Source: Sediminispirochaeta smaragdinae DSM 11293 (GTDB lineage Bacteria > Spirochaetota > Spirochaetia > DSM-16054 > Sediminispirochaetaceae). From it: DNA of 64,000 nucleotides. Positions 1 to 64,000 of the stretch are shown piece after piece (position 1 is the first letter of the stretch; each line of letters starts with the position of its first letter). The stretch is taken from the NCBI RefSeq assembly GCF_000143985.1, contig NC_014364.1, positions 3,286,001 through 3,350,000 on the forward strand, given 5' to 3'. A model generated the notes under the pieces. That model was not told the DNA's origin, did no database searches, and was given only the letters and a program-made list of their open reading frames with translations. A program made the position numbers and the translations under genes.

Positions 1-138
1 GGAGAAAGCGGCGGCAAACTGAAGGAGCTTTGCGACATCTGCATCACCGTACCGGAAACGGCAACCTTTAAGGTACAGGAGCTTCACCTTCCGGTCTATC
101 ATACCCTCTGCCTCATGCTCGAAGAGCATTGCTGGTAG
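1..138 (+). CDS. gmhA: C-terminal end of a SIS-family sugar-phosphate isomerase (GmhA-like), partial
   Basis: Only the last 45 codons lie in the window; the gene starts before position 1. The peptide runs through GGKLKELCDICITVP and ends in QELHLPVYHTLCLMLEEHCW. This is the usual tail of sedoheptulose-7-phosphate isomerases: after the glycine-rich turn comes the 'ITVPS...RIQE.H' segment that helps bind the sugar phosphate, then a final helix. GmhA makes D-glycero-D-manno-heptose 7-phosphate for heptose-containing polymers. Other SIS isomerases share this tail, so the exact substrate is uncertain. The gene converges on the ferredoxin gene with a 7-base gap. Confidence 0.6.
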   Translation, partial: GESGGKLKELCDICITVPETATFKVQELHLPVYHTLCLMLEEHCW

Positions 139-145
139 ATCGGGC

Positions 146-328
146 TCAGCGCCGTCTGATGGCCCCCATGGGGCAAAAACCGACGCAGCGACCGCAGTTG
201 GTACAACGCTCTGCATCTATTGTGGGTGCGGCAAACCCAGACTGCCGGATGGCACCGGTGGGACAAACCCGTACCGAAGGGCAAGGATGATTCTGCGGAC
301 ATCGAGCATGAACGACTTCTACGGACAT
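146..328 (-). CDS. small dicluster 4Fe-4S ferredoxin-like protein
   Basis: A 60-residue protein with two cysteine clusters. The second is a classical 4Fe-4S motif, CTNCGRCVGFCP (Cys42, 45, 48, 52). The first is looser, with cysteines at 10, 16 and 22 followed by Pro-Thr-Gly-Ala-Ile, matching the 'CP.GAI' that follows each cluster in bacterial ferredoxins. The ATG at 328 was chosen because AGGAG lies seven bases upstream. A longer open frame continues upstream but its N-terminus is not ferredoxin-like. It probably carries electrons in the cytoplasm; no partner oxidoreductase is adjacent, so the pathway is unknown. Confidence 0.75.
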   Translation of the reverse strand: MSVEVVHARCPQNHPCPSVRVCPTGAIRQSGFAAPTIDAERCTNCGRCVGFCPMGAIRRR

Positions 329-458
329 AGGTACTCCTGTTGCTTGTTTTGTCGAAAGGGAATTCGACAGGTTATGGTATAATATTTGATTTATACTATA
401 TAGACGTAATATTATTGTCAAGATAGAGGACATGCTATAGCGGCAACGAAAAATCAGC

Positions 459-2048
459 TTATTTCGGTATTGTAGTAATAGCGAGTTGAGCTTCGCCTGT
501 TCGAGGGGCGTCAGCTGAATCACTTTTTCGTAAACCTCTTGCCTGGGCAACAACATCTTTTACGCTATCGAAAATCATATACTGTTCTCCCTCGATAAAG
601 GTAGGGCGAACCGCCGGTATCGGGGGTGTACCAGAAAAAGCCGTAACAATAAGTCGTTCGACCCCAAGAGGTGGAACAACATCGAAGGAAGACGGATACC
701 GCACAACACGATTGACTTTATCAATTCCAATGAAAAAGCCTTCCTCAAGAAGTACTTTTTCACCGGTAGCAAGGATATAAGTAATTTGAAGTGTACACGG
801 TTGGTTTACCCGTATATACAGGTTAAGTTTTTCGCCCTCGATGTAGACCTGGGCATCCTCAGACTTCCCTTTGCTGGTCCATATATCAAGATGAATCCCT
901 CCGTCGGTCATGGCACCTTCTTCAAATTCCATGAGATCCTGGAGCGCCTGTTCATGATTTTGGGGTTCAAGCCCATAGTTCCGCGGAGCAGAATTACGGG
1001 GAAAGGTTGCGGAGACGCTTCCGACAACATTGGCGGGTTGCTGAGACAAGCGTACAAGAGTAAACAGCTCTACGTCATCGGTATGAATCCAGTAAGAGCC
1101 CTGAACGATGTACTGCGTATTCCCTTTCGGCAATTTTTCATTCAAAAGACCGGAAAGTTTGACAGCAACATACTGACCAAAGGGACTGGAAAAATCGGTC
1201 TGCTGGTACGTAAAAGCGGGAGAAAGAAAGTTCCCGGAAGAAAGCCCTTGTTTTTTCAATAAGATAACGATTTTCTCAAGAGCTTCATCAAACGAATCCG
1301 AAGCAAGACCCATGAGCGTATCGATTTTCTGCCGAAGCTCCTGCTCAAGGGCAGTTACATCGTCCCAATTCTTCATTGAGGAAGTATCTAAACCTGCAAA
1401 GAAAGCAGGAAGTGTCGAAGGTGACAGGGTATGGACGAGTGAATATGATTCATAAAGCTTGTCGAATTCCGGAAGACACAAAAGATAGGCCTCTGCTGCT
1501 GCGGCATTATCTCCGCGCCGTTCCTTCTCGCCGGCATCTTTGACCGATAGGAGTATCCGATTCGAAGAGGAGCGGGCCAAATCCGAAAACTCACTTATCA
1601 GTGTCGCTCGCTTTACATATGCTAAGGCATAGGAGATTCCCTCATATTCTTTAACAAGAAATGCGACATTCGGCAACTGAAGCGAAGCCGTACTTTTCGT
1701 AACACTGGAAACATAGGAGCTACTATGCAGAGCTGAAGCGGATTGCCGACTGGTGACCTCACTTGTAATCCTTACCCTGATTTTGCGAACCAAATCATCC
1801 ATAGCCTGGGTCTTTGCCTGCTCAAGAGCATCGGAACCAAGAGTCTTTGATTCCCCCATTCCAAAACCAGTAAGAATATCTTCACCGAACGGACTACGTA
1901 CGCCATAGGAGGAAACCCATAGGGGAACTCCAGCCTCTTGGAAAATGCTATCATGCAATGGCATCCCCGACTGAGAAAACAACAGCATGTTACTCAATAA
2001 GAAGATCAATAATAGCGTGAGCTTTGAGAAGCATATAACCTTTTTCAC
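459..2048 (-). CDS. secreted LPP20-like/DUF4384 protein
   Basis: The 529-residue protein starts at a GTG (2048) and has a signal peptide without a lipobox (MKKVICFSKLTLLLIFLLSN...). Residues ~70-160 resemble the LPP20-type domain: a helix rich in Ala/Gln (LEQAKTQAMDDLVRKI), then a strand-rich part ending in SYALAYVKR. Residues ~385-485 look like DUF4384: HLDIWTSKGK, GEKLNLYIRVNQPC, and a late V..LIVTAFS strand. DUF4384 proteins often sit next to bacterial caspase-like genes; one lies 4.6 kb upstream here, beyond an IS21 relic. It probably acts in the periplasm or at the cell surface. The function is unknown. Confidence 0.7.
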   Translation of the reverse strand: MKKVICFSKLTLLLIFLLSNMLLFSQSGMPLHDSIFQEAGVPLWVSSYGVRSPFGEDILTGFGMGESKTLGSDALEQAKTQAMDDLVRKIRVRITSEVTSRQSASALHSSSYVSSVTKSTASLQLPNVAFLVKEYEGISYALAYVKRATLISEFSDLARSSSNRILLSVKDAGEKERRGDNAAAAEAYLLCLPEFDKLYESYSLVHTLSPSTLPAFFAGLDTSSMKNWDDVTALEQELRQKIDTLMGLASDSFDEALEKIVILLKKQGLSSGNFLSPAFTYQQTDFSSPFGQYVAVKLSGLLNEKLPKGNTQYIVQGSYWIHTDDVELFTLVRLSQQPANVVGSVSATFPRNSAPRNYGLEPQNHEQALQDLMEFEEGAMTDGGIHLDIWTSKGKSEDAQVYIEGEKLNLYIRVNQPCTLQITYILATGEKVLLEEGFFIGIDKVNRVVRYPSSFDVVPPLGVERLIVTAFSGTPPIPAVRPTFIEGEQYMIFDSVKDVVAQARGLRKSDSADAPRTGEAQLAITTIPK

Positions 2049-2076
2049 AATCGAATTCCAATAATCGTTTTATAGC

Positions 2077-2082
2077 ATTATA
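2077..2082 (-). promoter_or_regulatory. -10 box (TATAAT) for the DUF4384 gene
   Basis: A perfect TATAAT reads towards the GTG at 2048, about 28 bases away, so the gene seems to have its own promoter outside the IS21 relic. The -35 is weak; TTTTGT 17 bases upstream is the best candidate. Confidence 0.5.
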
Positions 2083-2134
2083 CCATGAAATCATGAGAGA
2101 CAAAACGAGAAGATAGGGCCGATCCTGACAAATA

Positions 2135-2156
2135 TATGTCGCTCAAAAGCGACATA
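2135..2156. promoter_or_regulatory. perfect 9-bp dyad upstream of the DUF4384 promoter
   Basis: TATGTCGCT and AGCGACATA form a perfect inverted repeat with a four-base CAAA loop. It sits about 55 bases upstream of the -10 box and 38 bases outside the proposed IS21 left end. It could be an operator or an upstream terminator; there is no T-run on either side, so an operator is slightly favoured. Confidence 0.35.
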
Positions 2157-2299
2157 AAAGAAATGCTCTTTTTCATGCGCGAACGCTTTGAGGTGTCAAC
2201 ACCGGAATGAAATTGCAGAGTCCGGCTTGAAAAAAAGGGCGGTACCGCCTTGTAATGGTTGTAGCCAAACAATCATAAAAACAAGGAGTACGCCCTACA

Positions 2300-3042
2300 A
2301 TGCTGGAGTTACTGATGCATGAAGCACAGATGTTGAAACGACAGGGCAAGAAGATCAAAGAAATCGCTGAATCCCTCGGGAAAAGTGAACGCATGGTTCA
2401 CTACTATCTGACGGAGCCCTCACGACCACGTAAAAAACGGAACTATCCGAGCAAGCTCGACCCATTCAAACCCTACATTGATACTATACTCGAGGATGAT
2501 CCCTCGTTCAATCGGGAAGTCCTGCTCCGTCAATTACGAAAGCAAGAATACGCAGGTAGCATGACGATCCTCAGGGACTATGCTGCAAAGAAAGCGGCCG
2601 AGTGTAACCGGAAAGCGGTTATCCGCTTTGAAACAGAACCAGGGTTCCAGGCGCAGGTTGACTGGAAGGAATTAGGGAACCACCGGGTCGATGGGAGATT
2701 GAAGAAGCTCTACGCATTTGTAATGGTCTTCGGTTATTCCCGCAAGCCATTTGTCATACACACTACCAGCATGGACCAGGCGACAGTCCTGATGTGCCAT
2801 GTTCTTGCGTTTCAGTACTTTGGCGGTGTACCGCAGGAAATCCTGTACGACAATATGAAAACTGCATTTATCTACTCAACGACAGATGGGAAGTGGGTAC
2901 CGAACAAGCATCTCCTTTCACTGGCCCGGCATTATGGATTTACTCCGCGGCGCTGTCAGGTACGGCGACCACAGACCAAAGGCAAGGTGGAACGGTTTAT
3001 TCACTTTTACGAGAACAATTTCTGGATTGAGCACAAAACCTT
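2300..3042 (+). pseudogene. istA: IstA transposase, N-terminal half
   Basis: The reading frame from ATG 2300 encodes about 248 recognisable residues of an IS21 transposase, against roughly 400-500 in intact proteins. A helix-turn-helix lies at residues 18-37 (KIKEIAESLGKSERMVHYYL). The DDE catalytic residues are all present: Asp121 in QVDWKELG, Asp184 in ILYDNMK and Glu231 in GKVERF. Homology stops after FWIEHKTF, where the frame runs into istB sequence in the wrong phase and ends at 3169. The C-terminal domain is therefore lost and the product should be inactive. Confidence 0.85.
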
Positions 3043-3576
3043 CTCTCCTGGCCAAAGGGAGGACTTACTCAGAAGCAGTTCAACGAGCTGTCCAATCTGG
3101 CGTTTATCGAGCGCAGGGAAAACATCATTCTCCTCGGACCAAGCGGTCTGGGAAAGACTCACCTCATGACGGCTCTGGGACAAAAAGCCTGCCTAAATGG
3201 CTACACCGCATACTTTATCAGCTGTCTGGACCTATTGGAACGATTACAGCGGTCACGGGACCAGGGACGGCTAAAGAACAAGCTGACATGGTTCGGGAAA
3301 CCTCATGTTCTGCTGATAGATGAAGTCGGTTACGAAAACCTCAATTCAGAGCAAGCTGCATTGTTTTTCCAGCTTATTAATACCCGGTATGAACGTGGAT
3401 CTATCATCCTCACTTCAAATAAAACTTTTGGCAAGTGGGGTGAGATTATGGCTGATGATGCAGTCGCCACTGCAACTCTGGACAGGCTCTTGCATCATTC
3501 CCATGTGGTGAGCCTTAAAGGCGATTCGTATCGTATGAAAGACAGAATGAAAGATGAAGAGAAGATCAAATGCTAG
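3043..3576 (+). pseudogene. istB: IstB transposition ATPase, N-terminus lost
   Basis: This frame, +2 relative to istA, encodes the AAA+ ATPase helper of IS21 elements. It begins without a start codon at about GLTQKQFNELSNLAFIE and then shows Walker A GPSGLGKT (about 3136-3159), Walker B LLIDEVGY and the sensor SNKTFGKWGE. About 75 N-terminal residues seen in normal IstB are absent. The first in-frame ATG (3166) lies after Walker A, so no working ATPase can be made from it. The C-terminus to TAG 3576 is intact. Confidence 0.85.
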
Positions 3577-3646
3577 AAGAAAAAAGTGCCTACCATGGAG
3601 ATTCATCACCTTGGGACATCGTAATTGACGGTTACAAAACAAATTA

Positions 3647-4900
3647 TTACTGAAGAGTGACTAATACCAATATCAAACCGCTCTCTCCAGAGAACGGCTC
3701 CATGGCTTTACCAAGAATAGCCCCCTGTGCTCTGGAGAAATCTGTTACCTTCATGGCACTTCCTGATATTGAAGATGTCGTAAGGAGATCCCCCACCTCG
3801 ATATTCCCGTTGGAAGTATCCACATAGCAATAGACCCGACCGGACAGGGCGACCGGCTTGTCGTTCGTTCCGTCTTCCCTGGTGCCGATAACCATCCCCG
3901 GCTGAAGGCCACCCGCTCCCGAGATGATTCCCGCCACCTTTTTATCGTAGGCTTCCGAGCTTACTTTCAGGTTCCCCGGATTGTCGGGATCGATGACCAC
4001 GACCATTCCCGGATCTATAGCCCGTTTGCCGGACAGTTCAAAGACCTCGGCGTAATCGTGGACTTGAGTGCCATCGACGGAAATTTTACCGCCGTTAGTG
4101 TCCGCTTCAATTGTTACCGAGTTGGAAGAACTGCCATTGGAATCTTCGACCCGCATCCAACCGCCTCCAGAGTTATCTGAAAGCATAGTTATTGTGGTAG
4201 TACCTGAAGAATTGCTAAGGGCAAGAGTTCCATTACCACTACCTCCTGCCACGGCACTACCCGCATAAAGGCCGGACCCTGCGATAACATCATCATCTGC
4301 AATAATATCCTGCTCCGCTACTATATTACCAGTATCGTAATAGCTTGAATTCGGTGATCCGGCAAGTATATTACCGTTTGCTTCTATATCATCACCTGCA
4401 CTAATATCATCACCTGCACTAATATCATCACCTGCACTAATATCACCACCTGCACTAATATCACCACCTGCACTAATATCATCATCCGCCAAGACATCAT
4501 CCTCTGAGACAAGATCGCCTGCTCCAGAAGAAGTAGACGGAGATCCGGCTTTTATAGCTCCAGAGGCAGTCAAATTTCCTGTTGCAGTTATGTTTCCGCT
4601 TGCGTCACTGGCCATGAACCCACCGGATACATCGGACAGGGAACTGTAATCACTGGCCAAATTTGTGCTGTCTATGTTTCCGTTTACAAGAGAGAAAAGA
4701 GCGTCAAAGTTACCATTCACATCCGTTGAACTGATGGTTGTTCCTGAAGAAAAAGTCGTCTGGCTGCTGCTGATATCTCCCGAAGTCAAAAGCAGAAGAA
4801 AAGGCATACTAATAATAACGGCAACAAATATATGAAGTCCCTTTAGCCACTTCTTTTGAATGTCCTTTTTTCCCCTGCAATTTTTTCCCACCATATTCAT
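3647..4900 (-). CDS. repeat-rich surface protein with fibre-like C-terminal domain
   Basis: A 417-residue protein with a long positively charged N-terminus and one hydrophobic segment (residues ~22-42) that looks like a signal sequence or anchor. The middle is low in complexity and made of short turns such as DISAG-D, EANGNIL and VIAGSGLYAGS, which suggests a beta-helical stalk. Five exact or near-exact 6-residue repeats come from an 18-bp DNA repeat. Residues ~300-417 form a compact domain (PGMVVVIDPDNPGNL, VALSGRVYCYVD, GDLLTTSSISG, ILGKAMEPF) like the C-terminal cap of fibre or spike proteins. The start has AGGAG seven bases upstream. It is the last gene of the caspase operon, 22 bases after the lipoprotein gene. 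Confidence 0.65.
   Translation of the reverse strand: MNMVGKNCRGKKDIQKKWLKGLHIFVAVIISMPFLLLLTSGDISSSQTTFSSGTTISSTDVNGNFDALFSLVNGNIDSTNLASDYSSLSDVSGGFMASDASGNITATGNLTASGAIKAGSPSTSSGAGDLVSEDDVLADDDISAGGDISAGGDISAGDDISAGDDISAGDDIEANGNILAGSPNSSYYDTGNIVAEQDIIADDDVIAGSGLYAGSAVAGGSGNGTLALSNSSGTTTITMLSDNSGGGWMRVEDSNGSSSNSVTIEADTNGGKISVDGTQVHDYAEVFELSGKRAIDPGMVVVIDPDNPGNLKVSSEAYDKKVAGIISGAGGLQPGMVIGTREDGTNDKPVALSGRVYCYVDTSNGNIEVGDLLTTSSISGSAMKVTDFSRAQGAILGKAMEPFSGESGLILVLVTLQ
4391..4480 (-). repeat. 18-bp tandem repeat, five copies
   Basis: The unit ATCACCTGCACTAATATC on the plus strand is repeated five times head to tail, with one substitution (T to C) at the start of two units. It encodes D-I-S-A-G-D/G in frame. 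Because 18 is a multiple of three, gain or loss of units changes only the stalk length of the surface protein. Confidence 0.95.
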
Positions 4901-4922
4901 TTTATTCTCCTAATTCTTATTT

Positions 4923-6074
4923 CTAATCACCCCAGATACATTCATCCCAAAGGGAGGAATCCCATTGACCAACGGAAACCGAACTACTGCCCGTAATTGT
5001 GAAAATAAACGGATTTTCATCTGAATCATTGTTTGATATCAAAACCGAAGCGGTTTTTGAACCTTCACCTGACGGACTGAATGCTATGACAAACGTGGTA
5101 CTGCTTCCCGAGGAAACAGAAGACGCTGGCTGTGTCGTTACACTAAACTCGGAAGAATCAGTTCCGGAAATTGCGACAAGAGGACTGCCCGTAAGCTCCA
5201 AATTCTCATCACCTGTGTTTTCTATTGTAAATATTACCGAAGTTGAGGTTCCCACATCGGTACTGACGAATCCATAAATATCACTTGAGGCAATAATAGT
5301 TGTTCCTTGTCGTATATTTATTTCAGCATAAAGGCTTTCCTGGATAGAAAAACTATATATGCTGCTCCAGATCCCTACCGTCCCCTCCTCATTTACCCCT
5401 CTTACCCGCCAGTAACAGGTATTTCCGTATGCCAGCGCATCCGTATCCGGTATCTGATAGCCCGATTCCACCGTGGTTCTTATATCGCTTTCATCCAGTC
5501 CCGCTTCACTTAAAGCAAATTCAACTTCATAACTTGCAGCACCGGCAGTATCATCCCAATCAAGATACGGCGTGGTATCGTCAAGAGAATCCCCACCTGC
5601 CGGGCTACAATTCAATTCATTACCAGTATTAATTGAAAAACTCCGAATTTCCGACCACCCATCACTCCACTTCGTTCCGTCATAAGCCCTGGCCCTCCAG
5701 TAGTAGGTCTCAAAGTCGAGGAGCTTTCCCGTAGGAACAATACAGCTATTTGACGGATAATCTTCCTTATCCAGAATCATTGTTCCCGTAAAGTCGGAGC
5801 TTGTGTTTATCTGGATATGGTACGCAGTTATTTTATCAGGATTAAATTGATATACCACCAGCGTAGGAATAACGGTGTCAAGAGTTGTATCATTTTCCGG
5901 CCTTAAAAGGCTAATTTCATCAACATCATCATAGCTCCCGATACCATCACCATCACTATCTACCGATTCATAGCCAACATACTCATCCCCCTCTGGATCC
6001 ACCGGGTTGAGAGGGTTTCGGCATGTAGAAAGAAGCAGCAAAAAACATGAAACGGCTATAAGCGCCCTTTTCAT
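4923..6074 (-). CDS. lipoprotein with fibronectin-III-like and anchor-type beta domains
   Basis: The 383-residue product has a lipobox at LSTC with Cys18 as the acylated residue, then an Asp-rich stretch DSDGDGIGSYDD that resembles a calcium-binding thrombospondin-3 loop. Two FN3-like modules follow at ~70-155 and ~160-245, each with a 'YYWRARAYDG' or 'CYWRVRGVNEEG' strand. Residues ~255-365 match the choice-of-anchor/Hydin-like type (PASSVSSGSSTTFVIAFSP). The protein probably sits on the outer face of a membrane as an adhesive or scaffold protein. It overlaps the upstream gene by four bases (ATGA), so translation is coupled. No catalytic motif is visible. Confidence 0.7.
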   Translation of the reverse strand: MKRALIAVSCFLLLLSTCRNPLNPVDPEGDEYVGYESVDSDGDGIGSYDDVDEISLLRPENDTTLDTVIPTLVVYQFNPDKITAYHIQINTSSDFTGTMILDKEDYPSNSCIVPTGKLLDFETYYWRARAYDGTKWSDGWSEIRSFSINTGNELNCSPAGGDSLDDTTPYLDWDDTAGAASYEVEFALSEAGLDESDIRTTVESGYQIPDTDALAYGNTCYWRVRGVNEEGTVGIWSSIYSFSIQESLYAEINIRQGTTIIASSDIYGFVSTDVGTSTSVIFTIENTGDENLELTGSPLVAISGTDSSEFSVTTQPASSVSSGSSTTFVIAFSPSGEGSKTASVLISNNDSDENPFIFTITGSSSVSVGQWDSSLWDECIWGD

Positions 6075-6616
6075 TCTAGTGCTCCTTCAAGGCGCTGGAT
6101 CTCTCCTTCTATCGTGGTACGCTGAACCTGCAAATCTTTTTGTGAAGGGATCTTTGCAAAGAGCACTATTGAAGTAATAGCCCCAACACCGGCAAGCCCC
6201 AAACCGGTATAACTCATCAGATCGTAACGTTCATAGGTATCCCGGTACTCCGTTGCATCTTCACTTATCGTGGCATCCATATAATCATCGTAAGCATCAT
6301 TACCAAGGTCATGGAGGTAAAAATAGGAACCGGCACATAAGGCCGTTACAGCGACCATTACACCACTCCAGACGGCCCGGTGCCGTCGGCTTGCTTTTAC
6401 CTCGTTCAAATCAACAATGATTTGATCACGTTTTTTATATGCCTCATCGAGCTGGTTTTGTTGTATCCCCCTGTAATCGATCATAGTCTCTATAAGCAAC
6501 GGGGTAGATCCGACCTGGGCTATGGTAACGGCTGCCTCCAGATCTTTTGGCAAATTCTGAGCCGAAAGATCCACTATCGTTATCAATAAAAAAGCTGCAA
6601 TCACGCCGTTTTTCAT
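6071..6616 (-). CDS. membrane protein with coiled-coil segments, unknown function
   Basis: I do not recognise a family. The 181-residue protein has a signal peptide (MKNGVIAAFLLITIVDLSAQ), a charged helical stretch at ~55-75 (LDEAYKKRDQIIVDLNEVK), two hydrophobic segments (~83-103 and ~137-157) and a final coiled-coil-like tail (TTIEGEIQRLEGALE). The region between the hydrophobic segments is rich in Asp and Tyr. It lies 8 bases after the caspase lipoprotein gene and overlaps the next lipoprotein gene by four bases. It therefore belongs to the same operon and may link the lipoproteins to the inner membrane. Confidence 0.55.
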   Translation of the reverse strand: MKNGVIAAFLLITIVDLSAQNLPKDLEAAVTIAQVGSTPLLIETMIDYRGIQQNQLDEAYKKRDQIIVDLNEVKASRRHRAVWSGVMVAVTALCAGSYFYLHDLGNDAYDDYMDATISEDATEYRDTYERYDLMSYTGLGLAGVGAITSIVLFAKIPSQKDLQVQRTTIEGEIQRLEGALE

Positions 6617-6624
6617 AACATCTC

Positions 6625-9600
6625 CTATTGCACTTGATAAAATAGGTAACTTTCCGTAGAATAACGCTTGCTTGTTGGATGCTGTTTGCTACCGGTCAGT
6701 TCAATCACCTTGTTGTACACAAAACTATCCAGTTCGTTGATATCCACATAACCGTCCTGATTCGCATCGGCCCGTGATTTGGCCAAAGCATCTTCTACCG
6801 CAAGGGTAAAGGCCCCACCATGCCAGTTAGCATTTTCATAGGCATACTCGTTGCCCCGAGCAGCACTCATGACCGTAAAACCCGTCGCCGAACTCAGGCG
6901 GTCGACCACCTCGGTAATATTCTCATTTCCCCGCCTGCCGGTAACTCCACCGCTCTGACAGGAATCGAGCATGACCAGCACCTTTTTTGCCTGTACCGAA
7001 GCGATAAGATCATCTTCAAAATCACTCTGCTTAAGACCGTTTGCAGAGGGATTATTCATATCTCCATCATAGCCAAGCAGATAGTAGCGACCACGACTGT
7101 CCGTTATGCCGTGACCCGCAAAAAAAAGAACAACCATATCATCAACCCGGGCATCGGAAAGAAAGGTATTTATTCCATCCTTAATGTTAGCCCTCGTAGC
7201 ATTTCCATCAAGGAGCGTTTTAATATGGACCTGATCGTAAATCTCAGCATGTTCCTGGGTTCCAAAGACCGCAGCAATCTTTTGTGCATCTCCAGCCGCA
7301 TAGTTCAGATTCTGGGAGGATAGTTCATAGTCACTTACCCCCACCGAAAGCACATAAAGAGAGGGAGGGTTTTGAATTCCCTGGGAATAAAGGTGTAGCA
7401 GCTGGGTATCCGAGGCTACATTTTTTGTATTATAGACGGTAACACTAACCTCGTTTTCTCCTTTTTTAAGAACCAGGGGATAGGTTCCGCGGTACCTCTC
7501 GTGCTGAGCATCTGCAACCCTCAGCCCCCGGGCACCACTTCCTTCCAATGAAGCGCCATTGACCCGTATATCGACCGAAGCTATACCGTATGTTCGGTCG
7601 ACAGCCAGAATCTCCATAGAGGTACGGTTGTAAACATTGTCATTGTTTGATGGTGAAATGACTTCAAGAATGGGTCGGGAATTAACAAATGCACGTTCGG
7701 CATAGGTATCGGAAGTGCCATCATCTATGGAAAAATCTTTCCTGTTCTCTACAAGGAAGGTATGACTGTCCGGAACACGAAAATCCACTACTTGGGACTT
7801 TTCCACCCACCCGTATTTTCCGTAGATTTCCACCTTATACCACTCATCAAGCTCTCCAACAGTATCGAGAACAGCCCCTTCGGAGAGCACGGCAATCTGC
7901 GAGGCATTCTCCGCAGCCCCGCTTTTTACCACAAGGTTCTGCGAGGCAGAAACCTTTTTATTGATGGAAAGAACGGGAGATCCGACACTTCTGCCGACTG
8001 GCACATCCAGTTGTTTGTCGATAAGAGTCCCAAAATGGCGATCTTCTACAACTATACGCAAAGGCAGCGTATCGCCGCTAAAAGAGCGCTTCACACCGAT
8101 AGTTGCATTCAATCCTGCAGTTGCTCCACTGACAAGCATGTTTAACCGAAGGCTATTTTTAAAAAGGTCAATTGCCGTATCATCCGATTCCAAACCTATC
8201 GTTACATTGGACATATCGAAAATCGAATTATTTTTGACAATGACATCAAAATCGACTCCTTCACCAACCTGAATCATCCCATCCCTGTTCCCGGACGAAC
8301 TTGCACTATCGCCATCACTGATTGTGTAAGTGTACAGCACCTCTGGCAGAGAAAAAGCTTTAAGAGCGATAAGCTTTTGAACCTGCTCTTCCGAAAAACT
8401 GATTCCCGCACTATAGAGGGCCTCTACCACCTGTCGGGAAATATAATGCGATTCCGCAACGTGAAGAATATTCTCGGCATCGAAAGGAATCCGATTTTCC
8501 AGGAAAACCAACTCCAGATTTTCCTGGGTAATCGCCTTTTTTTGAGCAAAATAGACCAAATCGGAGGCGGTATAGGGTATCTTCTCATATTTAATTAGCT
8601 TGTCAATGACCGTTCGATCAATCAGGTCTGTTTCCACATAAGGTTTTATTTCATCGATAGTCAAATCAGACGATCGAAGAATGACCGCCCGACTCAAATC
8701 ATTTATTGTGAAATAACCATTATCTACCATGGATTTGACCGTTGAAGCATCAAGCTCCGTCAGATGATCAACAATAAATTCTCTGTCAGGTACGGGAACC
8801 GTTATCTTTCCACTACAATTCTCAGGAAGATAATTATTCTCCTCGGTAAACGATACCGAAACAGAAAGGTCTTTTCCGATATCACGATAATCCAACGAAG
8901 AAAGAAAACAGTTTCTCACAACCTTATTTCCCGGTGAGATTTTTCCAAAATAGAGCTTTTGCTGGATATTCTTCGTTCCTGTAATGGAAAGATCCGCCAC
9001 CAAATCAAACAGATCTCCTTTTCCCTCGTTGGTAACACTTACCTGTATTTCCGTTCGATCCAAATAGTTTGAAACCTGTTCGAAGCTTAACGAGGCTTTC
9101 GGGAAAGGAGGTAGTTCAGGGTGCCCCTGCTGGCAAGCATCACGATCCTCAAGCAATGCAATAATCAGTGAGGAACCGTACTGAGCATAGCCATCAGTTA
9201 CATTAATTCCCATATGTTTTTCAAAACATGCGAGAGGAGTTGGGTAATCTTCCCCAGCTGCAAGACAGTCCGCTCCCCGTTCAAGAAGATATCGAGACAA
9301 CTCTTCATGATCACGAGCAATCGCCCAAAACAGGGGTGTTGTCCCACTTGCAATGCTGTTGATATCTGCACCTTGATCGACCAAGAGTTTCGCAATCGCC
9401 GTATTTCCCTTATAGGCCGCCCAATGCAAAGGAGTAAAACCATCCATACGACGCGCGTTTACCGCAGCACCAGAGTCTAATAAGAATTTGACAAGATCTA
9501 CTTTTTCCATCCATACCGCATGATGTAAAAAGGACGAACCATACTCGTCCTTCCAGCCGAGATCAACCCTCCCGTCACGAACAAATTCCTCAAAGAGAGT

Positions 9601-9780
9601 ATCCATATTCATCGACAGCATTCGAAGATAATCGTCCTGGGAGGAAAATGCCAACGCTTTTCCAACAGTGTCTTGGTCTTGACGTTTAGCACCATCACTG
9701 CTTTGACATGAAAAAAACAGAAGAATAATGACAAAGACTGTTAAAAAAAAGAACTTTTGACTATGATAAAAACGAAGCAT
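6625..9780 (-). CDS. ankyrin-repeat, SH3-containing caspase-like lipoprotein
   Basis: A 1051-residue modular protein. The N-terminus is a lipoprotein signal ending FFSC (Cys25). Three ankyrin repeats follow at ~80-185 (TPLHWAAYKGN, TPLFWAIARDH), then a CARDB-like beta domain (~230-335), a helical part (~345-485), a second beta domain (~490-600), an SH3-like domain (~625-675, EWYKVEIYGKYGWVEKSQV) and an Ig-like domain (~705-800). The C-terminal ~240 residues are a C14 caspase domain with the catalytic pair His890 (FFAGHG) and Cys941 (MLDSCQSGG). Residues 1005-1016 (DANQDGYVDINE) form a perfect 12-residue EF-hand loop, suggesting calcium control. It leads a four-gene operon. The substrate is unknown; metacaspase relatives cut after Arg or Lys. 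Confidence 0.88.
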   Translation of the reverse strand: MLRFYHSQKFFFLTVFVIILLFFSCQSSDGAKRQDQDTVGKALAFSSQDDYLRMLSMNMDTLFEEFVRDGRVDLGWKDEYGSSFLHHAVWMEKVDLVKFLLDSGAAVNARRMDGFTPLHWAAYKGNTAIAKLLVDQGADINSIASGTTPLFWAIARDHEELSRYLLERGADCLAAGEDYPTPLACFEKHMGINVTDGYAQYGSSLIIALLEDRDACQQGHPELPPFPKASLSFEQVSNYLDRTEIQVSVTNEGKGDLFDLVADLSITGTKNIQQKLYFGKISPGNKVVRNCFLSSLDYRDIGKDLSVSVSFTEENNYLPENCSGKITVPVPDREFIVDHLTELDASTVKSMVDNGYFTINDLSRAVILRSSDLTIDEIKPYVETDLIDRTVIDKLIKYEKIPYTASDLVYFAQKKAITQENLELVFLENRIPFDAENILHVAESHYISRQVVEALYSAGISFSEEQVQKLIALKAFSLPEVLYTYTISDGDSASSSGNRDGMIQVGEGVDFDVIVKNNSIFDMSNVTIGLESDDTAIDLFKNSLRLNMLVSGATAGLNATIGVKRSFSGDTLPLRIVVEDRHFGTLIDKQLDVPVGRSVGSPVLSINKKVSASQNLVVKSGAAENASQIAVLSEGAVLDTVGELDEWYKVEIYGKYGWVEKSQVVDFRVPDSHTFLVENRKDFSIDDGTSDTYAERAFVNSRPILEVISPSNNDNVYNRTSMEILAVDRTYGIASVDIRVNGASLEGSGARGLRVADAQHERYRGTYPLVLKKGENEVSVTVYNTKNVASDTQLLHLYSQGIQNPPSLYVLSVGVSDYELSSQNLNYAAGDAQKIAAVFGTQEHAEIYDQVHIKTLLDGNATRANIKDGINTFLSDARVDDMVVLFFAGHGITDSRGRYYLLGYDGDMNNPSANGLKQSDFEDDLIASVQAKKVLVMLDSCQSGGVTGRRGNENITEVVDRLSSATGFTVMSAARGNEYAYENANWHGGAFTLAVEDALAKSRADANQDGYVDINELDSFVYNKVIELTGSKQHPTSKRYSTESYLFYQVQ

Positions 9781-9812
9781 ACCATTTTCGACCTAAATAT
9801 TTAAATTAAATT

Positions 9813-9818
9813 ATTATA
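9813..9818 (-). promoter_or_regulatory. -10 box (TATAAT) for the caspase operon
   Basis: TATAAT reads towards the ATG at 9780, about 32 bases away. TTTCGT 16 bases upstream is a poor -35. The surrounding DNA is very A+T-rich. This is the only good promoter element found in front of the four-gene operon. Confidence 0.45.
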
Positions 9819-10150
9819 GCATAATTATTAGCATACGAAAGTTTTTAGGAAGACAGTATCCCTTCTCTAAGCGAGAATTTTCGTTTCCCTACCCCAAAAA
9901 TTGAAACAGGAACATCATGGTGGCCAAAATGACAAATCGACATTTCCTCGGTATGAAATGTGGCCGTCGGCACTTTCTGAAATAACCGAATGATATCAAG
10001 ACTTAATAAAAGGCTATGGAAAAACAAGTTATTTTCTCAAACTATATGACTTTTTTCTCATTTCTTGCGAGTTGTTACACAGCAGCAAGGCTTTTGAGAC
10101 TTTTTCTTCGTTTTTCTTATTCTTACGTATTTTCCAGCATATTTTGAAAA
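9819..10150. other. intergenic region without a recognised gene
   Basis: About 330 bases between the caspase operon promoter and the end of the suf-like cluster. One minus-strand open frame of 60 codons (9845-10027) has no ribosome binding site and no recognisable features. No RNA gene, strong hairpin or long repeat was seen. Position 10071-10110 is T-rich in short runs but has no stem that would make a convincing terminator. Confidence 0.5.
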
Positions 10151-10567
10151 TTATTGCAGTAATGAATGAACCAAGACGGATAATCCTCTCACATCCTTTT
10201 GTGAAATCAAAAACTCTGCATCGGGATGAATATGTAAATCCTTCTGAATAGCATACAACAGCATGACTTTTTTAGCCGATGCCGAGGAAACATTGTCACA
10301 AGGCACAGCCTTATCGAATTTCTTAATCATCTTTGGATCCAGTTTTATACTCCGAGCCAAACTCAGTTCCGCCAATTCTTGTAGCTGATCTTCCATGCAG
10401 TCTTCACTCAGGAGAAATTTTGCCAAGATATACTTGCGCAAATGCTCATAAATGAATTTCAAAGAAGGGTCTGACTCGTTTCTGATGATTTCCGCCTCGT
10501 TTTCGGCCTTTGCATGAGCCATAGACAACAGATGAATTACAAGGTTTTTTCGTTCTTCGATTGTCAC
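10151..10567 (-). CDS. helical protein of unknown function in a SufS-SufE cluster
   Basis: A 138-residue, Lys/Glu/Leu-rich, entirely helical-looking cytoplasmic protein with no signal peptide. I do not recognise the family. The last third (KKVMLLYAIQKDLHIHPDAE...SVLVHSLL) faintly resembles acyl-carrier-like proteins, but no serine attachment motif is visible. Two cysteines are present, at about 58 and 90. It lies 6 bases downstream of the SufE-like gene and is the last gene of the four-gene cluster. It may be an adaptor or carrier for sulfur transfer, which is an inference from position only. Confidence 0.5.
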   Translation of the reverse strand: MTIEERKNLVIHLLSMAHAKAENEAEIIRNESDPSLKFIYEHLRKYILAKFLLSEDCMEDQLQELAELSLARSIKLDPKMIKKFDKAVPCDNVSSASAKKVMLLYAIQKDLHIHPDAEFLISQKDVRGLSVLVHSLLQ

Positions 10568-10573
10568 ACTATC

Positions 10574-11005
10574 TCACTCCGTTTCAATGCATTTTGCGGC
10601 AAAATCTTGTATCGTTGAAAAAACAGACTGCAACCCATGGAATCGATCCGTAGATATCTGGCTTTTTATATTGGTTTCCTCGATAAAGCGAGGATGAAAA
10701 GACAAAATTTCCTCCGGCGTTCTGTTATCCAAGAGCAGTACATACATAGCAAGGAAGCCTCTGATAATAAGTGCTTCACTATCAGCTCGAATTCGGACTT
10801 TTTTATCGACATACTTCAATATGATCCATACACCTGATTGGCACCCTGGAACCTTTCGCTCATGAGTCCTTTCCTGCAATTCGATATGTGGTATATCCAC
10901 AGAAATCTCTATTAAATATTCGTACTGTAAAAACCAGTCTCCTAAATTATTAATGTCCTCTATGAAGGTATCTTCCAACTGAGAAATAGACATTTCTTCA
11001 GTCAT
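10574..11005 (-). CDS. sufE: SufE-family sulfur acceptor
   Basis: The 143-residue protein matches SufE/CsdE. These proteins take persulfide sulfur from a SufS-type desulfurase and raise its activity. The reactive cysteine is Cys55 in VPGCQSGVWI, the family hallmark. The family's middle part is also present: a short beta segment with KKVRIRADSEALIIRGFLA and then the PEEILSF motif. The start overlaps the end of the cysteine desulfurase gene by four bases, so the two are translationally coupled. No sufB, sufC, sufD or iscU is nearby, so the acceptor may not be an Fe-S scaffold. Confidence 0.85.
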   Translation of the reverse strand: MTEEMSISQLEDTFIEDINNLGDWFLQYEYLIEISVDIPHIELQERTHERKVPGCQSGVWIILKYVDKKVRIRADSEALIIRGFLAMYVLLLDNRTPEEILSFHPRFIEETNIKSQISTDRFHGLQSVFSTIQDFAAKCIETE

Positions 11006-12228
11006 TTTTTAATCCACCTACTCATTAAATCCTGTGTTTGCCGTATTGCCAGACATGCCTCATCGATTTCTGCGCGAGTATTATAAAATGCCGGTGATAA
11101 TCGAAGCGCCGCAGTAACACCGAACCGCTGTAATGCCGGTTGAGCACAATGCGTACCCGATCGGATTGCAACGCCCAATTTGTCTAGTATACTAGCCGCA
11201 TCATAAGGATGCATAGTATCCAAAACAAAAGAAACTACACCAGCACGATTAACAGGATGACCTAAGACATGTAGTCCTGCAACTTCAGAAAGTTTTTCCA
11301 CGGCATAATCGACAAGCATATTTTCATAATCGGCAATGGCTTTACGCCCAAGTCTGTCTATATATCGTATTGCTTCCGCTAAGGCAATAGCACCTGGATA
11401 GTTGGGCGTTCCAGCCTCTAATCTATACGGCAGCGGTGCTTCGGTAAAATCTTGACCCGTTACAGTACCTACCATGCCGCCTCCAAGACGTGATGGTTTC
11501 AACATCTCCAAGAGTCTTCGTTTACCATATAGCACACCGATACCGGCAGGCCCCATGATCTTATGGCCGGAAAAACAGTAAAAATCATAATCTTCTGCAG
11601 AAACATGTGTATCGCAGTGCCTAATGCCTTGTGCTCCATCCACAAAGATTACAGCACCGGCCTCATGAGCCAGCCGCGTCATCTCGCCCAACGGCATTAC
11701 TGTTCCCGTAAGATTCGAAACCTGTGTAACGGCAACCAATTTAGGATTCTGAGAAAGAATTTTTTTGTATGCCTCCATATCAGGCATTCCATCAGGACAT
11801 GGTATGATTGCAAACGTTGCCCCCGTTCTATGGCACAGCCTTTGCCACGGAAGAAAATTGGAATGGTGTTCAAGTTCGGTTATGACAATCATATCATTGA
11901 TATGTAACGTCTCACGCAGCCCATCAGCTGCCATATTGATTGAATCGGTGGCCCCTTGAGTAAAGACAATCTCTTCTTTACTATCTGCCCCCAAAAAATC
12001 ACGGACAGTTATTCGCGCATCTTCATAAGCCTGGGTCGACCGTTCACTAAGGGTATAGATGCCACGATGTATATTTGCATTATCATGCAGATAATGAGAA
12101 CGAAGCCGCTCCAATACGCAAAGAGGCACCTGCATTGTCGCGGCATTATCCAAATAAATGAGCGGTCGGCCATCTATTTTTGTTGAAAGTATGGGAAAAT
12201 CTTCCCGAATTTTTGCTACAGGTAACAT
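11002..12228 (-). CDS. sufS: SufS-type cysteine desulfurase
   Basis: A 408-residue class V, PLP-dependent enzyme that removes sulfur from cysteine as an enzyme-bound persulfide. It shows the substrate and cofactor motifs TELEHHSNFLPW and FVDGAQGIRH, and the PLP lysine in FSGHKIMGP. The active cysteine is Cys361 in RSGTHCAQP, which is the group II (SufS/CsdA) pattern. Length is normal. The gene lies 18 bases after the sugar-isomerase-like gene and overlaps sufE by four bases. Context differs from the usual sufCBDS operon, so a specialised role in sulfur transfer to a small molecule is possible. Confidence 0.92.
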   Translation of the reverse strand: MLPVAKIREDFPILSTKIDGRPLIYLDNAATMQVPLCVLERLRSHYLHDNANIHRGIYTLSERSTQAYEDARITVRDFLGADSKEEIVFTQGATDSINMAADGLRETLHINDMIVITELEHHSNFLPWQRLCHRTGATFAIIPCPDGMPDMEAYKKILSQNPKLVAVTQVSNLTGTVMPLGEMTRLAHEAGAVIFVDGAQGIRHCDTHVSAEDYDFYCFSGHKIMGPAGIGVLYGKRRLLEMLKPSRLGGGMVGTVTGQDFTEAPLPYRLEAGTPNYPGAIALAEAIRYIDRLGRKAIADYENMLVDYAVEKLSEVAGLHVLGHPVNRAGVVSFVLDTMHPYDAASILDKLGVAIRSGTHCAQPALQRFGVTAALRLSPAFYNTRAEIDEACLAIRQTQDLMSRWIKK

Positions 12229-12246
12229 AATAGCTTCTTAAAAAAT

Positions 12247-13791
12247 TTAAACCATAAGCGCTTCAAGTCCAAAGGCATCGGCAAGAAGTTTCAGTTCTTC
12301 CACATAGTCACCATAAGCAAGGGCCAGATGATTACCCGTATATTTATGGGCCTGATAAAACTTCTTCTGATCATTTACGCGGAAAATCACATAGTTATTA
12401 CAATTATCAGTATAGTATCCGCCACCGCACACAACAGTACCGGTGCCAATAAGCATTTTCCTGCAATCGGGAGAGAATCGGCAAATTGTAATCTTCTGAC
12501 CAACATCCTGGTTAAAGTCATAACGGAAAACCGCTCCGAACTTTTTATCAAACGCAAAATGCCTCAAGCCGTACTTGGAAGGTTCACAACAAATACCTTT
12601 TTTCTTGCGAATCTGGCTGGAATGATCAACAAGGTACAAGTTGGAGTGATCTGTTACATTGGCCAGATCGTTCTCAAGATCAAAACGTGAAGAAATAGGA
12701 ATCACATTCCCACTATCGTCAAATAGTACCGGCCAGGCGTTGCCTAAAGAAGGCGCCTTATCTGACAGTGTAGTCAACATAAACATAGCCATCATACTGT
12801 TAATGTCCGAATCACAGGTGGAAGGGATACCTTGTTCCGTCAACAGAGAGTGGTTAAGACAAAAGGTAAATTCCTCCTTGTTCATGCGCATAGTCGAACA
12901 AGCATCCGGGCAAGGAAACGTAAAACCATTGCAGTCATATAAATTAAGAAGTTTTTCAACCAAAACATAAATCTTGCAGGAATTAATGACATACGTACGT
13001 TCGATATCAAGATTGTCAGGTTCTGCCCCCCCAATAAGTTCATCCGCCAAGCTTTCAGCTTTTTTTACATCTTCATCAGTAAGATTTGGAGTGTCCATAC
13101 GACCTGGTGTCGTATAGTTACCACCTTCGGGCAACGGATGTATATAGTCGAAAAACTCATGAAGATTCACATAGCGGAAATGTGTGCCAAAAACTTCTGT
13201 AACCTTGGGCAGACTGATAAAAGAATCATTACACGCATAAGATGTGTTGGAATTAAATCGCACACCTGCCAGGACATTTGCATTTTGTACTGCTTTCTTT
13301 GTCCGCAGCACATTCATTTCCTTTATAAGATCGCTCCATGTATTGGCAGCATATGTTTCCAGGCCGCGACTATATAAACTGGCCGTTATAGAGGTGATCA
13401 TGCATCCCAGCCTTGGGGACAAAAGAATCGGCTTTTTGCTACGCTCTGCCAATTCAATAATCTGACGCTCACGTGCAATACCTGAATGAATTAAATAAAC
13501 ATCAATCTCACCAAGATCTTTCATCATTTGATCAAAGTTCTCCTGAGGCAGAAGCCAATCATCATTACATTCAAAATAGAGCGGTTCCCGAAGCTCCACA
13601 AAATCAGGAATATTCTTAGCTAAATCGTCCTTAAAATCCGAAAAAACCTGCTGAGCAGCAATTTTATCATACTCGTTCGTAAGTGCATCGCCTGAAGAAA
13701 ACCGGCATGGTCCCTCATAAGCGAATTTATGTACAAGTCCAAAGCAAAGTGGCTGTACATTGAGTTTAACATCTAAGCACCGTTTAATCAT
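12247..13791 (-). CDS. L-fucose/L-arabinose isomerase-fold protein
   Basis: The start at ATG 13791 (MIKRCLDVK) was preferred to the in-frame ATG nine codons upstream because GGAGGG lies eight bases before it. The 514-residue product resembles the fucose/arabinose isomerase superfamily. It has an N-terminal Rossmann-like part (IDVYLIHSGIARERQIIELA), a central CDSDINSMMAM like the metal-binding stretch of isomerases, and a tail GNHLALAYGDYVEELKLLA that parallels the conserved NHG..YG...LI.LA end with its metal-binding histidine. The acidic ligand usually in 'C-E-x-D' reads Asp here. It heads the cluster with SufS and SufE. The substrate is unknown. Confidence 0.7.
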   Translation of the reverse strand: MIKRCLDVKLNVQPLCFGLVHKFAYEGPCRFSSGDALTNEYDKIAAQQVFSDFKDDLAKNIPDFVELREPLYFECNDDWLLPQENFDQMMKDLGEIDVYLIHSGIARERQIIELAERSKKPILLSPRLGCMITSITASLYSRGLETYAANTWSDLIKEMNVLRTKKAVQNANVLAGVRFNSNTSYACNDSFISLPKVTEVFGTHFRYVNLHEFFDYIHPLPEGGNYTTPGRMDTPNLTDEDVKKAESLADELIGGAEPDNLDIERTYVINSCKIYVLVEKLLNLYDCNGFTFPCPDACSTMRMNKEEFTFCLNHSLLTEQGIPSTCDSDINSMMAMFMLTTLSDKAPSLGNAWPVLFDDSGNVIPISSRFDLENDLANVTDHSNLYLVDHSSQIRKKKGICCEPSKYGLRHFAFDKKFGAVFRYDFNQDVGQKITICRFSPDCRKMLIGTGTVVCGGGYYTDNCNNYVIFRVNDQKKFYQAHKYTGNHLALAYGDYVEELKLLADAFGLEALMV

Positions 13792-13888
13792 TTTTTTATC
13801 CCTCCACACCATTTTCATCCATAATGGCTAATATGAAAAAGTTTCGCACAGGTATGCAATATCAACAAGCAAGGTTATATATTTCCTC

Positions 13889-15130
13889 TTATGCTGATTG
13901 CCTGTGTTTCGCCGATAACATCAACGTCAACAAGAAACCCACGGCGGCGATGGCAAGACTCACAAGAAAGGCCTTTTGGTAGCTGCCGCTGGAGGCTTTT
14001 ATCTCGCTCATAATCGTGGGGCCGAAGTAGCCGGACAGGGCAAAGCCGATAAACATGATGCCGTAATTGACGCTGTTGTGTTTTGATCCGAACTGGGCTG
14101 CCGTAAAACCGGGGTAGATTCCCATAATCGCGCCAAAAGCCAGCCCGATACAGCTTATACCGACGTAAAACAGAACGACCGACGCGCCGCCGGCGAAATC
14201 TCCAGAAACATACAGCACGATAAGGCCTGCCATGGACACGGCAAAAACGCCGACAAGGGTTTTTATGACACCGACCTTGTCGGACAGGAAACCGGCCACT
14301 ATGCGGCCGAAAGTGTTTACCAAGGCCAGAAAGGATACCGCAACCGCGGCCGAGGCTGCACTCATGCCGATCATCTCCTGTGCAACCGGCGATGCCTGGG
14401 AAATTACCATAAGACCGGAAAAGGCACCGCAGCAGAGCATCATCATCATCACGTAAAAAATCGGGTCCAAGAGCATCCCCTTCCAGTCTTTTTCGGCTCC
14501 GACCGGCCCGCCGCTTTTAGCCGCCGGCGGTGTCCAGCCCTCGGGAACAAAGCCCGGGGGACAGCGGATAATAAAAAACGAAGCGGCCCCTATCAGGATC
14601 ATCATAACGGCGCCGATGATTTTAAAAGTCGCCGTAACACCGTTGGCGGCGATGAGGGCGTTGGCTAGGGGCGGCATGATGACGGAACAGACGCCGTACG
14701 AGGCGGTGACAAGCCCACCTACCAAGCCCCGATGGTCCGGGAAAAACTTGATCATGTTGGCCACCACGCAACCGTATACCAAGCCAAGGCCAAGGCCGGT
14801 GCCAAGGCCGTAACTTACGATCAGCATCCCCAAGGATTTGGCAAATCCGGAAAAGAATATGCCTCCGCCGAAGAGAATCCCCCCGGTAAGGATGATGAAC
14901 CGAGGGCTTGCCCTGTCGTTGATAAATCCGCCGGAAATCATGGTAATGGGACCGACGCTGTTCGCCACGGTAAAAACTATGGCAAGGCTGCCCAAGGCAG
15001 CCCCTCCCACGGAAGAGAGGTAGGCAGCCATGGGTTTAGCGAATACGCTCCAGGCGTATATGGAACCGATGCACAGGTTGACAAGGCAGCTCGCGGCGAG
15101 CACAAACCACCGTTTAACGGTTAAGCTCAT
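13889..15130 (-). CDS. OFA-type MFS transporter (oxalate/formate antiporter family)
   Basis: The 413-residue protein has about 12 hydrophobic segments and begins KRWFVLAASCLVNLCIGSIYAWSVF, the typical start of the oxalate:formate antiporter family (MFS). The cytoplasmic loop between segments 2 and 3 carries GGFINDRASPR, a version of the MFS 'G..aDr.G.R' motif. OFA members move small carboxylates such as oxalate, formate or lactate. It is the last gene of the catabolic operon, 15 bases after the FAD oxidoreductase, so it may export or import an acid produced or consumed there. Confidence 0.85.
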   Translation of the reverse strand: MSLTVKRWFVLAASCLVNLCIGSIYAWSVFAKPMAAYLSSVGGAALGSLAIVFTVANSVGPITMISGGFINDRASPRFIILTGGILFGGGIFFSGFAKSLGMLIVSYGLGTGLGLGLVYGCVVANMIKFFPDHRGLVGGLVTASYGVCSVIMPPLANALIAANGVTATFKIIGAVMMILIGAASFFIIRCPPGFVPEGWTPPAAKSGGPVGAEKDWKGMLLDPIFYVMMMMLCCGAFSGLMVISQASPVAQEMIGMSAASAAVAVSFLALVNTFGRIVAGFLSDKVGVIKTLVGVFAVSMAGLIVLYVSGDFAGGASVVLFYVGISCIGLAFGAIMGIYPGFTAAQFGSKHNSVNYGIMFIGFALSGYFGPTIMSEIKASSGSYQKAFLVSLAIAAVGFLLTLMLSAKHRQSA

Positions 15131-15145
15131 CTTTCATCAACCCCA

Positions 15146-16615
15146 TCAGGTCGTCCCGTCCAGGATGGCGCCCTGTTTTTTCAGGGTGCTTTGCAGCTCG
15201 CTGACGTTTTTTTCCAGTGCCCGGGGAGAAATGCCTTTCTTCACGCAGATTGCGGCGGCGGCGCCGGCGGCCTGTCCGGTGATCATGGTTTGGTGCAGGT
15301 AACGCAGATAGGCGTCCCGGTCGGTGGAAACATGCTTGCCTGCGATAAGCATATTCTCGACTTTCAGCGGAACAAGGCATCGGTAAGGGATGTCATAGGA
15401 GCCGTCGTCGCTCGGGCAGACCTTCTCCACCTGGGCGATTGTGTTCTGGTCGGTGGTGTGGTGTGCGCCAGCCTTGAAGTGGCTCTTTCCTATAACATCG
15501 GAGAACTCTTTCCCCACAGCTACATCGTCCCGGGTGAGTTTATAGTCGCCCATAATTCTGCGGCCCTCACGCATGCGCAGTTCGGGGCAAAGCCGGGTAA
15601 GGTATGCGTTCTTAAAGCCTGGAATGTATTTGCGGAAAAACTTGAGCGCCAGGATGTTCTGCTTGCGACACACTATCTCACCTTTGGTGATGTCCCAGGC
15701 ATTGTCGGTGAGCACTTCCGGCACCTGAGATGAATGCTGCATATGGGCCTGAATATGGCCGCCTTCCCGGGGGGTAAGGAAGAAGCCCACTCCAGAACAT
15801 CCGTGCCATTCACCGGTCTCGAGCCCCTTTTTGTGGAACTCGGTAAAGCCCATAATTTCTCCGAACAAGGCCGGGTCGTCGCAGGTCTTGTAGAATTCGA
15901 GGGCCTTCTGATGGGCCTGCTCTTTCCGCTCCTCCGACCAATGCGGCAGCGTATGTTCGAACCACACAATCTGATCCGGGTTTTTATGGATCCAGTTCAT
16001 CAGTTCCTTCCAATCAACCCCATCCATGGTAAAAGAAATCGTGTGGGGCTGGACAGTTTTTTTATCAACGTATTCGGAAAGGGCACCTGCCCGTACCGCG
16101 ATGTCCCCTTCTCCGGTGCAGTCAATGATGATGTTTCCTTGGATGATCATCGTTCCGTTGGTGTTTTCCACCTCGACGCCGGTCACCTTGTTCCCGTCCT
16201 GCACCACATCCACGACAAGGCTGTGAAGCAATAATTCCACCCCTTCTTCTTCCATCATTTCAAAAATTGTCAGAGCAAACCAGTCCGGGTCTATATACGA
16301 AAAGGTGTAGCCTCCTTCAAGCCGGTGCTCCGGTTTAAGATGCGGCAGGGCGTGCCCCTCTTTCAGCATACGGGTATGAATCTCCTGAATAATGCCCGCG
16401 GCATCCTGTTCGCCTTTTGGGTTGAACAGGTGGGCAAACGCGAAGCCCGGAGGCCCTGAAAAACAAAGCTGTCCGCCGAGGGCCCCTACCCGTTCAATCA
16501 ACAGGGTAGACGCTCCGCCTCGAGCCGAGGCAATAGCCGCCGCGACACCGGAAGTACCGCCGCCGCAAACGATGACATCGTATTTTTTATCAACAATAAC
16601 CTGTTTTCTCGCCAT
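15146..16615 (-). CDS. FAD-dependent oxidoreductase (FAD_oxidored family)
   Basis: The start at 16615 (MARKQVIVDKK) is supported by GGAGGA six bases upstream; the open frame extends 34 codons further but without a site. The 489-residue enzyme begins with a dinucleotide-binding fold YDVIVCGGGTSGVAAAIASA and a second GG motif (ALGGQLCFSG). A later segment NIIIDCTGEGDIAVRAGA is the second FAD contact of this family, and the C-terminus has VENMLIAGKHVSTDRDAY. Members are mostly uncharacterised oxidoreductases of sugar or hydroxy-acid catabolism. It follows the UGSC-related gene by 14 bases. Confidence 0.82.
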   Translation of the reverse strand: MARKQVIVDKKYDVIVCGGGTSGVAAAIASARGGASTLLIERVGALGGQLCFSGPPGFAFAHLFNPKGEQDAAGIIQEIHTRMLKEGHALPHLKPEHRLEGGYTFSYIDPDWFALTIFEMMEEEGVELLLHSLVVDVVQDGNKVTGVEVENTNGTMIIQGNIIIDCTGEGDIAVRAGALSEYVDKKTVQPHTISFTMDGVDWKELMNWIHKNPDQIVWFEHTLPHWSEERKEQAHQKALEFYKTCDDPALFGEIMGFTEFHKKGLETGEWHGCSGVGFFLTPREGGHIQAHMQHSSQVPEVLTDNAWDITKGEIVCRKQNILALKFFRKYIPGFKNAYLTRLCPELRMREGRRIMGDYKLTRDDVAVGKEFSDVIGKSHFKAGAHHTTDQNTIAQVEKVCPSDDGSYDIPYRCLVPLKVENMLIAGKHVSTDRDAYLRYLHQTMITGQAAGAAAAICVKKGISPRALEKNVSELQSTLKKQGAILDGTT

Positions 16616-16629
16616 ACTTGTTCCTCCGT

Positions 16630-18330
16630 CTATTTTTTGAATTCTTCGATTGACTTCGCAGCTTTGCCGTTGGGAAGTGCGATCGGTTCCACAATGCCCT
16701 CGCTGTGCAAGGCCCAAGGAAGTATGATGCCGTCGTGGCCTCCTCGACCGCCGACCACCACCACTTCAACATCTTTGGGCGACCGTGTAACCGGCATAGG
16801 GTGCCGGTTTTTAAAGCTTTCGGGCCGAACCGGAACAAGGCCCCGATTCCGTATCATAGGTACCTCGTGGTACACATAGGTGTGGATGTGTTCCTGAATC
16901 ATTTCCTTTGTGTAACCGGCATTTTTCAACATCATGCCGTGATCCGGGGTTATAGCCATGACCAACGGCCCGGGCATATAGGCATTGTTGGAACCCAGAG
17001 TAGTACAGCAATGAGTCAGCGTATCCAGGAGGTCGTAACCATCAAGGCTTAAAAAGTCGATAACATCGTGAATCGGTTCGGCCTTAAGGACATAAACCGT
17101 CGTAGTATTCTTGTCGAAGTGGTCTTCGTTGATCATGTTCCACTGGGCCAGTTCCGGTTCCTCGGCGAAGCAGTAGGTAAACTCCGCCTGGCTGGCGATG
17201 CAGTCAAGGTCGCAGACCCCAGGTACGGAACGAAGCACGTTCATGATGACCAGGTTAACCGCCCGGCCGATGGTGGCGTTCATTGGCCAGCCAGGCCCCA
17301 TGCAACCTTGTTTGCCGGAGATACCGATTTCCTGGGCGATGGGTCCGGACACCAGCACAAGGTTGCCGCCCGGGTGTGATGTGGTGACGCTCTGGTTAAA
17401 GTTGTAGAGTGGGTTGCCCAGGGCTTTAAAAGCCGCTATCAGTATGGGCATCGCCTTGGGCTTGCAGCCCGCCATCACCGCCGCTATGGCCACGTCCTTG
17501 ACCGTTATACTCTTTCCGGACGGGCCCGAGGGAGGGCAAAGGACCAGGCTTTCCGAGAAGGGGCAATAGGCCAGCATGTTGTCGTACCGTACCCTTGTGG
17601 GCGGAATAATCGGCAAACCATCACTGATATGCTCGTCGTTAAAGTAATCGTTGATCAGCTCCAGGTTGTCGCAAGGTTCTTCTTCGCTGCCGAGCTCGAA
17701 GGTTTTGGGAAGGTAGCCGTCTTTCGCGGGCGGAACCTTGTCCATCTTGAAATCGATATGGGATAGTTTTGCAAGCTCCTCGCCGTTGGAAGTGAGGGAT
17801 TTCAATATATAGTCCCATTTTACATCTACCTGATGCGCTACCTCTTCTATGGTACTGGCCTGGTAAATATCCACCGAGCAGAGACAAAGCTGTCCGGCGC
17901 GGTACACGCCAACCCCTTCGGTAATCGCCGATCCCGGAGGCGCGGTCATATACACCGCAGGAATACCCAGTTTTTCCAGTTCGATAGTAACCACCGTGGT
18001 CGAAGAGGAAGTGCCCATGTCGCCTAAAGCCACAATCGCCGCAACCGGTTTCTCTTTGGCCAGCATGGCCGCGTAATCGGCCAGTTTCTTTGCGTCTTTG
18101 CCCCGGACAGTCTCGGTGTATTCCACAAAGTTCGACGCGCCGATTTCCTGTAGTTTTTCCTTTATACGGCCAAATACCGTATAGTAATTACAAAACCCAA
18201 GTTTGGTGTTGTTGTAAAAAAGAATTTTTCCTTTTCTCAACTCATCCAAAGACGGTCGCTTCGCCATAGTAATGACGGTCCTGTCCTGAAAGCCCCTGGG
18301 ATCCAGTAACCTGTTCTGTTGTTTTCCCAT
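16630..18330 (-). CDS. UGSC-related two-domain protein
   Basis: A 566-residue protein with AAGGAG before ATG 18330. Residues ~30-180 resemble the UGSC (seleno)protein domain: a start GKILFYNNTKLGFCNYY and a signature loop at 103-110. In the family I recall this loop as G-D-(U/C)-G-S-C; here it reads GDMGTSSS, so the redox residues are missing. Residues ~225-566 match an uncharacterised C-terminal domain marked by SDGLPIIPPTRVRYD, AIAAVMAGCKPKAMP, TTSHPGGNLVLVSGP and CMGPGWPMNATIGRA. This domain is often found with UGSC proteins. The role may be hydrolytic or lyase-like, but this is unproven. It is in the middle of the catabolic operon. Confidence 0.65.
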   Translation of the reverse strand: MGKQQNRLLDPRGFQDRTVITMAKRPSLDELRKGKILFYNNTKLGFCNYYTVFGRIKEKLQEIGASNFVEYTETVRGKDAKKLADYAAMLAKEKPVAAIVALGDMGTSSSTTVVTIELEKLGIPAVYMTAPPGSAITEGVGVYRAGQLCLCSVDIYQASTIEEVAHQVDVKWDYILKSLTSNGEELAKLSHIDFKMDKVPPAKDGYLPKTFELGSEEEPCDNLELINDYFNDEHISDGLPIIPPTRVRYDNMLAYCPFSESLVLCPPSGPSGKSITVKDVAIAAVMAGCKPKAMPILIAAFKALGNPLYNFNQSVTTSHPGGNLVLVSGPIAQEIGISGKQGCMGPGWPMNATIGRAVNLVIMNVLRSVPGVCDLDCIASQAEFTYCFAEEPELAQWNMINEDHFDKNTTTVYVLKAEPIHDVIDFLSLDGYDLLDTLTHCCTTLGSNNAYMPGPLVMAITPDHGMMLKNAGYTKEMIQEHIHTYVYHEVPMIRNRGLVPVRPESFKNRHPMPVTRSPKDVEVVVVGGRGGHDGIILPWALHSEGIVEPIALPNGKAAKSIEEFKK

Positions 18331-18333
18331 TTT

Positions 18334-18665
18334 TTATCTCCTTGTATAATCTTTAAAGGGATTTTTCAAACCTACCGCCGGTTTAGGCGGCGGCGTGTAG
18401 CCCGTCTTTTCCCAGATGGGCTTGTTGTATTCGAACAACATGTCCGCAGCAATGGTGCTCGTACACATAGTAATCATGGGCCCCTCATCGTCGGGTTCAT
18501 AAGTCCAGAGGAGATACCAAAGTAGTCGACGCCTGTCCCATAGTTGGAAATGCACTCCCTATACGCCGAATACAGGCAGGGATTCTGATGCAAGGATGGG
18601 GAGGGCACCCGGTACGGTTGTTGATGATGGAGTGCCATAAGCACATTTTCTTTAGCCGTGAGCAT
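18334..18665 (-). pseudogene. URO-D-like N-terminal fragment with a frameshift
   Basis: Translation from ATG 18665 (MLTAKENVLMALHHQQPYRVP) matches the start of uroporphyrinogen decarboxylase-like and MtaA-type proteins. It runs on to TGVDYFGI and then loses the frame near 18510; the next frame continues with LLWTYEPDDEGPMITM and ends at 18334. A single missing base explains the shift. Even when repaired the product is only about 110 residues, against ~350 for full URO-D proteins, so only the N-terminal part was ever present here. It lies 3 bases before the UGSC gene. It is either a broken gene or a programmed or sequencing frameshift. Confidence 0.55.
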
Positions 18666-18735
18666 ATACCTATCCCCTTCCCCCTTTTTCGGGGACTTCA
18701 TGCAGAGAACTATTCTTCAAAATGCCGATAGAACG

Positions 18736-19794
18736 TTATTGAACGATGCTCTTATACGTATCCCTGGTAATCATGGTGCCGGAAATCTTGATAACCGCGT
18801 ATTTCTGTCCGGCTTCCTTGAACTGGGGGAAAATATCCTCGGCCTTTTTGCCTTCCCGGCACATGGCCAGCATACCTTCAACCATATATTTCGCGTAATC
18901 CATAGCGTTGTAATAACAAGTAGCCCACCAACAGGGAGATGCGTTGTTGGCCCATTCCTTTACCGCCAGTTCGCCACCGGCGCTGACAAGGATCGCTTTC
19001 TTTTCCACGCCGGCGGCTTCAATCGCCCTGGCGGCACCGAGGCCATAGTGGTCGACCGTACCCATAACGAGCCAGGCGCTGACCTCCGGATGGGAAGCGA
19101 TAATGGCGGAAGTCTGCTTGTAGGACGCTTCGGCCATATCCTGGCTGCCGGTCTCCGCGGCACAGTCGGCCATGAAGATGTTGGAATCTTTCAGTCCAGG
19201 GAAGCCTTTTTTAAGTCCGGCGACAAAGCCGTTAGCACGGTTGATATCCGACTGATACTTGCTGTTAGTGCCTTTAATAACGCCGACGGTTTCAATCTTG
19301 GAAAGATCCACGCCGGTAGTTTTCCAGTTATCGATAATCCATTGAGCGCACTTATCGCCGACACCTTCCGCGTCAAGCTCAACGTACGGGGCAATCACCT
19401 TGTCCGACCCATCTTTTAGTTTTAAGGTTTCACCGATTACCGGCACTTTAGCGTCGTTAAACTTCGACACCACCGCCGGGGCGCTTCCTTCGTCGACCAC
19501 AAAAAGGAAGGCGCCGTCGATTCCCGAGAGAAGCGCCACATCCACCTGCGAAAGCTGCGTTTCAATTTTCCGATTCGCGTCGGCGGTGCGCACTTCAAAA
19601 TTGTACTGGGCTCCCAGTTCCTTTAAGGACGCCTCGATGTCCTGTATCCATTGCACCGTGAATGATGTGGCAAAATATTCGAAAACAAGTGTTTTTTGCC
19701 CTTCCGATGCAGAATCGGAATCCGTGACACCGTTGGCGAACGCCCCCGTTGCCAAAGCGACGGTCATAATCAGCGCGATCACTTTTCTCTTCAT
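18736..19794 (-). CDS. ABC sugar-type substrate-binding protein
   Basis: The 352-residue protein has a signal peptide (MKRKVIALIMTVALATGAFA) and a periplasmic-binding fold of the ribose/galactose class. Features include EYFATSFTVQWIQDIEASL, the ligand-loop LLSGIDGAFLFVVDEGSAPAV, and a late GLGAARAIEAAGVEKKAILVSAG hinge segment. The overall layout is close to AraF and RbsB proteins. It binds a sugar or polyol and feeds the adjacent permease and ATPase. It is 24 bases after the permease gene. The true ligand cannot be told from the sequence; the alcohol and aldehyde dehydrogenases upstream suggest a polyol or small alcohol. Confidence 0.88.
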   Translation of the reverse strand: MKRKVIALIMTVALATGAFANGVTDSDSASEGQKTLVFEYFATSFTVQWIQDIEASLKELGAQYNFEVRTADANRKIETQLSQVDVALLSGIDGAFLFVVDEGSAPAVVSKFNDAKVPVIGETLKLKDGSDKVIAPYVELDAEGVGDKCAQWIIDNWKTTGVDLSKIETVGVIKGTNSKYQSDINRANGFVAGLKKGFPGLKDSNIFMADCAAETGSQDMAEASYKQTSAIIASHPEVSAWLVMGTVDHYGLGAARAIEAAGVEKKAILVSAGGELAVKEWANNASPCWWATCYYNAMDYAKYMVEGMLAMCREGKKAEDIFPQFKEAGQKYAVIKISGTMITRDTYKSIVQ

Positions 19795-19818
19795 AACTTT
19801 CCCCCTTCCTTAAAAAAT

Positions 19819-20802
19819 TTATCTTTCAAGCCTCTCCCTACGGAAGAAGTCAAATATCAAAGCCGCAATTAAAATCAGACCTTTTGCGACAATCTGCCAA
19901 AAGGCCGAAACGCTAATAACCGTAAGACCGTTGTTGAAGCATTGCATGATAAGAAGACCGATAAAGCAGCCTCTCAAGTTTCCCTTGCCGCCTGAGAAAG
20001 CCACTCCGCCGAGGATGGCCGCGGTTATGGCGTCAAACTCCGCTCCGGCACCTCCCCCCGGCTGTCCTGAGTGCATTTTTGCGGTCATCAATACACCGGC
20101 GAAAGCCGCTACCATGGCACTAATGATGTACAGAATCGTGCTGATCTTTTTAGGGTTTAAACCGGCCAAACACGCCGCGGTGGGGTTGCCGCCTATCATA
20201 TAGACGCTCCTCCCGAATACGGTCCGTCCCAGGATAAACCCGAAAATTATGAAGAAGACGATGAGTAAAATCGCGGGAAACGGAATTCCGGCAATTTTCA
20301 TGGTACCGAATTTGATGAACATTTCTTCATTTATGGGGACCGATTTCCCCTTGCAGATAATAAACGCAAGTCCCGAACACACCGAAGAGATCGCCAGTGT
20401 GGCTATAAAAGGCTGAAGACCGAAAATGTTTACCAAACACGAATTAACCAGCCCTACCGAAACGCTGGCGACCACCACCACGAGGGAAGCGATAGGCCAG
20501 GGAACGCCGGCGTTGATCAAAATCGCCACCCAGGTTCCAAAAAGGGCTGCCACGCTGGCGCTCGCCAGATCGATATGACCGGCGATAATAAGACAGGTTT
20601 CGCCGATAGCCAAAAGGCCTACTGTCGAAGCCGCCAGCAGTATATTGGTCATATTGAAATACGACAGGTAATTCCTGTTCATGAACGTGAAAAAGGAGAT
20701 TACCAGCAGCAAGACGATCAGCATCATGATCTCGTTGGATTGCATGAGATACTTGGTCAGTCCCGTATTTGCGCTTTTGTTTGTTTTTTCGCTGTTTTTC
20801 AT
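19819..20802 (-). CDS. ABC sugar-type permease (RbsC/AraH family)
   Basis: A 327-residue integral membrane protein with about eight to nine hydrophobic segments. The conserved family loop is GGNPTAACLAGLNPKKISTILYIISA, broken here after the 'GGN..aA..aGi' contact that meets the ATPase. A second signature, DAITAAILGGVAFSGGKGNL, is also typical of RbsC. A single permease gene implies a homodimer in the inner membrane. Three bases separate it from the ATPase gene, so both are made together. Confidence 0.9.
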   Translation of the reverse strand: MKNSEKTNKSANTGLTKYLMQSNEIMMLIVLLLVISFFTFMNRNYLSYFNMTNILLAASTVGLLAIGETCLIIAGHIDLASASVAALFGTWVAILINAGVPWPIASLVVVVASVSVGLVNSCLVNIFGLQPFIATLAISSVCSGLAFIICKGKSVPINEEMFIKFGTMKIAGIPFPAILLIVFFIIFGFILGRTVFGRSVYMIGGNPTAACLAGLNPKKISTILYIISAMVAAFAGVLMTAKMHSGQPGGGAGAEFDAITAAILGGVAFSGGKGNLRGCFIGLLIMQCFNNGLTVISVSAFWQIVAKGLILIAALIFDFFRRERLER

Positions 20803-20805
20803 CGA

Positions 20806-22296
20806 TTACCTTTCCCTCATGGCAAGTTTTAAGACATTTTCTTCCGAGAGTTCTTTCCGTTTCAGTTCTCCGGTTATCCGGCCTTCCCGCATAACGATTA
20901 CCCGGTCGCTGACATTAACGACTTCCGGCAGTTCGGACGAAATAAAAATCACCCCAAGGCCCGATTTGGCCAAATCACAGATCATTTGATAGATTTCCGC
21001 CTTGGTCCCCACATCGATACCTTTGGTCGGTTCGTCGAGGATAAGCACTCTGAGGTTCGCCAAAAGCCAACGCCCGAGGATGACCTTCTGCTGGTTACCA
21101 CCGGAAAGTTCCACCGCCACTTTGTCTATCGAAGGGGTTTTGATCCGTTGTTTTTCCACCGCCTGCCTCGCGATTTGTCGTTCGTTCCGGCGGCTTATCA
21201 CCCCGAGCTTCGCCAGGTTATGCAGAATTGGAATAGTCAGGTTTTCCCTGATCGAACGATCGAGGACGAGTCCCTGCTCTTTGCGATCTTCTGGGCAAAC
21301 ACCGATACCCGCGAGGATCGCGTTCCGGGGGCTTCGTATTTTCTGGATTTTTCCATTAACGTAAATCTCACCCGCATTGAGCTTGTCAGCGCCGAAAATA
21401 GCCCTGATGGTTTCCGAACGTCCGGCGCCTACAAGGCCCGCGAAACCGAGCACCTCCCCCTTACGGAGGGTAAAGTTCACATCTTTGATATAATCATTTT
21501 CAAGGCCTTTCGCTTCCAGTACCACTTCGCCGATTTTGTCGTTCCGGCTCAAATTATTAAACACGTCGCCGATATTTCGGCCCACCATCTTCAGCACAAG
21601 TTCGTCTTCGGTGGCGTCGCTGGTTTTTACCTCTTCGATAAAACAGCCATCTTTTAAAATGATGATCTTATCAGCTATCTTAAAAATCTCTTTCATTCGG
21701 TGGGACACATAGAAAATAACCTTCCCTTTCTGTTTGAGCTTTTCGATAAGAGAGAAGAGTACCTCGATTTCAGGGTCAGAAAGGGAAGCCGTAGGCTCGT
21801 CAAAAGCGATTATCATACTATTACGGCGGTAGGCTTTCATGATCTCCACCATCTGCTGATGGGCAACCGACAGGGAATTCACTTTATCGTGGGGTGAAAA
21901 AGGCATCTGGAAGAGGTTGATGAGTTTTTTCATCTCGCCGTGAGATTTCCTGAAATTGACAACGCCCAGTTTATTCCGATAGAGGTCTTCCATAAAAACG
22001 TTCTCCGTCACGCTCAGGTCCCCCACAAGCTGGCGTTCCTGGTAAATCACACTGACGCCGTAACGGAGCGCCTCGATCGGTGACGTAAAGCGAACCTTTT
22101 CACCGTTAATAAAGTATTCACCGGAGCTCGCCTCCCTGGCGCCGGTTAAAATTTTTAAAAGGGTGCTTTTACCTGCGCCGTTTTCTCCGAGGAGCGCGCA
22201 GACCTCACCGCCATCGGCCCGGAAACTGATATTGTCCAAGGCTTGGACGCCGACAAAGGCTTTGCTAATATTCTTAAACTCAACATAGTTTTCCAT
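20806..22296 (-). CDS. ABC sugar-type ATPase with two nucleotide-binding domains
   Basis: The 496-residue protein is a tandem ATPase of the RbsA/MglA/AraG class. The first half has Walker A GENGAGKSTLLKIL, a signature region SVAHQQMVEI and Walker B MIIAFDEPTASL. The second half has a degenerate Walker A (FAGLVGAGRSETIRAIFG), the signature LSGGNQQKVILGRW and Walker B VLILDEPTKGID. This pairing of one intact and one modified site is normal in the family. The protein energises import by the neighbouring permease. Eight bases separate it from the aldehyde dehydrogenase gene. Confidence 0.93.
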   Translation of the reverse strand: MENYVEFKNISKAFVGVQALDNISFRADGGEVCALLGENGAGKSTLLKILTGAREASSGEYFINGEKVRFTSPIEALRYGVSVIYQERQLVGDLSVTENVFMEDLYRNKLGVVNFRKSHGEMKKLINLFQMPFSPHDKVNSLSVAHQQMVEIMKAYRRNSMIIAFDEPTASLSDPEIEVLFSLIEKLKQKGKVIFYVSHRMKEIFKIADKIIILKDGCFIEEVKTSDATEDELVLKMVGRNIGDVFNNLSRNDKIGEVVLEAKGLENDYIKDVNFTLRKGEVLGFAGLVGAGRSETIRAIFGADKLNAGEIYVNGKIQKIRSPRNAILAGIGVCPEDRKEQGLVLDRSIRENLTIPILHNLAKLGVISRRNERQIARQAVEKQRIKTPSIDKVAVELSGGNQQKVILGRWLLANLRVLILDEPTKGIDVGTKAEIYQMICDLAKSGLGVIFISSELPEVVNVSDRVIVMREGRITGELKRKELSEENVLKLAMRER

Positions 22297-22304
22297 GCCG
22301 TCCC

Positions 22305-23801
22305 CTATTGGAGAAAACCTTTCAGCACGATATTTTTGATCTTGGTCATCTCATGCAGAGTTGTCAGCCCTTCGTTCCCCATGCCGCTCATCTTCTGGCC
22401 GCCGAAAGGTTGCATTTGGTTGCGGTACACCGAGGATCCGTTCACCACCATGCCCCCCGACTGCACGTTCCGCGCGACGTGCATACCCAGTTTCCAGTCT
22501 TTAGTCATCACACAGCCGGAAAGTCCGAAGTCACTAGCGTTGGCGATTTCTATCGCTTCATCCATCGTATCGAAGCCGATAATCGGCCATACAGGGCCGA
22601 AAATTTCCATATTCTTCACCACGTCCATATCTTTGGTAACCCCAGAGAGTACCGTCGGCCAGTAAAAAGCCCCTTCTCTCCTGCCACCACATTCGAGCTT
22701 TGCTCCCTGGTCTATGGTCTTTTGAACCTGTTCCTCAACCTGCTCTGCGGCCTTCTCGCTGATAAGGGCGCCCATTTTCTCTCCCTTGGCGTTCGTGCGG
22801 TCGGTATGGGAAAAGGCCTCGTCCATTATTTCCTCGATATTGTCGTCGTAGCCCACTTCGATCCCTTTAACCAACTCCAAAAGTTTTTGGGTAAAAGCTT
22901 CCTTGACGCTGTTGTGCACGATAAAGCGTTTTGAAGAAATACAAATCTGCCCTGAGTTGCCTTTACGGCTCCCCCAAGCCCTGGCTGCCGCCGCATCGAT
23001 ATCCGCGTCAGGCATAACGATAAAGGGATCGTTGCCGCCTAATTCCAATACACAGGGCGCAAGACGTTTGGCCATAATCCCGGCGATGCCTACACCCACT
23101 TCTGTACTGCCGGTCATGCTCACAGCGTCAACTCCGGGGTTCCGCAGGAGCCAATCTCCAACCTTCGATCCCGAGCCGGTTATAATCTGCAGGGCGTTGC
23201 CCGGAACACCGGCTTTCAACAGGAGTTCGGTAATAAGAATGTCCGTTAAAGGATTGTCCGTCGGCGGCTTCACGATGACCGCGTTCCCTGCGGCCAGCGC
23301 GGGGGCCACTTTGTACGCGTAAAGCAGCATAGGTGCGTTAAAAGGCACTATGGCCGCCACGGTGCCCAAAGGCTCATGGGTTACCATAATGAGATCTTGG
23401 GCTGTTTTGCCGTCATGCCCCGGTTCAGAGCCCGGCACGAGAAGTTGGCCGTCGAGCCGCTTTGCCGCCTCAATATACCCGGGGAAAACCGATATCGTCT
23501 GGTTATATTCAAAAATCGTCGTCGCCACATGTTTACCGCATTCCCGGGTGCAGACCGTGATAATCTCACGCTTTCGTTCCTCAAGAAGCCGAACGAACGT
23601 TTGAATAATTTTTTCTTTATCCATGAGCGGAATAGCGGCCCATTCCTTCTGTCCTTCCTTGGCGTTGACTACCGCTTCGTTCACATCCTCTTCGGTAGCC
23701 ATGGGAATTGTATCGAGCTTTTTATTATTCGCCGGGTTGATAACGTCGATGGTTTTACCGTCCCGAGAGCTGGTTTTCCTGCCACCAATAATCATCTGCA
23801 T
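22305..23801 (-). CDS. NAD(P)-dependent aldehyde dehydrogenase
   Basis: A 498-residue aldehyde dehydrogenase of the lactaldehyde/glyceraldehyde/succinate-semialdehyde group. The general base is Glu253 in LELGGNDPF and the catalytic thiol is Cys287 in GQICISSKRF. The cofactor motif MTGSTEVGVGIA and the proton-relay PFNAPMLLYAYKVAPALAAGN are both in place. It would oxidise an aldehyde made by the alcohol dehydrogenase encoded just upstream to a carboxylic acid. The gene lies 12 bases after that dehydrogenase. Substrate range cannot be judged from the sequence. Confidence 0.93.
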   Translation of the reverse strand: MQMIIGGRKTSSRDGKTIDVINPANNKKLDTIPMATEEDVNEAVVNAKEGQKEWAAIPLMDKEKIIQTFVRLLEERKREIITVCTRECGKHVATTIFEYNQTISVFPGYIEAAKRLDGQLLVPGSEPGHDGKTAQDLIMVTHEPLGTVAAIVPFNAPMLLYAYKVAPALAAGNAVIVKPPTDNPLTDILITELLLKAGVPGNALQIITGSGSKVGDWLLRNPGVDAVSMTGSTEVGVGIAGIMAKRLAPCVLELGGNDPFIVMPDADIDAAAARAWGSRKGNSGQICISSKRFIVHNSVKEAFTQKLLELVKGIEVGYDDNIEEIMDEAFSHTDRTNAKGEKMGALISEKAAEQVEEQVQKTIDQGAKLECGGRREGAFYWPTVLSGVTKDMDVVKNMEIFGPVWPIIGFDTMDEAIEIANASDFGLSGCVMTKDWKLGMHVARNVQSGGMVVNGSSVYRNQMQPFGGQKMSGMGNEGLTTLHEMTKIKNIVLKGFLQ

Positions 23802-23813
23802 CAGAATACCTCC

Positions 23814-25043
23814 CTAGTTTTTACTTGCGATAATTTTAGAGTAATAATTCGTCCGATTAATCAGATAGGCGAAATCCTTCATCTTAGTTACCCTTGGGTA
23901 TGCGCACTGATCGTTGGGAGTCGTATCCTTATTATTAAAAATTGGGTGCTTGAGCATAAGGTCAAGTACATCCTTGTCATTGTACCCCCATTCCTCAAAC
24001 GTTTTGCCTCCGGCGATATGGAGGTCCCGGCAAAGATCGATCACCCAGTCGATCAGCATCTTCACCTCGAACTCTCCTTCGGGAATATTTCTCTTGGTGA
24101 TGGCATTGTAAGCTTTGCGATATTTTTCTTTGCATCCCTGACCGTTCCATTCAATTACCGCGGGAAGCACCATACCGCAGGCATCGCCGTGAGGCATGTG
24201 AAAAGGCTCTTCCGACATCGGGTGGGTAATTACATGATCCTGCCCTATACTGGCGATACCGAGGGAAAATCCCGAGTACATACAGCCGAGACTCATCATG
24301 TTGGCCCACTTCGTAACCGCAGGGTTCGCCACAAACGGCCGTATCGCCTCGCCGATAAGTTCCAGCGAATGAAGCGAAAAGAGTTCAGTAAAATCGTTCG
24401 CATTCATGTTGGTGTAGGATTCAAGACCGTGGGTAAATGCGTCCACCGCAGTCGCCGCAGCCACTGCAAAGGGAAGTCCGGCAAGCAAATGAGGATCCAT
24501 GACGGCGTAAGCCGGTAAAATCGAATCGTGCATGGGAACGAGTTTAAAACCTTTCTGGTCGCAAATAACCGCGTTTCTGCACACCTCACTGCCGGTGCCC
24601 GCCGTCGAGGGAACCGCAATAATCGGATAAGTCTTATGGGGCAACGGTTTCGCGGGAGGCCAGCCCATAAAGTCCATCACCCCATGATCCGTTTCGCCGA
24701 CAATTGCGACGCCCTTGGCGGTATCCATAGTACTGCCGCCCCCCACGGCGATAAGCGCATCGACCTTGAACTGATGGGCCTGCGGTATCGCCTCGTCTTC
24801 TATGGTAACGGCCTCAGGATTAGGGCGTACATTGGTAAACAGGGTATACTCCACCCCGGGAGCGGCCTTTAAAAGGGCTTCCACAGGTTTGATCACCCCG
24901 GCCTTGTACAAGCCTGGATCGGCAACCAGCATTACCCGCTTCCATCCCTCGGTTTCCAAAACCCGGGGAATAACCGAAATACATCCCGGCCCCTGGTAAA
25001 TCTTTTGTCTTATGCCGAACTGTAAAAACTTCTCGATTGCCAT
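23814..25043 (-). CDS. iron-containing (group III) alcohol dehydrogenase
   Basis: The 409-residue enzyme has the NAD-binding GGGSTMDTAKG and the PSTAGTGSEV motif of the Fe-ADH family. Metal ligands include the two histidines in the MSEEPFHMPHGDACGMVL stretch. GAGGAG lies six bases before ATG 25043. It oxidises a primary or secondary alcohol, or a polyol, to an aldehyde or ketone. It is the first gene of the seven-gene catabolic operon and is preceded by a LysR gene that ends in its own terminator. A weak promoter (TTGCGT, 18 bases, CATAAT) is seen at about 25155-25195. Confidence 0.92.
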   Translation of the reverse strand: MAIEKFLQFGIRQKIYQGPGCISVIPRVLETEGWKRVMLVADPGLYKAGVIKPVEALLKAAPGVEYTLFTNVRPNPEAVTIEDEAIPQAHQFKVDALIAVGGGSTMDTAKGVAIVGETDHGVMDFMGWPPAKPLPHKTYPIIAVPSTAGTGSEVCRNAVICDQKGFKLVPMHDSILPAYAVMDPHLLAGLPFAVAAATAVDAFTHGLESYTNMNANDFTELFSLHSLELIGEAIRPFVANPAVTKWANMMSLGCMYSGFSLGIASIGQDHVITHPMSEEPFHMPHGDACGMVLPAVIEWNGQGCKEKYRKAYNAITKRNIPEGEFEVKMLIDWVIDLCRDLHIAGGKTFEEWGYNDKDVLDLMLKHPIFNNKDTTPNDQCAYPRVTKMKDFAYLINRTNYYSKIIASKN

Positions 25044-25204
25044 ACTGTACTCCTCACATTTTTTTCAGCAGGGCGCCACCGCTAGCGCATTCCGATATCG
25101 GCAGACGATGAACGCCATCCTGTTCGTCCTACTGACGAAAGCGCAGTGGAACTTATTGAATAGAGCTATTATGGTATCCGGGTTTTAAAAAACGCAATCG
25201 CAAT

Positions 25205-25237
25205 AAAAAAACAGCTATTCCGATTTGGAATAGCTGT
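25205..25237 (-). terminator. intrinsic terminator at the end of the LysR gene
   Basis: ACAGCTATTCC and GGAATAGCTGT form a perfect 11-bp stem with a five-base loop, followed on the minus strand by seven T residues. The stop codon TAG at 25217-25215 lies inside the 3' arm, so the terminator is built from the last codons of lysR. It separates lysR from the catabolic operon. Confidence 0.9.
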
Positions 25238-26126
25238 CGATATATTCCCAGAAGGCCTCGGACGCGGCGTTATGGAAGCTATTTCGCAGGCGGGTCAGAC
25301 AGATGGTTCTTTCCGCGGTAGGAATAATATCGCGAACAACAAGATCCTCCGATGTAATGTGGGAGGTAAATTTTTTCATAAGCAGGGCGATACCCATTTT
25401 GTTCTGGACGAATTCAAAAACATTTCCAATTCTGGTGCCCTGAAAATACACATTAGGAGTAAAACCCGCTTCCTCGCAAAGTCTGACGCAGTAAGAATAC
25501 GTAGTGGTCCGGTTGCTCAAAAAACACAGCGGTTCGGTACGCAGCTGCTGCAGATCTATCTGCTTCTGCTCAGCCAGCGGACAACTGCGGTTCACTACGG
25601 CGACCAGATGATCCATGGTAAAGGCGATCTTTTCAAATCGCTTTGTTTTGAGAAAAAGCGAATCGCAGAAAACAAGATCAAACTCGCCGGAACTAAGACT
25701 GTTACTCAGCAGCTTATCTTCGTTATATTTAAACTCGTTCATCTTTATCGTGAAATTGGGAAATTGGGTTCTGAAAGCGGCCACCGCCTCAACGATACCG
25801 TAAAACTCCATGGTGATCAGGCAGCCCAAATTGAAATCCATCTGCTCCTGGTCAATGAACTGGCACAATTCCTTGTTCATCTGTAAAAAGCAATCGTTGA
25901 ATTTTTTCGCATAGGGAAGAAAAAACTGACCGCCAGTTGAAAGCCTGGTTGTTTTATTGTTACGGATAAAAAGCTGTATACCCAGTGTTTTTTCCAGAGC
26001 CTGTATATGTTTCGAAAGCGCCGACTGGGTAATGTACAGTTCGTCGGCCGCGGCAGAAAAATTTTTACACTCGACTAACTTTAAAAAGTCGTTGATATGG
26101 AAGAAGTTCAAATCCCAGCTTTTCAT
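25215..26126 (-). CDS. LysR-family transcriptional regulator
   Basis: The 303-residue protein has an N-terminal winged helix-turn-helix (NFSAAADELYITQSALSKHI, about residues 22-41) and the LysR linker and effector domain (GCLITMEFYGIVEAVAAF, LVFCDSLFLKTKRFEK, MDHLVAVVNRSCPLAEQ). It is a DNA-binding protein that responds to a small co-inducer. It is transcribed in the same direction as the catabolic operon and ends 172 bases before it, so it most likely controls that operon. It does not have the usual divergent arrangement. Confidence 0.9.
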   Translation of the reverse strand: MKSWDLNFFHINDFLKLVECKNFSAAADELYITQSALSKHIQALEKTLGIQLFIRNNKTTRLSTGGQFFLPYAKKFNDCFLQMNKELCQFIDQEQMDFNLGCLITMEFYGIVEAVAAFRTQFPNFTIKMNEFKYNEDKLLSNSLSSGEFDLVFCDSLFLKTKRFEKIAFTMDHLVAVVNRSCPLAEQKQIDLQQLRTEPLCFLSNRTTTYSYCVRLCEEAGFTPNVYFQGTRIGNVFEFVQNKMGIALLMKKFTSHITSEDLVVRDIIPTAERTICLTRLRNSFHNAASEAFWEYIDSYSKSE

Positions 26127-26270
26127 ATTTTAGCCTTTTTTAGTCTTTCCCGCTTTGGCAAATTTGTCAAGAAAAAGGAGTTGAGCCATTATTTCTGTGA
26201 GGCATTGGGGCGATCACACTGTATAATAAGCACAATCGTACCGTGGCGCTTCAAAACTGAAAGGTGGCTG

Positions 26271-26292
26271 TAGTGTTCCGAATCCTGGTGAT
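26271..26292 (+). repeat. solitary insertion-sequence end
   Basis: This 22-base stretch differs at two positions from the terminal inverted repeat of the intact insertion sequence at 55084-56313. It starts TAGTGTTCCGAATCC and ends TGGTGAT. No matching inverse copy is found nearby. It lies between the divergent lysR and hflX genes, 73 bases before hflX. It is most simply a relic of an old insertion. Confidence 0.7.
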
Positions 26293-26364
26293 CGATAGCG
26301 TGATGAAAGACTCAAGCCGGCCGTAATGGACATGCGAAGCCTCCCGGGTGTACCATAATCGGTA

Positions 26365-27654
26365 ATGATCGAAACCTACCAGCGTGAAACAGAAGATTCA
26401 CTTCCGCGGGAAAGGCGGGCATTTCTTGTTGAACTGCGCAGAGCGGAAGAGAGTGAGAGGAGTTGCGAGGCTCATCTCGCAGAACTCAAAGGGCTTGTGG
26501 GAACCCTTGGACTGACGATTGCCGGCACAACTGTGGCTCCACTTAGGTCTCCCTCCCCCGCCCTATTACTGGGAAGCGGGAAGAGTGAGGAGATAGCCGA
26601 CAGTGCCGACGAGCTCGATGCGGGGGTTATCATTATCGACGACGACCTAACGCCGAGGCAGCAGCGTAACTGGGAACGGCTTTCAGGCTGTGTCGTGATC
26701 GACCGTCAGGAAGTTATCCTGGAGATCTTTGCAGACAGGGCTGCGACGCGCGAGGCCAGCCTGCAGGTTGCCCTTGCCCGCATGGAATATAGCCTTCCCC
26801 GACTTACCAGGGCATGGACCCACCTGTCCAGGCAGCGAGGAGGATCCCGCGGGACAAGGGGAGAGGGAGAAACACAGCTCGAAAGCGACCGGCGTATTGT
26901 CCTTGCCAAGGTTGCAAAACTCAAGAAAGAGCTGGAAGGGGTACGCAGACAGCGTGCCACCGCCAGAAAGCAGAGAAGATCGGTGCCTCTGCCCACGGTA
27001 GCTCTGGTCGGCTATACAAATGCCGGGAAATCAAGCCTTCTCAACGCCTTGGCAGGATCGGCGGTCAATGCGGAGGACAAGCTTTTTGCTACCCTTGATC
27101 CCACGACCAGACGGCTTGAACTTTCCGGAGGAAGAAGCGTTCTGCTTACCGATACCGTCGGTTTTATCCGCAAGCTTCCCCATGCCTTGGTCGACGCCTT
27201 TCGTGCTACCCTGGAAGAAACCCTTCTGGCGGACCTTTTGATACATGTTATCGATGCCTCAGATCCGGAAGCCGTAGAGCATTACCGTACAACCAGGCAG
27301 GTCCTCTCTGAAATCGGAGCGGAAGATACGGAGCAGATCATCGTCCTCAACAAGGCGGACCTCCCCCACGACCCGCTTCTCCTTGCCCCATTACGGGAAG
27401 CCGATCCTCAGGCCCTTTTCATCTCCACAAAGAACGGATTGCATCTTGATATATTGAAAGAGCGGATTGCCGTCATGTTGGAGAAGCACACATCAGGCCA
27501 TCGGTATCGTATTCCCCTTGATCGTTACGATCTGGTCGCCCTTCTTCATCGCGAAGGCAGAATTATAACGGAAGAAGCAACCGGACAGGCGGTTTGTGTC
27601 GAAGCAATGGCGAACGAGAAGGTCGACTCCATTCTGAAAGCGTTTAGGGAATAA
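26365..27654 (+). CDS. hflX: ribosome-associated GTPase HflX
   Basis: A 429-residue GTPase that splits or rescues stalled ribosomes, often under stress. The N-terminal HflX domain spans ~30-190 with VIIIDDDLTPRQQRNWE and the glycine-rich GGSRGTRGEGETQLESDRR. The G domain follows, with G1 GYTNAGKSSLLNAL, G3 DTVGFIRKLP and G4 NKADLP. Residues between ~160 and 195 form the expected helical linker. There is no strong Shine-Dalgarno before ATG 26365. It is followed after 8 bases by a dipeptidase gene. Confidence 0.95.
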   Translation: MIETYQRETEDSLPRERRAFLVELRRAEESERSCEAHLAELKGLVGTLGLTIAGTTVAPLRSPSPALLLGSGKSEEIADSADELDAGVIIIDDDLTPRQQRNWERLSGCVVIDRQEVILEIFADRAATREASLQVALARMEYSLPRLTRAWTHLSRQRGGSRGTRGEGETQLESDRRIVLAKVAKLKKELEGVRRQRATARKQRRSVPLPTVALVGYTNAGKSSLLNALAGSAVNAEDKLFATLDPTTRRLELSGGRSVLLTDTVGFIRKLPHALVDAFRATLEETLLADLLIHVIDASDPEAVEHYRTTRQVLSEIGAEDTEQIIVLNKADLPHDPLLLAPLREADPQALFISTKNGLHLDILKERIAVMLEKHTSGHRYRIPLDRYDLVALLHREGRIITEEATGQAVCVEAMANEKVDSILKAFRE

Positions 27655-27662
27655 AGAAGGAA

Positions 27663-28664
27663 ATGATGAAATTTGTTGATGCTCACAGCGACTTCGGGAT
27701 TCGCTTTATCCAATCCCCCCGTGCACGGTATGGGGATGTCATGACCTCCGAGCACCTCCCTGTGCTTAAATCGGGGGGAGTTGCACTTGAGGTGATGACC
27801 GTCGGCGGTGATTTTGCCGTCGACGATCTCGATCTTGCCGATCCTGTGGACGCCTTTCGTGTTATCGAGGCCGTTCTCCGAGAGGAGGAGCATGCCGAGG
27901 CCTGGCAGGTTGTCAGGAACCGAGGTGATCTGCAGGAGATAGCAAACGGCACCGGTACGGGACTACTTCTTCATATCGAGGGAGCAGCCCTTCTCCGTAA
28001 AGACCTTGCCCTGCTCAAAACCTTTTACCGCCTCGGCGTGCGCTCCTTTGCCTTTACCCACAACCTTCGAAACGATTTCGGCGACGGCTGCCTCGAACCA
28101 TCCAACGGCGGTTTTTCGCTGGCGGGAAGAACGGTGCTGAAGGAATTGGCGAAGCTACCCATGGTTCTCGATCTGGCCCATGCCGGAGAGCGGCTTTTCG
28201 AAGAAGCGGCAGCATCGTATCCGAAACCCTTTGTGACATCGCATGCCGGAGTAAAGGGGATCACCGATCATCCGAGAAATCTCTCTGATCATCAATTGCG
28301 GCTCATACGGGATGCAGGAGGGGTTCTGGGAGTGGCCCTTGTTGCAGCATTTATTCACACACCACCGGCCGAAGCATCCATCGACTCCCTCCTCGATCAT
28401 ATCTGTTACGCGGCGGAGCGAATTGGCAGTGAACATATCGGTATAGGACCGGACTTTACCTATTTTTATCCCGAGGCTGTCGAGCGGCTGAGAGAACGGT
28501 TGGGAATGGATCCCGGGACCATCATGTTTCCCCCGCACCTTGACTCACCTGCAGGGTTCCCATTACTGGCGGAGGCCCTGTCGAACCGAGGCTTTTCCCA
28601 AAGCGAGATACAAGGCATCTGCGGAGAAAACCTTATACGGCTCTTCGGCAGCCTTCTCCAATGA
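27663..28664 (+). CDS. membrane dipeptidase (peptidase M19 family)
   Basis: The 333-residue enzyme is a metal-dependent renal-dipeptidase homologue. Zinc ligands are seen in VDAHSD at the start, in LLHIEGAALL, and in TSHAGVKGITDHPRNLSD; a late GIGPDFTYFYPE completes the site. It hydrolyses dipeptides, perhaps with D-residues. AGAAGGA lies just before the start, where two adjacent ATG codons (27663 and 27666) are possible. No signal peptide is visible, so it is probably cytoplasmic. It overlaps the next gene by four bases. Confidence 0.88.
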   Translation: MMKFVDAHSDFGIRFIQSPRARYGDVMTSEHLPVLKSGGVALEVMTVGGDFAVDDLDLADPVDAFRVIEAVLREEEHAEAWQVVRNRGDLQEIANGTGTGLLLHIEGAALLRKDLALLKTFYRLGVRSFAFTHNLRNDFGDGCLEPSNGGFSLAGRTVLKELAKLPMVLDLAHAGERLFEEAAASYPKPFVTSHAGVKGITDHPRNLSDHQLRLIRDAGGVLGVALVAAFIHTPPAEASIDSLLDHICYAAERIGSEHIGIGPDFTYFYPEAVERLRERLGMDPGTIMFPPHLDSPAGFPLLAEALSNRGFSQSEIQGICGENLIRLFGSLLQ

Positions 28665-29074
28665 ACATCCCTCCGGTAGCTGCGGCCTTTGCCGCCGACC
28701 TGATAGTCTTTATTCACCTTCTTTATGTTCTCTTTGCCGTCGGTGGTGAACTGCTGATCGTAATAGGAGCGATTGCCCGACGGCGGTGGGTCAGAAACCG
28801 ACTGTTTCGGTTTCTCCACCTCGGGGCGGTTCTTTTGGTGGCGGCTGAATCACTTTTAGACATCACCTGCCCCCTCACAGAGTGGGAATACCGGCTTAGG
28901 ATTATTGCAGGGCAGAGGGCGGAAGGAGATATCACCTTTATCGGACGCCTCATCCGATCGATTATCTTCTATGACTTTCCGTCCCTCTTTTTTACCGTGC
29001 TATATGTCGGCTTCGGTCTTCTGGTCCTCTCCACCTTTATTTTGATTCCCCCTGGACACAAAAAGTACAGATAA
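28661..29074 (+). CDS. DUF2784 family membrane protein
   Basis: A 137-residue protein with about four hydrophobic helices. The pattern of the first helix (DLIVFIHLLYVLFAVGGELLI), the second (FLHLGAVLLVAAESLLDITCPLTEWE) and the late F..YVGFGLLVL matches DUF2784, a small inner-membrane family of unknown function. ATGA overlap couples it to the dipeptidase gene. Its last 25 codons overlap, in the opposite direction, the end of the EamA transporter gene. Confidence 0.8.
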   Translation: MNIPPVAAAFAADLIVFIHLLYVLFAVGGELLIVIGAIARRRWVRNRLFRFLHLGAVLLVAAESLLDITCPLTEWEYRLRIIAGQRAEGDITFIGRLIRSIIFYDFPSLFFTVLYVGFGLLVLSTFILIPPGHKKYR

Positions 29075-29890
29075 GAGAATCATAGCCCCTCCCACCAGCT
29101 TATTCCAGGAAAGCGTCTCTCCCAGGACAAGGACACTCAAAGCAAGGGCACCAAAAACCTCAAGGTAGGAGAGATGGGCGGTTACCGAAGCGGGCAAATG
29201 TTTAAGTGCGGTGAAAAAGAGAAGGAAAGCCACCAAGCCTATCAACACGGCATAGAGAGACGCATAAGCAAGGGAGGCTCCTGTCGGAAAGGGCCAGAAA
29301 AAGAGTGCGGGTGTGAACAGAAGGGCGGGAATAAGGTTCTGATAAAAGGTTGTGGCTATCTGATCATACCGAACCGAAGCGGCCTTAAAGACAATGACCG
29401 TCAGAGAGTAGAGGGCCGAACTGATCAAGAGCATGGACATACCGATGAAATCTCGACTCTCAATTTCAAACCCACTCTGGCTGTAAACAATCCCTATCCC
29501 GGCAAAGGCAAGTAATAAAAGGAACCTATTACGAAGCGGTATGCGCTCCTTCAGAAAAAGGGCACCAAAAAGGGTCGCAAAAACCGGCCAGGAATAGAGA
29601 ATCATGATTCCATTGGAGACCGAAGTAAAGAGATAACCAGCAAACAGCAGCAGCAGTCGCACCGCATTCAGAAAAGAGCCGAGTAAAATAAGAGCACTCG
29701 GTTTTCCGAGCCTACGATGGCCGGAAAGCAGGTAAAAGATCGTAAGAGCAACCAGGGGCACAGCGGTCCGAAACCACGACATAAGAGGAGCCGGAACTGC
29801 GGCGAGCTTGATGAAAACCCCGGCGCTTGCCATCAACATGGTAGCCCCGATAATCGATAGAAGAGGAATAAACTGTGAACGTGAACTCAT
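29000..29890 (-). CDS. EamA/DMT-superfamily transporter
   Basis: A 296-residue protein with ten hydrophobic segments, in two similar halves, as in drug/metabolite transporters (RhaT/EamA). The second half starts DFIGMSMLLISSALYSLTVI. PVFATLFGALFLKERIP in the first half and YLEVFGALALSVLVLGETLSW in the second are the repeated 'P....l...lflgE' signatures. It probably exports a metabolite. The gene converges on DUF2784 with a 75-base coding overlap and overlaps the upstream barrel gene by four bases. Confidence 0.85.
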   Translation of the reverse strand: MSSRSQFIPLLSIIGATMLMASAGVFIKLAAVPAPLMSWFRTAVPLVALTIFYLLSGHRRLGKPSALILLGSFLNAVRLLLLFAGYLFTSVSNGIMILYSWPVFATLFGALFLKERIPLRNRFLLLLAFAGIGIVYSQSGFEIESRDFIGMSMLLISSALYSLTVIVFKAASVRYDQIATTFYQNLIPALLFTPALFFWPFPTGASLAYASLYAVLIGLVAFLLFFTALKHLPASVTAHLSYLEVFGALALSVLVLGETLSWNKLVGGAMILLSVLFVSRGNQNKGGEDQKTEADI

Positions 29891-30426
29891 AGACGATACC
29901 GGATACCGATTCCTGCGGCAACATAGTTGCTGGTTTCGGGAAAGAGCAAAAGGCCGGGAGCCGCTTCAACAAAAATCTCGACCGGCATATTGGAGAAGAA
30001 AAAAGCTATACCAATAGGAATACGCACGGCGATCTTAAAATCGGAAGAAAAATGGACGGCCCCGCCACCGCCCACATAAGGACGGAAAAAGGCACCGTTA
30101 TTCATCTGAAAACCGTTCAAATGATAGATGAAATCGGAATGGAGATAGAGCCCGGTATTGTGACTAAGAAACGACCAGGCGAGGGCAGCATCCCAGGCCA
30201 TAGAACCATTACCGGTCGCCTTTATGCTGAGGCCGCTTGGTTCTCCAAGGATAATGCCAGCGGAAAGTCCCGAAGCACGCTCTTTTAATTCATCAATATT
30301 GATCAAGGGCTTGGAATCCTCTTCAGGCTTTTCCTTCTGTCCCGGATCGGCATCCTGGCTAAAACCGGGCAGTGTCAGAACAAAGAGAAAGGAAACCACA
30401 ATAAGACAGGTAGAGACTCTCTTCAT
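29887..30426 (-). CDS. small outer-membrane beta-barrel protein (DUF3996-like)
   Basis: The 179-residue protein has a cleavable signal (MKRVSTCLIVVSFLFVLTLPGFS) and then a charged linker. From ~50 on it shows alternating strands ending in aromatic residues (GIILGEPSGLSIKATGNG, AALAWSF, LYLHSDFIYHL, YVGGGGAVHF, YVAAGIGIRYRL). The GEPSGLSIK strand and the terminal 'GIGIRYRL' recall Borrelia DUF3996 barrel proteins of the OmpA type. It probably forms a small barrel in the outer membrane. Two bases separate it from the gene upstream. Confidence 0.65.
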   Translation of the reverse strand: MKRVSTCLIVVSFLFVLTLPGFSQDADPGQKEKPEEDSKPLINIDELKERASGLSAGIILGEPSGLSIKATGNGSMAWDAALAWSFLSHNTGLYLHSDFIYHLNGFQMNNGAFFRPYVGGGGAVHFSSDFKIAVRIPIGIAFFFSNMPVEIFVEAAPGLLLFPETSNYVAAGIGIRYRL

Positions 30427-30428
30427 AC

Positions 30429-30725
30429 CTACTCCTCCTGTGATTCCTCATCACAGGAAAAGCCGGCAAATTCGAACAACTCGGCCTGAATCCAGACAAA
30501 ATTCCCATTTTCCGTCGGAATAAGGAAACGGGCAGACTCTACTTCGTTACTCTCTTTTGTAAAAACAGTCACCTTCTCGACCGCAAGCACGGGGTATCGT
30601 TTACTCTTATCGAAAAGTTTTGCCGTGGTGATATAGTGAGTCGACATATGGGGAAAAAAATCATCGAATGCTTTTTTCAGATCGGGTTTGATTCTAACGT
30701 AAAAATGTGTTGACTGTGTGATCAT
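30429..30725 (-). CDS. conserved small protein of unknown function
   Basis: A start at ATG 30725 was chosen because GGAGGGTA lies directly upstream; longer in-frame starts lack such a site. The 98-residue product (MITQSTHFYVRIKPDLKKAF...) is soluble, with an alternating beta pattern after residue 40 (YPVLAVEKVTVFTKES, ARFLIPTENGNFVWIQAELFEFAG) and an acidic tail. I do not recognise the family. It sits between a small Cys-rich protein and a barrel protein, all in one direction, so it may belong to the same unit as these. Confidence 0.55.
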   Translation of the reverse strand: MITQSTHFYVRIKPDLKKAFDDFFPHMSTHYITTAKLFDKSKRYPVLAVEKVTVFTKESNEVESARFLIPTENGNFVWIQAELFEFAGFSCDEESQEE

Positions 30726-30769
30726 CATTACCCTCCACGGTGCAAGTGTATCCATTCGAACGACAAGGT

Positions 30770-30991
30770 TCAAGCAGAACCGGCAATAAGCTCGTAGGCA
30801 ACCATCTTTTCATCAGGGTAAAGCCCTTCAGGAATCTTTTCTACCCCCAAGGCAACGGAAATCATATGCCTGGCACAACGAAGAGGACTTTTCCGGCAAT
30901 ACTCTTCTTTTAATTTTTCGATATCGACGGCTTTCCGTTCGATCGTGCCCAAGTAAAAGGGACACGAATCAAGATATTCACAAGTTTCCAT
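30770..30991 (-). CDS. small protein with four cysteines
   Basis: A 73-residue soluble protein with cysteines at 4, 10, 32 and 39 in the arrangement C-x5-C-PFY...YC...PLRCARHMI. The spacing suggests binding of a metal or an Fe-S cluster. The second part, SVALGVEKIPEGLYPDE, is predicted helical followed by a turn. I do not recognise a named family. It is the first gene of a minus-strand set and is divergent from copA, with about 118 bases between them. Confidence 0.55.
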   Translation of the reverse strand: METCEYLDSCPFYLGTIERKAVDIEKLKEEYCRKSPLRCARHMISVALGVEKIPEGLYPDEKMVAYELIAGSA

Positions 30992-31053
30992 AAGAACTCC
31001 ATTATATCGATAATTCGCCTAAATTTCAATGAAAAGCGGAATTTTGAGCTATA

Positions 31054-31082
31054 TTGATTTTTTACTATTTTAGTCGTATTTT
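31054..31082 (+). promoter_or_regulatory. candidate promoter for copA-copZ
   Basis: TTGATT (31054-31059) and TATTTT (31077-31082) are separated by 17 bases and lie 27 bases before the GTG of copA. No copper-regulator operator (CueR, CsoR or CopY type) could be recognised with confidence in this A+T-rich gap. Confidence 0.45.
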
Positions 31083-31108
31083 GATAGAAAAGAGTATGGG
31101 AGGATACA

Positions 31109-33283
31109 GTGGACGAAGCAGAAGAAAAAAACCATTTTTCCTTTGCCGTTGAGGGAATGACATGCGCCTCTTGCGCCAGAATTGTGGAGCGAGGCTTGAA
31201 AAAGATAGAAGGAATTGAGTATGTCTCGGTCAATCTTGCGACCGAGAAGGCCTATGTGGTCGGAAATACCTCGATCAATGAGGAGATACTGCAACGGGCC
31301 GTGGAGAAAACCGGTTATCACTATTCTGCGGATCTCCCCGCAGATGATGTACTGGAACAAAAATTCAAAGAAGCAGGGAAACGGGCCTTGATAGCAGGAG
31401 GGGTGACGATTCCCCTCATGGTTCTCATGATCCTCCACATGAGCGGTATCCATATTCCGGGATTTGCGCTTATTGAAACGGCGGCCGGCCTATACTTGAT
31501 CCTCGGACCGGGAAAAAACACCCTAAAAGGGGCATCGATCGCCCTTACCCACGGCCATGCGAACATGGATACCCTGGTCTCCATTGGGGCAGTCGCAGCG
31601 TGGCTAACCGCTCCTTTAAGTCTGACCCCTCTGAAACTTCTCTCCTTCGGCACCATCGGTGCCATGGTCATAGCTTTTCATCTTGCAGGAAGATACATTG
31701 AAGCAAAGCTGAAACGAAAAGCATCCCGTGATATCCGCGCCATTCTTGCCGGCGAGGCCCGAGCCGCCCGTGTGGAGACAGGTGATACCATCCGGGAGGT
31801 TCCCATCGAAAGTGTGCGCATTGACTCGATTCTCGTTGTCAGGGGCGGGGAAAAGGTACCGCTGGACGGAGAGATTATCGAGGGAAGCTGCGCCGTCGAT
31901 GAGTCGATGATCACCGGAGAACCGATTCCGGTAGCAAAGCAGACCGGTGAGGAGGTCATTGGGGGAACGATTCTCTCTTCAGGCTTCATCCGTGTTCGCG
32001 TCAGCAAGGTCGGTGCCGATACCTTTCTCTCGCGGATGATCAAACTCGTGGAGGATGCCCAATCCTCCACCGTTCCCCTTCAAGCCTTTGCCGACAGAAT
32101 CAGCCTCGTCTTTGTACCCGTGGTTATATCGATAGCCCTCATTGCGGCCATCGTATGGGGCCTGGCATACGACTCCATGGCACCCTTTCTGATGAAAGCC
32201 TCACAAATTCTCCCCTGGGTGCAGCCTGATATGGGAGCGGCTGCAACGGCAATTTTTGTATTTGTGGCAACGATGGTTATCGCTTGCCCCTGCGCCCTCG
32301 GCCTTGCCACTCCTATGGCCCTGGTGGCAGGAAGCGGTGCAGCAGCACGGCGGGGAATCATCCTGAAGAACGGAGAGGCCATCGGAAACGCCCGTTCCCT
32401 TTCCACTGTATTGCTCGATAAGACGGGAACCCTTACCCAGGGAAGCCCTTCGGTCGACTCGACAAATCTGAGCGACACCGCTCTCGCGGCGGTAGCGTCC
32501 ATTGAATCGGCCTCTGTCCATCCGCTGGCAAGGGCAGTGGTGAACTATGCCGAAGAGAAAAAGCTGCCTTTGCCCTCAGCATCGGAGATTTCCGAAGAAA
32601 CCGGCCGAGGCATATCGGGAAGCTGTAACGGCAGCTTGTACCACATCGGCCGTCCAGAGGACGATTCTCGTTACAAGGAGCTAACCCAGACCGGGGCAAC
32701 GGTCATCGAGGTAGGTGGTGACGAGGGTATCCTCGGCTGGATAGCCATTCGCGACCCCTTAAAGTCCGATGCTCCGGCAATGATCGCACGACTGAAAGAA
32801 CTGGGGATCACCCCGGTCATGCTTACCGGGGACCAAAAGCACACGGCCCTTGCCGTAGCCTCGGAATTAGGCATTGATGAGGTACGGGCAAGGGTAAAGC
32901 CGGAAGAAAAGGCGGCTATTGTTCGCGAATATCAGGGGAAGGGAGAGATCGTGGCAATGGTCGGCGACGGCATCAACGATGCGGCCAGCCTTAAAACCGC
33001 GGATATCGGCATCGCCATCGGAAGCGGCACCGATTTAAGTATCGAGAGCGCCGACCTGGTCCTCGTCAGTGACAGGCTCGATCGTATAGCCGATGCCATA
33101 ATCATCAGCAGGAAAACGGTCAGAACCATCAGACAAAACCTCTTTTGGGCTTTTTTCTACAATCTCATAGCCCTGCCTGCAGCAGCGGCAGGGCTCCTGC
33201 ACCCGGCCATTGCGGAAGCCGCCATGAGTTTCAGCTCTATTAATGTGATTCTAAATTCATTACGAATAAGGAGAAGTGTATGA
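31109..33283 (+). CDS. copA: copper-exporting P1B-type ATPase CopA
   Basis: A 724-residue Cu(I) pump with GTG start and GGGAGG just upstream. The N-terminal HMA domain has GMTCASC (Cys19, Cys22). The membrane part carries the CPC motif in VIACPCALGLATPMAL, typical of Cu+/Ag+ pumps. The actuator shows DESMITGEP, the P domain DKTGTLTQG with the phosphorylated Asp, the HP pair in ESASVHPLARA, and the hinge MVGDGINDAA. The last helices contain YN and MSFSSINVILNSLR, the other copper-site residues of P1B-1 pumps. It exports copper to the periplasm. The downstream copZ overlaps its stop. Confidence 0.96.
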   Translation: MDEAEEKNHFSFAVEGMTCASCARIVERGLKKIEGIEYVSVNLATEKAYVVGNTSINEEILQRAVEKTGYHYSADLPADDVLEQKFKEAGKRALIAGGVTIPLMVLMILHMSGIHIPGFALIETAAGLYLILGPGKNTLKGASIALTHGHANMDTLVSIGAVAAWLTAPLSLTPLKLLSFGTIGAMVIAFHLAGRYIEAKLKRKASRDIRAILAGEARAARVETGDTIREVPIESVRIDSILVVRGGEKVPLDGEIIEGSCAVDESMITGEPIPVAKQTGEEVIGGTILSSGFIRVRVSKVGADTFLSRMIKLVEDAQSSTVPLQAFADRISLVFVPVVISIALIAAIVWGLAYDSMAPFLMKASQILPWVQPDMGAAATAIFVFVATMVIACPCALGLATPMALVAGSGAAARRGIILKNGEAIGNARSLSTVLLDKTGTLTQGSPSVDSTNLSDTALAAVASIESASVHPLARAVVNYAEEKKLPLPSASEISEETGRGISGSCNGSLYHIGRPEDDSRYKELTQTGATVIEVGGDEGILGWIAIRDPLKSDAPAMIARLKELGITPVMLTGDQKHTALAVASELGIDEVRARVKPEEKAAIVREYQGKGEIVAMVGDGINDAASLKTADIGIAIGSGTDLSIESADLVLVSDRLDRIADAIIISRKTVRTIRQNLFWAFFYNLIALPAAAAGLLHPAIAEAAMSFSSINVILNSLRIRRSV

Positions 33284-33483
33284 AATACATTTTTGATGTG
33301 CCCGATGTTTCCTGCGGACACTGCAAGATGCGAATCGAATCGGCTCTCGGTAAAGAGTCCGAGGTAACATCCTGCAACGTCGATATTGAGGCGAAAACGG
33401 CAGAGGTTGAATCGTCCCTCGATGCCGACCAGCTGATCCACTTGATCGACGAAGCAGGCTACGATGCAACGCTCAAGGCCTGA
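33280..33483 (+). CDS. copZ: copper chaperone CopZ-like HMA protein
   Basis: A 67-residue heavy-metal-associated domain that would carry Cu(I) to CopA. The metal site is CGHC (Cys12, Cys15) in PDVSCGHCKMRIESAL, and the beta-alpha-beta-beta-alpha-beta pattern of the fold is clear, ending in LIDEAGYDATL. The start overlaps the end of copA by four bases, so the two are made together. The Cys-Gly-His-Cys sequence is an accepted variant of the usual MxCxxC site, with Val-Ser before the first cysteine instead of Met-x. Confidence 0.92.
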   Translation: MKYIFDVPDVSCGHCKMRIESALGKESEVTSCNVDIEAKTAEVESSLDADQLIHLIDEAGYDATLKA

Positions 33484-33490
33484 CGGCGGC

Positions 33491-33901
33491 CTACCCTTTC
33501 CCCTTTGAAAAGTTTGGAAAGAATTTTTCCAAAAGGGATAGGAGCTGACGTTCCGAAAAAGGTTTGGCCAGGCAATCGCTCATTCCCACGGCCTTGCATG
33601 CCTTAATATCTTCTGCATATGCGTGAGCGGTGAGGGCTATCACGGGAACAGGGATTGCTCCCTGTTTTTTTTCGTGCGCTCTGATGAGTTGCGTCGCCTC
33701 CATGCCGTTCATCTCAGGCATGTTTACATCCATCAGAATAAGATCAAACTCCCGCTGTGTGGCTAGGTGAACGGCTTCGAGGCCATTATCTGCCTCTGCA
33801 GTAGAAAAACCGCGTTTACCGAGTACTGTGGCAATATAGAGGCGGCTAATTCCATCATCTTCTGCTATTAATATGTGCGGTACCCTGTCGCTCTCGTTCA
33901 T
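33491..33901 (-). CDS. stand-alone response-regulator receiver domain
   Basis: The 136-residue protein is a single CheY-like receiver with no output domain. The phosphoacceptor is Asp58 in LILMDVNMPEMNG. The acidic pair Asp15/Asp16, Thr91 and Lys113 (LAKPF) complete the active site. The sequence is like receivers attached to hybrid histidine kinases (ILIAEDDGISRLYI, the 'E.N..N' variant) rather than CheY proper. It would pass a phosphoryl signal or bind a partner protein. The first codon overlaps the end of the metallopeptidase-like gene by four bases. Confidence 0.93.
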   Translation of the reverse strand: MNESDRVPHILIAEDDGISRLYIATVLGKRGFSTAEADNGLEAVHLATQREFDLILMDVNMPEMNGMEATQLIRAHEKKQGAIPVPVIALTAHAYAEDIKACKAVGMSDCLAKPFSERQLLSLLEKFFPNFSKGKG

Positions 33902-35661
33902 TTCTCCCCCTGCCGGTGGAGAAAATCATCGTAGTGGCAGGAAACCTTTCCATCATGAACCTCAACGATGGGAAATATAAGACCACGTCCCAAAGGAAGC
34001 GCCTTTGTCTTCTCTTCAAAAAGCTTCCGATCCGGATGATCATAGCAAAAGCGTTCTTTCAGCCCCTTGGCCGCGGACAGGTTTCCGGAAGCCTTGATAT
34101 CGGCGACCTCGGCCAAAAGCCTCTCCACCGCGGGATGAAGAAGCGCAAAATCATAACGGAAGCGCCCCTCTGTTGTAGATACAATGGCCCGCTTCTCCTC
34201 AAAATAGTGAAACATGATGTTACGCGCATTTGTGTGGGCCTGGTCGGGAACAAAGGCAAGCGAACGCAGCATGGTCAGAAGCATTGCATAATGTGCCGCA
34301 TCTGCCAATGGGCGATCGATTACAGAGGCAGCGACCGCCTTTTCACAGGCCCACATACCGAAAAGCTCCGCTCGAAGCTCTTCAAAAGTACTATACTCGC
34401 CTCCAAGCCAGACCGATGCCTCGCCCTGATGATCGGGATCCTGAAGCCCTGTTGTGTGGCCGATTTCATGCAGGGCAGAGTGCAGCTGCCCCCCCTCAAA
34501 TAGGGATTTTCCGACAATATCGAGAATTTCCCGGGGAAGGAATTGATCGGCCAAAATCGATCCGGAAAGCGAATGGACCGCCCTTCCGGTATTTTGGTAG
34601 ACCATGTTGACGGTGCCGATATTCTTACCGATCCACTCATCGTTAGGCAAACTCTGAGCGCCAACAGTCATGGGGCCAGTCACATAGTCGCCGCTCCACA
34701 AAAGCACATCAACGAATTTCAGCCGGGGCAAGCAATGCACATCGATTTCGCTTCGTTTCCACTTCCAGGGGGCCGTAGCCTCCAACTCCGGGACAAGGCC
34801 GAGAAGATCCTTTATCAGCCGGTCGCTCTTGGTATCTATGCGGGTCACCGCCGCACAGGCCGCACCCTTGTTGTTTTTCCAGGCGTCGAGATAAACCTCC
34901 AAAGCGGTTGAAATGACAATATCGATGGGGCTATCGTGGCGAATCCAAAGATAATCGGCAACCCTCCGGGCCTCGAGGCTCCCTGTCTCAAGTTCGGTAA
35001 TCTTCGCATCGAGATAGAGCTTGAAAGAAATATTATCACTGAGCTCCCAAGCCTTCCGTAAATAATCGGCCGCTCTGCCGCAGGCTTCCGGAAAAAGCTG
35101 TTCATTTCGTATGGTATCCACCCCTCCGTCATTACCGCGAAAAAGAACACGGTTCACCTCACCTGCCGGCGAGCCAAGGGATTCCAGCTCTTCATCGGTA
35201 AGATCGGGAGGATAAAACGAACAACGCCCGGGAACGGGAACAAGGTCGAATAGATAGCGCCTAATGTGGAGGAAAGCCTCAAGGCTGCCAGCCAGTTCTG
35301 CAAGGGCCTTTACGCGTTCCTCTTCGATTTCCAAAAGATGGTTTTTACGAGGCTGTAAGCTCCACGGAGCATTCTGAAGCAGCAAAAGATGACGATAGGC
35401 AGAAAGGCTTTCACCCTCGTGCTCATTCGCATAGGGAGTAATTGTATCGAGAAAATGAAGAATAATCGATGTATCAGGGCAAAACTGCCAGCAAAACACC
35501 TCGTTCATCTCTTCTGCCGCAAGGCAAAGATAATGAAGCAATTCTGCCTCGGAGGAAGAGAGTTCCTGCCATGGAAAATCGACAGCAGCAAAACCGGCTC
35601 GATGTTCAGGTTCGCCATGCTGTCGATAGGGCAAAAAATAAGGTTGAGGTATCGTTTCCAT
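33898..35661 (-). CDS. dipeptidyl-peptidase III (M49)-like metallopeptidase
   Basis: The 587-residue soluble protein resembles bacterial M49 zinc peptidases. The zinc site is His398-Glu-Ile-Gly-His402 (LHEIGHTTGL), a HEXXH form rather than the HEXXGH of eukaryotic DPP III; HEXXH forms are known in bacteria. The third ligand lies in EELRAELFG at 427-435. The lead-in 'QLHSALHEIGHTTGL' and SLPNDEW also fit the family. It should remove dipeptides from the N-terminus of short peptides in the cytoplasm. Translational coupling to a receiver-domain gene is unusual and may mean its activity is under signal control, though this is only an inference. Confidence 0.8.
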   Translation of the reverse strand: METIPQPYFLPYRQHGEPEHRAGFAAVDFPWQELSSSEAELLHYLCLAAEEMNEVFCWQFCPDTSIILHFLDTITPYANEHEGESLSAYRHLLLLQNAPWSLQPRKNHLLEIEEERVKALAELAGSLEAFLHIRRYLFDLVPVPGRCSFYPPDLTDEELESLGSPAGEVNRVLFRGNDGGVDTIRNEQLFPEACGRAADYLRKAWELSDNISFKLYLDAKITELETGSLEARRVADYLWIRHDSPIDIVISTALEVYLDAWKNNKGAACAAVTRIDTKSDRLIKDLLGLVPELEATAPWKWKRSEIDVHCLPRLKFVDVLLWSGDYVTGPMTVGAQSLPNDEWIGKNIGTVNMVYQNTGRAVHSLSGSILADQFLPREILDIVGKSLFEGGQLHSALHEIGHTTGLQDPDHQGEASVWLGGEYSTFEELRAELFGMWACEKAVAASVIDRPLADAAHYAMLLTMLRSLAFVPDQAHTNARNIMFHYFEEKRAIVSTTEGRFRYDFALLHPAVERLLAEVADIKASGNLSAAKGLKERFCYDHPDRKLFEEKTKALPLGRGLIFPIVEVHDGKVSCHYDDFLHRQGEK

Positions 35662-35725
35662 TATAGGCCTCCCTCCCTACTCTATCCCATCACAAGGCCA
35701 TTGCATAGTGATTTTAGTCAACAGC

Positions 35726-35875
35726 TTAATCGCTTCCCCCCAAGGCAAAACGTGCAAAGATATAGGGAACATACCCATATCCGCCTTCAAGACTCCCGGT
35801 AAAGCAAAAGGGATACACTTCTCTCAGTTGAATGAAGGAGACGCCGCGATAAGTATAAAACGAAAAAAACAAAAA
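35726..35875 (-). pseudogene. possible C-terminal remnant of a host gene
   Basis: An open frame without a start ends at TAA 35726 and encodes about 45 residues, including FIQLREVYPFCFTGSLEGG and then YGYVPYIFARFALGGSD before the stop. This looks like the end of a real protein (the 'GYGYVP' turn recalls ceramidase-like enzymes) and is more structured than chance. Upstream it runs into the very A-rich edge of the island at about 35850-35880. It may be the cut-off tail of a gene replaced when the island arrived. Confidence 0.3.
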
Positions 35876-35880
35876 AACTG

Positions 35881-37326
35881 TTAGGGTTCGCGATAAAACT
35901 TTTCCCAGATAGGATCAAGAAGAGATGATAATCTTTTCCCATAGTGTATCATCTTTTCATAATATCCTCTATCTTTCAGACTTACGGATGCTGACTCATA
36001 CCCTGGATTTGCTTCAGTTCTAATAATTAAATCATGAGCAACTTGATAATGATCCCGAATAAAGCACGGTCGTATCAAATTCCCCGAGTTTTTTGGATCA
36101 TGATTTTTGTGATACGATATCTGCCATTCTCGAATTCCCGCAAATAGGCCTGAAGATAATGAATCGTCAAGAGTTTTACCATGCATATATAGCTCATTAA
36201 TATTATCTTTCCAAAAAGGAACAAATACACATGGATAAATATTACCATACCAATCTATATACAAATAGCCTCCTGAGCGACCTCCAGCTATACAACCGGC
36301 TGAATATGGTCCTCCATTCCAAAAATCGGCTAAAGGCAATCGCTCTTTATTAACAATCTCTTGCTCACGAACTAACATTTTCATTCTCATCTCGGGAGAA
36401 ACTTGATAATCAACATCAGCACCTCTTCCAATAGGCATATATTGAAAAACCCATTGATAGAGCGCTCCCTGTTCTTTGAAATAAAATTCGATCATTTTCT
36501 TTGATATTATTAACTCTGCATTTTGATTTGTAGCTGTAGTCGATATACCAAAGGGAACACCTGCATCTCGTAGATGTTTAAACGCAGTAAGAATTTTCTG
36601 ATAAACACCATTACCTCTACGGTCATCTGTTTCCGCTTCAAATCCTTCAACAGAAATTGCTGGCGTAATATTTCCAATCCCCGCAAGTTCCTCTGCAATT
36701 TTTTTATCTATGAAAGTACCATTTGTATATATGAGAAAATACTGTTCTGGATGTAACCTTGCAATATCTATGATACCTTTATCACCATCTTTCCAAAGAA
36801 ACGGCTCCCCTCCCGAAACAACCGTAAACCAACTACCCCATTTCTCGTATTTTTCTGTTAGAATTCGATCAACGGTTTCAAACGGCAAGGATGGTAACCC
36901 TTTTGGAATGCTAGAAGCATAACAATCTTTGCATCTTAAATTACAAGTGCCACCTGGCGAAATTACTAAAAAAGCAGGTGATTTTCTTCCATTTTCTAAT
37001 TCGTATCTCCTTTTATTATCAAGAACAGCATTAGATTGAGATAAAAATTCTTTCAAAAATAAATTCAGAATCCTATCTCTCACCTCTTCAGACCCATTAT
37101 CATAAGCCTTAAATGCTGCTCGAACAAAGTTTGCTGCAATATAAAACTGATCCTCTCGCATTTTTCTCGATCCCGGATTCTGAATCTTTGGTTTATTGAC
37201 ATATTTTTGATAAGCAACGTGCTCAAGTGAAGGAAGAGCAACCTTCCATATCTTTATTAGACTACTAAGATTTGCAACCTGTTTAACTATGAACTCGTTA
37301 AAAGTTTTTTCTTTTTCGTGTATCAT
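35881..37326 (-). CDS. radical SAM/SPASM-type enzyme
   Basis: A 481-residue enzyme with the radical SAM cluster motif GGTCNLRCKDCYAS (Cys128, Cys132, Cys135) after a long helical N-terminal region (~1-115). Typical SAM-binding strands follow: VVSGGEPFLW, LIYTNGTFID and ISVEGFE. Towards the C-terminus further cysteines (SAGCIAGG, GNIYPCVF, RPCF) suggest an extra Fe-S cluster of the SPASM/twitch type. AGGAG lies six bases before the ATG. The gene is A+T-rich and has an operator-like inverted repeat between its -10 box and start. It may modify a peptide, cofactor or small molecule; no obvious peptide substrate is encoded nearby. Confidence 0.87.
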   Translation of the reverse strand: MIHEKEKTFNEFIVKQVANLSSLIKIWKVALPSLEHVAYQKYVNKPKIQNPGSRKMREDQFYIAANFVRAAFKAYDNGSEEVRDRILNLFLKEFLSQSNAVLDNKRRYELENGRKSPAFLVISPGGTCNLRCKDCYASSIPKGLPSLPFETVDRILTEKYEKWGSWFTVVSGGEPFLWKDGDKGIIDIARLHPEQYFLIYTNGTFIDKKIAEELAGIGNITPAISVEGFEAETDDRRGNGVYQKILTAFKHLRDAGVPFGISTTATNQNAELIISKKMIEFYFKEQGALYQWVFQYMPIGRGADVDYQVSPEMRMKMLVREQEIVNKERLPLADFWNGGPYSAGCIAGGRSGGYLYIDWYGNIYPCVFVPFWKDNINELYMHGKTLDDSLSSGLFAGIREWQISYHKNHDPKNSGNLIRPCFIRDHYQVAHDLIIRTEANPGYESASVSLKDRGYYEKMIHYGKRLSSLLDPIWEKFYREP

Positions 37327-37341
37327 CTTATTCTCCTGTTA

Positions 37342-37366
37342 AATCAATCGTTTGTTTGTATTGATT
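37342..37366. promoter_or_regulatory. TetR operator-like site, radical SAM promoter
   Basis: AATCAATCGTTTGTTT (37342-37357) is followed by ATTGATT, so the arms AATCAAT and ATTGATT form an exact inverted repeat with an 11-base spacer. A TATAAT for the radical SAM gene lies at 37364-37369 on the minus strand, so a bound repressor would cover the transcription start. The 16-base core recurs at 40127 and, as a better palindrome, at 38059. Confidence 0.75.
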
Positions 37367-37416
37367 ATATAAATCACCGGCTTTCACGCAGCCAATACCC
37401 AATTTTTACCTTAAAC

Positions 37417-38049
37417 CTATAATATTGTTTCGAAGGAGAGAGCCCCCTTTTCGAGGCCGGATATCTGGAGAAGTATTTTCATAACCATCTCAATTCTTTC
37501 GGTCCTCCATGAAAGCTTCTCTTGCTCCGTACGTTCATCTTGAAAACTAGAAAAATCAAATAAATAATCAGAAAATATCAAACCAAGAAGAATATCCGTT
37601 AAAATCTTAATTTTTCTTGATAACACTGAACTATCATCAAATTTTTTTCTATTTTGAATTAAATTATACAAACTATTTTGGAATTTTATTATTTCATTTT
37701 TTATTGGTGTTAGATATTCAACTTCTTTCCCCAATTCTGTAAAAACAATTTTAATCTTAGAACGATTATCTTCTAGAAAATCAAAGAAGTGGTTTAACAT
37801 ATCAATAGTTTTATGAACATCCTTAAAATCAAGTTTATTGATTATTGAAGTAAAACCCTCGGTAATCCTATTCACAATTTCTTTAAGGATTCCATCTTTC
37901 CCACCAAAGTAATATGAAATCATTGACACATTTACATTTGCTAATTTCGCAATTTCTCGTATAGATGTTTCTTTAAAACCATGTGCGGAGAAAAGTTCTA
38001 TACTAGTTTTCAAAATATGCGTTTTGGGTTCAAAATATTCAGTATCCAT
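37417..38049 (-). CDS. TetR-family transcriptional repressor
   Basis: The start at ATG 38049 was chosen because GAGGAG precedes it; an in-frame TTG at 38064 lies inside the operator. The 210-residue protein has the TetR DNA-binding domain at ~10-55: ILKTSIELFSAHGFKETSIR, then EIAKLANVNVSMISYYFGGK with the classical YYFGGKDGIL recognition helix end. The C-terminal ligand domain is helical and unlike known subfamilies. It probably represses itself and both neighbouring membrane/enzyme genes through the shared AATCAATCG sites. The A+T-rich coding matches the rest of the island. Confidence 0.9.
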   Translation of the reverse strand: MDTEYFEPKTHILKTSIELFSAHGFKETSIREIAKLANVNVSMISYYFGGKDGILKEIVNRITEGFTSIINKLDFKDVHKTIDMLNHFFDFLEDNRSKIKIVFTELGKEVEYLTPIKNEIIKFQNSLYNLIQNRKKFDDSSVLSRKIKILTDILLGLIFSDYLFDFSSFQDERTEQEKLSWRTERIEMVMKILLQISGLEKGALSFETIL

Positions 38050-38058
38050 CTTCTCCTC

Positions 38059-38074
38059 AATCAATCGTTTGATT
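38059..38074. promoter_or_regulatory. TetR operator-like palindrome upstream of tetR
   Basis: AATCAA-TCGT-TTGATT is a perfect 6-4-6 palindrome ten bases before the tetR start codon. It shares AATCAATCGTTTG with sites upstream of the radical SAM and CmpB-HD genes. Its position fits autorepression. Confidence 0.8.
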
Positions 38075-38431
38075 TTATCATAATACAGATTATTTTATTA
38101 GTCAACTATAAATAGAAGGAAAGTAGCCGTTTCTTGAATACACCTTTTGACTTCTCAACAATTGCCAATGCGTAAACAAGTTCGGACTCTTTCTACGGAT
38201 TAACAACTGTTTTCTCTCCGCTTTCCGATGGAAAATTCGACACCGACTCTTAGCCAGTGTACTAACCGTGATTGAAAACAACTTCACAACCGATATCCAA
38301 ATTTACGATACCAGTATCGTCCATAATAGGGGACTATTCGATATGAATAAAATTACTTTGTTTTAGTACTAATTATACTATTCAAGCATTGTCAGCGGAG
38401 GTTTTTCCCCACAGCCTTGTTTTATTGGGGA
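38075..38431. other. non-coding A+T-rich gap with a short dyad
   Basis: About 360 bases between the tetR operator and the IS3 relic. A perfect 7-2-7 dyad ACGATAC-CA-GTATCGT lies at 38305-38320. A minus-strand open frame (38102-38287) has no ribosome binding site or recognisable content. GGAAAAACCTCC-like sequence at 38395-38415 might be the edge of the IS3 relic. Nothing else can be supported. Confidence 0.45.
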
Positions 38432-38900
38432 AAAAGACGTCGTTACGACGCAGAATTCAAAAGAAATACAATCGCACTGTCTCAAGAGTCGGTAAGATCT
38501 GCGAGCAGTGTTGAACAATCTTTGGAACTCGCCAATGGAATCCAGTGGCAAACGGAAGAGGCAGCTTAAAAAAATGGCGAGCTGGTCTTCCCTGGAAAAT
38601 GGATGTATCTATTTGTGTTTATTGATCTATTTTCAAGAAAGGTCGTTGAGTGGGATCTGAACAAGAGTTTATCCGCAGTCTCAACATGTAATGCATTTAA
38701 AAAATATCTTTACAGAAATAACAATCCCAAGGGGTACTGGTACACAGCAATCGTGGAATCAAATATGCATCGGGGTAATTCAGGTCTTTATTGGAATCTG
38801 CCGGTGCTGTTCAGAGCATGGGTCGTAAAAGGAACTGCTGGGATAATGCAGTTGAAGAATCATTCTTTCATACACTGAAAATTCGACTACTCTGGAGGAG
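38432..38900 (+). mobile_element. IS3-family insertion sequence relic
   Basis: The first frame (38432-38569) encodes RRYDAEFKRNTIALSQES, the start of an IS3 OrfA, and stops early. From 38603 another frame gives MYLFVFIDLFSRKVVEWDL, the core of OrfB around the first catalytic Asp. Further on, after a frame change, come NRGIKYAS (normally HSDRGxQYAS) and NCWDNAVEESFFHTLK with the catalytic Glu. The reading frame is broken at least twice and both ends are missing, so it is dead. It separates tetR from the CmpB-HD gene. Confidence 0.85.
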
Positions 38901-38911
38901 CTGAATAGGGA

Positions 38912-40084
38912 TTAACTATCCTTCCTTTTGACCCATATCAAACTTAACCATTCCATGGATGCAACAGCTTTGTCTATTATCGAAACCAAAAAACTTTCCA
39001 GATACAAAGGAGGAACCAAGGTTAAAGGCCACATATGTTTGCTTATAATATCTCTTTCCACCGACGTAAGAGGACCATAGATTTCTTCGGCATTCTTTAC
39101 AGATAAAATAGGATGACTAAACCCGTGAGGTAGAATAAATCTTTCGGACTTCTCTGTTCTCCAATCATAAAAGAAAAAATCATGAAGAAGTGCCCCTCGG
39201 ACCATCTCCCTTGTATTAAGTCTTGCTTTATCAGCCACTAAAAACGCGTACCATGCGACCTTAATGTTATGAGAATATAAATCAGAGCTGTGATGTCTAA
39301 TTTCTTTCAGCTCCTGGTATTTGGGGTTATTAGTAATCTCCTTGCAGATCTCCCCAAATATGGACCTGTCCCTATCCCGGGGTTTTCTCTTTAGAGTCTG
39401 TAAAAAAGACGTTAAATAAATAATCCCAATAGGATTAAGATTTCTAAAGAACACAATATGTAAATTGGGAAAAACGTAAAGAGGCCTCATCAGCGTTGTT
39501 CTCAACATGCTACCAAAACGATCAGCCTTTAGTCCTATTGCAAAAACAGAAAAGCATCTATAAATCCTTGCGGAAAAGTATAGATCCACGCTTAGATATA
39601 GCAAGAAGACAGCAGACAATAAAACTGTCAGCTTTGGCGATAGAGTGTTGTGAAAAGACTCAATTCCGGGGTGTATATAACGTATAAAGACAATAGAAAG
39701 CACTGCCCAATAAGTGCTGTAGAGCAGGCATATTCTTCCCTGAACGTTCATAAAGAATTTGGAGTAATCCCAAAGTTTAAGAGAATATAGCTTTTCAAAT
39801 ATAAGTGACGTTCCGAACTCCAGGGTTGTTGCCAAAGAGGTGAATACAAAGACCTGTACAAAAACGGATAGATGATTCAGGACTGAGCCCGCTAAGACAA
39901 TACTCACTCCTCCAAATCCGTAAATCGGAATAAAAGGTCCGTAAAGGAAACCGGAATTAACAGGCCTTTTCAGTTCAAAAATTGATCGATAAGTAGATTC
40001 GATCACCCATCCGAAAAAGGAATATATTATAAAATAGTACAAGTAGGGCTCAATAATATAATAACAGTGCCTGATTGTGTTCAT
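38912..40084 (-). CDS. CmpB-like membrane protein fused to an HD domain
   Basis: A 390-residue protein. Residues ~10-190 hold about five hydrophobic helices with YSFFGWVIESTYRS and NSGFLYGPFIPIYGFG, the signature of the CmpB (PF06541) family of putative transporter permeases. Residues ~245-380 look like an HD phosphohydrolase: IRHHSSDLYSHNIKVAWYA, then GALLHDFFFYDW with the His-Asp pair, and HGFSHPI for the next histidine. AAGGAG lies ten bases before the ATG. A 17-base-spaced promoter overlaps the AATCAATCG site at 40127. A membrane-tied phosphohydrolase, perhaps for a lipid or nucleotide, is the simplest reading. Confidence 0.75.
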   Translation of the reverse strand: MNTIRHCYYIIEPYLYYFIIYSFFGWVIESTYRSIFELKRPVNSGFLYGPFIPIYGFGGVSIVLAGSVLNHLSVFVQVFVFTSLATTLEFGTSLIFEKLYSLKLWDYSKFFMNVQGRICLLYSTYWAVLSIVFIRYIHPGIESFHNTLSPKLTVLLSAVFLLYLSVDLYFSARIYRCFSVFAIGLKADRFGSMLRTTLMRPLYVFPNLHIVFFRNLNPIGIIYLTSFLQTLKRKPRDRDRSIFGEICKEITNNPKYQELKEIRHHSSDLYSHNIKVAWYAFLVADKARLNTREMVRGALLHDFFFYDWRTEKSERFILPHGFSHPILSVKNAEEIYGPLTSVERDIISKHMWPLTLVPPLYLESFLVSIIDKAVASMEWLSLIWVKRKDS

Positions 40085-40103
40085 TAGGTGTTATCTCCTT
40101 GAC

Positions 40104-40132
40104 ATAATATGATATAAAATATAATTAATCAA
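40104..40132 (-). promoter_or_regulatory. promoter of the CmpB-HD gene
   Basis: On the minus strand TTGATT (40132-40127) and TATTAT (40109-40104) are separated by exactly 17 bases. The -35 hexamer is the left half of the operator-like site, so a bound TetR protein would block RNA polymerase. Confidence 0.65.
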
Positions 40133-40142
40133 TCGTTTGTTT
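40127..40142. promoter_or_regulatory. TetR operator-like site, CmpB-HD promoter
   Basis: The 16 bases AATCAATCGTTTGTTT are identical to 37342-37357 in front of the radical SAM gene. This supports joint control of the two genes by the TetR protein encoded between them. Confidence 0.75.
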
Positions 40143-40169
40143 GTTATTTCATGTGAAAATTCTACTGCA

Positions 40170-40330
40170 TCCAAAATAACGAAACAGCGGATAGGCTTCT
40201 CGGTAAAATGGGATAAACAATATCCGTCTATTAGTAAGGACTGGTATCAGAACTGGGAAAATCTGATCACTCTTTTCGATTCTGCCGTTAAGATAGTAAA
40301 TATAAAATCCATTTTTATCAGACCATCGCC
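40170..40330 (+). mobile_element. IS256/Mutator-type transposase relic
   Basis: A short plus-strand frame encodes FSVKWDKQYPSISKDWYQNW followed by ENLITLFDS. This matches the conserved 'F..kWg.kYP...kSWr.nW..L..fF.yp' part of IS256-family transposases. Neither the rest of the transposase nor inverted repeats can be found. It marks the right edge of the A+T-rich island. The following 120 bases up to the PTS gene hold no gene that I can support. Confidence 0.7.
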
Positions 40331-40452
40331 GAACAAGTAGTCATAGTTGAGTTAGGGAATAAGAAAGGCGTAATCAACGACACTACCGACATCATCATCG
40401 GCCTCATCGATAATCCCCGCACTAACATAGGCGGGATATACGGAGAGAAACG

Positions 40453-40902
40453 TCACTCTTCCTGAAACAGCTCAACGACCTCTTCCGGCGTCTGAGAAGC
40501 AAGCAGAAGGCGGCAAAAACTCTTCGAACGGGTCAGCTTCGCTATTTCACTCAAGGCCTCAATATGTTGCCCCGCCTGCTCGGGTGGAGCAAGAAGCAAA
40601 AAGAAAAGATTACTTGGTTTACCATCCATGGCCTGAAAATCGATTCCGTCGGGGGCAATACCGATGGCAACCGTTAGCTGATCGACGGCATCACATTTGG
40701 CATGAGGTACGGCTATCCCCTCTTCAAGGCCCGTACTTCCCTTGGCCTCACGATCCAGCAGGGCAGAGAGTGCCTTATCTGCGGAAATCAACTTGCCAGC
40801 CTTGTCAAGAAGATCGACAAGCTCCCGAAGAACCTCACTTTTAGTCTTGGAACGAACAGGAATTTGCACCACCGAAGGCTCTATCAAATCAATGAACGCC
40901 AT
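40453..40902 (-). CDS. PTS EIIA-type (PtsN/fructose class) protein
   Basis: The 149-residue protein is a lone EIIA domain of the mannitol/fructose class. The phosphorylated histidine is in LEEGIAVPHAKC, close to residue 67-70. The segments LVDLLDKAGKLI and the final EEVVELFQ are typical of PtsN-like proteins. No EIIB or EIIC is nearby, so it is likely a regulatory phosphoprotein of the nitrogen-PTS kind rather than a transporter part. It is the last gene of the V-ATPase unit, 15 bases after the Usp-like gene. PtsN is known to control potassium uptake in other bacteria, which is notable beside the K+ channel here. Confidence 0.88.
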   Translation of the reverse strand: MAFIDLIEPSVVQIPVRSKTKSEVLRELVDLLDKAGKLISADKALSALLDREAKGSTGLEEGIAVPHAKCDAVDQLTVAIGIAPDGIDFQAMDGKPSNLFFLLLAPPEQAGQHIEALSEIAKLTRSKSFCRLLLASQTPEEVVELFQEE

Positions 40903-40917
40903 TGTTTCCCCCCTGGC

Positions 40918-41403
40918 CTATAATGCGTCGTACAGGTCCCAGACCCGTTCTTCATCTTTTACAATCAAAACAGAACACCCAACCGACCGCATCGCCCGCT
41001 CGGTTTCATCGAAGAACTCGTCCCGGCGGCTCCTGATTCTGGCAAGTTCACCGATGATCAGCAAATCGATCTCAAGCTGATCAACCTTTGATTTTATTTC
41101 CTGGTTGACGGTTCCTTCGCTGCGCAAGGGGTCAACGGTAATTCCACGATCGGAACCCAATTTTACGGCATAATTAAGATAGCGTTCGGCATCTGCCTCA
41201 AGATCATGTTGATATTCATCCTGCTCTGAGGCAAGAAAGATCCTTGCAGTAACGAGATCATTGAGGGCCCGCGTATTGACCACATAGAGGGCGTAAAGCG
41301 TGGCACCACTCTGCTTGGCAAGGGCCACCGCATAGGCTGCCGCGGCAAGGGACTCTTCACTGCCGTCCAGGTACACCATCATTCGATCAACTATTCCCGT
41401 CAT
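40918..41403 (-). CDS. universal stress protein (UspA)-like
   Basis: A 161-residue protein with the Usp fold: it starts MTGIVDRMMVYLDGSEESLAAAAYAVALAK and ends with CSVLIVKDEERVW. The 'G-2x-G-9x-G-S/T' ATP-binding loop of many Usp proteins is absent: after LLIIGELARIRSRRDEF there is no glycine pair. It is thus probably of the non-ATP-binding class. The start overlaps the end of the subunit D gene by 17 bases, so it is firmly within the V-ATPase operon. Confidence 0.8.
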   Translation of the reverse strand: MTGIVDRMMVYLDGSEESLAAAAYAVALAKQSGATLYALYVVNTRALNDLVTARIFLASEQDEYQHDLEADAERYLNYAVKLGSDRGITVDPLRSEGTVNQEIKSKVDQLEIDLLIIGELARIRSRRDEFFDETERAMRSVGCSVLIVKDEERVWDLYDAL

Positions 41404-42034
41404 GGCTTGTTTCCTCCTTTTTCCGCTCCAGCCGTTCCTTTACCATCTTCATCAAGATAAACATATCACGTTCGTTTTCTTCGAGTCTGTTCCGGATAAA
41501 ATCAACCGTTTCGTTTAGGTCCGGTATGGCGATTTTTTCCAAGGCGTTGACCTTTCGAATGGTCTTCTTCACCTCGGTTGCAAGACGCATAATGGAAATC
41601 TTAAGCTCGGCAAGTCGCCCCATCAGCTCCAGGGCCTCTTTAAAGCCCTGCATGGCACCGTCGACCCTGAAACTGGTCTCGGATGGGCTGTAATAGGGGG
41701 GCTGATCGTCGAATTGAGTCTGGACCACCGGCAGCTGCACTCCCATGACCCGCCGATCTTTTAGATTGATGTCGCAGCTCATGTTAACGGCCCTGGAGAG
41801 CTGTTGGACCCTCAAGCGTCCCATGTCCAAGGTCGCATCCTGCAATGCAGTATAGGCAGAAGCGAGACTATGCTCCACCTTTTCCTCAAAATCACTCGCC
41901 TGGTCGACAAGATTTAAGAGTTCAAGAACGAGTATATTCCGCTTTTGATCCAAGAGCTCATAACCAAGTTTAGCAAATTTAAGCTCATCCTGGACAGAGA
42001 GGAGGTTACTTTTTGTCGGAGCAAGGTTTCTCAT
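41387..42034 (-). CDS. atpD: V-type ATPase subunit D (central stalk)
   Basis: A 215-residue, long-helical protein. The N-terminus APTKSNLLSVQDELKFAKLGYELLDQKR is the typical D-subunit start and the C-terminal RKVNALEKIAIPDLNETVDFI is the conserved second half of its coiled coil. It forms the rotating shaft with subunit F, transmitting rotation between the catalytic head and the membrane ring. It follows subunit B by five bases and overlaps the Usp-like gene by 17. Confidence 0.95.
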   Translation of the reverse strand: MRNLAPTKSNLLSVQDELKFAKLGYELLDQKRNILVLELLNLVDQASDFEEKVEHSLASAYTALQDATLDMGRLRVQQLSRAVNMSCDINLKDRRVMGVQLPVVQTQFDDQPPYYSPSETSFRVDGAMQGFKEALELMGRLAELKISIMRLATEVKKTIRKVNALEKIAIPDLNETVDFIRNRLEENERDMFILMKMVKERLERKKEETSHDGNS

Positions 42035-42039
42035 GGCAA

Positions 42040-43437
42040 CTACCGACCGTAATAGGTTTCGATCTCTTCGTCGGTCACCCTGTGGAGCTCTTCGGTTGGA
42101 AGCTCTCCCAAGACCTTCCAGCCGAGATCAAGGGTCTCCTCGATGGTGCGGTTCTCATCGTGACGTTGGCTGACGAACTGTCGTTCAAAGGCCTCCCCAA
42201 ACTGCATATACTGGTGATCAAGAGGGGTAAGCTCTTCCTCACCAATAACAGAGGCAAGGTTTCGCACATCTTTTACGTAGCTGTAGGCGGCAAAAAGCTG
42301 ACTGGCAAGATGGGGATGATCCTCTCTCGTCATGTCCTTTCCGATTCCGTCCTTCATCAGACGTGAAAGACTCGGCAGGCCCGCGACCGGCGGATAGATG
42401 GCCCGGCCGTGCATTTCCCGTTCAAAAACGATCTGCCCCTCGGTGATGTATCCCGTGAGATCGGGGATCGGGTGGCTGATGTCATCGTTGGGCATGGTAA
42501 GGATGGGCAGCTGCGTGATTGAACCTGCTGCGCCCTTTACCATACCGGCCCGCTCGTAGATTTCGGCAAGATCGGAATAGAGATAACCTGGATACCCCTT
42601 TCTACTGGGGATCTCTCCCCGAAGGGTACTTACCTCACGAAGGCTTTCACAGTAATTCGACATATCCGTAAGAATCACCAAAACATGCATGCCACGCTCA
42701 TAGGCAAGATGTTCGGCCAGGGTAAGGGCAGAACGCGGGGTAATAAGTCGTTCGATCGAGGGATCATCGGCCAGGGAAAGGAAAAGCGCCACATTTTCAA
42801 GAACGCCGGTACTTTCGAAACTGTCGATGAAAAAGCGGGCGACATCATGCTTAACACCCATGGCGGCGAAAACAATGGCGAAGTCAGTGCCCTCTCCCCG
42901 AATTTTCGCCTGACGGGTGATCTGGGCGGCAAGCTCGTTGTGGGGAAGACCGTTTCCACTGAAAATGGGAAGTTTTTGGCCCCTGATCAGGGTATTCATT
43001 CCATCGATAACCGAAATTCCGGTCTGAATAAAATCACGGGGATATTCACGGCTGGTGGGATTGACGGCAATTCCATTAACATCCCGGGTCTCCTCCCCGA
43101 CGGGAGAGGGACCGTCGTCGATGGGCCGGCCAATTCCGTCAAAGATCCTGCCGAGCATTGAATCGGTAACCTCCAGGGAAAGGGGTTCTCCTAAAAAACG
43201 CGTTCTGGTAGAAGGGAGGGTCATTCCACTGGTCCCTTCAAAGACCTGGACGACAACGGCTTCCCGGCTGGTATCGAGGACCATGCCGAGACGAGTCTTG
43301 CCCGAGGCATCGACACATTCGACCAGCTCGCGATAGCCGACAGGGTGCGTATTTCTCATGATAAGGAGCGGCCCTTCCATGCTGTCCGCCCCGAGATACT
43401 GTCTTCCCGACAGGAGGGTTCGGTCATCGTGCTGCAT
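42040..43437 (-). CDS. atpB: V-type ATPase subunit B (non-catalytic head)
   Basis: The start at ATG 43437 ([20 protein letters not shown]) was chosen because GGAG lies eight bases upstream, inside the end of subunit A; this gives 465 residues, the usual size. Motifs include [27 protein letters not shown] in place of a Walker A site, and [18 protein letters not shown]. It alternates with subunit A in the hexameric head and binds nucleotide at non-catalytic sites. It overlaps subunit A by 14 bases. Confidence 0.95.
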
Positions 43438-45202
43438 ACATTGACTCCATCTGATCAAAGGCCCGTTCGAGTCTGGCACCCAGCTTATCGAACTCCTTGG
43501 TATCTTCATTGGGGATAGTGAACTTCATCTTTACAAGTTCCTGGACCGCTTTCAGTCGTTTTACCTTTGAAAGGGTTGCACCCCGTTTTATCGCTTCCCT
43601 GCCCTTTCTCCAGTACGTAATAATGAGAGAGAGCATACGCGCCTGCTTCTCAACCGTTGAGTAGCGATCGACATCGTCGAAGGCGTTTTGCTGGAGGAAG
43701 GCGTTCTTAAAGAGGGTACATACCTCAATGATAAAACGCTGACTGTCGGGAAGTGCATCGGGACCAACAAGTTTCACCACTTGCTGCAAGCGAACCTCCC
43801 GCTGGAGCAGATCCATCATTTCCCGACGTTCGGCGGTCCATTCCTCTCCCACCCGTCTTTCCCACCACGAGGTGATCTCGTCGAGATATTCGGAATAGCT
43901 TTCGAGCCAGCTGATTGCCGGATAATGACGGGCATTTGCCAATTGACGGTCAAGCCCCCAAAAGCAACGGACAAAACGCTTGGTATGCTGTGTTACAGGT
44001 TCCGAGAAATCACCTCCGGGGGGACTGACCGCACCGATGATGGAAACAGAGCCGTCGCTGCCGGACAGGGTGTCCACATAGCCGGCCCGCTCGTAAAACT
44101 CGGCGATTCGGGTGGGCAGGTAGGCGGGAAAGCCCTCCTCGGCAGGCATCTCTTCCATTCTGCCCGAAAGCTCTCGCATAGCCTCGGCCCAACGGCTGGT
44201 GGAATCGGCCATAACAGCCACATGGTAGCCTTGATCACGAAAGTATTCGGCAAGGGTAACACCGGTATAAACACTCGCTTCACGGGCCGAAACCGGCATG
44301 TTACTGGTGTTGGCTATAAGGATGGTCCGTTCCATAAGGCTTGTTCCGGTTCTTGGGTCAACAAGCTGAGGGAATTCGGTTAGAACATCGGTCATCTCGT
44401 TACCACGTTCTCCACAACCGATGTAAATGATGATATCGGCGTCGCACCACTTGGCAACGGCGTGCTGCGTCATGGTCTTTCCCGTGCCGAATCCACCGGG
44501 AATTGCAACCGTTCCTCCCTTGGCAAGGGGAAACAGAGTATCGATGACACGCTGGCCGGTTATGAGGGGAATGGTAAGCGGCTTTCGACTCTTTGAAGGA
44601 CGCGGTATACGAATCGGCCATCGCTGCACCATGGTGAGGCTATGCTTGTTCCCCGATTCATCCTCGATTTCGGCGATCACTTCATCAATAGCATATTCAC
44701 CCTTCTCTGCAATGTTCACAATTCGTCCGGAGATATCGGGATGTGCCATAATGCGGTGTTCGACCCGATCGGTTTCCTTCACTCGTCCGAGGATCATCCC
44801 GCCTGAGATATCATCCCCCACCTTAGAATCGGGAGCAAAGGTCCACTTTTTCTTACGATCCAGGGCAGGCTCATCAATGCCACGCTCAATGTAGGTCCCA
44901 CAAACCTCCCGAATACGTTCAAGAGGGCGCTGAATTCCGTCATATATGGTACCGATAAGTCCGGGCCCCAACTCAACCGAAAGGGGAAGGCCGCTTCCGT
45001 AGATTGGATCCCCCGGAGCAATACCGGTGGTATCCTCATACACCTGAAGGGTCGCACTGTTGCCGTGAAGCTTAATCACTTCGCCGACCAGCCGTTTATT
45101 ACCGACGTGGACCAGCTCCATCATTATGGCATCGCTGATCCCTTCCGCCTCTATGACGGGGCCGTTTACCCGACCCACCGTTCCAATTATCCGTTCGCTC
45201 AT
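43424..45202 (-). CDS. atpA: V-type ATPase catalytic subunit A
   Basis: A 592-residue catalytic subunit. Walker A reads [12 protein letters not shown] and Walker B lies in [17 protein letters not shown]. The V-type insertion (about residues 110-200, 'non-homologous region') is present, with [31 protein letters not shown] is the conserved arginine-containing loop. In spirochaetes this enzyme may make ATP or pump ions; the direction cannot be decided from the sequence. It overlaps subunit E by four bases. Confidence 0.97.
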
Positions 45203-45828
45203 TGCAACTCCCGATCAATCATTCTGCGAAGTGCGCCTTCCAACCTTCCGATACGGGCCTCGACGCTATTGTCATAGACCACACGACGCTTGCTGTCGGT
45301 TACAATAACCCCCTGGCGGCCGCTTAAGAGGCCAAGGCCTTCGGGGAGATCGGAACCCTGCTCTTCGGCAAGCGAGACTTTGATACCCGATTCCTTTTCA
45401 GCACGTTTCAGCAGTTCAGGTGTAATTAGCGTTTGTTCTTTGAAACCGGCGTAGACAACGGTATGTTTCGCCCCGGTGCCTATGGCGGCCTCTTCAAGCC
45501 AGGAGAGAATGATCTCGTCGTAATCCTCTCGCTCGGGTAGCGTTCGAAGCCGCCGACGGACCAAGGCAAGAATTTCCCGCCTAAGTTCATCCCGAGCCTT
45601 AAGCCGAAGCCGTTTTACCTCTGCTTCGGTCGAACGGCTCTCACGGTCTGCAAGCAGTTTCGAACGCTCCTCTGCCTTCTTCTCCGCATCTTTCAGTATA
45701 CCCTCGGCACGGCTTTGGGCCCCACGTACCGTATCTTCGGCCCGCTGCTTTGCTTCGGAAAGCAGCTGCTCCGCTTCCTTTTGGGCATCTTTTTCAATTC
45801 CTTCTATCAGGGCCTCAGCCATTGCCAC
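45199..45828 (-). CDS. atpE: V-type ATPase subunit E (peripheral stalk)
   Basis: A 209-residue protein. The first ~100 residues are a long charged helix rich in Ala/Glu/Arg (KDAQKEAEQLLSEAKQRAED and later AEKKAEERSKLL), and the C-terminal ~100 residues form the globular E domain with VVYAGFKEQTL and GVIVTDSKRRVVYDNSVEAR. It pairs with subunit G in the stator that holds the head still. Eight bases separate it from subunit F. Confidence 0.9.
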   Translation of the reverse strand: MAMAEALIEGIEKDAQKEAEQLLSEAKQRAEDTVRGAQSRAEGILKDAEKKAEERSKLLADRESRSTEAEVKRLRLKARDELRREILALVRRRLRTLPEREDYDEIILSWLEEAAIGTGAKHTVVYAGFKEQTLITPELLKRAEKESGIKVSLAEEQGSDLPEGLGLLSGRQGVIVTDSKRRVVYDNSVEARIGRLEGALRRMIDRELQ

Positions 45829-45836
45829 ACTCCCGA

Positions 45837-46142
45837 TTACAGTTTTATCCCGATCGCCTGATTAACCAGCTCCCGCAAGCTTTTCCGCCCGGGTGAGGGA
45901 CCATTACGGTCCGGAATCTCAACGATAAGAGGAAACCGGTGCGAAAACGTTAATCCATTGACCCGGTCACGAATAGTTTCGGCGGCCGTTTCGGTGATAA
46001 TGATAATTCCAATCTCTTTGTCGTCCAAGGCCTCCGAGAGGGCGGCGTTTGCCGAGACAGCATCCTCAACACTTCGGCCCCTAACTCCAACCATGCCAAA
46101 ACCGAGTATGGTATCCTCATCACCGATAACGAAATAATCCAT
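45837..46142 (-). CDS. atpF: V-type ATPase subunit F
   Basis: A 101-residue protein with the F-subunit start YFVIGDEDTILGFGMVGVRG and the second conserved strand GIIIITETAAETI. A final helix contains SLRELVNQAIGI. It binds subunit D in the rotor and can regulate activity. It lies 9 bases after subunit K and 8 before subunit E. Confidence 0.92.
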   Translation of the reverse strand: MDYFVIGDEDTILGFGMVGVRGRSVEDAVSANAALSEALDDKEIGIIIITETAAETIRDRVNGLTFSHRFPLIVEIPDRNGPSPGRKSLRELVNQAIGIKL

Positions 46143-46151
46143 GAATTCTGT

Positions 46152-46532
46152 TTACACCTTTCCAAGGATCATAAGGGCGGTAATAAAACCGAAAACAACC
46201 AAACCTTCGGCAAGGGCGATAAAAATCAGGGCTTGTCCGGCAAGCTCGGGTTTTTCACCGATGGTTCCCATTGCCGCGGAGCCGACATTACCAATGGCGA
46301 TTCCTGCGCCGATGGCTCCGAGACCGAAAGCTGCTGCCGCTGCAATCAAACCAAACTTCTGAACCTCAGCCCGCGCAGCTGAAACCGTGGCTGTACTTTC
46401 CGTACTTTCCGTACTTTCCTGCCCAAAAGCGGAGGCGGTAAAGAAGAGTCCCGCTACCACCATGACAAGGATGGTAACGACGAAGCTTGCTCGAATGTGA
46501 CCGGCAAATCTTTTGCGTACGTTATCGCTCAT
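46152..46532 (-). CDS. atpK: V-type ATPase proteolipid subunit K with N-terminal extension
   Basis: A 126-residue proteolipid that forms the membrane ring. Two helices (FGLIAAAAAFGLGAIGAGI and ALIFIALAEGLVVFGFITAL) form a single hairpin; the ion-binding Glu is in LAEGLVVFGF. The protein has about 45 extra residues at the N-terminus: a basic start, a hydrophobic segment and TASAFGQ, which looks like a signal peptidase site, then ESTESTEST made by a 9-base repeat (46393-46419). Whether the extension is removed is unknown. It is 18 bases after subunit I. Confidence 0.9.
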   Translation of the reverse strand: MSDNVRKRFAGHIRASFVVTILVMVVAGLFFTASAFGQESTESTESTATVSAARAEVQKFGLIAAAAAFGLGAIGAGIAIGNVGSAAMGTIGEKPELAGQALIFIALAEGLVVFGFITALMILGKV

Positions 46533-46550
46533 ACGATACTCCTTTGTTTA

Positions 46551-48533
46551 TCAATGTTTCAGCGAGACCGGTGCATAGGCACGCCCGGTTCCGTCAAAAT
46601 ATTTCGAGAAAAATTCATAATAGTTTAAACGGAGGGATTGTATTCCCGCCGAAAGACCTTCGAGTCCAATAATCAAGACATTTCCCAAAAGCAAAATAAT
46701 GTAAGACCAGATTGTGTATCCGCCGCTTCCTGCCGTCATATCCGCTATCTGGAAAAAGGCCATCAAAAGAGATACATGGGCTATTCCAAGCCCGGCAACC
46801 CGCATAAAGGAGAGGGTATTTGAAAGGTATCCCGAAAAGACCTCCAGGAGTTCCACAAGCCACTCCATCAGCAGATAGGCCACGCTCATGAGGCCAAAGC
46901 GCTCGCCGCGATGGGCGTGATGCCATTCGATAACCGGCTTAACGATCATAAGCAAAGCGGGCAAGCCAAGGAAAAAGGCAAGAAAAGAGCTATCGGGAAG
47001 TTGACGATAATCATGCCGAACAAAGTAGAAAGCGCTCCAGGTACCTGCCGCGTAAAGCCAGCCGCCAAGCAGCCCTCCCTTATCGAAAAAAAGCGCAACC
47101 CAGTCACGTTTTACAATACGATTGTAGAAATTAAGTAAAAACCCGACCCCGATGACAGCAATACCAAAATAGATGGTTATTAGAAGAATATCGTAGATGC
47201 TTTGAACACCACCTTCGACACTATGACCGGAGATAATGCCGTGATAGTCAAACCAGAGAGGAGGAAGGAGTTCTACTCCGAACCACGAACCGAAAAGAGC
47301 ACCGGCGACCATTGCCGATCCCCCGCACCATCTAAAGAGCGAAAAGAGAAAATGCTCCTGTTTTCCCGATTTCTTTGCCTTAAGCTTACCGAAAAGACCG
47401 ATAAGGAAAACGACCAAACCGTGTCCGACATCTCCGAACATGAGTCCGAACATGGCACAGTAGAAAACAGCGACAAAAATGGTCGGATCAACAGTGCCGT
47501 AGGCAGGGATGGCATAGTTGGTCACCAGCTTTTCAAAGGGCCTAAGCCATTTTGGATTGTTCATGATCACCGGTATCTGCTTCGGCAGCTGTCCGTCTTT
47601 GTGCGAAAAGGGATCCAGCCATTCGAGATGGCACCTATTGTCCGTCACCCTTCTAAGAGCGCCGTCCAGTTCCTTTTCGTGGGACGCAGGAACCCACCCT
47701 GCAAAAATGAAGGTCCTCGCCGTTTTTCCGAAAAAGCCGCGTACCGTTTCGGAGAGCTCACGTATTCGTAAGCCTTTCCAGAGCGAAAGGAGCTCATCTT
47801 TCTTGCCTTCGACAATCTCCCGTGCCTTCTTTTCCAACTCATCGTTTTTGGCCTCAAGTTCCCGCGTCTTTCTTTCGATCTCCGCATCGGCGAGGCCAGG
47901 CCCGTGCTCTTCCTTTACGGGAGCGGGGATCTCCCTCCAGCCGAAACGTTCCAGCAAGGGAGCAATCCCGGCCTCATCACGTTTCAAGGTCATAAGAAGC
48001 CCACTGTCAAGATAGACACAGGGGAATTTCCCGAGAGCGGCGCGAAACTCCTCTTCTCTTCCCGAAGAGGGAAGCCCGTAACGAATCGACAAAAAACGGT
48101 GGGGCTGCTTTATGAGGGAATCCCCTCCTCCATCAAGATGGCGCTGCAGTTCCTTCGTGCGATTCAATTCCTGGCTGATTGCCTTCTGTTCTTCCCGCAC
48201 ACGCTGAATCGCAGAGGCAACCTTATCAAGCCGACGCTCGGCCTCATCAAGCGAACCTGCATACCCCTCGTCTTCGGGAAAGAAGTCGACGAGGGTCGCA
48301 GGGTGAGCATCGAGAATGGCAAAAAAGGTTTCGATACGTTCCCGGAGCTTTGCTACCTGGCGTTGCTCTTCCCTCGGGTATACAGGATCAAGCTCGTTCC
48401 GCCAATCGGGACTCATCTCCTGTAATGAGACGAAATCAAGCACCCCCAGCCGTAAAAGTTCCCGGGTAACCGCATTGCTGTCAGAATCAAGCACAGCACC
48501 GGTGAGATGTCTCATTTTTCCGGTAACAATCAT
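46551..48533 (-). CDS. atpI: V-type ATPase membrane subunit I (a)
   Basis: A 660-residue protein. The N-terminal ~320 residues are cytoplasmic and helical (ERRLDKVASAIQRVREEQKA), and the C-terminal half has about seven to eight membrane helices beginning FVAVFYCAMFGLMFGDVGHG. FSGYLSNTLSFMRVAGLGIAH contains the essential arginine facing the proteolipid ring. This subunit provides the ion path. It overlaps the subunit C gene by four bases. Confidence 0.95.
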   Translation of the reverse strand: MIVTGKMRHLTGAVLDSDSNAVTRELLRLGVLDFVSLQEMSPDWRNELDPVYPREEQRQVAKLRERIETFFAILDAHPATLVDFFPEDEGYAGSLDEAERRLDKVASAIQRVREEQKAISQELNRTKELQRHLDGGGDSLIKQPHRFLSIRYGLPSSGREEEFRAALGKFPCVYLDSGLLMTLKRDEAGIAPLLERFGWREIPAPVKEEHGPGLADAEIERKTRELEAKNDELEKKAREIVEGKKDELLSLWKGLRIRELSETVRGFFGKTARTFIFAGWVPASHEKELDGALRRVTDNRCHLEWLDPFSHKDGQLPKQIPVIMNNPKWLRPFEKLVTNYAIPAYGTVDPTIFVAVFYCAMFGLMFGDVGHGLVVFLIGLFGKLKAKKSGKQEHFLFSLFRWCGGSAMVAGALFGSWFGVELLPPLWFDYHGIISGHSVEGGVQSIYDILLITIYFGIAVIGVGFLLNFYNRIVKRDWVALFFDKGGLLGGWLYAAGTWSAFYFVRHDYRQLPDSSFLAFFLGLPALLMIVKPVIEWHHAHRGERFGLMSVAYLLMEWLVELLEVFSGYLSNTLSFMRVAGLGIAHVSLLMAFFQIADMTAGSGGYTIWSYIILLLGNVLIIGLEGLSAGIQSLRLNYYEFFSKYFDGTGRAYAPVSLKH

Positions 48534-49585
48534 AATCCATCCCCCATTCGATCAGGAGAAACTCCATAATAGTGTGCATTCAGCAGGGAAACCACGGTAC
48601 CGATCTCTTTGCGCTTGAGAAACACATAGGCAAGAATAATACCGACGGTGAAGGGGTAGCCTCTCAGCAGCTTCATGGTCTCTTCCCGGCGAATCTGCCG
48701 AAGAAGACCTTCGACCATCCCCAAGCTATCCTCCGAAGAAGAGGAAGTAAAAGAATCGAGCCCGGGATAATGGCCGTTCAGCAGCGTCGCAACGGCATCC
48801 TCACCCTTTCGTACCGAAACGGCACTGTCGAGAAGCTGCCCGGAAAAGCTTCCTCCGGGAATAATAATATGCCACTGGCTTCGTTTTTCCGGTGGATAAA
48901 AGAAAGCCAGCCGCGCAATTCTGTCCACATTTCGAAGATCGACCTCTACGGCAATCAGGCGGAGGGCAATTCGTTTATCTGTGGCATCAAGCCGACCGGC
49001 AGATTCGATGAACTGTCGATAAAAAAAACGATCCAGGTCCGTTTCAAAACGAAAGAGATGGGCTCTACTTTCAATATCCTGACGATTATCTTCAAGCAAC
49101 TGGCCATAGGGGGTAAGCTTGAAGGCCTCAAGTAAGGCGTCGAAATCTTCGGCATTCACCACTTCATCTATTGAAAAGGGGTTGACGAGGGTCTCCTGAT
49201 AAAGATATCCAGCCTCGCCGCCGATACTACGGCGCTTGAGATGGGCATCAAACCAGAGGCGTACGCTGTTGCGAACAATATCAACCTCGTAGCGGAGCAA
49301 CAGGCCATCGAGGAAGCCAAGCAACGTTCCCTTGAGGTAGCGTCTGAGTTCGGCAACGGTGGCGATCTCCCGTCGCCACAAGGCAGCCTCCACCTCTTTC
49401 AGGTCACCGGTACTTTCGTAAACCGAAACTTCCTGTCGATAAGGAGTATCCTTCAAAAGTTGAATCGCCTCGGCAAGCGAGGGAGCCTGTCGAAGCTTTT
49501 CCAGGGTAGCCTCATCAAAAAGCTTGTTTAAGCGAGTACGAAGTTTCGCATTAATAAAACCATATTGTCTAACAGGGGCCGTCAA
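48530..49585 (-). CDS. atpC: V-type ATPase subunit C
   Basis: A 351-residue helical protein (the d-subunit counterpart) that sits between the rotor shaft and proteolipid ring. It begins YGFINAKLRTRLNKLFDEAT and shows a repeated three-helix pattern; the later YFYPPEKRSQWHIIPGG-like stretch and the C-terminal PFTVGIILAYVFLKRKEIGT, near the end, are the recognisable family segments. Five bases separate it from the upstream G-like gene. Confidence 0.9.
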   Translation of the reverse strand: MTAPVRQYGFINAKLRTRLNKLFDEATLEKLRQAPSLAEAIQLLKDTPYRQEVSVYESTGDLKEVEAALWRREIATVAELRRYLKGTLLGFLDGLLLRYEVDIVRNSVRLWFDAHLKRRSIGGEAGYLYQETLVNPFSIDEVVNAEDFDALLEAFKLTPYGQLLEDNRQDIESRAHLFRFETDLDRFFYRQFIESAGRLDATDKRIALRLIAVEVDLRNVDRIARLAFFYPPEKRSQWHIIIPGGSFSGQLLDSAVSVRKGEDAVATLLNGHYPGLDSFTSSSSEDSLGMVEGLLRQIRREETMKLLRGYPFTVGIILAYVFLKRKEIGTVVSLLNAHYYGVSPDRMGDGL

Positions 49586-49590
49586 AAGGA

Positions 49591-49911
49591 CTATTCTCCT
49601 CTCCCGTGAATAATAAGTTTCACGGCCTCATCCAAGATAAGATCAAAACGTCCCTCGACCCGTTTCCGGTACGCTTCAATGTCCTCGTCCGTTGCCTGAA
49701 GTCGTTGGTCTCTTATAGAGTGGGCCTCACTCTCAGCAGCCTTCACTGCCGCGTCGATACGGCGGGAGGCCTCGGCTCGAGCCTCATCAATGATCGAGGC
49801 AGCCTTTTGATCTGCCTCACTCTGGATACGAGCAGACTCCGACCGGGCATTTTCCACCCGACCGGCGGCATTTTTTTCGGTCTCGAGCACTCGTTCAATC
49901 AGCTCTTTCAT
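49591..49911 (-). CDS. V-type ATPase subunit G/H-like stalk protein
   Basis: A 106-residue, almost wholly helical protein with a high content of Ala, Glu and Arg (ERVLETEKNAAGRVENARSE, ASIIDEARAEASRRIDAAV). This fits the coiled-coil subunit that pairs with subunit E in the peripheral stalk. There is no specific signature, so the call rests on composition, length and its place in front of subunit C in the operon. Confidence 0.75.
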   Translation of the reverse strand: MKELIERVLETEKNAAGRVENARSESARIQSEADQKAASIIDEARAEASRRIDAAVKAAESEAHSIRDQRLQATDEDIEAYRKRVEGRFDLILDEAVKLIIHGRGE

Positions 49912-49938
49912 ATAAATACTGTAACCATTATCGCAATT

Positions 49939-50436
49939 TTAGGAAAGGTCTTCCCCATCAACTTCCGAAACAAGAGCCTCGAAAAGAGTGATAACATCCT
50001 GATTCATCTTTCGAAGGCTTGAAGAAAGCTTCTTTGCTATCTGCAGGACGACTCGAAATCCAAGTTCGTAATCCTCCCGGCACAGGGTCAGAAAGCTATT
50101 CCTGGCCAGACTGATAAGAGAACAATCGCTTTCTGCTATGACCGTTGCGGAACGCCGATCACTATCGACTAGGGCAAGTTCGCCGAAATAGACATTCTCA
50201 TTTTCTTTTAGGATGACTACGGTATAGGGCTCATTCTGAAGGGTTTTCTTTATGATTCTTACGCTTCCCTCCAAGATAATAAAAAGGGTATCCCCAACAT
50301 CTCCCTCCTTAATAATCACCTCGCCAGCCCTAACCTGAACCCTTTCTGCCACCGCAAGGATCTTTTGGATTCGTTCCGGCTTGTCTGCGAATTCGGAAAA
50401 GAGAGCGATCTGTTTCAATCGATCAAGTTCGTTCAT
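49939..50436 (-). CDS. cyclic-nucleotide-binding-domain protein
   Basis: The 165-residue protein is one cNMP-binding domain. It has IIKEGDVGDTLFIILEGSVRI, then NENVYFGELALVDSDRRSATVIAE, which is the phosphate-binding cassette with FGELAL and the RSATV arginine. No helix-turn-helix follows, so it is not a CRP-type regulator; the C-terminal helices (LQIAKKLSSSLRKMNQDVITL) may be for dimerisation. It overlaps the K+ channel gene by four bases and stands before the V-ATPase genes, so it may gate or monitor the channel. Confidence 0.88.
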   Translation of the reverse strand: MNELDRLKQIALFSEFADKPERIQKILAVAERVQVRAGEVIIKEGDVGDTLFIILEGSVRIIKKTLQNEPYTVVILKENENVYFGELALVDSDRRSATVIAESDCSLISLARNSFLTLCREDYELGFRVVLQIAKKLSSSLRKMNQDVITLFEALVSEVDGEDLS

Positions 50437-51695
50437 ATCGAGCCCCTTTCCGCTATCGCAAGTTCGATAACGATCGCCCTGGAGTTCTTTTTTACGATGT
50501 ACTCTTTTCCTGGGTTAAGCACCGACTTATTCGGCGTTAACTGCTTTACCGCCTTCAGATTCTCTACAAGCGTGGAGATGTCCGGGGTCATCTGGGCCTC
50601 ATTCAGCGCTTCCTTTTTTCTATGATAGAAATTCCCGGTATTCTCCAAAAGACCGATAATGATGGCCCCGTATTTCCCTTCCAGATACGCTGAAAGGTCG
50701 CCAAAACTTTTCCCAATGAAATCGGCGGGAATCGACTTTGTCTTCAAGCCGCCGCCCTTGGTTGAAAGGAGATCGGTTACAATGTGACTGACCCCCGAGG
50801 CACTGGAGGCATTGGCAAGGATCAACTTCGAATATTCACGGCTCAAAATAATCTCATCGCAATTTGCAAGACGAAGGTACTTCTCGAACTTCTCATCAAG
50901 GAGTTCCGCACAAACATAGACCCTCTTTGAAATCGACTCGATGGTGAGCACCGCCATGACGGTACGGGAATCCATTTCCTGAAGTGAATACTCCTGGCTC
51001 TGGTCGGCAAGAAGCATCACCCGCCGAGCATCCTTGATGTTTGCACGTTTCAGGGTTTCTTCCTCAATATAATCACCGTTTATGTAGTTTATCCCTTTAA
51101 AAACGGGATTATTCACTATGCCCTGCATCTTTTCGGCGCCAATAGAGTTGATCAGGACAATACCCGAGGGATCAAGATCGGCATTCACCGCCAGAACACC
51201 TTCAACCACCTTCTCCAATTCCTTCCGCCAGCCGCAAATGATAAAATGGTTCTGTATATTTCTCAGACTGAGCAAGCCTTCCCTCCTTTTCATCTGTTGA
51301 TCAACCAGGAACGATGCAATCTGTCCGGTAATGGCGGCAACAACGACGACCCCTATTCCCATAAGCAAAAGTCCGACAATTCTGCCGCCCACGGTGATAG
51401 GAGTTTTGTCTCCATAACCGACAGTGGTTACAGTAACGATAGCATACCAGAATGCGTCCCAAATGGTCTCAAATTGATTATTCTTTGTCATTTCGAAGGC
51501 GGTGATACCGGCCATCGATGTCAATATGAGAAAAACAAGAAAGAGTGCGACTTTGAAAGGAACGGAATCTACCGAATGTCGGAGCCAATTCATCCTGCGC
51601 CGCTTTCTGCGGCTACGCTGAGCCGCATGCCGTTCTTTCTTTCGCTGTTCATCGGCAACCTGCAGGAGGATTACCTGCCTCTGATCACTCTCCAC
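50433..51695 (-). CDS. two-helix potassium channel with RCK domain
   Basis: The 420-residue protein starts with a basic region and then two membrane helices (~40-60 and ~100-125) around the selectivity filter TVTTVGYGDKTP. The cytoplasmic part has an RCK/TrkA-N Rossmann domain beginning NHFIICGWRKELEKVVEGV, with DARRVMLLADQSQEYSLQ and later FEKYLRLANCDEII. The C-terminal portion from ~290 resembles a second RCK-type part. It is a K+ channel gated by a cytoplasmic ligand. Being the first gene of the V-ATPase unit suggests coupling of membrane potential, K+ and ion pumping. Confidence 0.92.
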   Translation of the reverse strand: MESDQRQVILLQVADEQRKKERHAAQRSRRKRRRMNWLRHSVDSVPFKVALFLVFLILTSMAGITAFEMTKNNQFETIWDAFWYAIVTVTTVGYGDKTPITVGGRIVGLLLMGIGVVVVAAITGQIASFLVDQQMKRREGLLSLRNIQNHFIICGWRKELEKVVEGVLAVNADLDPSGIVLINSIGAEKMQGIVNNPVFKGINYINGDYIEEETLKRANIKDARRVMLLADQSQEYSLQEMDSRTVMAVLTIESISKRVYVCAELLDEKFEKYLRLANCDEIILSREYSKLILANASSASGVSHIVTDLLSTKGGGLKTKSIPADFIGKSFGDLSAYLEGKYGAIIIGLLENTGNFYHRKKEALNEAQMTPDISTLVENLKAVKQLTPNKSVLNPGKEYIVKKNSRAIVIELAIAERGSI

Positions 51696-51841
51696 AATAG
51701 ACTCCTTCGGTTCTATATCGGCAAAAAGGGGAGAAGTTTTTACTCGCTATGCATATTCTTCATCAAGATGTCTGTTTGCGGGGCGAAATACCACCATGGT
51801 CTTTCCTCACAGTTCAAAGCAGCGTGTTGGGAATTTAATAC

Positions 51842-51994
51842 TACTGTCCGGAATCGTGGTGGTCGCAGCCCCAGCCAATGACCTATGGAATAACCAGTTA
51901 TCGTATGCAAAGAACCATGTCCTGACAAAATTTAGTACAAGTTGCAGAGAGAGAAAGAGTTATACCGTATTCACCACCAATATTCCTGACAGTA
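51842..51994. repeat. 153-bp MITE-like element
   Basis: The ends are 22-base imperfect inverted repeats (19 of 22 match): the left begins TACTGTCCGGAATCG, and the right, read inward on the other strand, begins TACTGTCAGGAATAT. The left end shares 18 of 22 bases with the ends of the intact insertion sequence at 55084. No open frame of interest lies inside. It is between the K+ channel and gntP genes. It looks like a short non-autonomous derivative of that insertion-sequence family. The other parts of the 51696-52084 gap hold no gene that I can support. Confidence 0.65.
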
Positions 51995-52040
51995 AGGACA
52001 TCTTTGCGATAAGCATGGCTCTCGGACTCCTGTGCATAGC

Positions 52041-52069
52041 TGCCCCGGGAAAATGCTTCCCCCGGGGCA
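52041..52069 (-). terminator. strong hairpin downstream of gntP
   Basis: TGCCCCGGG and CCCGGGGCA form a perfect 9-bp G+C-rich stem with an 11-base loop, 16 bases beyond the gntP stop. No T-run follows on the minus strand, so it may act as a transcript-end stabiliser or an atypical terminator. Confidence 0.5.
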
Positions 52070-52084
52070 AAAGCTCATCATTAT

Positions 52085-53416
52085 TTATATAAATATCGAC
52101 AAGAGTGCCACAACCAGAAAGGCAACCACTCCCTCAACAAGGGTTGCCGAGGTATAGGCCTTATAGGAGGTTGAAACCTCCATGCCCGAGAATTGAGTAA
52201 CAACCCAAAAATAGGAATCGTTGGCATGAGAAACGACCATTGCTCCGGCACCGATTGCAAGCACCGTCAGGGCTGGATTCAGACCAAGGACCGAAAGCAG
52301 AGGTGCCATGATCGACGACGTGGTGATGATTGCCACGGTGGACGATCCCTGAGCAGTCTTGAGGGCGGCAGAGATAATAAAAGGAAGGAAAATGCCCAAT
52401 TTAAGGGTTGAAAGGTTGGAATTGATAAACTCCGCCATGGGAGAGGCCTTCAGCACGGCACCGAAAGCGCCCCCGGCACCGGTGATGGCAAGAATTAATG
52501 CAGCATTCTTCACTCCCTCACCCATCCATGAAGAGACCGCCTCTTTCCGGAGATCCTTCTTTACCAGTGTCAGGGAGATAAAGATACCGAGCATCAAGGC
52601 GGTGACAGGATCGCCGATGAATTGGATAAAGGCCGAAAAACCGCCTTGTCCGAAGGGGTGACTCGGATAAGCCGCTACCGATTTAAGGAGAATGAGAAGA
52701 ATAGGAACCAAAAGAGGAAGAAAAGAATGAAAAGCACCGGGAAGCTTACCGTATTTTTCCAGAAGATCGGCATAACTCTCTTGCAGCTCCGCTTTTATTT
52801 CATAGCGACTGGCAAACTTCGTCGCCCAAAGATAGCCTGCAAGCATGGCGGGGATGGAAACAATCAATCCAAGGCCAATGACGGCCCCAAGATCGGCCCC
52901 GAGGGTCCCTGCCGCAGCAATAGGTCCGGGGGTCGGGGGAACAAGGGTATGGGTCGCATAGAGGCCGGTTGCAAGGGCGACAGCCATCACAGCCATCGAC
53001 TTACCGGTCTCCTCGGCGAGAGCCTTGTTGAGAGGGGTGAGAATAACATAACCGGAATCACAAAAGACCGGTATCGAGACCACATAACCGGCAACGCTCA
53101 TGGCAAGGGGCGACCGCTCTTTGCCAACTATCTTTAGAATTGCCTGGGTCATGGAAAGAGCGGCACCGGTCTTCTCCAGAACGATACCGATAATCGTTCC
53201 GGCAATAATGACGATACCGATGTAGCCCAGGGTTCCTCCAAAGCCTGAGCGGATGGTAGCGACAACATCTCCCGGAGGAAGGCCTATAGCCAATCCATAA
53301 AAAAAGGCGATAGTCACCAGAACGACAAATGCGTTCATGTTGAACTTTGCGGTGAAAAGGATGATGAGCAGAACAGCAATCAGCAGAAAGAGAAGCGCAA
53401 TTCCACCAGATACCAT
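52085..53416 (-). CDS. GntP-family gluconate-type permease
   Basis: The start at ATG 53416 (MVSGGIALLFLLIAVL) follows GTAGGAGG by seven bases; a longer frame exists but lacks a site. The 443-residue protein has about 12-14 hydrophobic segments and the GntP motifs GGTLGYIGIVIIAGT, PVFCDSGYVIL and PPTPGPIAAAG. The C-terminus carries SHANDSYFWVVTQFSGM, conserved in the family. It imports gluconate or a related hydroxy-acid with a proton. No kinase or dehydrogenase is beside it, so it seems to stand alone. Confidence 0.92.
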   Translation of the reverse strand: MVSGGIALLFLLIAVLLIILFTAKFNMNAFVVLVTIAFFYGLAIGLPPGDVVATIRSGFGGTLGYIGIVIIAGTIIGIVLEKTGAALSMTQAILKIVGKERSPLAMSVAGYVVSIPVFCDSGYVILTPLNKALAEETGKSMAVMAVALATGLYATHTLVPPTPGPIAAAGTLGADLGAVIGLGLIVSIPAMLAGYLWATKFASRYEIKAELQESYADLLEKYGKLPGAFHSFLPLLVPILLILLKSVAAYPSHPFGQGGFSAFIQFIGDPVTALMLGIFISLTLVKKDLRKEAVSSWMGEGVKNAALILAITGAGGAFGAVLKASPMAEFINSNLSTLKLGIFLPFIISAALKTAQGSSTVAIITTSSIMAPLLSVLGLNPALTVLAIGAGAMVVSHANDSYFWVVTQFSGMEVSTSYKAYTSATLVEGVVAFLVVALLSIFI

Positions 53417-53508
53417 TGGACACCTCCTACATGTGATACTCACAAGTATAGTGGAAAAATAATCTTACTGCCAAAAAACCTTCTGCTCATGCTCGATAAA
53501 GCAACGCC

Positions 53509-54375
53509 CTATTCAAGCCCCCTGATCGATTTGATGACTACCGGTTCAAGAGGCCTGTTGCTTCCGTCGGTGGATACCGAACCAATTTTTTCCACAACAT
53601 CCATCCCTGAAACGACCTGCCCAAAAACCGTATGCTTGCCGGTCAGCCATGGAGTATCGGTAAGATTAATAAAAAACTGACTACCGTTGGTATCGGGGCC
53701 ACTGTTTGCCATGGCCAGGGAACCTTTTACCGGAGGATGGGAATCCAGGCCACTTGTGTAATGATAGCCCATGTTTTCGTAAGCCTCCTTGAGTGTCATG
53801 GAAGCAATATGCTCCTGGACCTCTTCCATCCGTTGATCAAGCTCCTCCTGACTGTCAATCCCCATCTCTCGAAGCAAAGGGGCAACGATCTGGCGGTTGA
53901 AATCATCCTGGCTCTGAAGCATGAGCCACTGATGCGGCATTCCATTGGCGTCAAAGGCCTTGATCTTATCGAGACCAAGGGCATCAGCATCCATTTCATC
54001 ATCGAACCGATATCCGGGATCCCCGGTTCCGTTCCCCTTCGGACAGCCGCCCTGGATCATAAAACCATCGATTACCCGATGGAAAACAAGGCCGTCGTAA
54101 AAATTCCCCGTAGTGTTCTCCCCTGTTTTCGGATCGGTATATTCCTTCCGTCCCTCCGCAAGGGCAAGAAAATTTTCAACCGTATTGGGGGCCGCGTCGG
54201 CAAATAACTCTACCGTGATACTTCCGTAGTTTGTCTCGATAATAGCCATCTTTCTCTCTCCTTTGACGCTTGCCGAACCATCGGCGGCACCGACGATACC
54301 AGCTGTAAGAAGGAAGATGCATCCCACAATCACAAAAGCCGTACGTCTCTGATTTTTTCCAAAAAAATAGTGCAT
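53509..54375 (-). CDS. cyclophilin-type peptidyl-prolyl isomerase
   Basis: The core is a cyclophilin: MAIIETNYGSITVELFAD, then FYDGLVFHRVIDGFMIQGGCPKGNGTGDPGYRF with the catalytic Arg, and later SLAMANSGPDTNGSQFFINL and HTVFGQVVSGMDVV. A ~75-residue insert rich in Glu/Gln (QEELDQRMEEVQEHI) splits the domain. Two starts are possible. ATG 54375 gives a signal-peptide-like N-terminus (RRTAFVIVGCIFLLTAGIVGA) but has no good ribosome binding site; ATG 54249 has AAAGGAGAG upstream and would give a cytoplasmic form. I kept the longer form; both may be made. Confidence 0.85.
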   Translation of the reverse strand: MHYFFGKNQRRTAFVIVGCIFLLTAGIVGAADGSASVKGERKMAIIETNYGSITVELFADAAPNTVENFLALAEGRKEYTDPKTGENTTGNFYDGLVFHRVIDGFMIQGGCPKGNGTGDPGYRFDDEMDADALGLDKIKAFDANGMPHQWLMLQSQDDFNRQIVAPLLREMGIDSQEELDQRMEEVQEHIASMTLKEAYENMGYHYTSGLDSHPPVKGSLAMANSGPDTNGSQFFINLTDTPWLTGKHTVFGQVVSGMDVVEKIGSVSTDGSNRPLEPVVIKSIRGLE

Positions 54376-54461
54376 GGGGCATGCTAACGGATAAGCGGCA
54401 GAATGATAAGCCCGTGGGGCCCATTGCGAAGTCCGGGGCTCCTTTGTTATAGTAATTATAT

Positions 54462-55082
54462 ATGGATGCATTTACCTTGTACGGAGAGCCAACCCCTCCT
54501 TTGGAAGAAGAACTTCCCGCTTTCTTGACAGGACATCTACTCGTAGCCGAATCGAGTATGACCGATCCCAACTTCTCACAGACAGCGGTATTTCTGCTCA
54601 ATCATGACAAAGACGGGGCCATGGGGCTGGTGATAAACCGCCCGAGCACGACGGTTCTTGGGGATGCAGTGGAAGAACTGGGGGAGACCCCCTGGAGAGA
54701 GGAGCTCATTTTTGTAGGGGGCCCTGTCCAGCAATATTTCGTCTTCGTACTCCACACAGGGCTACCCGGTGGAAAAAAAAGCCCTGCCGCCATCGAGGCA
54801 ACTCCCGGAGTGATTTTCGAACCGGATTTTTCAGTGGTCAAGCCTGCTCTCAACCGAGAGGGCACAATCAATCTGAAGGCCCGTTTCCTTGTGGGCTATG
54901 CGGGTTGGGCGCCGGGACAACTTGAAGTCGAATTGGCACGAAAAGATTGGATTGTTATTCCCGGCTCCCCTGAATTGGTCTTTTCTGATACTCCTTTCTC
55001 TGTATGGCGTTCGGCTCTTCGGAAAAAAGGGGGGATTTACTGGATAGCCGCAGAGACTGGCTTTAAACCGTCTATTAATTAA
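54462..55082 (+). CDS. YqgE/AlgH family protein
   Basis: The 206-residue protein shows the family pattern: LTGHLLVAESSMTDPNFSQTAVFLL, HDKDGAMGLVINRPS, and FVGGPVQQYFVFVLHT. The later VGYAGWAPGQLEVELARKDW with GWAPGQL is diagnostic. The function of YqgE/AlgH proteins is not settled. It diverges from the cyclophilin gene. The intact insertion sequence begins one base after its stop codon, so the C-terminus is preserved but any native terminator is displaced. Confidence 0.92.
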   Translation: MDAFTLYGEPTPPLEEELPAFLTGHLLVAESSMTDPNFSQTAVFLLNHDKDGAMGLVINRPSTTVLGDAVEELGETPWREELIFVGGPVQQYFVFVLHTGLPGGKKSPAAIEATPGVIFEPDFSVVKPALNREGTINLKARFLVGYAGWAPGQLEVELARKDWIVIPGSPELVFSDTPFSVWRSALRKKGGIYWIAAETGFKPSIN

Positions 55083-55083
55083 A

Positions 55084-56313
55084 TAGTGTTCTGAATCGTG
55101 GTGATACATGAATAAAATCTCCTTTTCTCGTAGTTATTTATTGTAAGAACAGCCAGAAAAGGAGAATACCATGAACCATCCCCCCTTCTGCCCCAATCCC
55201 TATTGTCCCAATCATTTCCAAGCTGCAGGACCCTGGTTTATAAAAACAGGGTCATACCACTCAAAAACAGCTCCCCGTATTCAAAAGTTCAAATGCAAAA
55301 CCTGCGGGCTCTCCTTCTCAACCCGGACCTTTAGCATCGACTACTGGACACATCGCCACATCTGTTACCACACTATCCTCTCCCACCTCATCACCAGCTC
55401 GGGCATCAGAGACCTTTCCCGCATCCTCCACGCCTCCTGCTCCACTGTTACGGATCGTATCAGGCGTCTTGCCCACCAATGCCTCGCAGCCTCGGCTTCC
55501 CTCACCTGTGACATGGAGATAGCAGAAGACCTTGTTGCAGACGGATTTGAAAGCTTTGTCTGTTCTCAATATCTTCCGAATAACATCCATATCCTTGCAG
55601 GAAAGGAGTCTCAATTCTGGTTCCTTTCCGACTATGCCCAGCTGACGAGGAAGGGACGGATGACGGACTATCAAAAGAGGAAAAACAAACTGATCAAGGA
55701 GCATCTAAAGCTATACAAAGGAAGTGTTTACCACTCCTTCCAACGGATGGTGGAAAAAACCCTGGAACTCCAAAAACATTCGAAAAAAAAGCCTTTGTCG
55801 TTGTATACCGATGAACATAAGCAGTACCAACAGGTGATGAAGGCCATGGGTACAGCGGTGTCGGGAAGGATAGAACATTGTCTGGTGAGCTCGAGGAGGA
55901 TTCGCGATCTACGCAATCCGCTGTTTAGTGTGAATTACCTTGATCGGGAGATCAGGAAAGATAACTCAGACCATGTGAGGCAGACGGTTCAGTTTGCCCG
56001 GAATACAGGGAATATGATGGAACGGCTTGAAGTGTACCGGTTTTATCACAACTTCATGAAGCCGTACCGGATCAGAGGGAAGGGAGATGAAAGAGGGCTG
56101 ACCCATGGACAGGTGGCAGGGATCGATGGGGAGAAGGTAGCCTGGCAGCTGAGGAGTCTATGTACCAAAAGGAGGTTTTTCCTGAGGAATCAGCCTATGT
56201 CTCCTTCAAGTCGAGAGCTATGGCTAAAGGGAGTGCAAACGGCACTGCGTTGGAAGGCCGACTATCTTCCCTCATATGCATGGGCATGATAATCACCACG
56301 ATTCAGAACACTA
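55084..56313 (+). mobile_element. intact insertion sequence with perfect 22-bp inverted repeats
   Basis: The left end (55084-55105) starts TAGTGTTCTGAATCG and ends TGGTGAT; the right end (56292-56313) is its exact reverse complement. Length is 1230 bp with one transposase gene. Both ends are bounded by TA, which could be a two-base target duplication or part of the repeat. Related ends occur at 26271 and 51842, so this family is active or was active in the genome. Insertion is immediately behind yqgE. Confidence 0.93.
55171..56289 (+). CDS. DDE-type transposase with N-terminal zinc ribbon (IS1/IS1595-like)
   Basis: A 372-residue transposase. The N-terminus is a zinc ribbon (Cys7, Cys12, Cys42, Cys45: CPNPYC...CKTC) followed by a helix-turn-helix-like segment (LSRILHASCSTVTDRIRRLA). 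The catalytic part has acidic residues in EDLVADGFESFV, in LYTDEHKQYQQ and near MERLEVYRFYHNFM. GGAG lies 7 bases before ATG 55171. The layout recalls the IS1/IS1595 group, though the exact family is uncertain. The gene ends three bases before the right repeat, so it is probably complete. Confidence 0.85.
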   Translation: MNHPPFCPNPYCPNHFQAAGPWFIKTGSYHSKTAPRIQKFKCKTCGLSFSTRTFSIDYWTHRHICYHTILSHLITSSGIRDLSRILHASCSTVTDRIRRLAHQCLAASASLTCDMEIAEDLVADGFESFVCSQYLPNNIHILAGKESQFWFLSDYAQLTRKGRMTDYQKRKNKLIKEHLKLYKGSVYHSFQRMVEKTLELQKHSKKKPLSLYTDEHKQYQQVMKAMGTAVSGRIEHCLVSSRRIRDLRNPLFSVNYLDREIRKDNSDHVRQTVQFARNTGNMMERLEVYRFYHNFMKPYRIRGKGDERGLTHGQVAGIDGEKVAWQLRSLCTKRRFFLRNQPMSPSSRELWLKGVQTALRWKADYLPSYAWA

Positions 56314-56421
56314 CTCTTTTAAGAAGCTCCCCTCCGTTTCTCAGACAAAGCAGAACAAATACCCTAAATACCAATTGCGGAAATCTCATCAGAGCAATAC
56401 TATACCCCGGAGGATATTTTT

Positions 56422-57288
56422 ATGAATGTGCAAAGCCTTTCCATTGTTGTTCCCGGGGGATGCCCAAACGCCTGTAAATTTTGTGTATCCCGTATGAAGG
56501 CAGAGGAATACAAAGACCATATCGAACGAAATCTCCGTTTTCGAGATCTTTATGAACGTGATTACATGGATAGATTGGCATTTGCAAGAGACAACGATTG
56601 CAATACGGCCATACTGACGGGAGACGGGGAACCACTGGTAAACATAGACTTCTTAAACGATTTTGCATCCTGGAATGCCCGTCTTTCAAGCCCATTTCGC
56701 TGGCTCGAAATACAAACCTCCGGTGTCGGTCTTGATGAAGAAAAGCTGCGCTGGCTTCGAAACAGCATCAGGGTTTCAACTATTTCACTCTCTTTATCGT
56801 CGATATTCGATGATGATGAAAATGCCCGCTATAACGGAACACCTGAATCAAAAAAAATCGATATCCAGCGACTGACTCAGGAAATCAAACGTTACGATTT
56901 CAATTTGCGGATATCGGTCAATATGACGGATTTCCTCGATGAAATACCCACCCCAACCATTTTTGAGCGCCTTCAAAAGATGGGATCCAACATGGTTACC
57001 TTTCGCCAGCTCTTTGCAGAAGGAGAAAGCGAACAGGCAACATGGGTACGGGAACATGGAGCATCGGAACAGACACGGAAAAAAATCGACGACTATATCC
57101 TCTCACACGGTTCTCCCCTCGGAATCCTTCCCACCGGCCTTATGCGCTACTCGGTCCACGGCATGTCTATCGTCCACGATGGTGATTGTATGGCCAGACA
57201 GCAAAGAGAAGCAATCAGATATCTCATTCTCCGGCCTAACTGCAAGCTCTATACTCGCTGGGACGACAGCGGCAGCATTCTGTTTTAA
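56422..57288 (+). CDS. radical SAM protein, unknown function
   Basis: A 288-residue radical SAM enzyme. The cluster motif is GGCPNACKFC (Cys14, Cys18, Cys21) close to the N-terminus, and ILTGDGEPLVN is the SAM-binding 'GGE'-type strand. The next strand IQTSGVGLDEEKLRW and SISLSLSSI fit the barrel. The C-terminus lacks extra cysteine clusters except one or two isolated cysteines. A ribosome binding site GGAGG lies upstream. It stands alone between the insertion sequence and the convergent adenosyltransferase gene, so its substrate cannot be guessed. Confidence 0.85.
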   Translation: MNVQSLSIVVPGGCPNACKFCVSRMKAEEYKDHIERNLRFRDLYERDYMDRLAFARDNDCNTAILTGDGEPLVNIDFLNDFASWNARLSSPFRWLEIQTSGVGLDEEKLRWLRNSIRVSTISLSLSSIFDDDENARYNGTPESKKIDIQRLTQEIKRYDFNLRISVNMTDFLDEIPTPTIFERLQKMGSNMVTFRQLFAEGESEQATWVREHGASEQTRKKIDDYILSHGSPLGILPTGLMRYSVHGMSIVHDGDCMARQQREAIRYLILRPNCKLYTRWDDSGSILF

Positions 57289-57303
57289 AAAGCCGAGCTT
57301 TTT
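57287..57303. terminator. short bidirectional terminator
   Basis: AAAAAGC and GCTTTTT form a 7-bp stem around CGA between the convergent radical SAM and pduO genes. The stem is weak in G+C, but A and T runs on each side give a T-tail in both directions. Confidence 0.5.
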
Positions 57304-57305
57304 GC

Positions 57306-57860
57306 CTATCCAGCCTGCTCCACCCACCGGGCAAGGACAAAGAGAAAATCGCTGAGACGGTTCAGATAGTTCTGCCCAAGGGCAAGATGACCAAGATAAC
57401 TACTTCTAATACAGGTAACGACCCGACGTTCGGCCCTACGGCATATGGTCCGGGCAATATCGATCTCCGAGGAAAGGTGGCACTGACCGGGAACAACGAA
57501 GGCACTGCCGATCTTCGTCTTTTTCAAAAGCACTGCTTCTGAGGCTTCCAGTGCTTCCAGGTCCTGTTGGGAGAGGTGAGCCATCTTCTCATAGAGTTTA
57601 TCATTTTTAGGAGTGGCAATCTGTCCGGAAAAACGCATGAGGGTTTTCTGTATTTCATGAAGCTGAGAAGAGAAGGCCGAAATGCCGGAAACAGGCGAGG
57701 CAGAGATATCGGCTTTTATCACCCCAAGCCAGCTTACCAGTTCGTCGATATCCCCCAGGGCCTCAAAAATAGCATCGTCTTTTACCCTCCGTTCCCCGTT
57801 GAAAAGGGAACTTTCCCCCTTGTCTCCTCCCCTTGTAGTGACACGCTCAAATTCAATCAT
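57306..57860 (-). CDS. PduO-type ATP:cob(I)alamin adenosyltransferase
   Basis: The start at ATG 57860 (MIEFERVTTRGGDKGESSLF) matches the family start; a longer frame continues upstream without similarity. The 184-residue enzyme has the ATP loop TTRGGDKGESSLFNGERR, then ALGDIDELVSWLGVIKA and the RTICRRAERRVV segment with the catalytic Arg. It attaches the adenosyl group to cobalamin for B12-dependent enzymes. It lies 88 bases behind the purine operon and may be transcribed with it. No B12-dependent enzyme is in the window. Confidence 0.92.
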   Translation of the reverse strand: MIEFERVTTRGGDKGESSLFNGERRVKDDAIFEALGDIDELVSWLGVIKADISASPVSGISAFSSQLHEIQKTLMRFSGQIATPKNDKLYEKMAHLSQQDLEALEASEAVLLKKTKIGSAFVVPGQCHLSSEIDIARTICRRAERRVVTCIRSSYLGHLALGQNYLNRLSDFLFVLARWVEQAG

Positions 57861-57948
57861 GGTTTCATGGTATAACCGGCCCGAAGGCCGGTCAATCGGG
57901 TTTCGATCGAAGATGAGATCAAAGCTACCGGTTCTATGCCCATCGACA

Positions 57949-59814
57949 TCAGAACAAGCCGATATCGGAGCGAACATGCATGCCCCTGAAAGAGACCCTT
58001 TGCACCAAATCGTAGGCAGCCCTTCGGGCCGCGGCGGCATCATCTCCCCAGGCAGTCAGGGAGAGAACCCTCCCCCCCGCCGTAACAAGCGATCCGTCGG
58101 GCCTAAGCTCTGCACCGGAGACAAAGGAGACCGAATGGTCGGAAGCTGGAGGCAGCAGGGAAATAAGATCTCCACGTTTGGCAGACTCAGGATACCCTTC
58201 GGCAACGGCAACGACGGTACAGGCGTGCAGCCGCTCCTTTTCCCGGTCCGCAGCAAGAGAAGCGGGAAGATTTCCCCTGGCACAGTCGAAAAGCAGCCGG
58301 GCAAAATCTGAAGGCAGCAGGGGCATCAGAGACTGGGTCTCCGGATCACCGAAGCGGACATTGTACTCCAATAGCTTGGGCCCCTTCGAGGTAAGCATCA
58401 CCCCGAAAAAGAGCACCCCACGAAAAAGGATGGCATCCTCGTGCAATCCCCGGAGGGTCGGAAGTAGGATGGCTTTGGTAAAGGCCTCTTCGATGTCGGA
58501 TGAAAGGCCGGGAGCCGGGGCAACACTCCCCATGCCGCCGGTGTTAAGCCCCCGATCGCCGTCGAGGGCCCGTTTATGATCCCGGGCAGAGGGCAAAAGG
58601 AGGTAATCGATACCATCGGTAAGGGCGAAAAAGGAAACCTCGGGACCGGTAAGAAGTTCTTCGATCACCACGGTCCGCCCGGCATCACCGAAACCTCCGC
58701 CGAAACAGGTATCAAGGGCCTTCTCCACCTCCTCACGGGATGAACAAAGCAAAACCCCCTTTCCGGCGGCAAGACCGTCCGCCTTCACCGCAACCCTCCA
58801 ATCCAGGGAGGCCGCATAGCCGAGAGCCTTCTTCTGCTCACCGGCCAGGAAAACCTGATAATCGGCGGTAGCTACCCCGTGGCGAATCATGAAATTCTTG
58901 GCAAAGGCCTTGCTTCCCTCAAGACGGGCGCCTTCACTATCGGGTCCAAAGACGGCAAAACCCGCCTTACGAAGCCGCATCCCGAGCCCCTCGACCAGGG
59001 GCACCTCCGGCCCCACGACCACAAGGTTTACCCCCCGGCCGCGAAGCAGATCGATAAGGGAGTCTTCATCCTTCGGCATGGGAATATTGTCGCAACCTTC
59101 CAATAGGGCAGTGCCTCCATTCCCTGGCAGGGCCGCGAGAGAACAGATATCCTCATCCTGCAGCAGCTTCCAGCAGAGGGCGTGTTCCCGCCCTCCCTTG
59201 CCGATTACGGCTGCACGAATTTTCGCAGCAGCGGGATGCTCTTCCCCGGCAAGAAGTGCATTGATGGTTTCCAGAAGCAGGGGCTTCTCCTCTTCACTCA
59301 CCCGGGAAGCAAGGATTTCGGGAGTATCCCCGGGAAAAACAGGTACCCTGCGCCGGGCCAGCACCCTCCCGCTATCAATCCCGTCATCTACCAGATGAAC
59401 CGAACAGCCGCTACAACGGCATCCCGATTCGATGACCGCCCGATGCACATGCACACCGTGCATTCCCATACCACCAAAATCGGGCAAAAGCGACGGATGA
59501 ATATTGACGATCCTCCCGCGAAAGGCCTTAAGCAATGGATCTGTCAGGATCGACAGGAAACCGGCACAGACGATAAGGTCGACCTTGCCGTCAAGGGCCT
59601 CGGCGATCTTTCGGCTCAGCACCGAAGATCCCTCCTTTCGATCCAGAAGCAAAAGAGGGATTGAGGCTTTCTCGGCTATAGCAGCCGCACCGGTAGCCGG
59701 ACGGTCCACGACAACCATGGAAATTTCAGCCTTGAGTGCTCCGGAGGCCGCTCCTTCGACGAGATAGGCAAGGGTGCTCCCCCGTCCGGAAGCAAGAACC
59801 GCTATCGAAGCCAT
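57949..59814 (-). CDS. purD: fused GAR transformylase - GAR synthetase (PurN-PurD)
   Basis: A 621-residue fusion. Residues 1-~190 are PurN (glycinamide ribonucleotide formyltransferase): SIAVLASGRGSTLAYLVEGA, VNIHPSLLPDFGG with His106, and VDDGIDSG with Asp144, the catalytic pair. Residues ~199-621 are PurD (phosphoribosylamine-glycine ligase): RAAVIGKGGREHALCWKL, VKADGLAAGKGVLLC, GGFGDAGRTVVIEELLTGPE and FRGVLFFGVMLTSKGPKLLEYN. The fusion unites the steps before and after glycinamide ribonucleotide, so that GAR may pass directly. The gene overlaps purM by 13 bases. Confidence 0.94.
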   Translation of the reverse strand: MASIAVLASGRGSTLAYLVEGAASGALKAEISMVVVDRPATGAAAIAEKASIPLLLLDRKEGSSVLSRKIAEALDGKVDLIVCAGFLSILTDPLLKAFRGRIVNIHPSLLPDFGGMGMHGVHVHRAVIESGCRCSGCSVHLVDDGIDSGRVLARRRVPVFPGDTPEILASRVSEEEKPLLLETINALLAGEEHPAAAKIRAAVIGKGGREHALCWKLLQDEDICSLAALPGNGGTALLEGCDNIPMPKDEDSLIDLLRGRGVNLVVVGPEVPLVEGLGMRLRKAGFAVFGPDSEGARLEGSKAFAKNFMIRHGVATADYQVFLAGEQKKALGYAASLDWRVAVKADGLAAGKGVLLCSSREEVEKALDTCFGGGFGDAGRTVVIEELLTGPEVSFFALTDGIDYLLLPSARDHKRALDGDRGLNTGGMGSVAPAPGLSSDIEEAFTKAILLPTLRGLHEDAILFRGVLFFGVMLTSKGPKLLEYNVRFGDPETQSLMPLLPSDFARLLFDCARGNLPASLAADREKERLHACTVVAVAEGYPESAKRGDLISLLPPASDHSVSFVSGAELRPDGSLVTAGGRVLSLTAWGDDAAAARRAAYDLVQRVSFRGMHVRSDIGLF

Positions 59815-60845
59815 AGGCGTTCCCCTCCTTTATCGGAATCGGGGACAGCTACGACCCTGCCAATGGGATAGGCATCGATACCAGAGGCCTCGATACGGCT
59901 GCAGATGCCATCAGCATCCCCAGGAGAAACGACAAGTACCATGCCGACCCCCATATTGAAGGTACGAAACATCTCTTCATCGCCTATGCCGAGGGATGCC
60001 AGGTAAGCAAACACCTCAGGGGTCCTGATCAGGCCGCGCTCGACCTCTGCAGCCAATCCACCAGGGATGGTCCTGGGAAGATTTTCGAAAAGCCCTCCAC
60101 CGGTGATATGGGCAATACCGTGGAGGAGCGAATCCTCGATAAGAGGGCGAAGTGCCTTGACGTAGATCATCGTCGGCTCTAAAAGCAGCTCTCCCAGGCT
60201 CTTTCCGCCGATTTCCCGCCGGTAGCCATCCTTCTTTTCATCGGCGGTCGCCATGCGGATGAGGGAAAAGCCATTGGAGTGAGGTCCGCTGGAGGCAAGG
60301 GCGATCAAGGTATCGCCGGCCCGAACCCCGGACCCGTCGATAAGCTTTTTGCGCTCCACCACACCGACAGAGAAACCGGCGACATCGAAGTCTCCGGCGC
60401 GGTAGAGCCCCGGCATCTCGGCGGTCTCCCCGCCCACAAGGGCGCATTCCGCCTGAATACAGCCGAGGGAAACACCCTCCACAACCCTGGCCATGGTTTC
60501 GGCCTCAAGCTTTCCGGTGGCAAGGTAGTCGAGGAAGAAAAGGGGCCTGGCACCGTGGCAGAGGATGTCGTTGACACACATGGCCACACAATCGATACCG
60601 ATCCCTTCGAGACGATCGAGAAGGATCGCCAGTTCCAGCTTTGTTCCTACCCCGTCGGTTCCCGACACGAGAACAGGTTCTTTGTAGGAGGCGGGCATGG
60701 CAAAAAGGCTGCCGAAGCTTCCCAGGCCGGCGAGAACCCCGTCGCCATCCTGTCTGGTTCGATCGCAACTCTCCCTGATCAGGGAAACGGTTCGGTAGCC
60801 CTCTTCCCTGTCGACTCCGGCCTTGCGATAATCGATTTCTTTCAT
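59802..60845 (-). CDS. purM: phosphoribosylformylglycinamidine cyclo-ligase (AIR synthetase)
   Basis: ATG 60845 (MKEIDYRKAGVDREEGYRTV) was chosen because GGAGAAGGAT precedes it and the resulting 347 residues are the normal length. Characteristic segments are LVSGTDGVGTKLELAI, the MCVNDILCHGARPLFFLDYLA stretch, ALVGGETAEMPG, and ALASSGPHSNGFSL. The enzyme closes the imidazole ring of AIR using ATP. It is in the purine operon between purF (11 bases upstream) and the purN-purD fusion. Confidence 0.95.
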   Translation of the reverse strand: MKEIDYRKAGVDREEGYRTVSLIRESCDRTRQDGDGVLAGLGSFGSLFAMPASYKEPVLVSGTDGVGTKLELAILLDRLEGIGIDCVAMCVNDILCHGARPLFFLDYLATGKLEAETMARVVEGVSLGCIQAECALVGGETAEMPGLYRAGDFDVAGFSVGVVERKKLIDGSGVRAGDTLIALASSGPHSNGFSLIRMATADEKKDGYRREIGGKSLGELLLEPTMIYVKALRPLIEDSLLHGIAHITGGGLFENLPRTIPGGLAAEVERGLIRTPEVFAYLASLGIGDEEMFRTFNMGVGMVLVVSPGDADGICSRIEASGIDAYPIGRVVAVPDSDKGGERLWLR

Positions 60846-60856
60846 ATCCTTCTCCA

Positions 60857-62302
60857 CTAATCCTCCCGACCAGGCTTCGGGGCTCCCATTGGATAGACGC
60901 CGGTGAAGCAGCCGGTACAAAACCCCATGGTACCCGAGAGGGCCTGGACAAGCCCTTCAACCGAGAGGAAGGCCAAAGAATCGGCACCGACCCGTCTGGC
61001 AAGCTCCTCGATATCGTATTTATTGCTAACCAGATCCTCCCGGTACGGTGTATCAATGCCGAAGTAGCAGGGAAAGGCCACGGGCGGGGCGGCAATTCTG
61101 ATATGAACTTCGGTGGCGCCCGCCCCTTTCAGCTTAGAAACAAGGGAGCGCATGGTTGTTCCCCGGACGATGGAATCGTCGATAAGGACAATACGCATTC
61201 CTTTGACAGCCTCTTTCAGGGCGTTGTGCTTCAAGGCGACCCGTCGCTCCCTGTCATCCTGATTCGGAGCAATAAAGGAGCGTCCCACATAGCGATTTTT
61301 TACCAGGGACATACCGTAGGGAATACCTGAAGCCTCGCTGAAACCGGCGGCGGCAGGAATCCCGGAATCGGGGACACCGGTGACAAGATCGGCCTTTACC
61401 GGGGCTTCCTTGAAAAGTTGATGACCGGAACGTACCCTGGCACCGTAGACCCCGATGCCGTCGATAACCGAATCTGGCCGGGCAAAGTAGATGTATTCGA
61501 AACTGCAGGTCCGCGTCTCGGTTTTTTCTTCCTGATTGCTGCCGGCAATACCTTCACCATCGGCCACAATGATTTCTCCCGGTTCAACATCCCGCAGAAA
61601 TTTTGCGCCTATGGCATCGAGAGCACAGGTTTCAGAGGAAACCACCCAATACTCTCCAAGTTCTCCCACACAGAGGGGTCGAATTCCGTTCTTATCCCGC
61701 GCCGCAATCAATTTGCCGTCGGCAAGCACCGCCAGAGCATAGGAACCCTGAACCGTTCGGACCGCATCCCGAACAGCCTCAAGAGCACTTTTTTTTGCAA
61801 GGCTCCTGGCAATCAGGTTGAGCATCACCTCCGAATCACTTTGCGTACGAAAAACGCTTCCCCCCTCTTCAAGGAGTTCCCGAAGAAGCTGAGAATTTAC
61901 CAAATTCCCGTTATGTGCCAGGGCAACCGCCCCTTTTTTTGTGTGAGCAACCAGAGGTTGGGCATTTTCGACCCCGCTTCCCCCGGTTGTGGAATACCGA
62001 ACATGGCCGAGAGCGACAGTCGCACCCTCTCTGTCGAGCCGCAGGACATCTCCTGAATCGATCAAAGAGGCGACAAGCCCTGCAGACTTTGCCACCTCGA
62101 TTCGAGCAGGATCCTCAAATCCGCCCAGAATAATCCCCGAGCTCTCCTGACCACGATGCTGGAGAGCCGTAAGACCTCCCAGCACTACATGCACGGGATC
62201 GACGGAAGGAGCGGAATCTTTTTTTGCGCAGACGGCGAATACCCCGCATTCTTCGTGCAGCTTATCATCCGCAGCTTCCACCGGAGCCAAAAGACTATTC
62301 AC
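60857..62302 (-). CDS. purF: amidophosphoribosyltransferase PurF
   Basis: The start is taken as GTG 62302, because GGAG lies seven bases before it; it overlaps the end of purC by eight bases. This gives a short pro-sequence followed by the catalytic Cys19 in [10 protein letters not shown], and a protein of 481 residues. It has [30 protein letters not shown], and the PRPP loop [17 protein letters not shown]. The C-terminal [11 protein letters not shown] resembles the Fe-S-type PurF of Bacillus, so it probably carries an oxygen-sensitive 4Fe-4S cluster. It catalyses the first committed purine step. Confidence 0.94.
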
Positions 62303-63008
62303 CAGCGTTCTCCATGCGGGAAAGAACCTCATGATAGGCATCTTCCACAGAACCAAGATCTCGTCGGAAGCGATCCTTGTCAAGCTTCTTTCCGGTGGCT
62401 GCATCCCAGAAACGACAGGTATCGGGACTGATCTCATCGGCGAGCAGCAGCCTACCATCGCTGGCCCGGCCGAACTCCAGCTTAAAATCGATCAGGGTAA
62501 TACCGATCTTCAGGAAAAAGGCGCTCAGCACCTCGTTTACCTTAGCAGCCATGTTGTAGATTGCCTTCAGCTCCTCGAAGGTGGTCAGACCGATGGCAAC
62601 GGCATGGTGATCATTAATAAGAGGGTCCCCAAGGTCGTCGTTTTTATAGCTGATTTCGAAAACCGTGGTCTTGAGTTCGGTTCCCTCCTCAAGGCCCAGT
62701 CGTTTTGCCATGCTTCCCGCCGCCTTGTTGCGGACAATCACCTCAACCGGTACAATCTCTACCTTACGGCAGAGCTGCTCCCGGGGGTTGATCTTTTCGA
62801 TAAAGTGGTTTTCAACCCCCTCCTTGGCAAGCAGGGTAAAAAGGAGCGTGGTGATGGCGTTATTCATCTCTCCCTTTCCGGTGATCGTACCCTTTTTCTC
62901 TCCATTGAATGCGGTTGCATCGTCCTTATATTCTACCAGTACAACCTCTGCATCATCGGTGGCGTACAACTTTTTGGCTTTTCCCTCATACAGCAGTTTT
63001 CCTTTCAT
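62295..63008 (-). CDS. purC: SAICAR synthetase
   Basis: A 237-residue enzyme, the normal length of PurC. It begins [18 protein letters not shown], then shows [31 protein letters not shown]-like [18 protein letters not shown], and [31 protein letters not shown]. It joins aspartate to CAIR with ATP. It lies between purE (four-base overlap at the upstream side) and purF (eight-base overlap), indicating close coupling in the operon. Confidence 0.96.
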
Positions 63009-63490
63009 TTCAAAACCTCCCCATGATATTGTGCAAGTAGTTTTTCTTTTTTTTCAGATCGATAGCCTGCCAGCGCTTTCCGCACCTTGACATCGGAAGA
63101 TCCGATGATGGCGGCGGCAAGAAGGGCCCCATTCGTTCCGTTGTCGATTCCCACGGTGGCTACAGGAATTCCCGGAGGCATCTGCAGCATCGACATGACC
63201 GCATCCATCCCCTCCATGGCCGCTGTTTTGGCTTTTAGCGGAATACCGACCACGGGAATCAAGGTTTTTGCCGCGATGACACCCGGAAGATGGGCCGACA
63301 AGCCCGCAGCGGCTATGATTACCTGACACCCCTTTTTCTCAAGGCCGGCAATATAGGAATCCAGGGCCTCTGGAGTCCGATGTGCCGAAAGGACCCTGGA
63401 CTCCCATTCGATGCCGAGGCTATCGAGGAGCTTTGCACAGCCCTCAAGCTGGGGAAGATCGGAACCGCTTCCCATGATGATTGCAACCAT
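63005..63490 (-). CDS. purE: N5-carboxyaminoimidazole ribonucleotide mutase PurE
   Basis: ATG 63490 ([18 protein letters not shown]) has GGAGG five to six bases upstream and gives a standard 161-residue protein; two earlier ATG codons exist. Motifs: [25 protein letters not shown] with the active histidine, and [25 protein letters not shown]. It converts N5-CAIR to CAIR. The separate PurK needed by this class is not in the window; TALTYPES of PurE that use CO2 directly also occur, so the class is undecided. It overlaps purC by four bases. Confidence 0.93.
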
Positions 63491-63513
63491 TCCATCCTCC
63501 ATACAGAAAAATC

Positions 63514-64000
63514 TTAGAGAAAATAATCGATCCCGGCACGAAAGATGGGCTGCCATCCGGCACCGGGGATATTTTTTGCAACATATCTTCCGCTTCGCTC
63601 GCTGTGGCCCATCTTTCCGAGGATCCGTCCATCGGGACTCAAAATGCCTTCGATACCTCGCATTGAACCGTTGGGATTATCGGGATAGTCCAAAGCAACA
63701 TGTCCCTCATTATCGCAGTAGCGGAAGGCAACCTGCCGATTCTGTTCGAGTTCGTCGAGCAGAGCCGCCGGCGCTACGAAACGCCCCTCCCCATGAGAGA
63801 CCGGAACCACCTGCAGATCGCCCGGCGACAAGAGTCTCATCCAAGGGCCGAGGTCGGATTCACAGCGGGTACCACAGTAGCGTGAAACGTGTCTGCCTAT
63901 CTGATTAGGGGCAAGAACAGGATCCCTCTCTCTTCTTGCCGTAATCCTGCCATAGGGTAAAAGTCCGGAGCGAACCAGGGCCTGAAAGCCGTTGCAGATA
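63514..64000 (-). CDS. purL: phosphoribosylformylglycinamidine synthase, glutaminase part (partial)
   Basis: The gene enters from beyond position 64000; only the C-terminal 161 codons are present. At the very edge is the nucleophile Cys in ICNGFQALVRSGLLPYG, followed by the conserved ALDYPDNPNGSMRGIEGI and GHSERSGRY. The His and Glu of the catalytic triad are in VPVSHGEGRF. This is the glutamine amidotransferase of FGAM synthase. Whether it is a separate PurQ or the C-terminal domain of a long PurL cannot be told here. It is the upstream neighbour of purE in the operon, 23 bases away. Confidence 0.88.
   Translation of the reverse strand, partial: ICNGFQALVRSGLLPYGRITARRERDPVLAPNQIGRHVSRYCGTRCESDLGPWMRLLSPGDLQVVPVSHGEGRFVAPAALLDELEQNRQVAFRYCDNEGHVALDYPDNPNGSMRGIEGILSPDGRILGKMGHSERSGRYVAKNIPGAGWQPIFRAGIDYFL

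Follow-up and report, generated by a model that had tools for sequence, protein, structure and literature searches.

A caspase-like lipoprotein and its envelope partners suggest a recurring, putatively extracytoplasmic protease module in spirochaetes

The association of three protein families, TM-hairpin proteins, NPxDP lipoproteins and LPP20 proteins, with caspases is well supported by our sequence comparisons. Because these partners travel with caspases in many spirochaetes, they look like components of a real and hitherto undescribed extracytoplasmic protease module. Our starting point is a gene cluster of Sediminispirochaeta smaragdinae DSM 11293, whose genome forms a single contig of 4,653,970 bases and from which we analysed a stretch of 64,000 nucleotides (bases 3286001-3350000, hereafter the window; Table 1). 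We read the module as an exported caspase-like protease, a TM-hairpin protein, an NPxDP lipoprotein with an exchangeable binding domain and an LPP20/DUF4384 protein. This reading, including the working that we infer for it, seems to us about as probable as its opposite. In the version found in the window the caspase is a separate ankyrin-SH3 lipoprotein and the LPP20 gene lies at the other end of the cluster, split off by an insertion sequence relic.

Table 1. Positions of the genes, domains and repeats discussed in the text, counted from the first base of the window.
Feature	Position	Strand	Basis or remarks
Low-GC island with the whole gene set	423-10162		GC and comparison with same-genus genome G247
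LPP20/DUF4384 exported protein gene	459-2048	minus	529 aa ORF
Decayed IS21-family element	about 2069-3640 (istA + istB fragment 2300-3576)	plus	ORFs and domain matches
Repeat-stalk (fibre-like) exported protein gene (gene 4)	3647-4900	minus	417 aa ORF
Widespread C-terminal module of stalk, aa 282-417	3650-4057	minus	Relatives in unrelated phyla, up to 57% identical
18-base tandem repeat, 5.5 copies at 97%	4386-4484	minus	Encodes stalk hexapeptides
NPxDP lipoprotein gene (gene 3)	4923-6074	minus	383 aa ORF; FN3/Ig-like and ASH/choice-of-anchor D domains
Anchor motif CRNPLNPVDPEGDEYVGY, from Cys18	5970-6023	minus	Common to lipoproteins downstream of hairpin genes elsewhere
TM-hairpin envelope protein gene (gene 2)	6071-6616	minus	181 aa ORF; hairpin region aa 52-180
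Ankyrin-SH3-Ig-caspase gene (gene 1)	6625-9780	minus	1051 aa ORF; predicted exported lipoprotein
Caspase (C14) domain, about aa 805-1051	6628-7368	minus	Peptidase_C14 8e-18
EF-hand loop DANQDGYVDINEL, aa 1005-1017	6730-6768	minus	Full PROSITE PS00018 pattern, after catalytic Cys
Bacterial SH3 domain, aa 616-662	7795-7935	minus	SH3_3 5e-6
Ankyrin repeats, about aa 55-185	9226-9618	minus	Profile match Ank 7e-22
Signal sequence, lipobox FFS-C25	9706-9780	minus	Hydrophobic stretch aa 10-28; Cys aligned in L072

The ORF list agrees with an earlier note on this DNA, which had described four tightly packed minus-strand genes, in the lengths of genes 1 to 4 and in the gaps between them (in order 8, -4 and 22 bases; the 4-base overlap of genes 2 and 3 reads ATGA). 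All four genes of that set are present, but a fifth member, the LPP20/DUF4384 gene beyond the decayed IS21 element, had been overlooked. The ankyrin, SH3 and caspase domains ascribed to gene 1 are borne out by profile matches, as is the description of gene 3 as an FN3/anchor-domain lipoprotein (matches to Ig_Rha78A_N, ASH and choice-of-anchor D). Gene 2, for which no named family was matched in profile searches, is likewise taken here for a membrane protein, but the term TM-hairpin protein suits it better than the coiled-coil description proposed before. In the IS21 relic, istA is followed by an istB without its first about 108 residues, apparently the outcome of one internal deletion.

The cluster occupies an island of 9.74 kb with a GC content of 0.452 (0.44-0.47 for its individual genes) against 0.49-0.52 in the flanks. 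In the same-genus genome both flanks are 97% identical and the island is replaced by 442 unrelated bases (L068/L069, G247:C22:33979-34420), which could be left over from another insertion sequence; their presence at the same position in the sister genome hints at a hotspot of insertion. The absence from the sister genome and the low GC content suggest that the cluster is an accessory and probably acquired unit, and we consider it probably a horizontally acquired, partly rearranged copy of the recurring spirochaetal module. No second copy of the exact four-gene set was found, either with the caspase and hairpin proteins among 247 Spirochaetota or with the caspase, lipoprotein, stalk and LPP20 proteins among 41 relatives, so that a conserved order of all four genes, as considered in the earlier note, is not seen in any other genome searched. 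Searches of PHROGs and PADLOC produced weak or domain-level matches only. A caspase-gasdermin defence system was considered and rejected, as no gasdermin family match was found among the partner proteins.

The caspase domain of gene 1 scores 65.4 bits against its C14 profile (curated cut-off 21.4) and carries a complete set of putative catalytic residues, with the dyad His890 (7111-7113) and Cys941 (6958-6960) and the acidic S1-type positions Asp831 and Asp939. Among 19 aligned relatives residues 831, 890 and 939 are invariant and residue 941 is nearly so (Ser in L059). The dyad is likewise intact in the orthologue L072 (see below) and in all 12 of the fused caspases inspected. The predicted model of residues 689-1051 has a mean pLDDT of 88.5, its closest solved structures being 3bij and MALT1, and a profile search also retrieves metacaspases of trypanosomes, yeast and plants. 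The EF-hand loop, whose equivalent in L072 is DSNKDGFVDINEL, is present in only 20 of the 115 related caspases and lies in a different place from the Ca2+ site of TbMCA2. Arg/Lys specificity is a property of metacaspases, and Ca2+ generally activates them (PMC4357240). With this precedent, the dyad, the acidic residues and the EF-hand loop make Ca2+-dependent cleavage after Arg/Lys a reasonable prediction, and gene 1 probably encodes a protease of this kind.

The lipobox of gene 1 departs from the E. coli consensus, and signal sequences were judged throughout by hydropathy and motif rules rather than by a trained predictor. The signal and lipobox Cys25 reported earlier are present; L072 has a signal in the corresponding place, and Cys25 aligns with a Cys in L072 despite only 12% identity in the signal region. 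Most WD40-caspase relatives in spirochaetes and other phyla have signal-like N-termini under a simple hydropathy rule, and a lipoprotein-like start with a VSC lipobox is also seen in this genome's second caspase (L071 7917-8777, 286 aa). Taken together these observations give good support to the export of gene 1: the caspase is very probably exported and probably lipid-anchored. The extracytoplasmic placing of gene 1 and its neighbours in the earlier note thus very probably holds, the neighbours being envelope proteins, while the view that bacterial caspases are cytoplasmic, which it gave as the usual one, was too strong in view of the close relatives, of the second caspase and of the literature, in which exported metacaspases and their possible extracellular role were discussed as early as 2012 (PMC3501461). 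Export of bacterial caspases in itself is therefore already known and not new.

Besides its ankyrin, SH3 and caspase domains, gene 1 displays a weak Big_7 match and, at residues 471-665, a partial match below the cut-off to TIGR03900, a long serine-peptidase family. A search of public genomes with a 5-row caspase alignment yielded a single full-length orthologue, L072 from a Spirochaetaceae MAG (55% identity), in which C25, H890, C941 and the EF-hand loop are all conserved. Identity between the two proteins peaks in the caspase domain, at 72%. Module partners are absent from the immediate neighbourhood of L072, and plasmids hold domain-level relatives of the gene 1 caspase only. Elsewhere in spirochaetes, three loci have an exported WD40-caspase gene with a distinct exported ankyrin gene beside it (L047 7425-8744, L049 12228-13370, L048 8977-9612), a split version of the ankyrin-caspase fusion of gene 1. 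Nothing relevant on spirochaetal ankyrin-caspase lipoproteins or caspase-PEGA-lipoproteins was found in the open-access literature, which is weak evidence of novelty.

The TM-hairpin family provides a link to other caspases. A hairpin model built without the window sequence retrieves gene 2 at E 9e-28 as the sole match in the test set, and 52 of 395 Spirochaetia genomes contain members of the family. The MAG of L072 encodes larger proteins whose C-terminal TM hairpin is related to gene 2. A lipoprotein follows each of them almost without a gap, and a caspase with a signal peptide is among the larger proteins. Across 51 sampled hairpin ORFs we observed a caspase domain in 14, CsgG in 12, PEGA in 15 and trypsin in one; the last (L208 3071-5230, ORF assignment by eye) has a trypsin-type protease domain in the position of the caspase. 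In most of the fused caspase-hairpin ORFs inspected the caspase directly follows the signal-like stretch. The sole hairpin gene found in the genome of the window adjoins one of its only two caspases. The fused caspases are mostly of the DACRDNP type, a C14 subgroup different from that of gene 1, and we interpret this as an indication that caspases and hairpins were associated repeatedly rather than inherited as one operon. The many hairpin proteins with CsgG-like or other domains and without a protease imply that the pair of hairpin protein and lipoprotein is not specific to caspases. Loci L199-L258 hold a large spirochaetal set of such pairs without caspases, in which CsgG-like/PEGA/hairpin proteins precede NPxDP lipoproteins and of which we found no description.

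A lipoprotein of the C..NPxD type begins at most 30 bases downstream of 21 of 53 hairpin ORFs, against one of 361 other ORFs at the same loci (Fisher 6e-20), a contrast to be read with the facts that the motif had been noticed on six loci before counting and that all hairpin loci stem from searches seeded with gene 2. A lipoprotein model constructed without the window sequence ranks gene 3 first (E 1e-5). The anchor is the main part that the downstream lipoproteins have in common, with variable domains behind it: among 30 of them we found Ig-like (8), FGE-sulfatase (6), Lcl_C (5) and fn3 (4) domains, as well as RCC1, Kelch, LRR and LamG. Swapping of domains behind a constant NPxDP anchor is the pattern that would be expected of binding proteins.

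The gene beyond the IS21 relic encodes a protein with an LPP20 match and a weak DUF4384 match. Over 490 aa it shares 40% identity (E 1e-118) with the product of a gene in the MAG of L072, which lies 3 bp upstream of the signal-caspase-hairpin gene, the latter being followed by an NPxDP lipoprotein. Full-length homologues precede caspase-hairpin genes in two further genomes (identities across the three are 40, 33 and 31%). Among 395 genomes there are 16 other full-length LPP20 homologues; the caspase is next or next but one in five of the 13 loci with enough downstream sequence to be assessed, contig breaks in MAGs hiding some neighbourhoods. Several genomes of family f69 have a solitary LPP20 gene with no caspase. 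A related smaller LPP20-like gene follows exported WD40-caspases in L048 and L062, one of which belongs to the window's own family. Within the window the LPP20 gene is not adjacent to the caspase, since the hairpin, lipoprotein and stalk genes and the IS21 relic intervene. The LPP20 homologues, the hairpin fusions and the adjacency of the lipoprotein nevertheless combine into a recurring order of LPP20/DUF4384, caspase, hairpin and NPxDP lipoprotein.

The stalk protein of gene 4 does not share in this recurrence. It has only a sub-threshold Peptidase_G2 match (6e-4), its C-terminal module reaches up to 57% identity in Runella and occurs also in Streptomyces and others, and no stalk relatives were found next to other modules. 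Phages gave no match and IMG/VR a single weak N-terminal match to a viral protein. The 18-base repeat within the gene is likely a length-variable locus. We regard the stalk as probably an accessory fibre outside the recurring set. The notion of the earlier note that the partners act as a unit with the caspase accordingly finds support, as an association, for the hairpin protein and the NPxDP/FN3 lipoprotein, which are caspase-linked elsewhere by fusion and adjacency, and extends to the LPP20 protein that it did not list; it finds no support for the stalk, and L072 is not flanked by the partners.

It is possible to sketch how such a module might operate. The lipid-anchored caspase would be delivered outside the cytoplasm, activated there by binding of Ca2+ and docked by its ankyrin, SH3 and Ig domains, and would cut after Arg/Lys. 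The NPxDP lipoprotein may sense a ligand or surface, or may itself be the substrate, and the hairpin protein would hold both together in a membrane. Going further, spirochaetes might possess a modular extracytoplasmic recognition-protease system with a constant anchor, exchangeable binding domains and coupling to an exported caspase through the TM hairpin, of which the window displays a version rebuilt with a separate ankyrin-SH3-caspase lipoprotein. We offer this last step, as distinct from the working sketched before it, as a tentative conjecture that is rather unlikely to hold.

Alternatively, the hairpin/NPxDP pairs and LPP20 proteins might organise or maintain the envelope as a structural scaffold, in which the caspase fold binds and does not cut. 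Such a role would accommodate the many loci in which CsgG-like or other non-protease domains fill the position of the caspase and the solitary LPP20 genes; it is less easily reconciled with the intact His-Cys dyads and with the superior conservation of the caspase domain between gene 1 and L072, and we consider it rather unlikely. There is less to be said for an assembly of unrelated accessory genes gathered on one island. None of the other genomes searched has the full set, and the stalk resembles an add-on, but the same families are fused or adjacent in independent genomes, which renders mere neighbourhood highly improbable.

The location on an island and the absence from the sister genome would also suit accessory defence genes, and PADLOC caspase and ankyrin models do match, as expected if the caspase were triggered by infection or stress and killed the cell, as has been proposed for other bacterial caspases. 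However, these are domain-level matches only, a look through the island revealed no defence genes, and the small hairpin protein shows no family relation to gasdermins. Moreover, all five cluster proteins have export-type N-termini, so that the protease would not meet cytoplasmic triggers; we judge a self-destruction or anti-phage module improbable. A surface caspase and a fibre could instead act on neighbouring cells or polymers, as a contact-dependent weapon or an aid to predation. The fibre-like stalk within the cluster, the FGE-, RCC1-, LamG- and CBM-type domains on the lipoproteins and the fratricidal role suggested for exported metacaspases (PMC3501461) are in line with this idea, which is nonetheless very improbable given that we saw neither a secretion apparatus nor an immunity gene nor a toxin domain in the island and that the stalk is not conserved with the module.

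The role of bacterial caspase homologues is an old question that has mostly been discussed in terms of intracellular cell death. Under our preferred reading as a recurring protease module, several spirochaete lineages place caspases outside the cytoplasm, with the same small group of envelope proteins as neighbours or fusion partners. These proteins are thereby named as candidate substrates or partners, and the role of exported caspases becomes directly testable in a culturable host. If true, the proposed recognition-protease system would be an outside-the-cell counterpart of receptor-caspase pairs.

Among known systems, the bacterial orthocaspases and metacaspases (Peptidase C14; GSU0716 = 3bij, MaOC1) resemble gene 1 in the p20 fold, the His-Cys dyad, the acidic S1-type residues and the possession of repeat-type accessory domains. 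Gene 1 differs from them by its export signal and lipobox, its scaffold of ankyrin, SH3 and Ig domains and its envelope partner genes. The MALT1 paracaspase likewise joins a caspase to an Ig domain and matches the fold of the gene 1 model, but differs in domain order and context, being a eukaryotic, cytosolic signalling protein. The exported WD40-Ig-caspases of spirochaetes, proteobacteria and Nitrospirota have a signal-like N-terminus and the same C-terminal Ig-caspase unit (about 27-39% identity), with a WD40 propeller where gene 1 has ankyrin and SH3 domains; a few of them have a separate exported ankyrin or LPP20/DUF4384-like gene next door (L047, L049, L048, L062). The caspase-FGE-sulfatase and caspase-DUF4384 proteins described earlier (PMC3501461, PMC8283722) have the same domain partners, FGE-sulfatase and DUF4384, but in fused form, whereas the spirochaete loci split these domains among a caspase-hairpin protein, a lipoprotein and an LPP20 protein.
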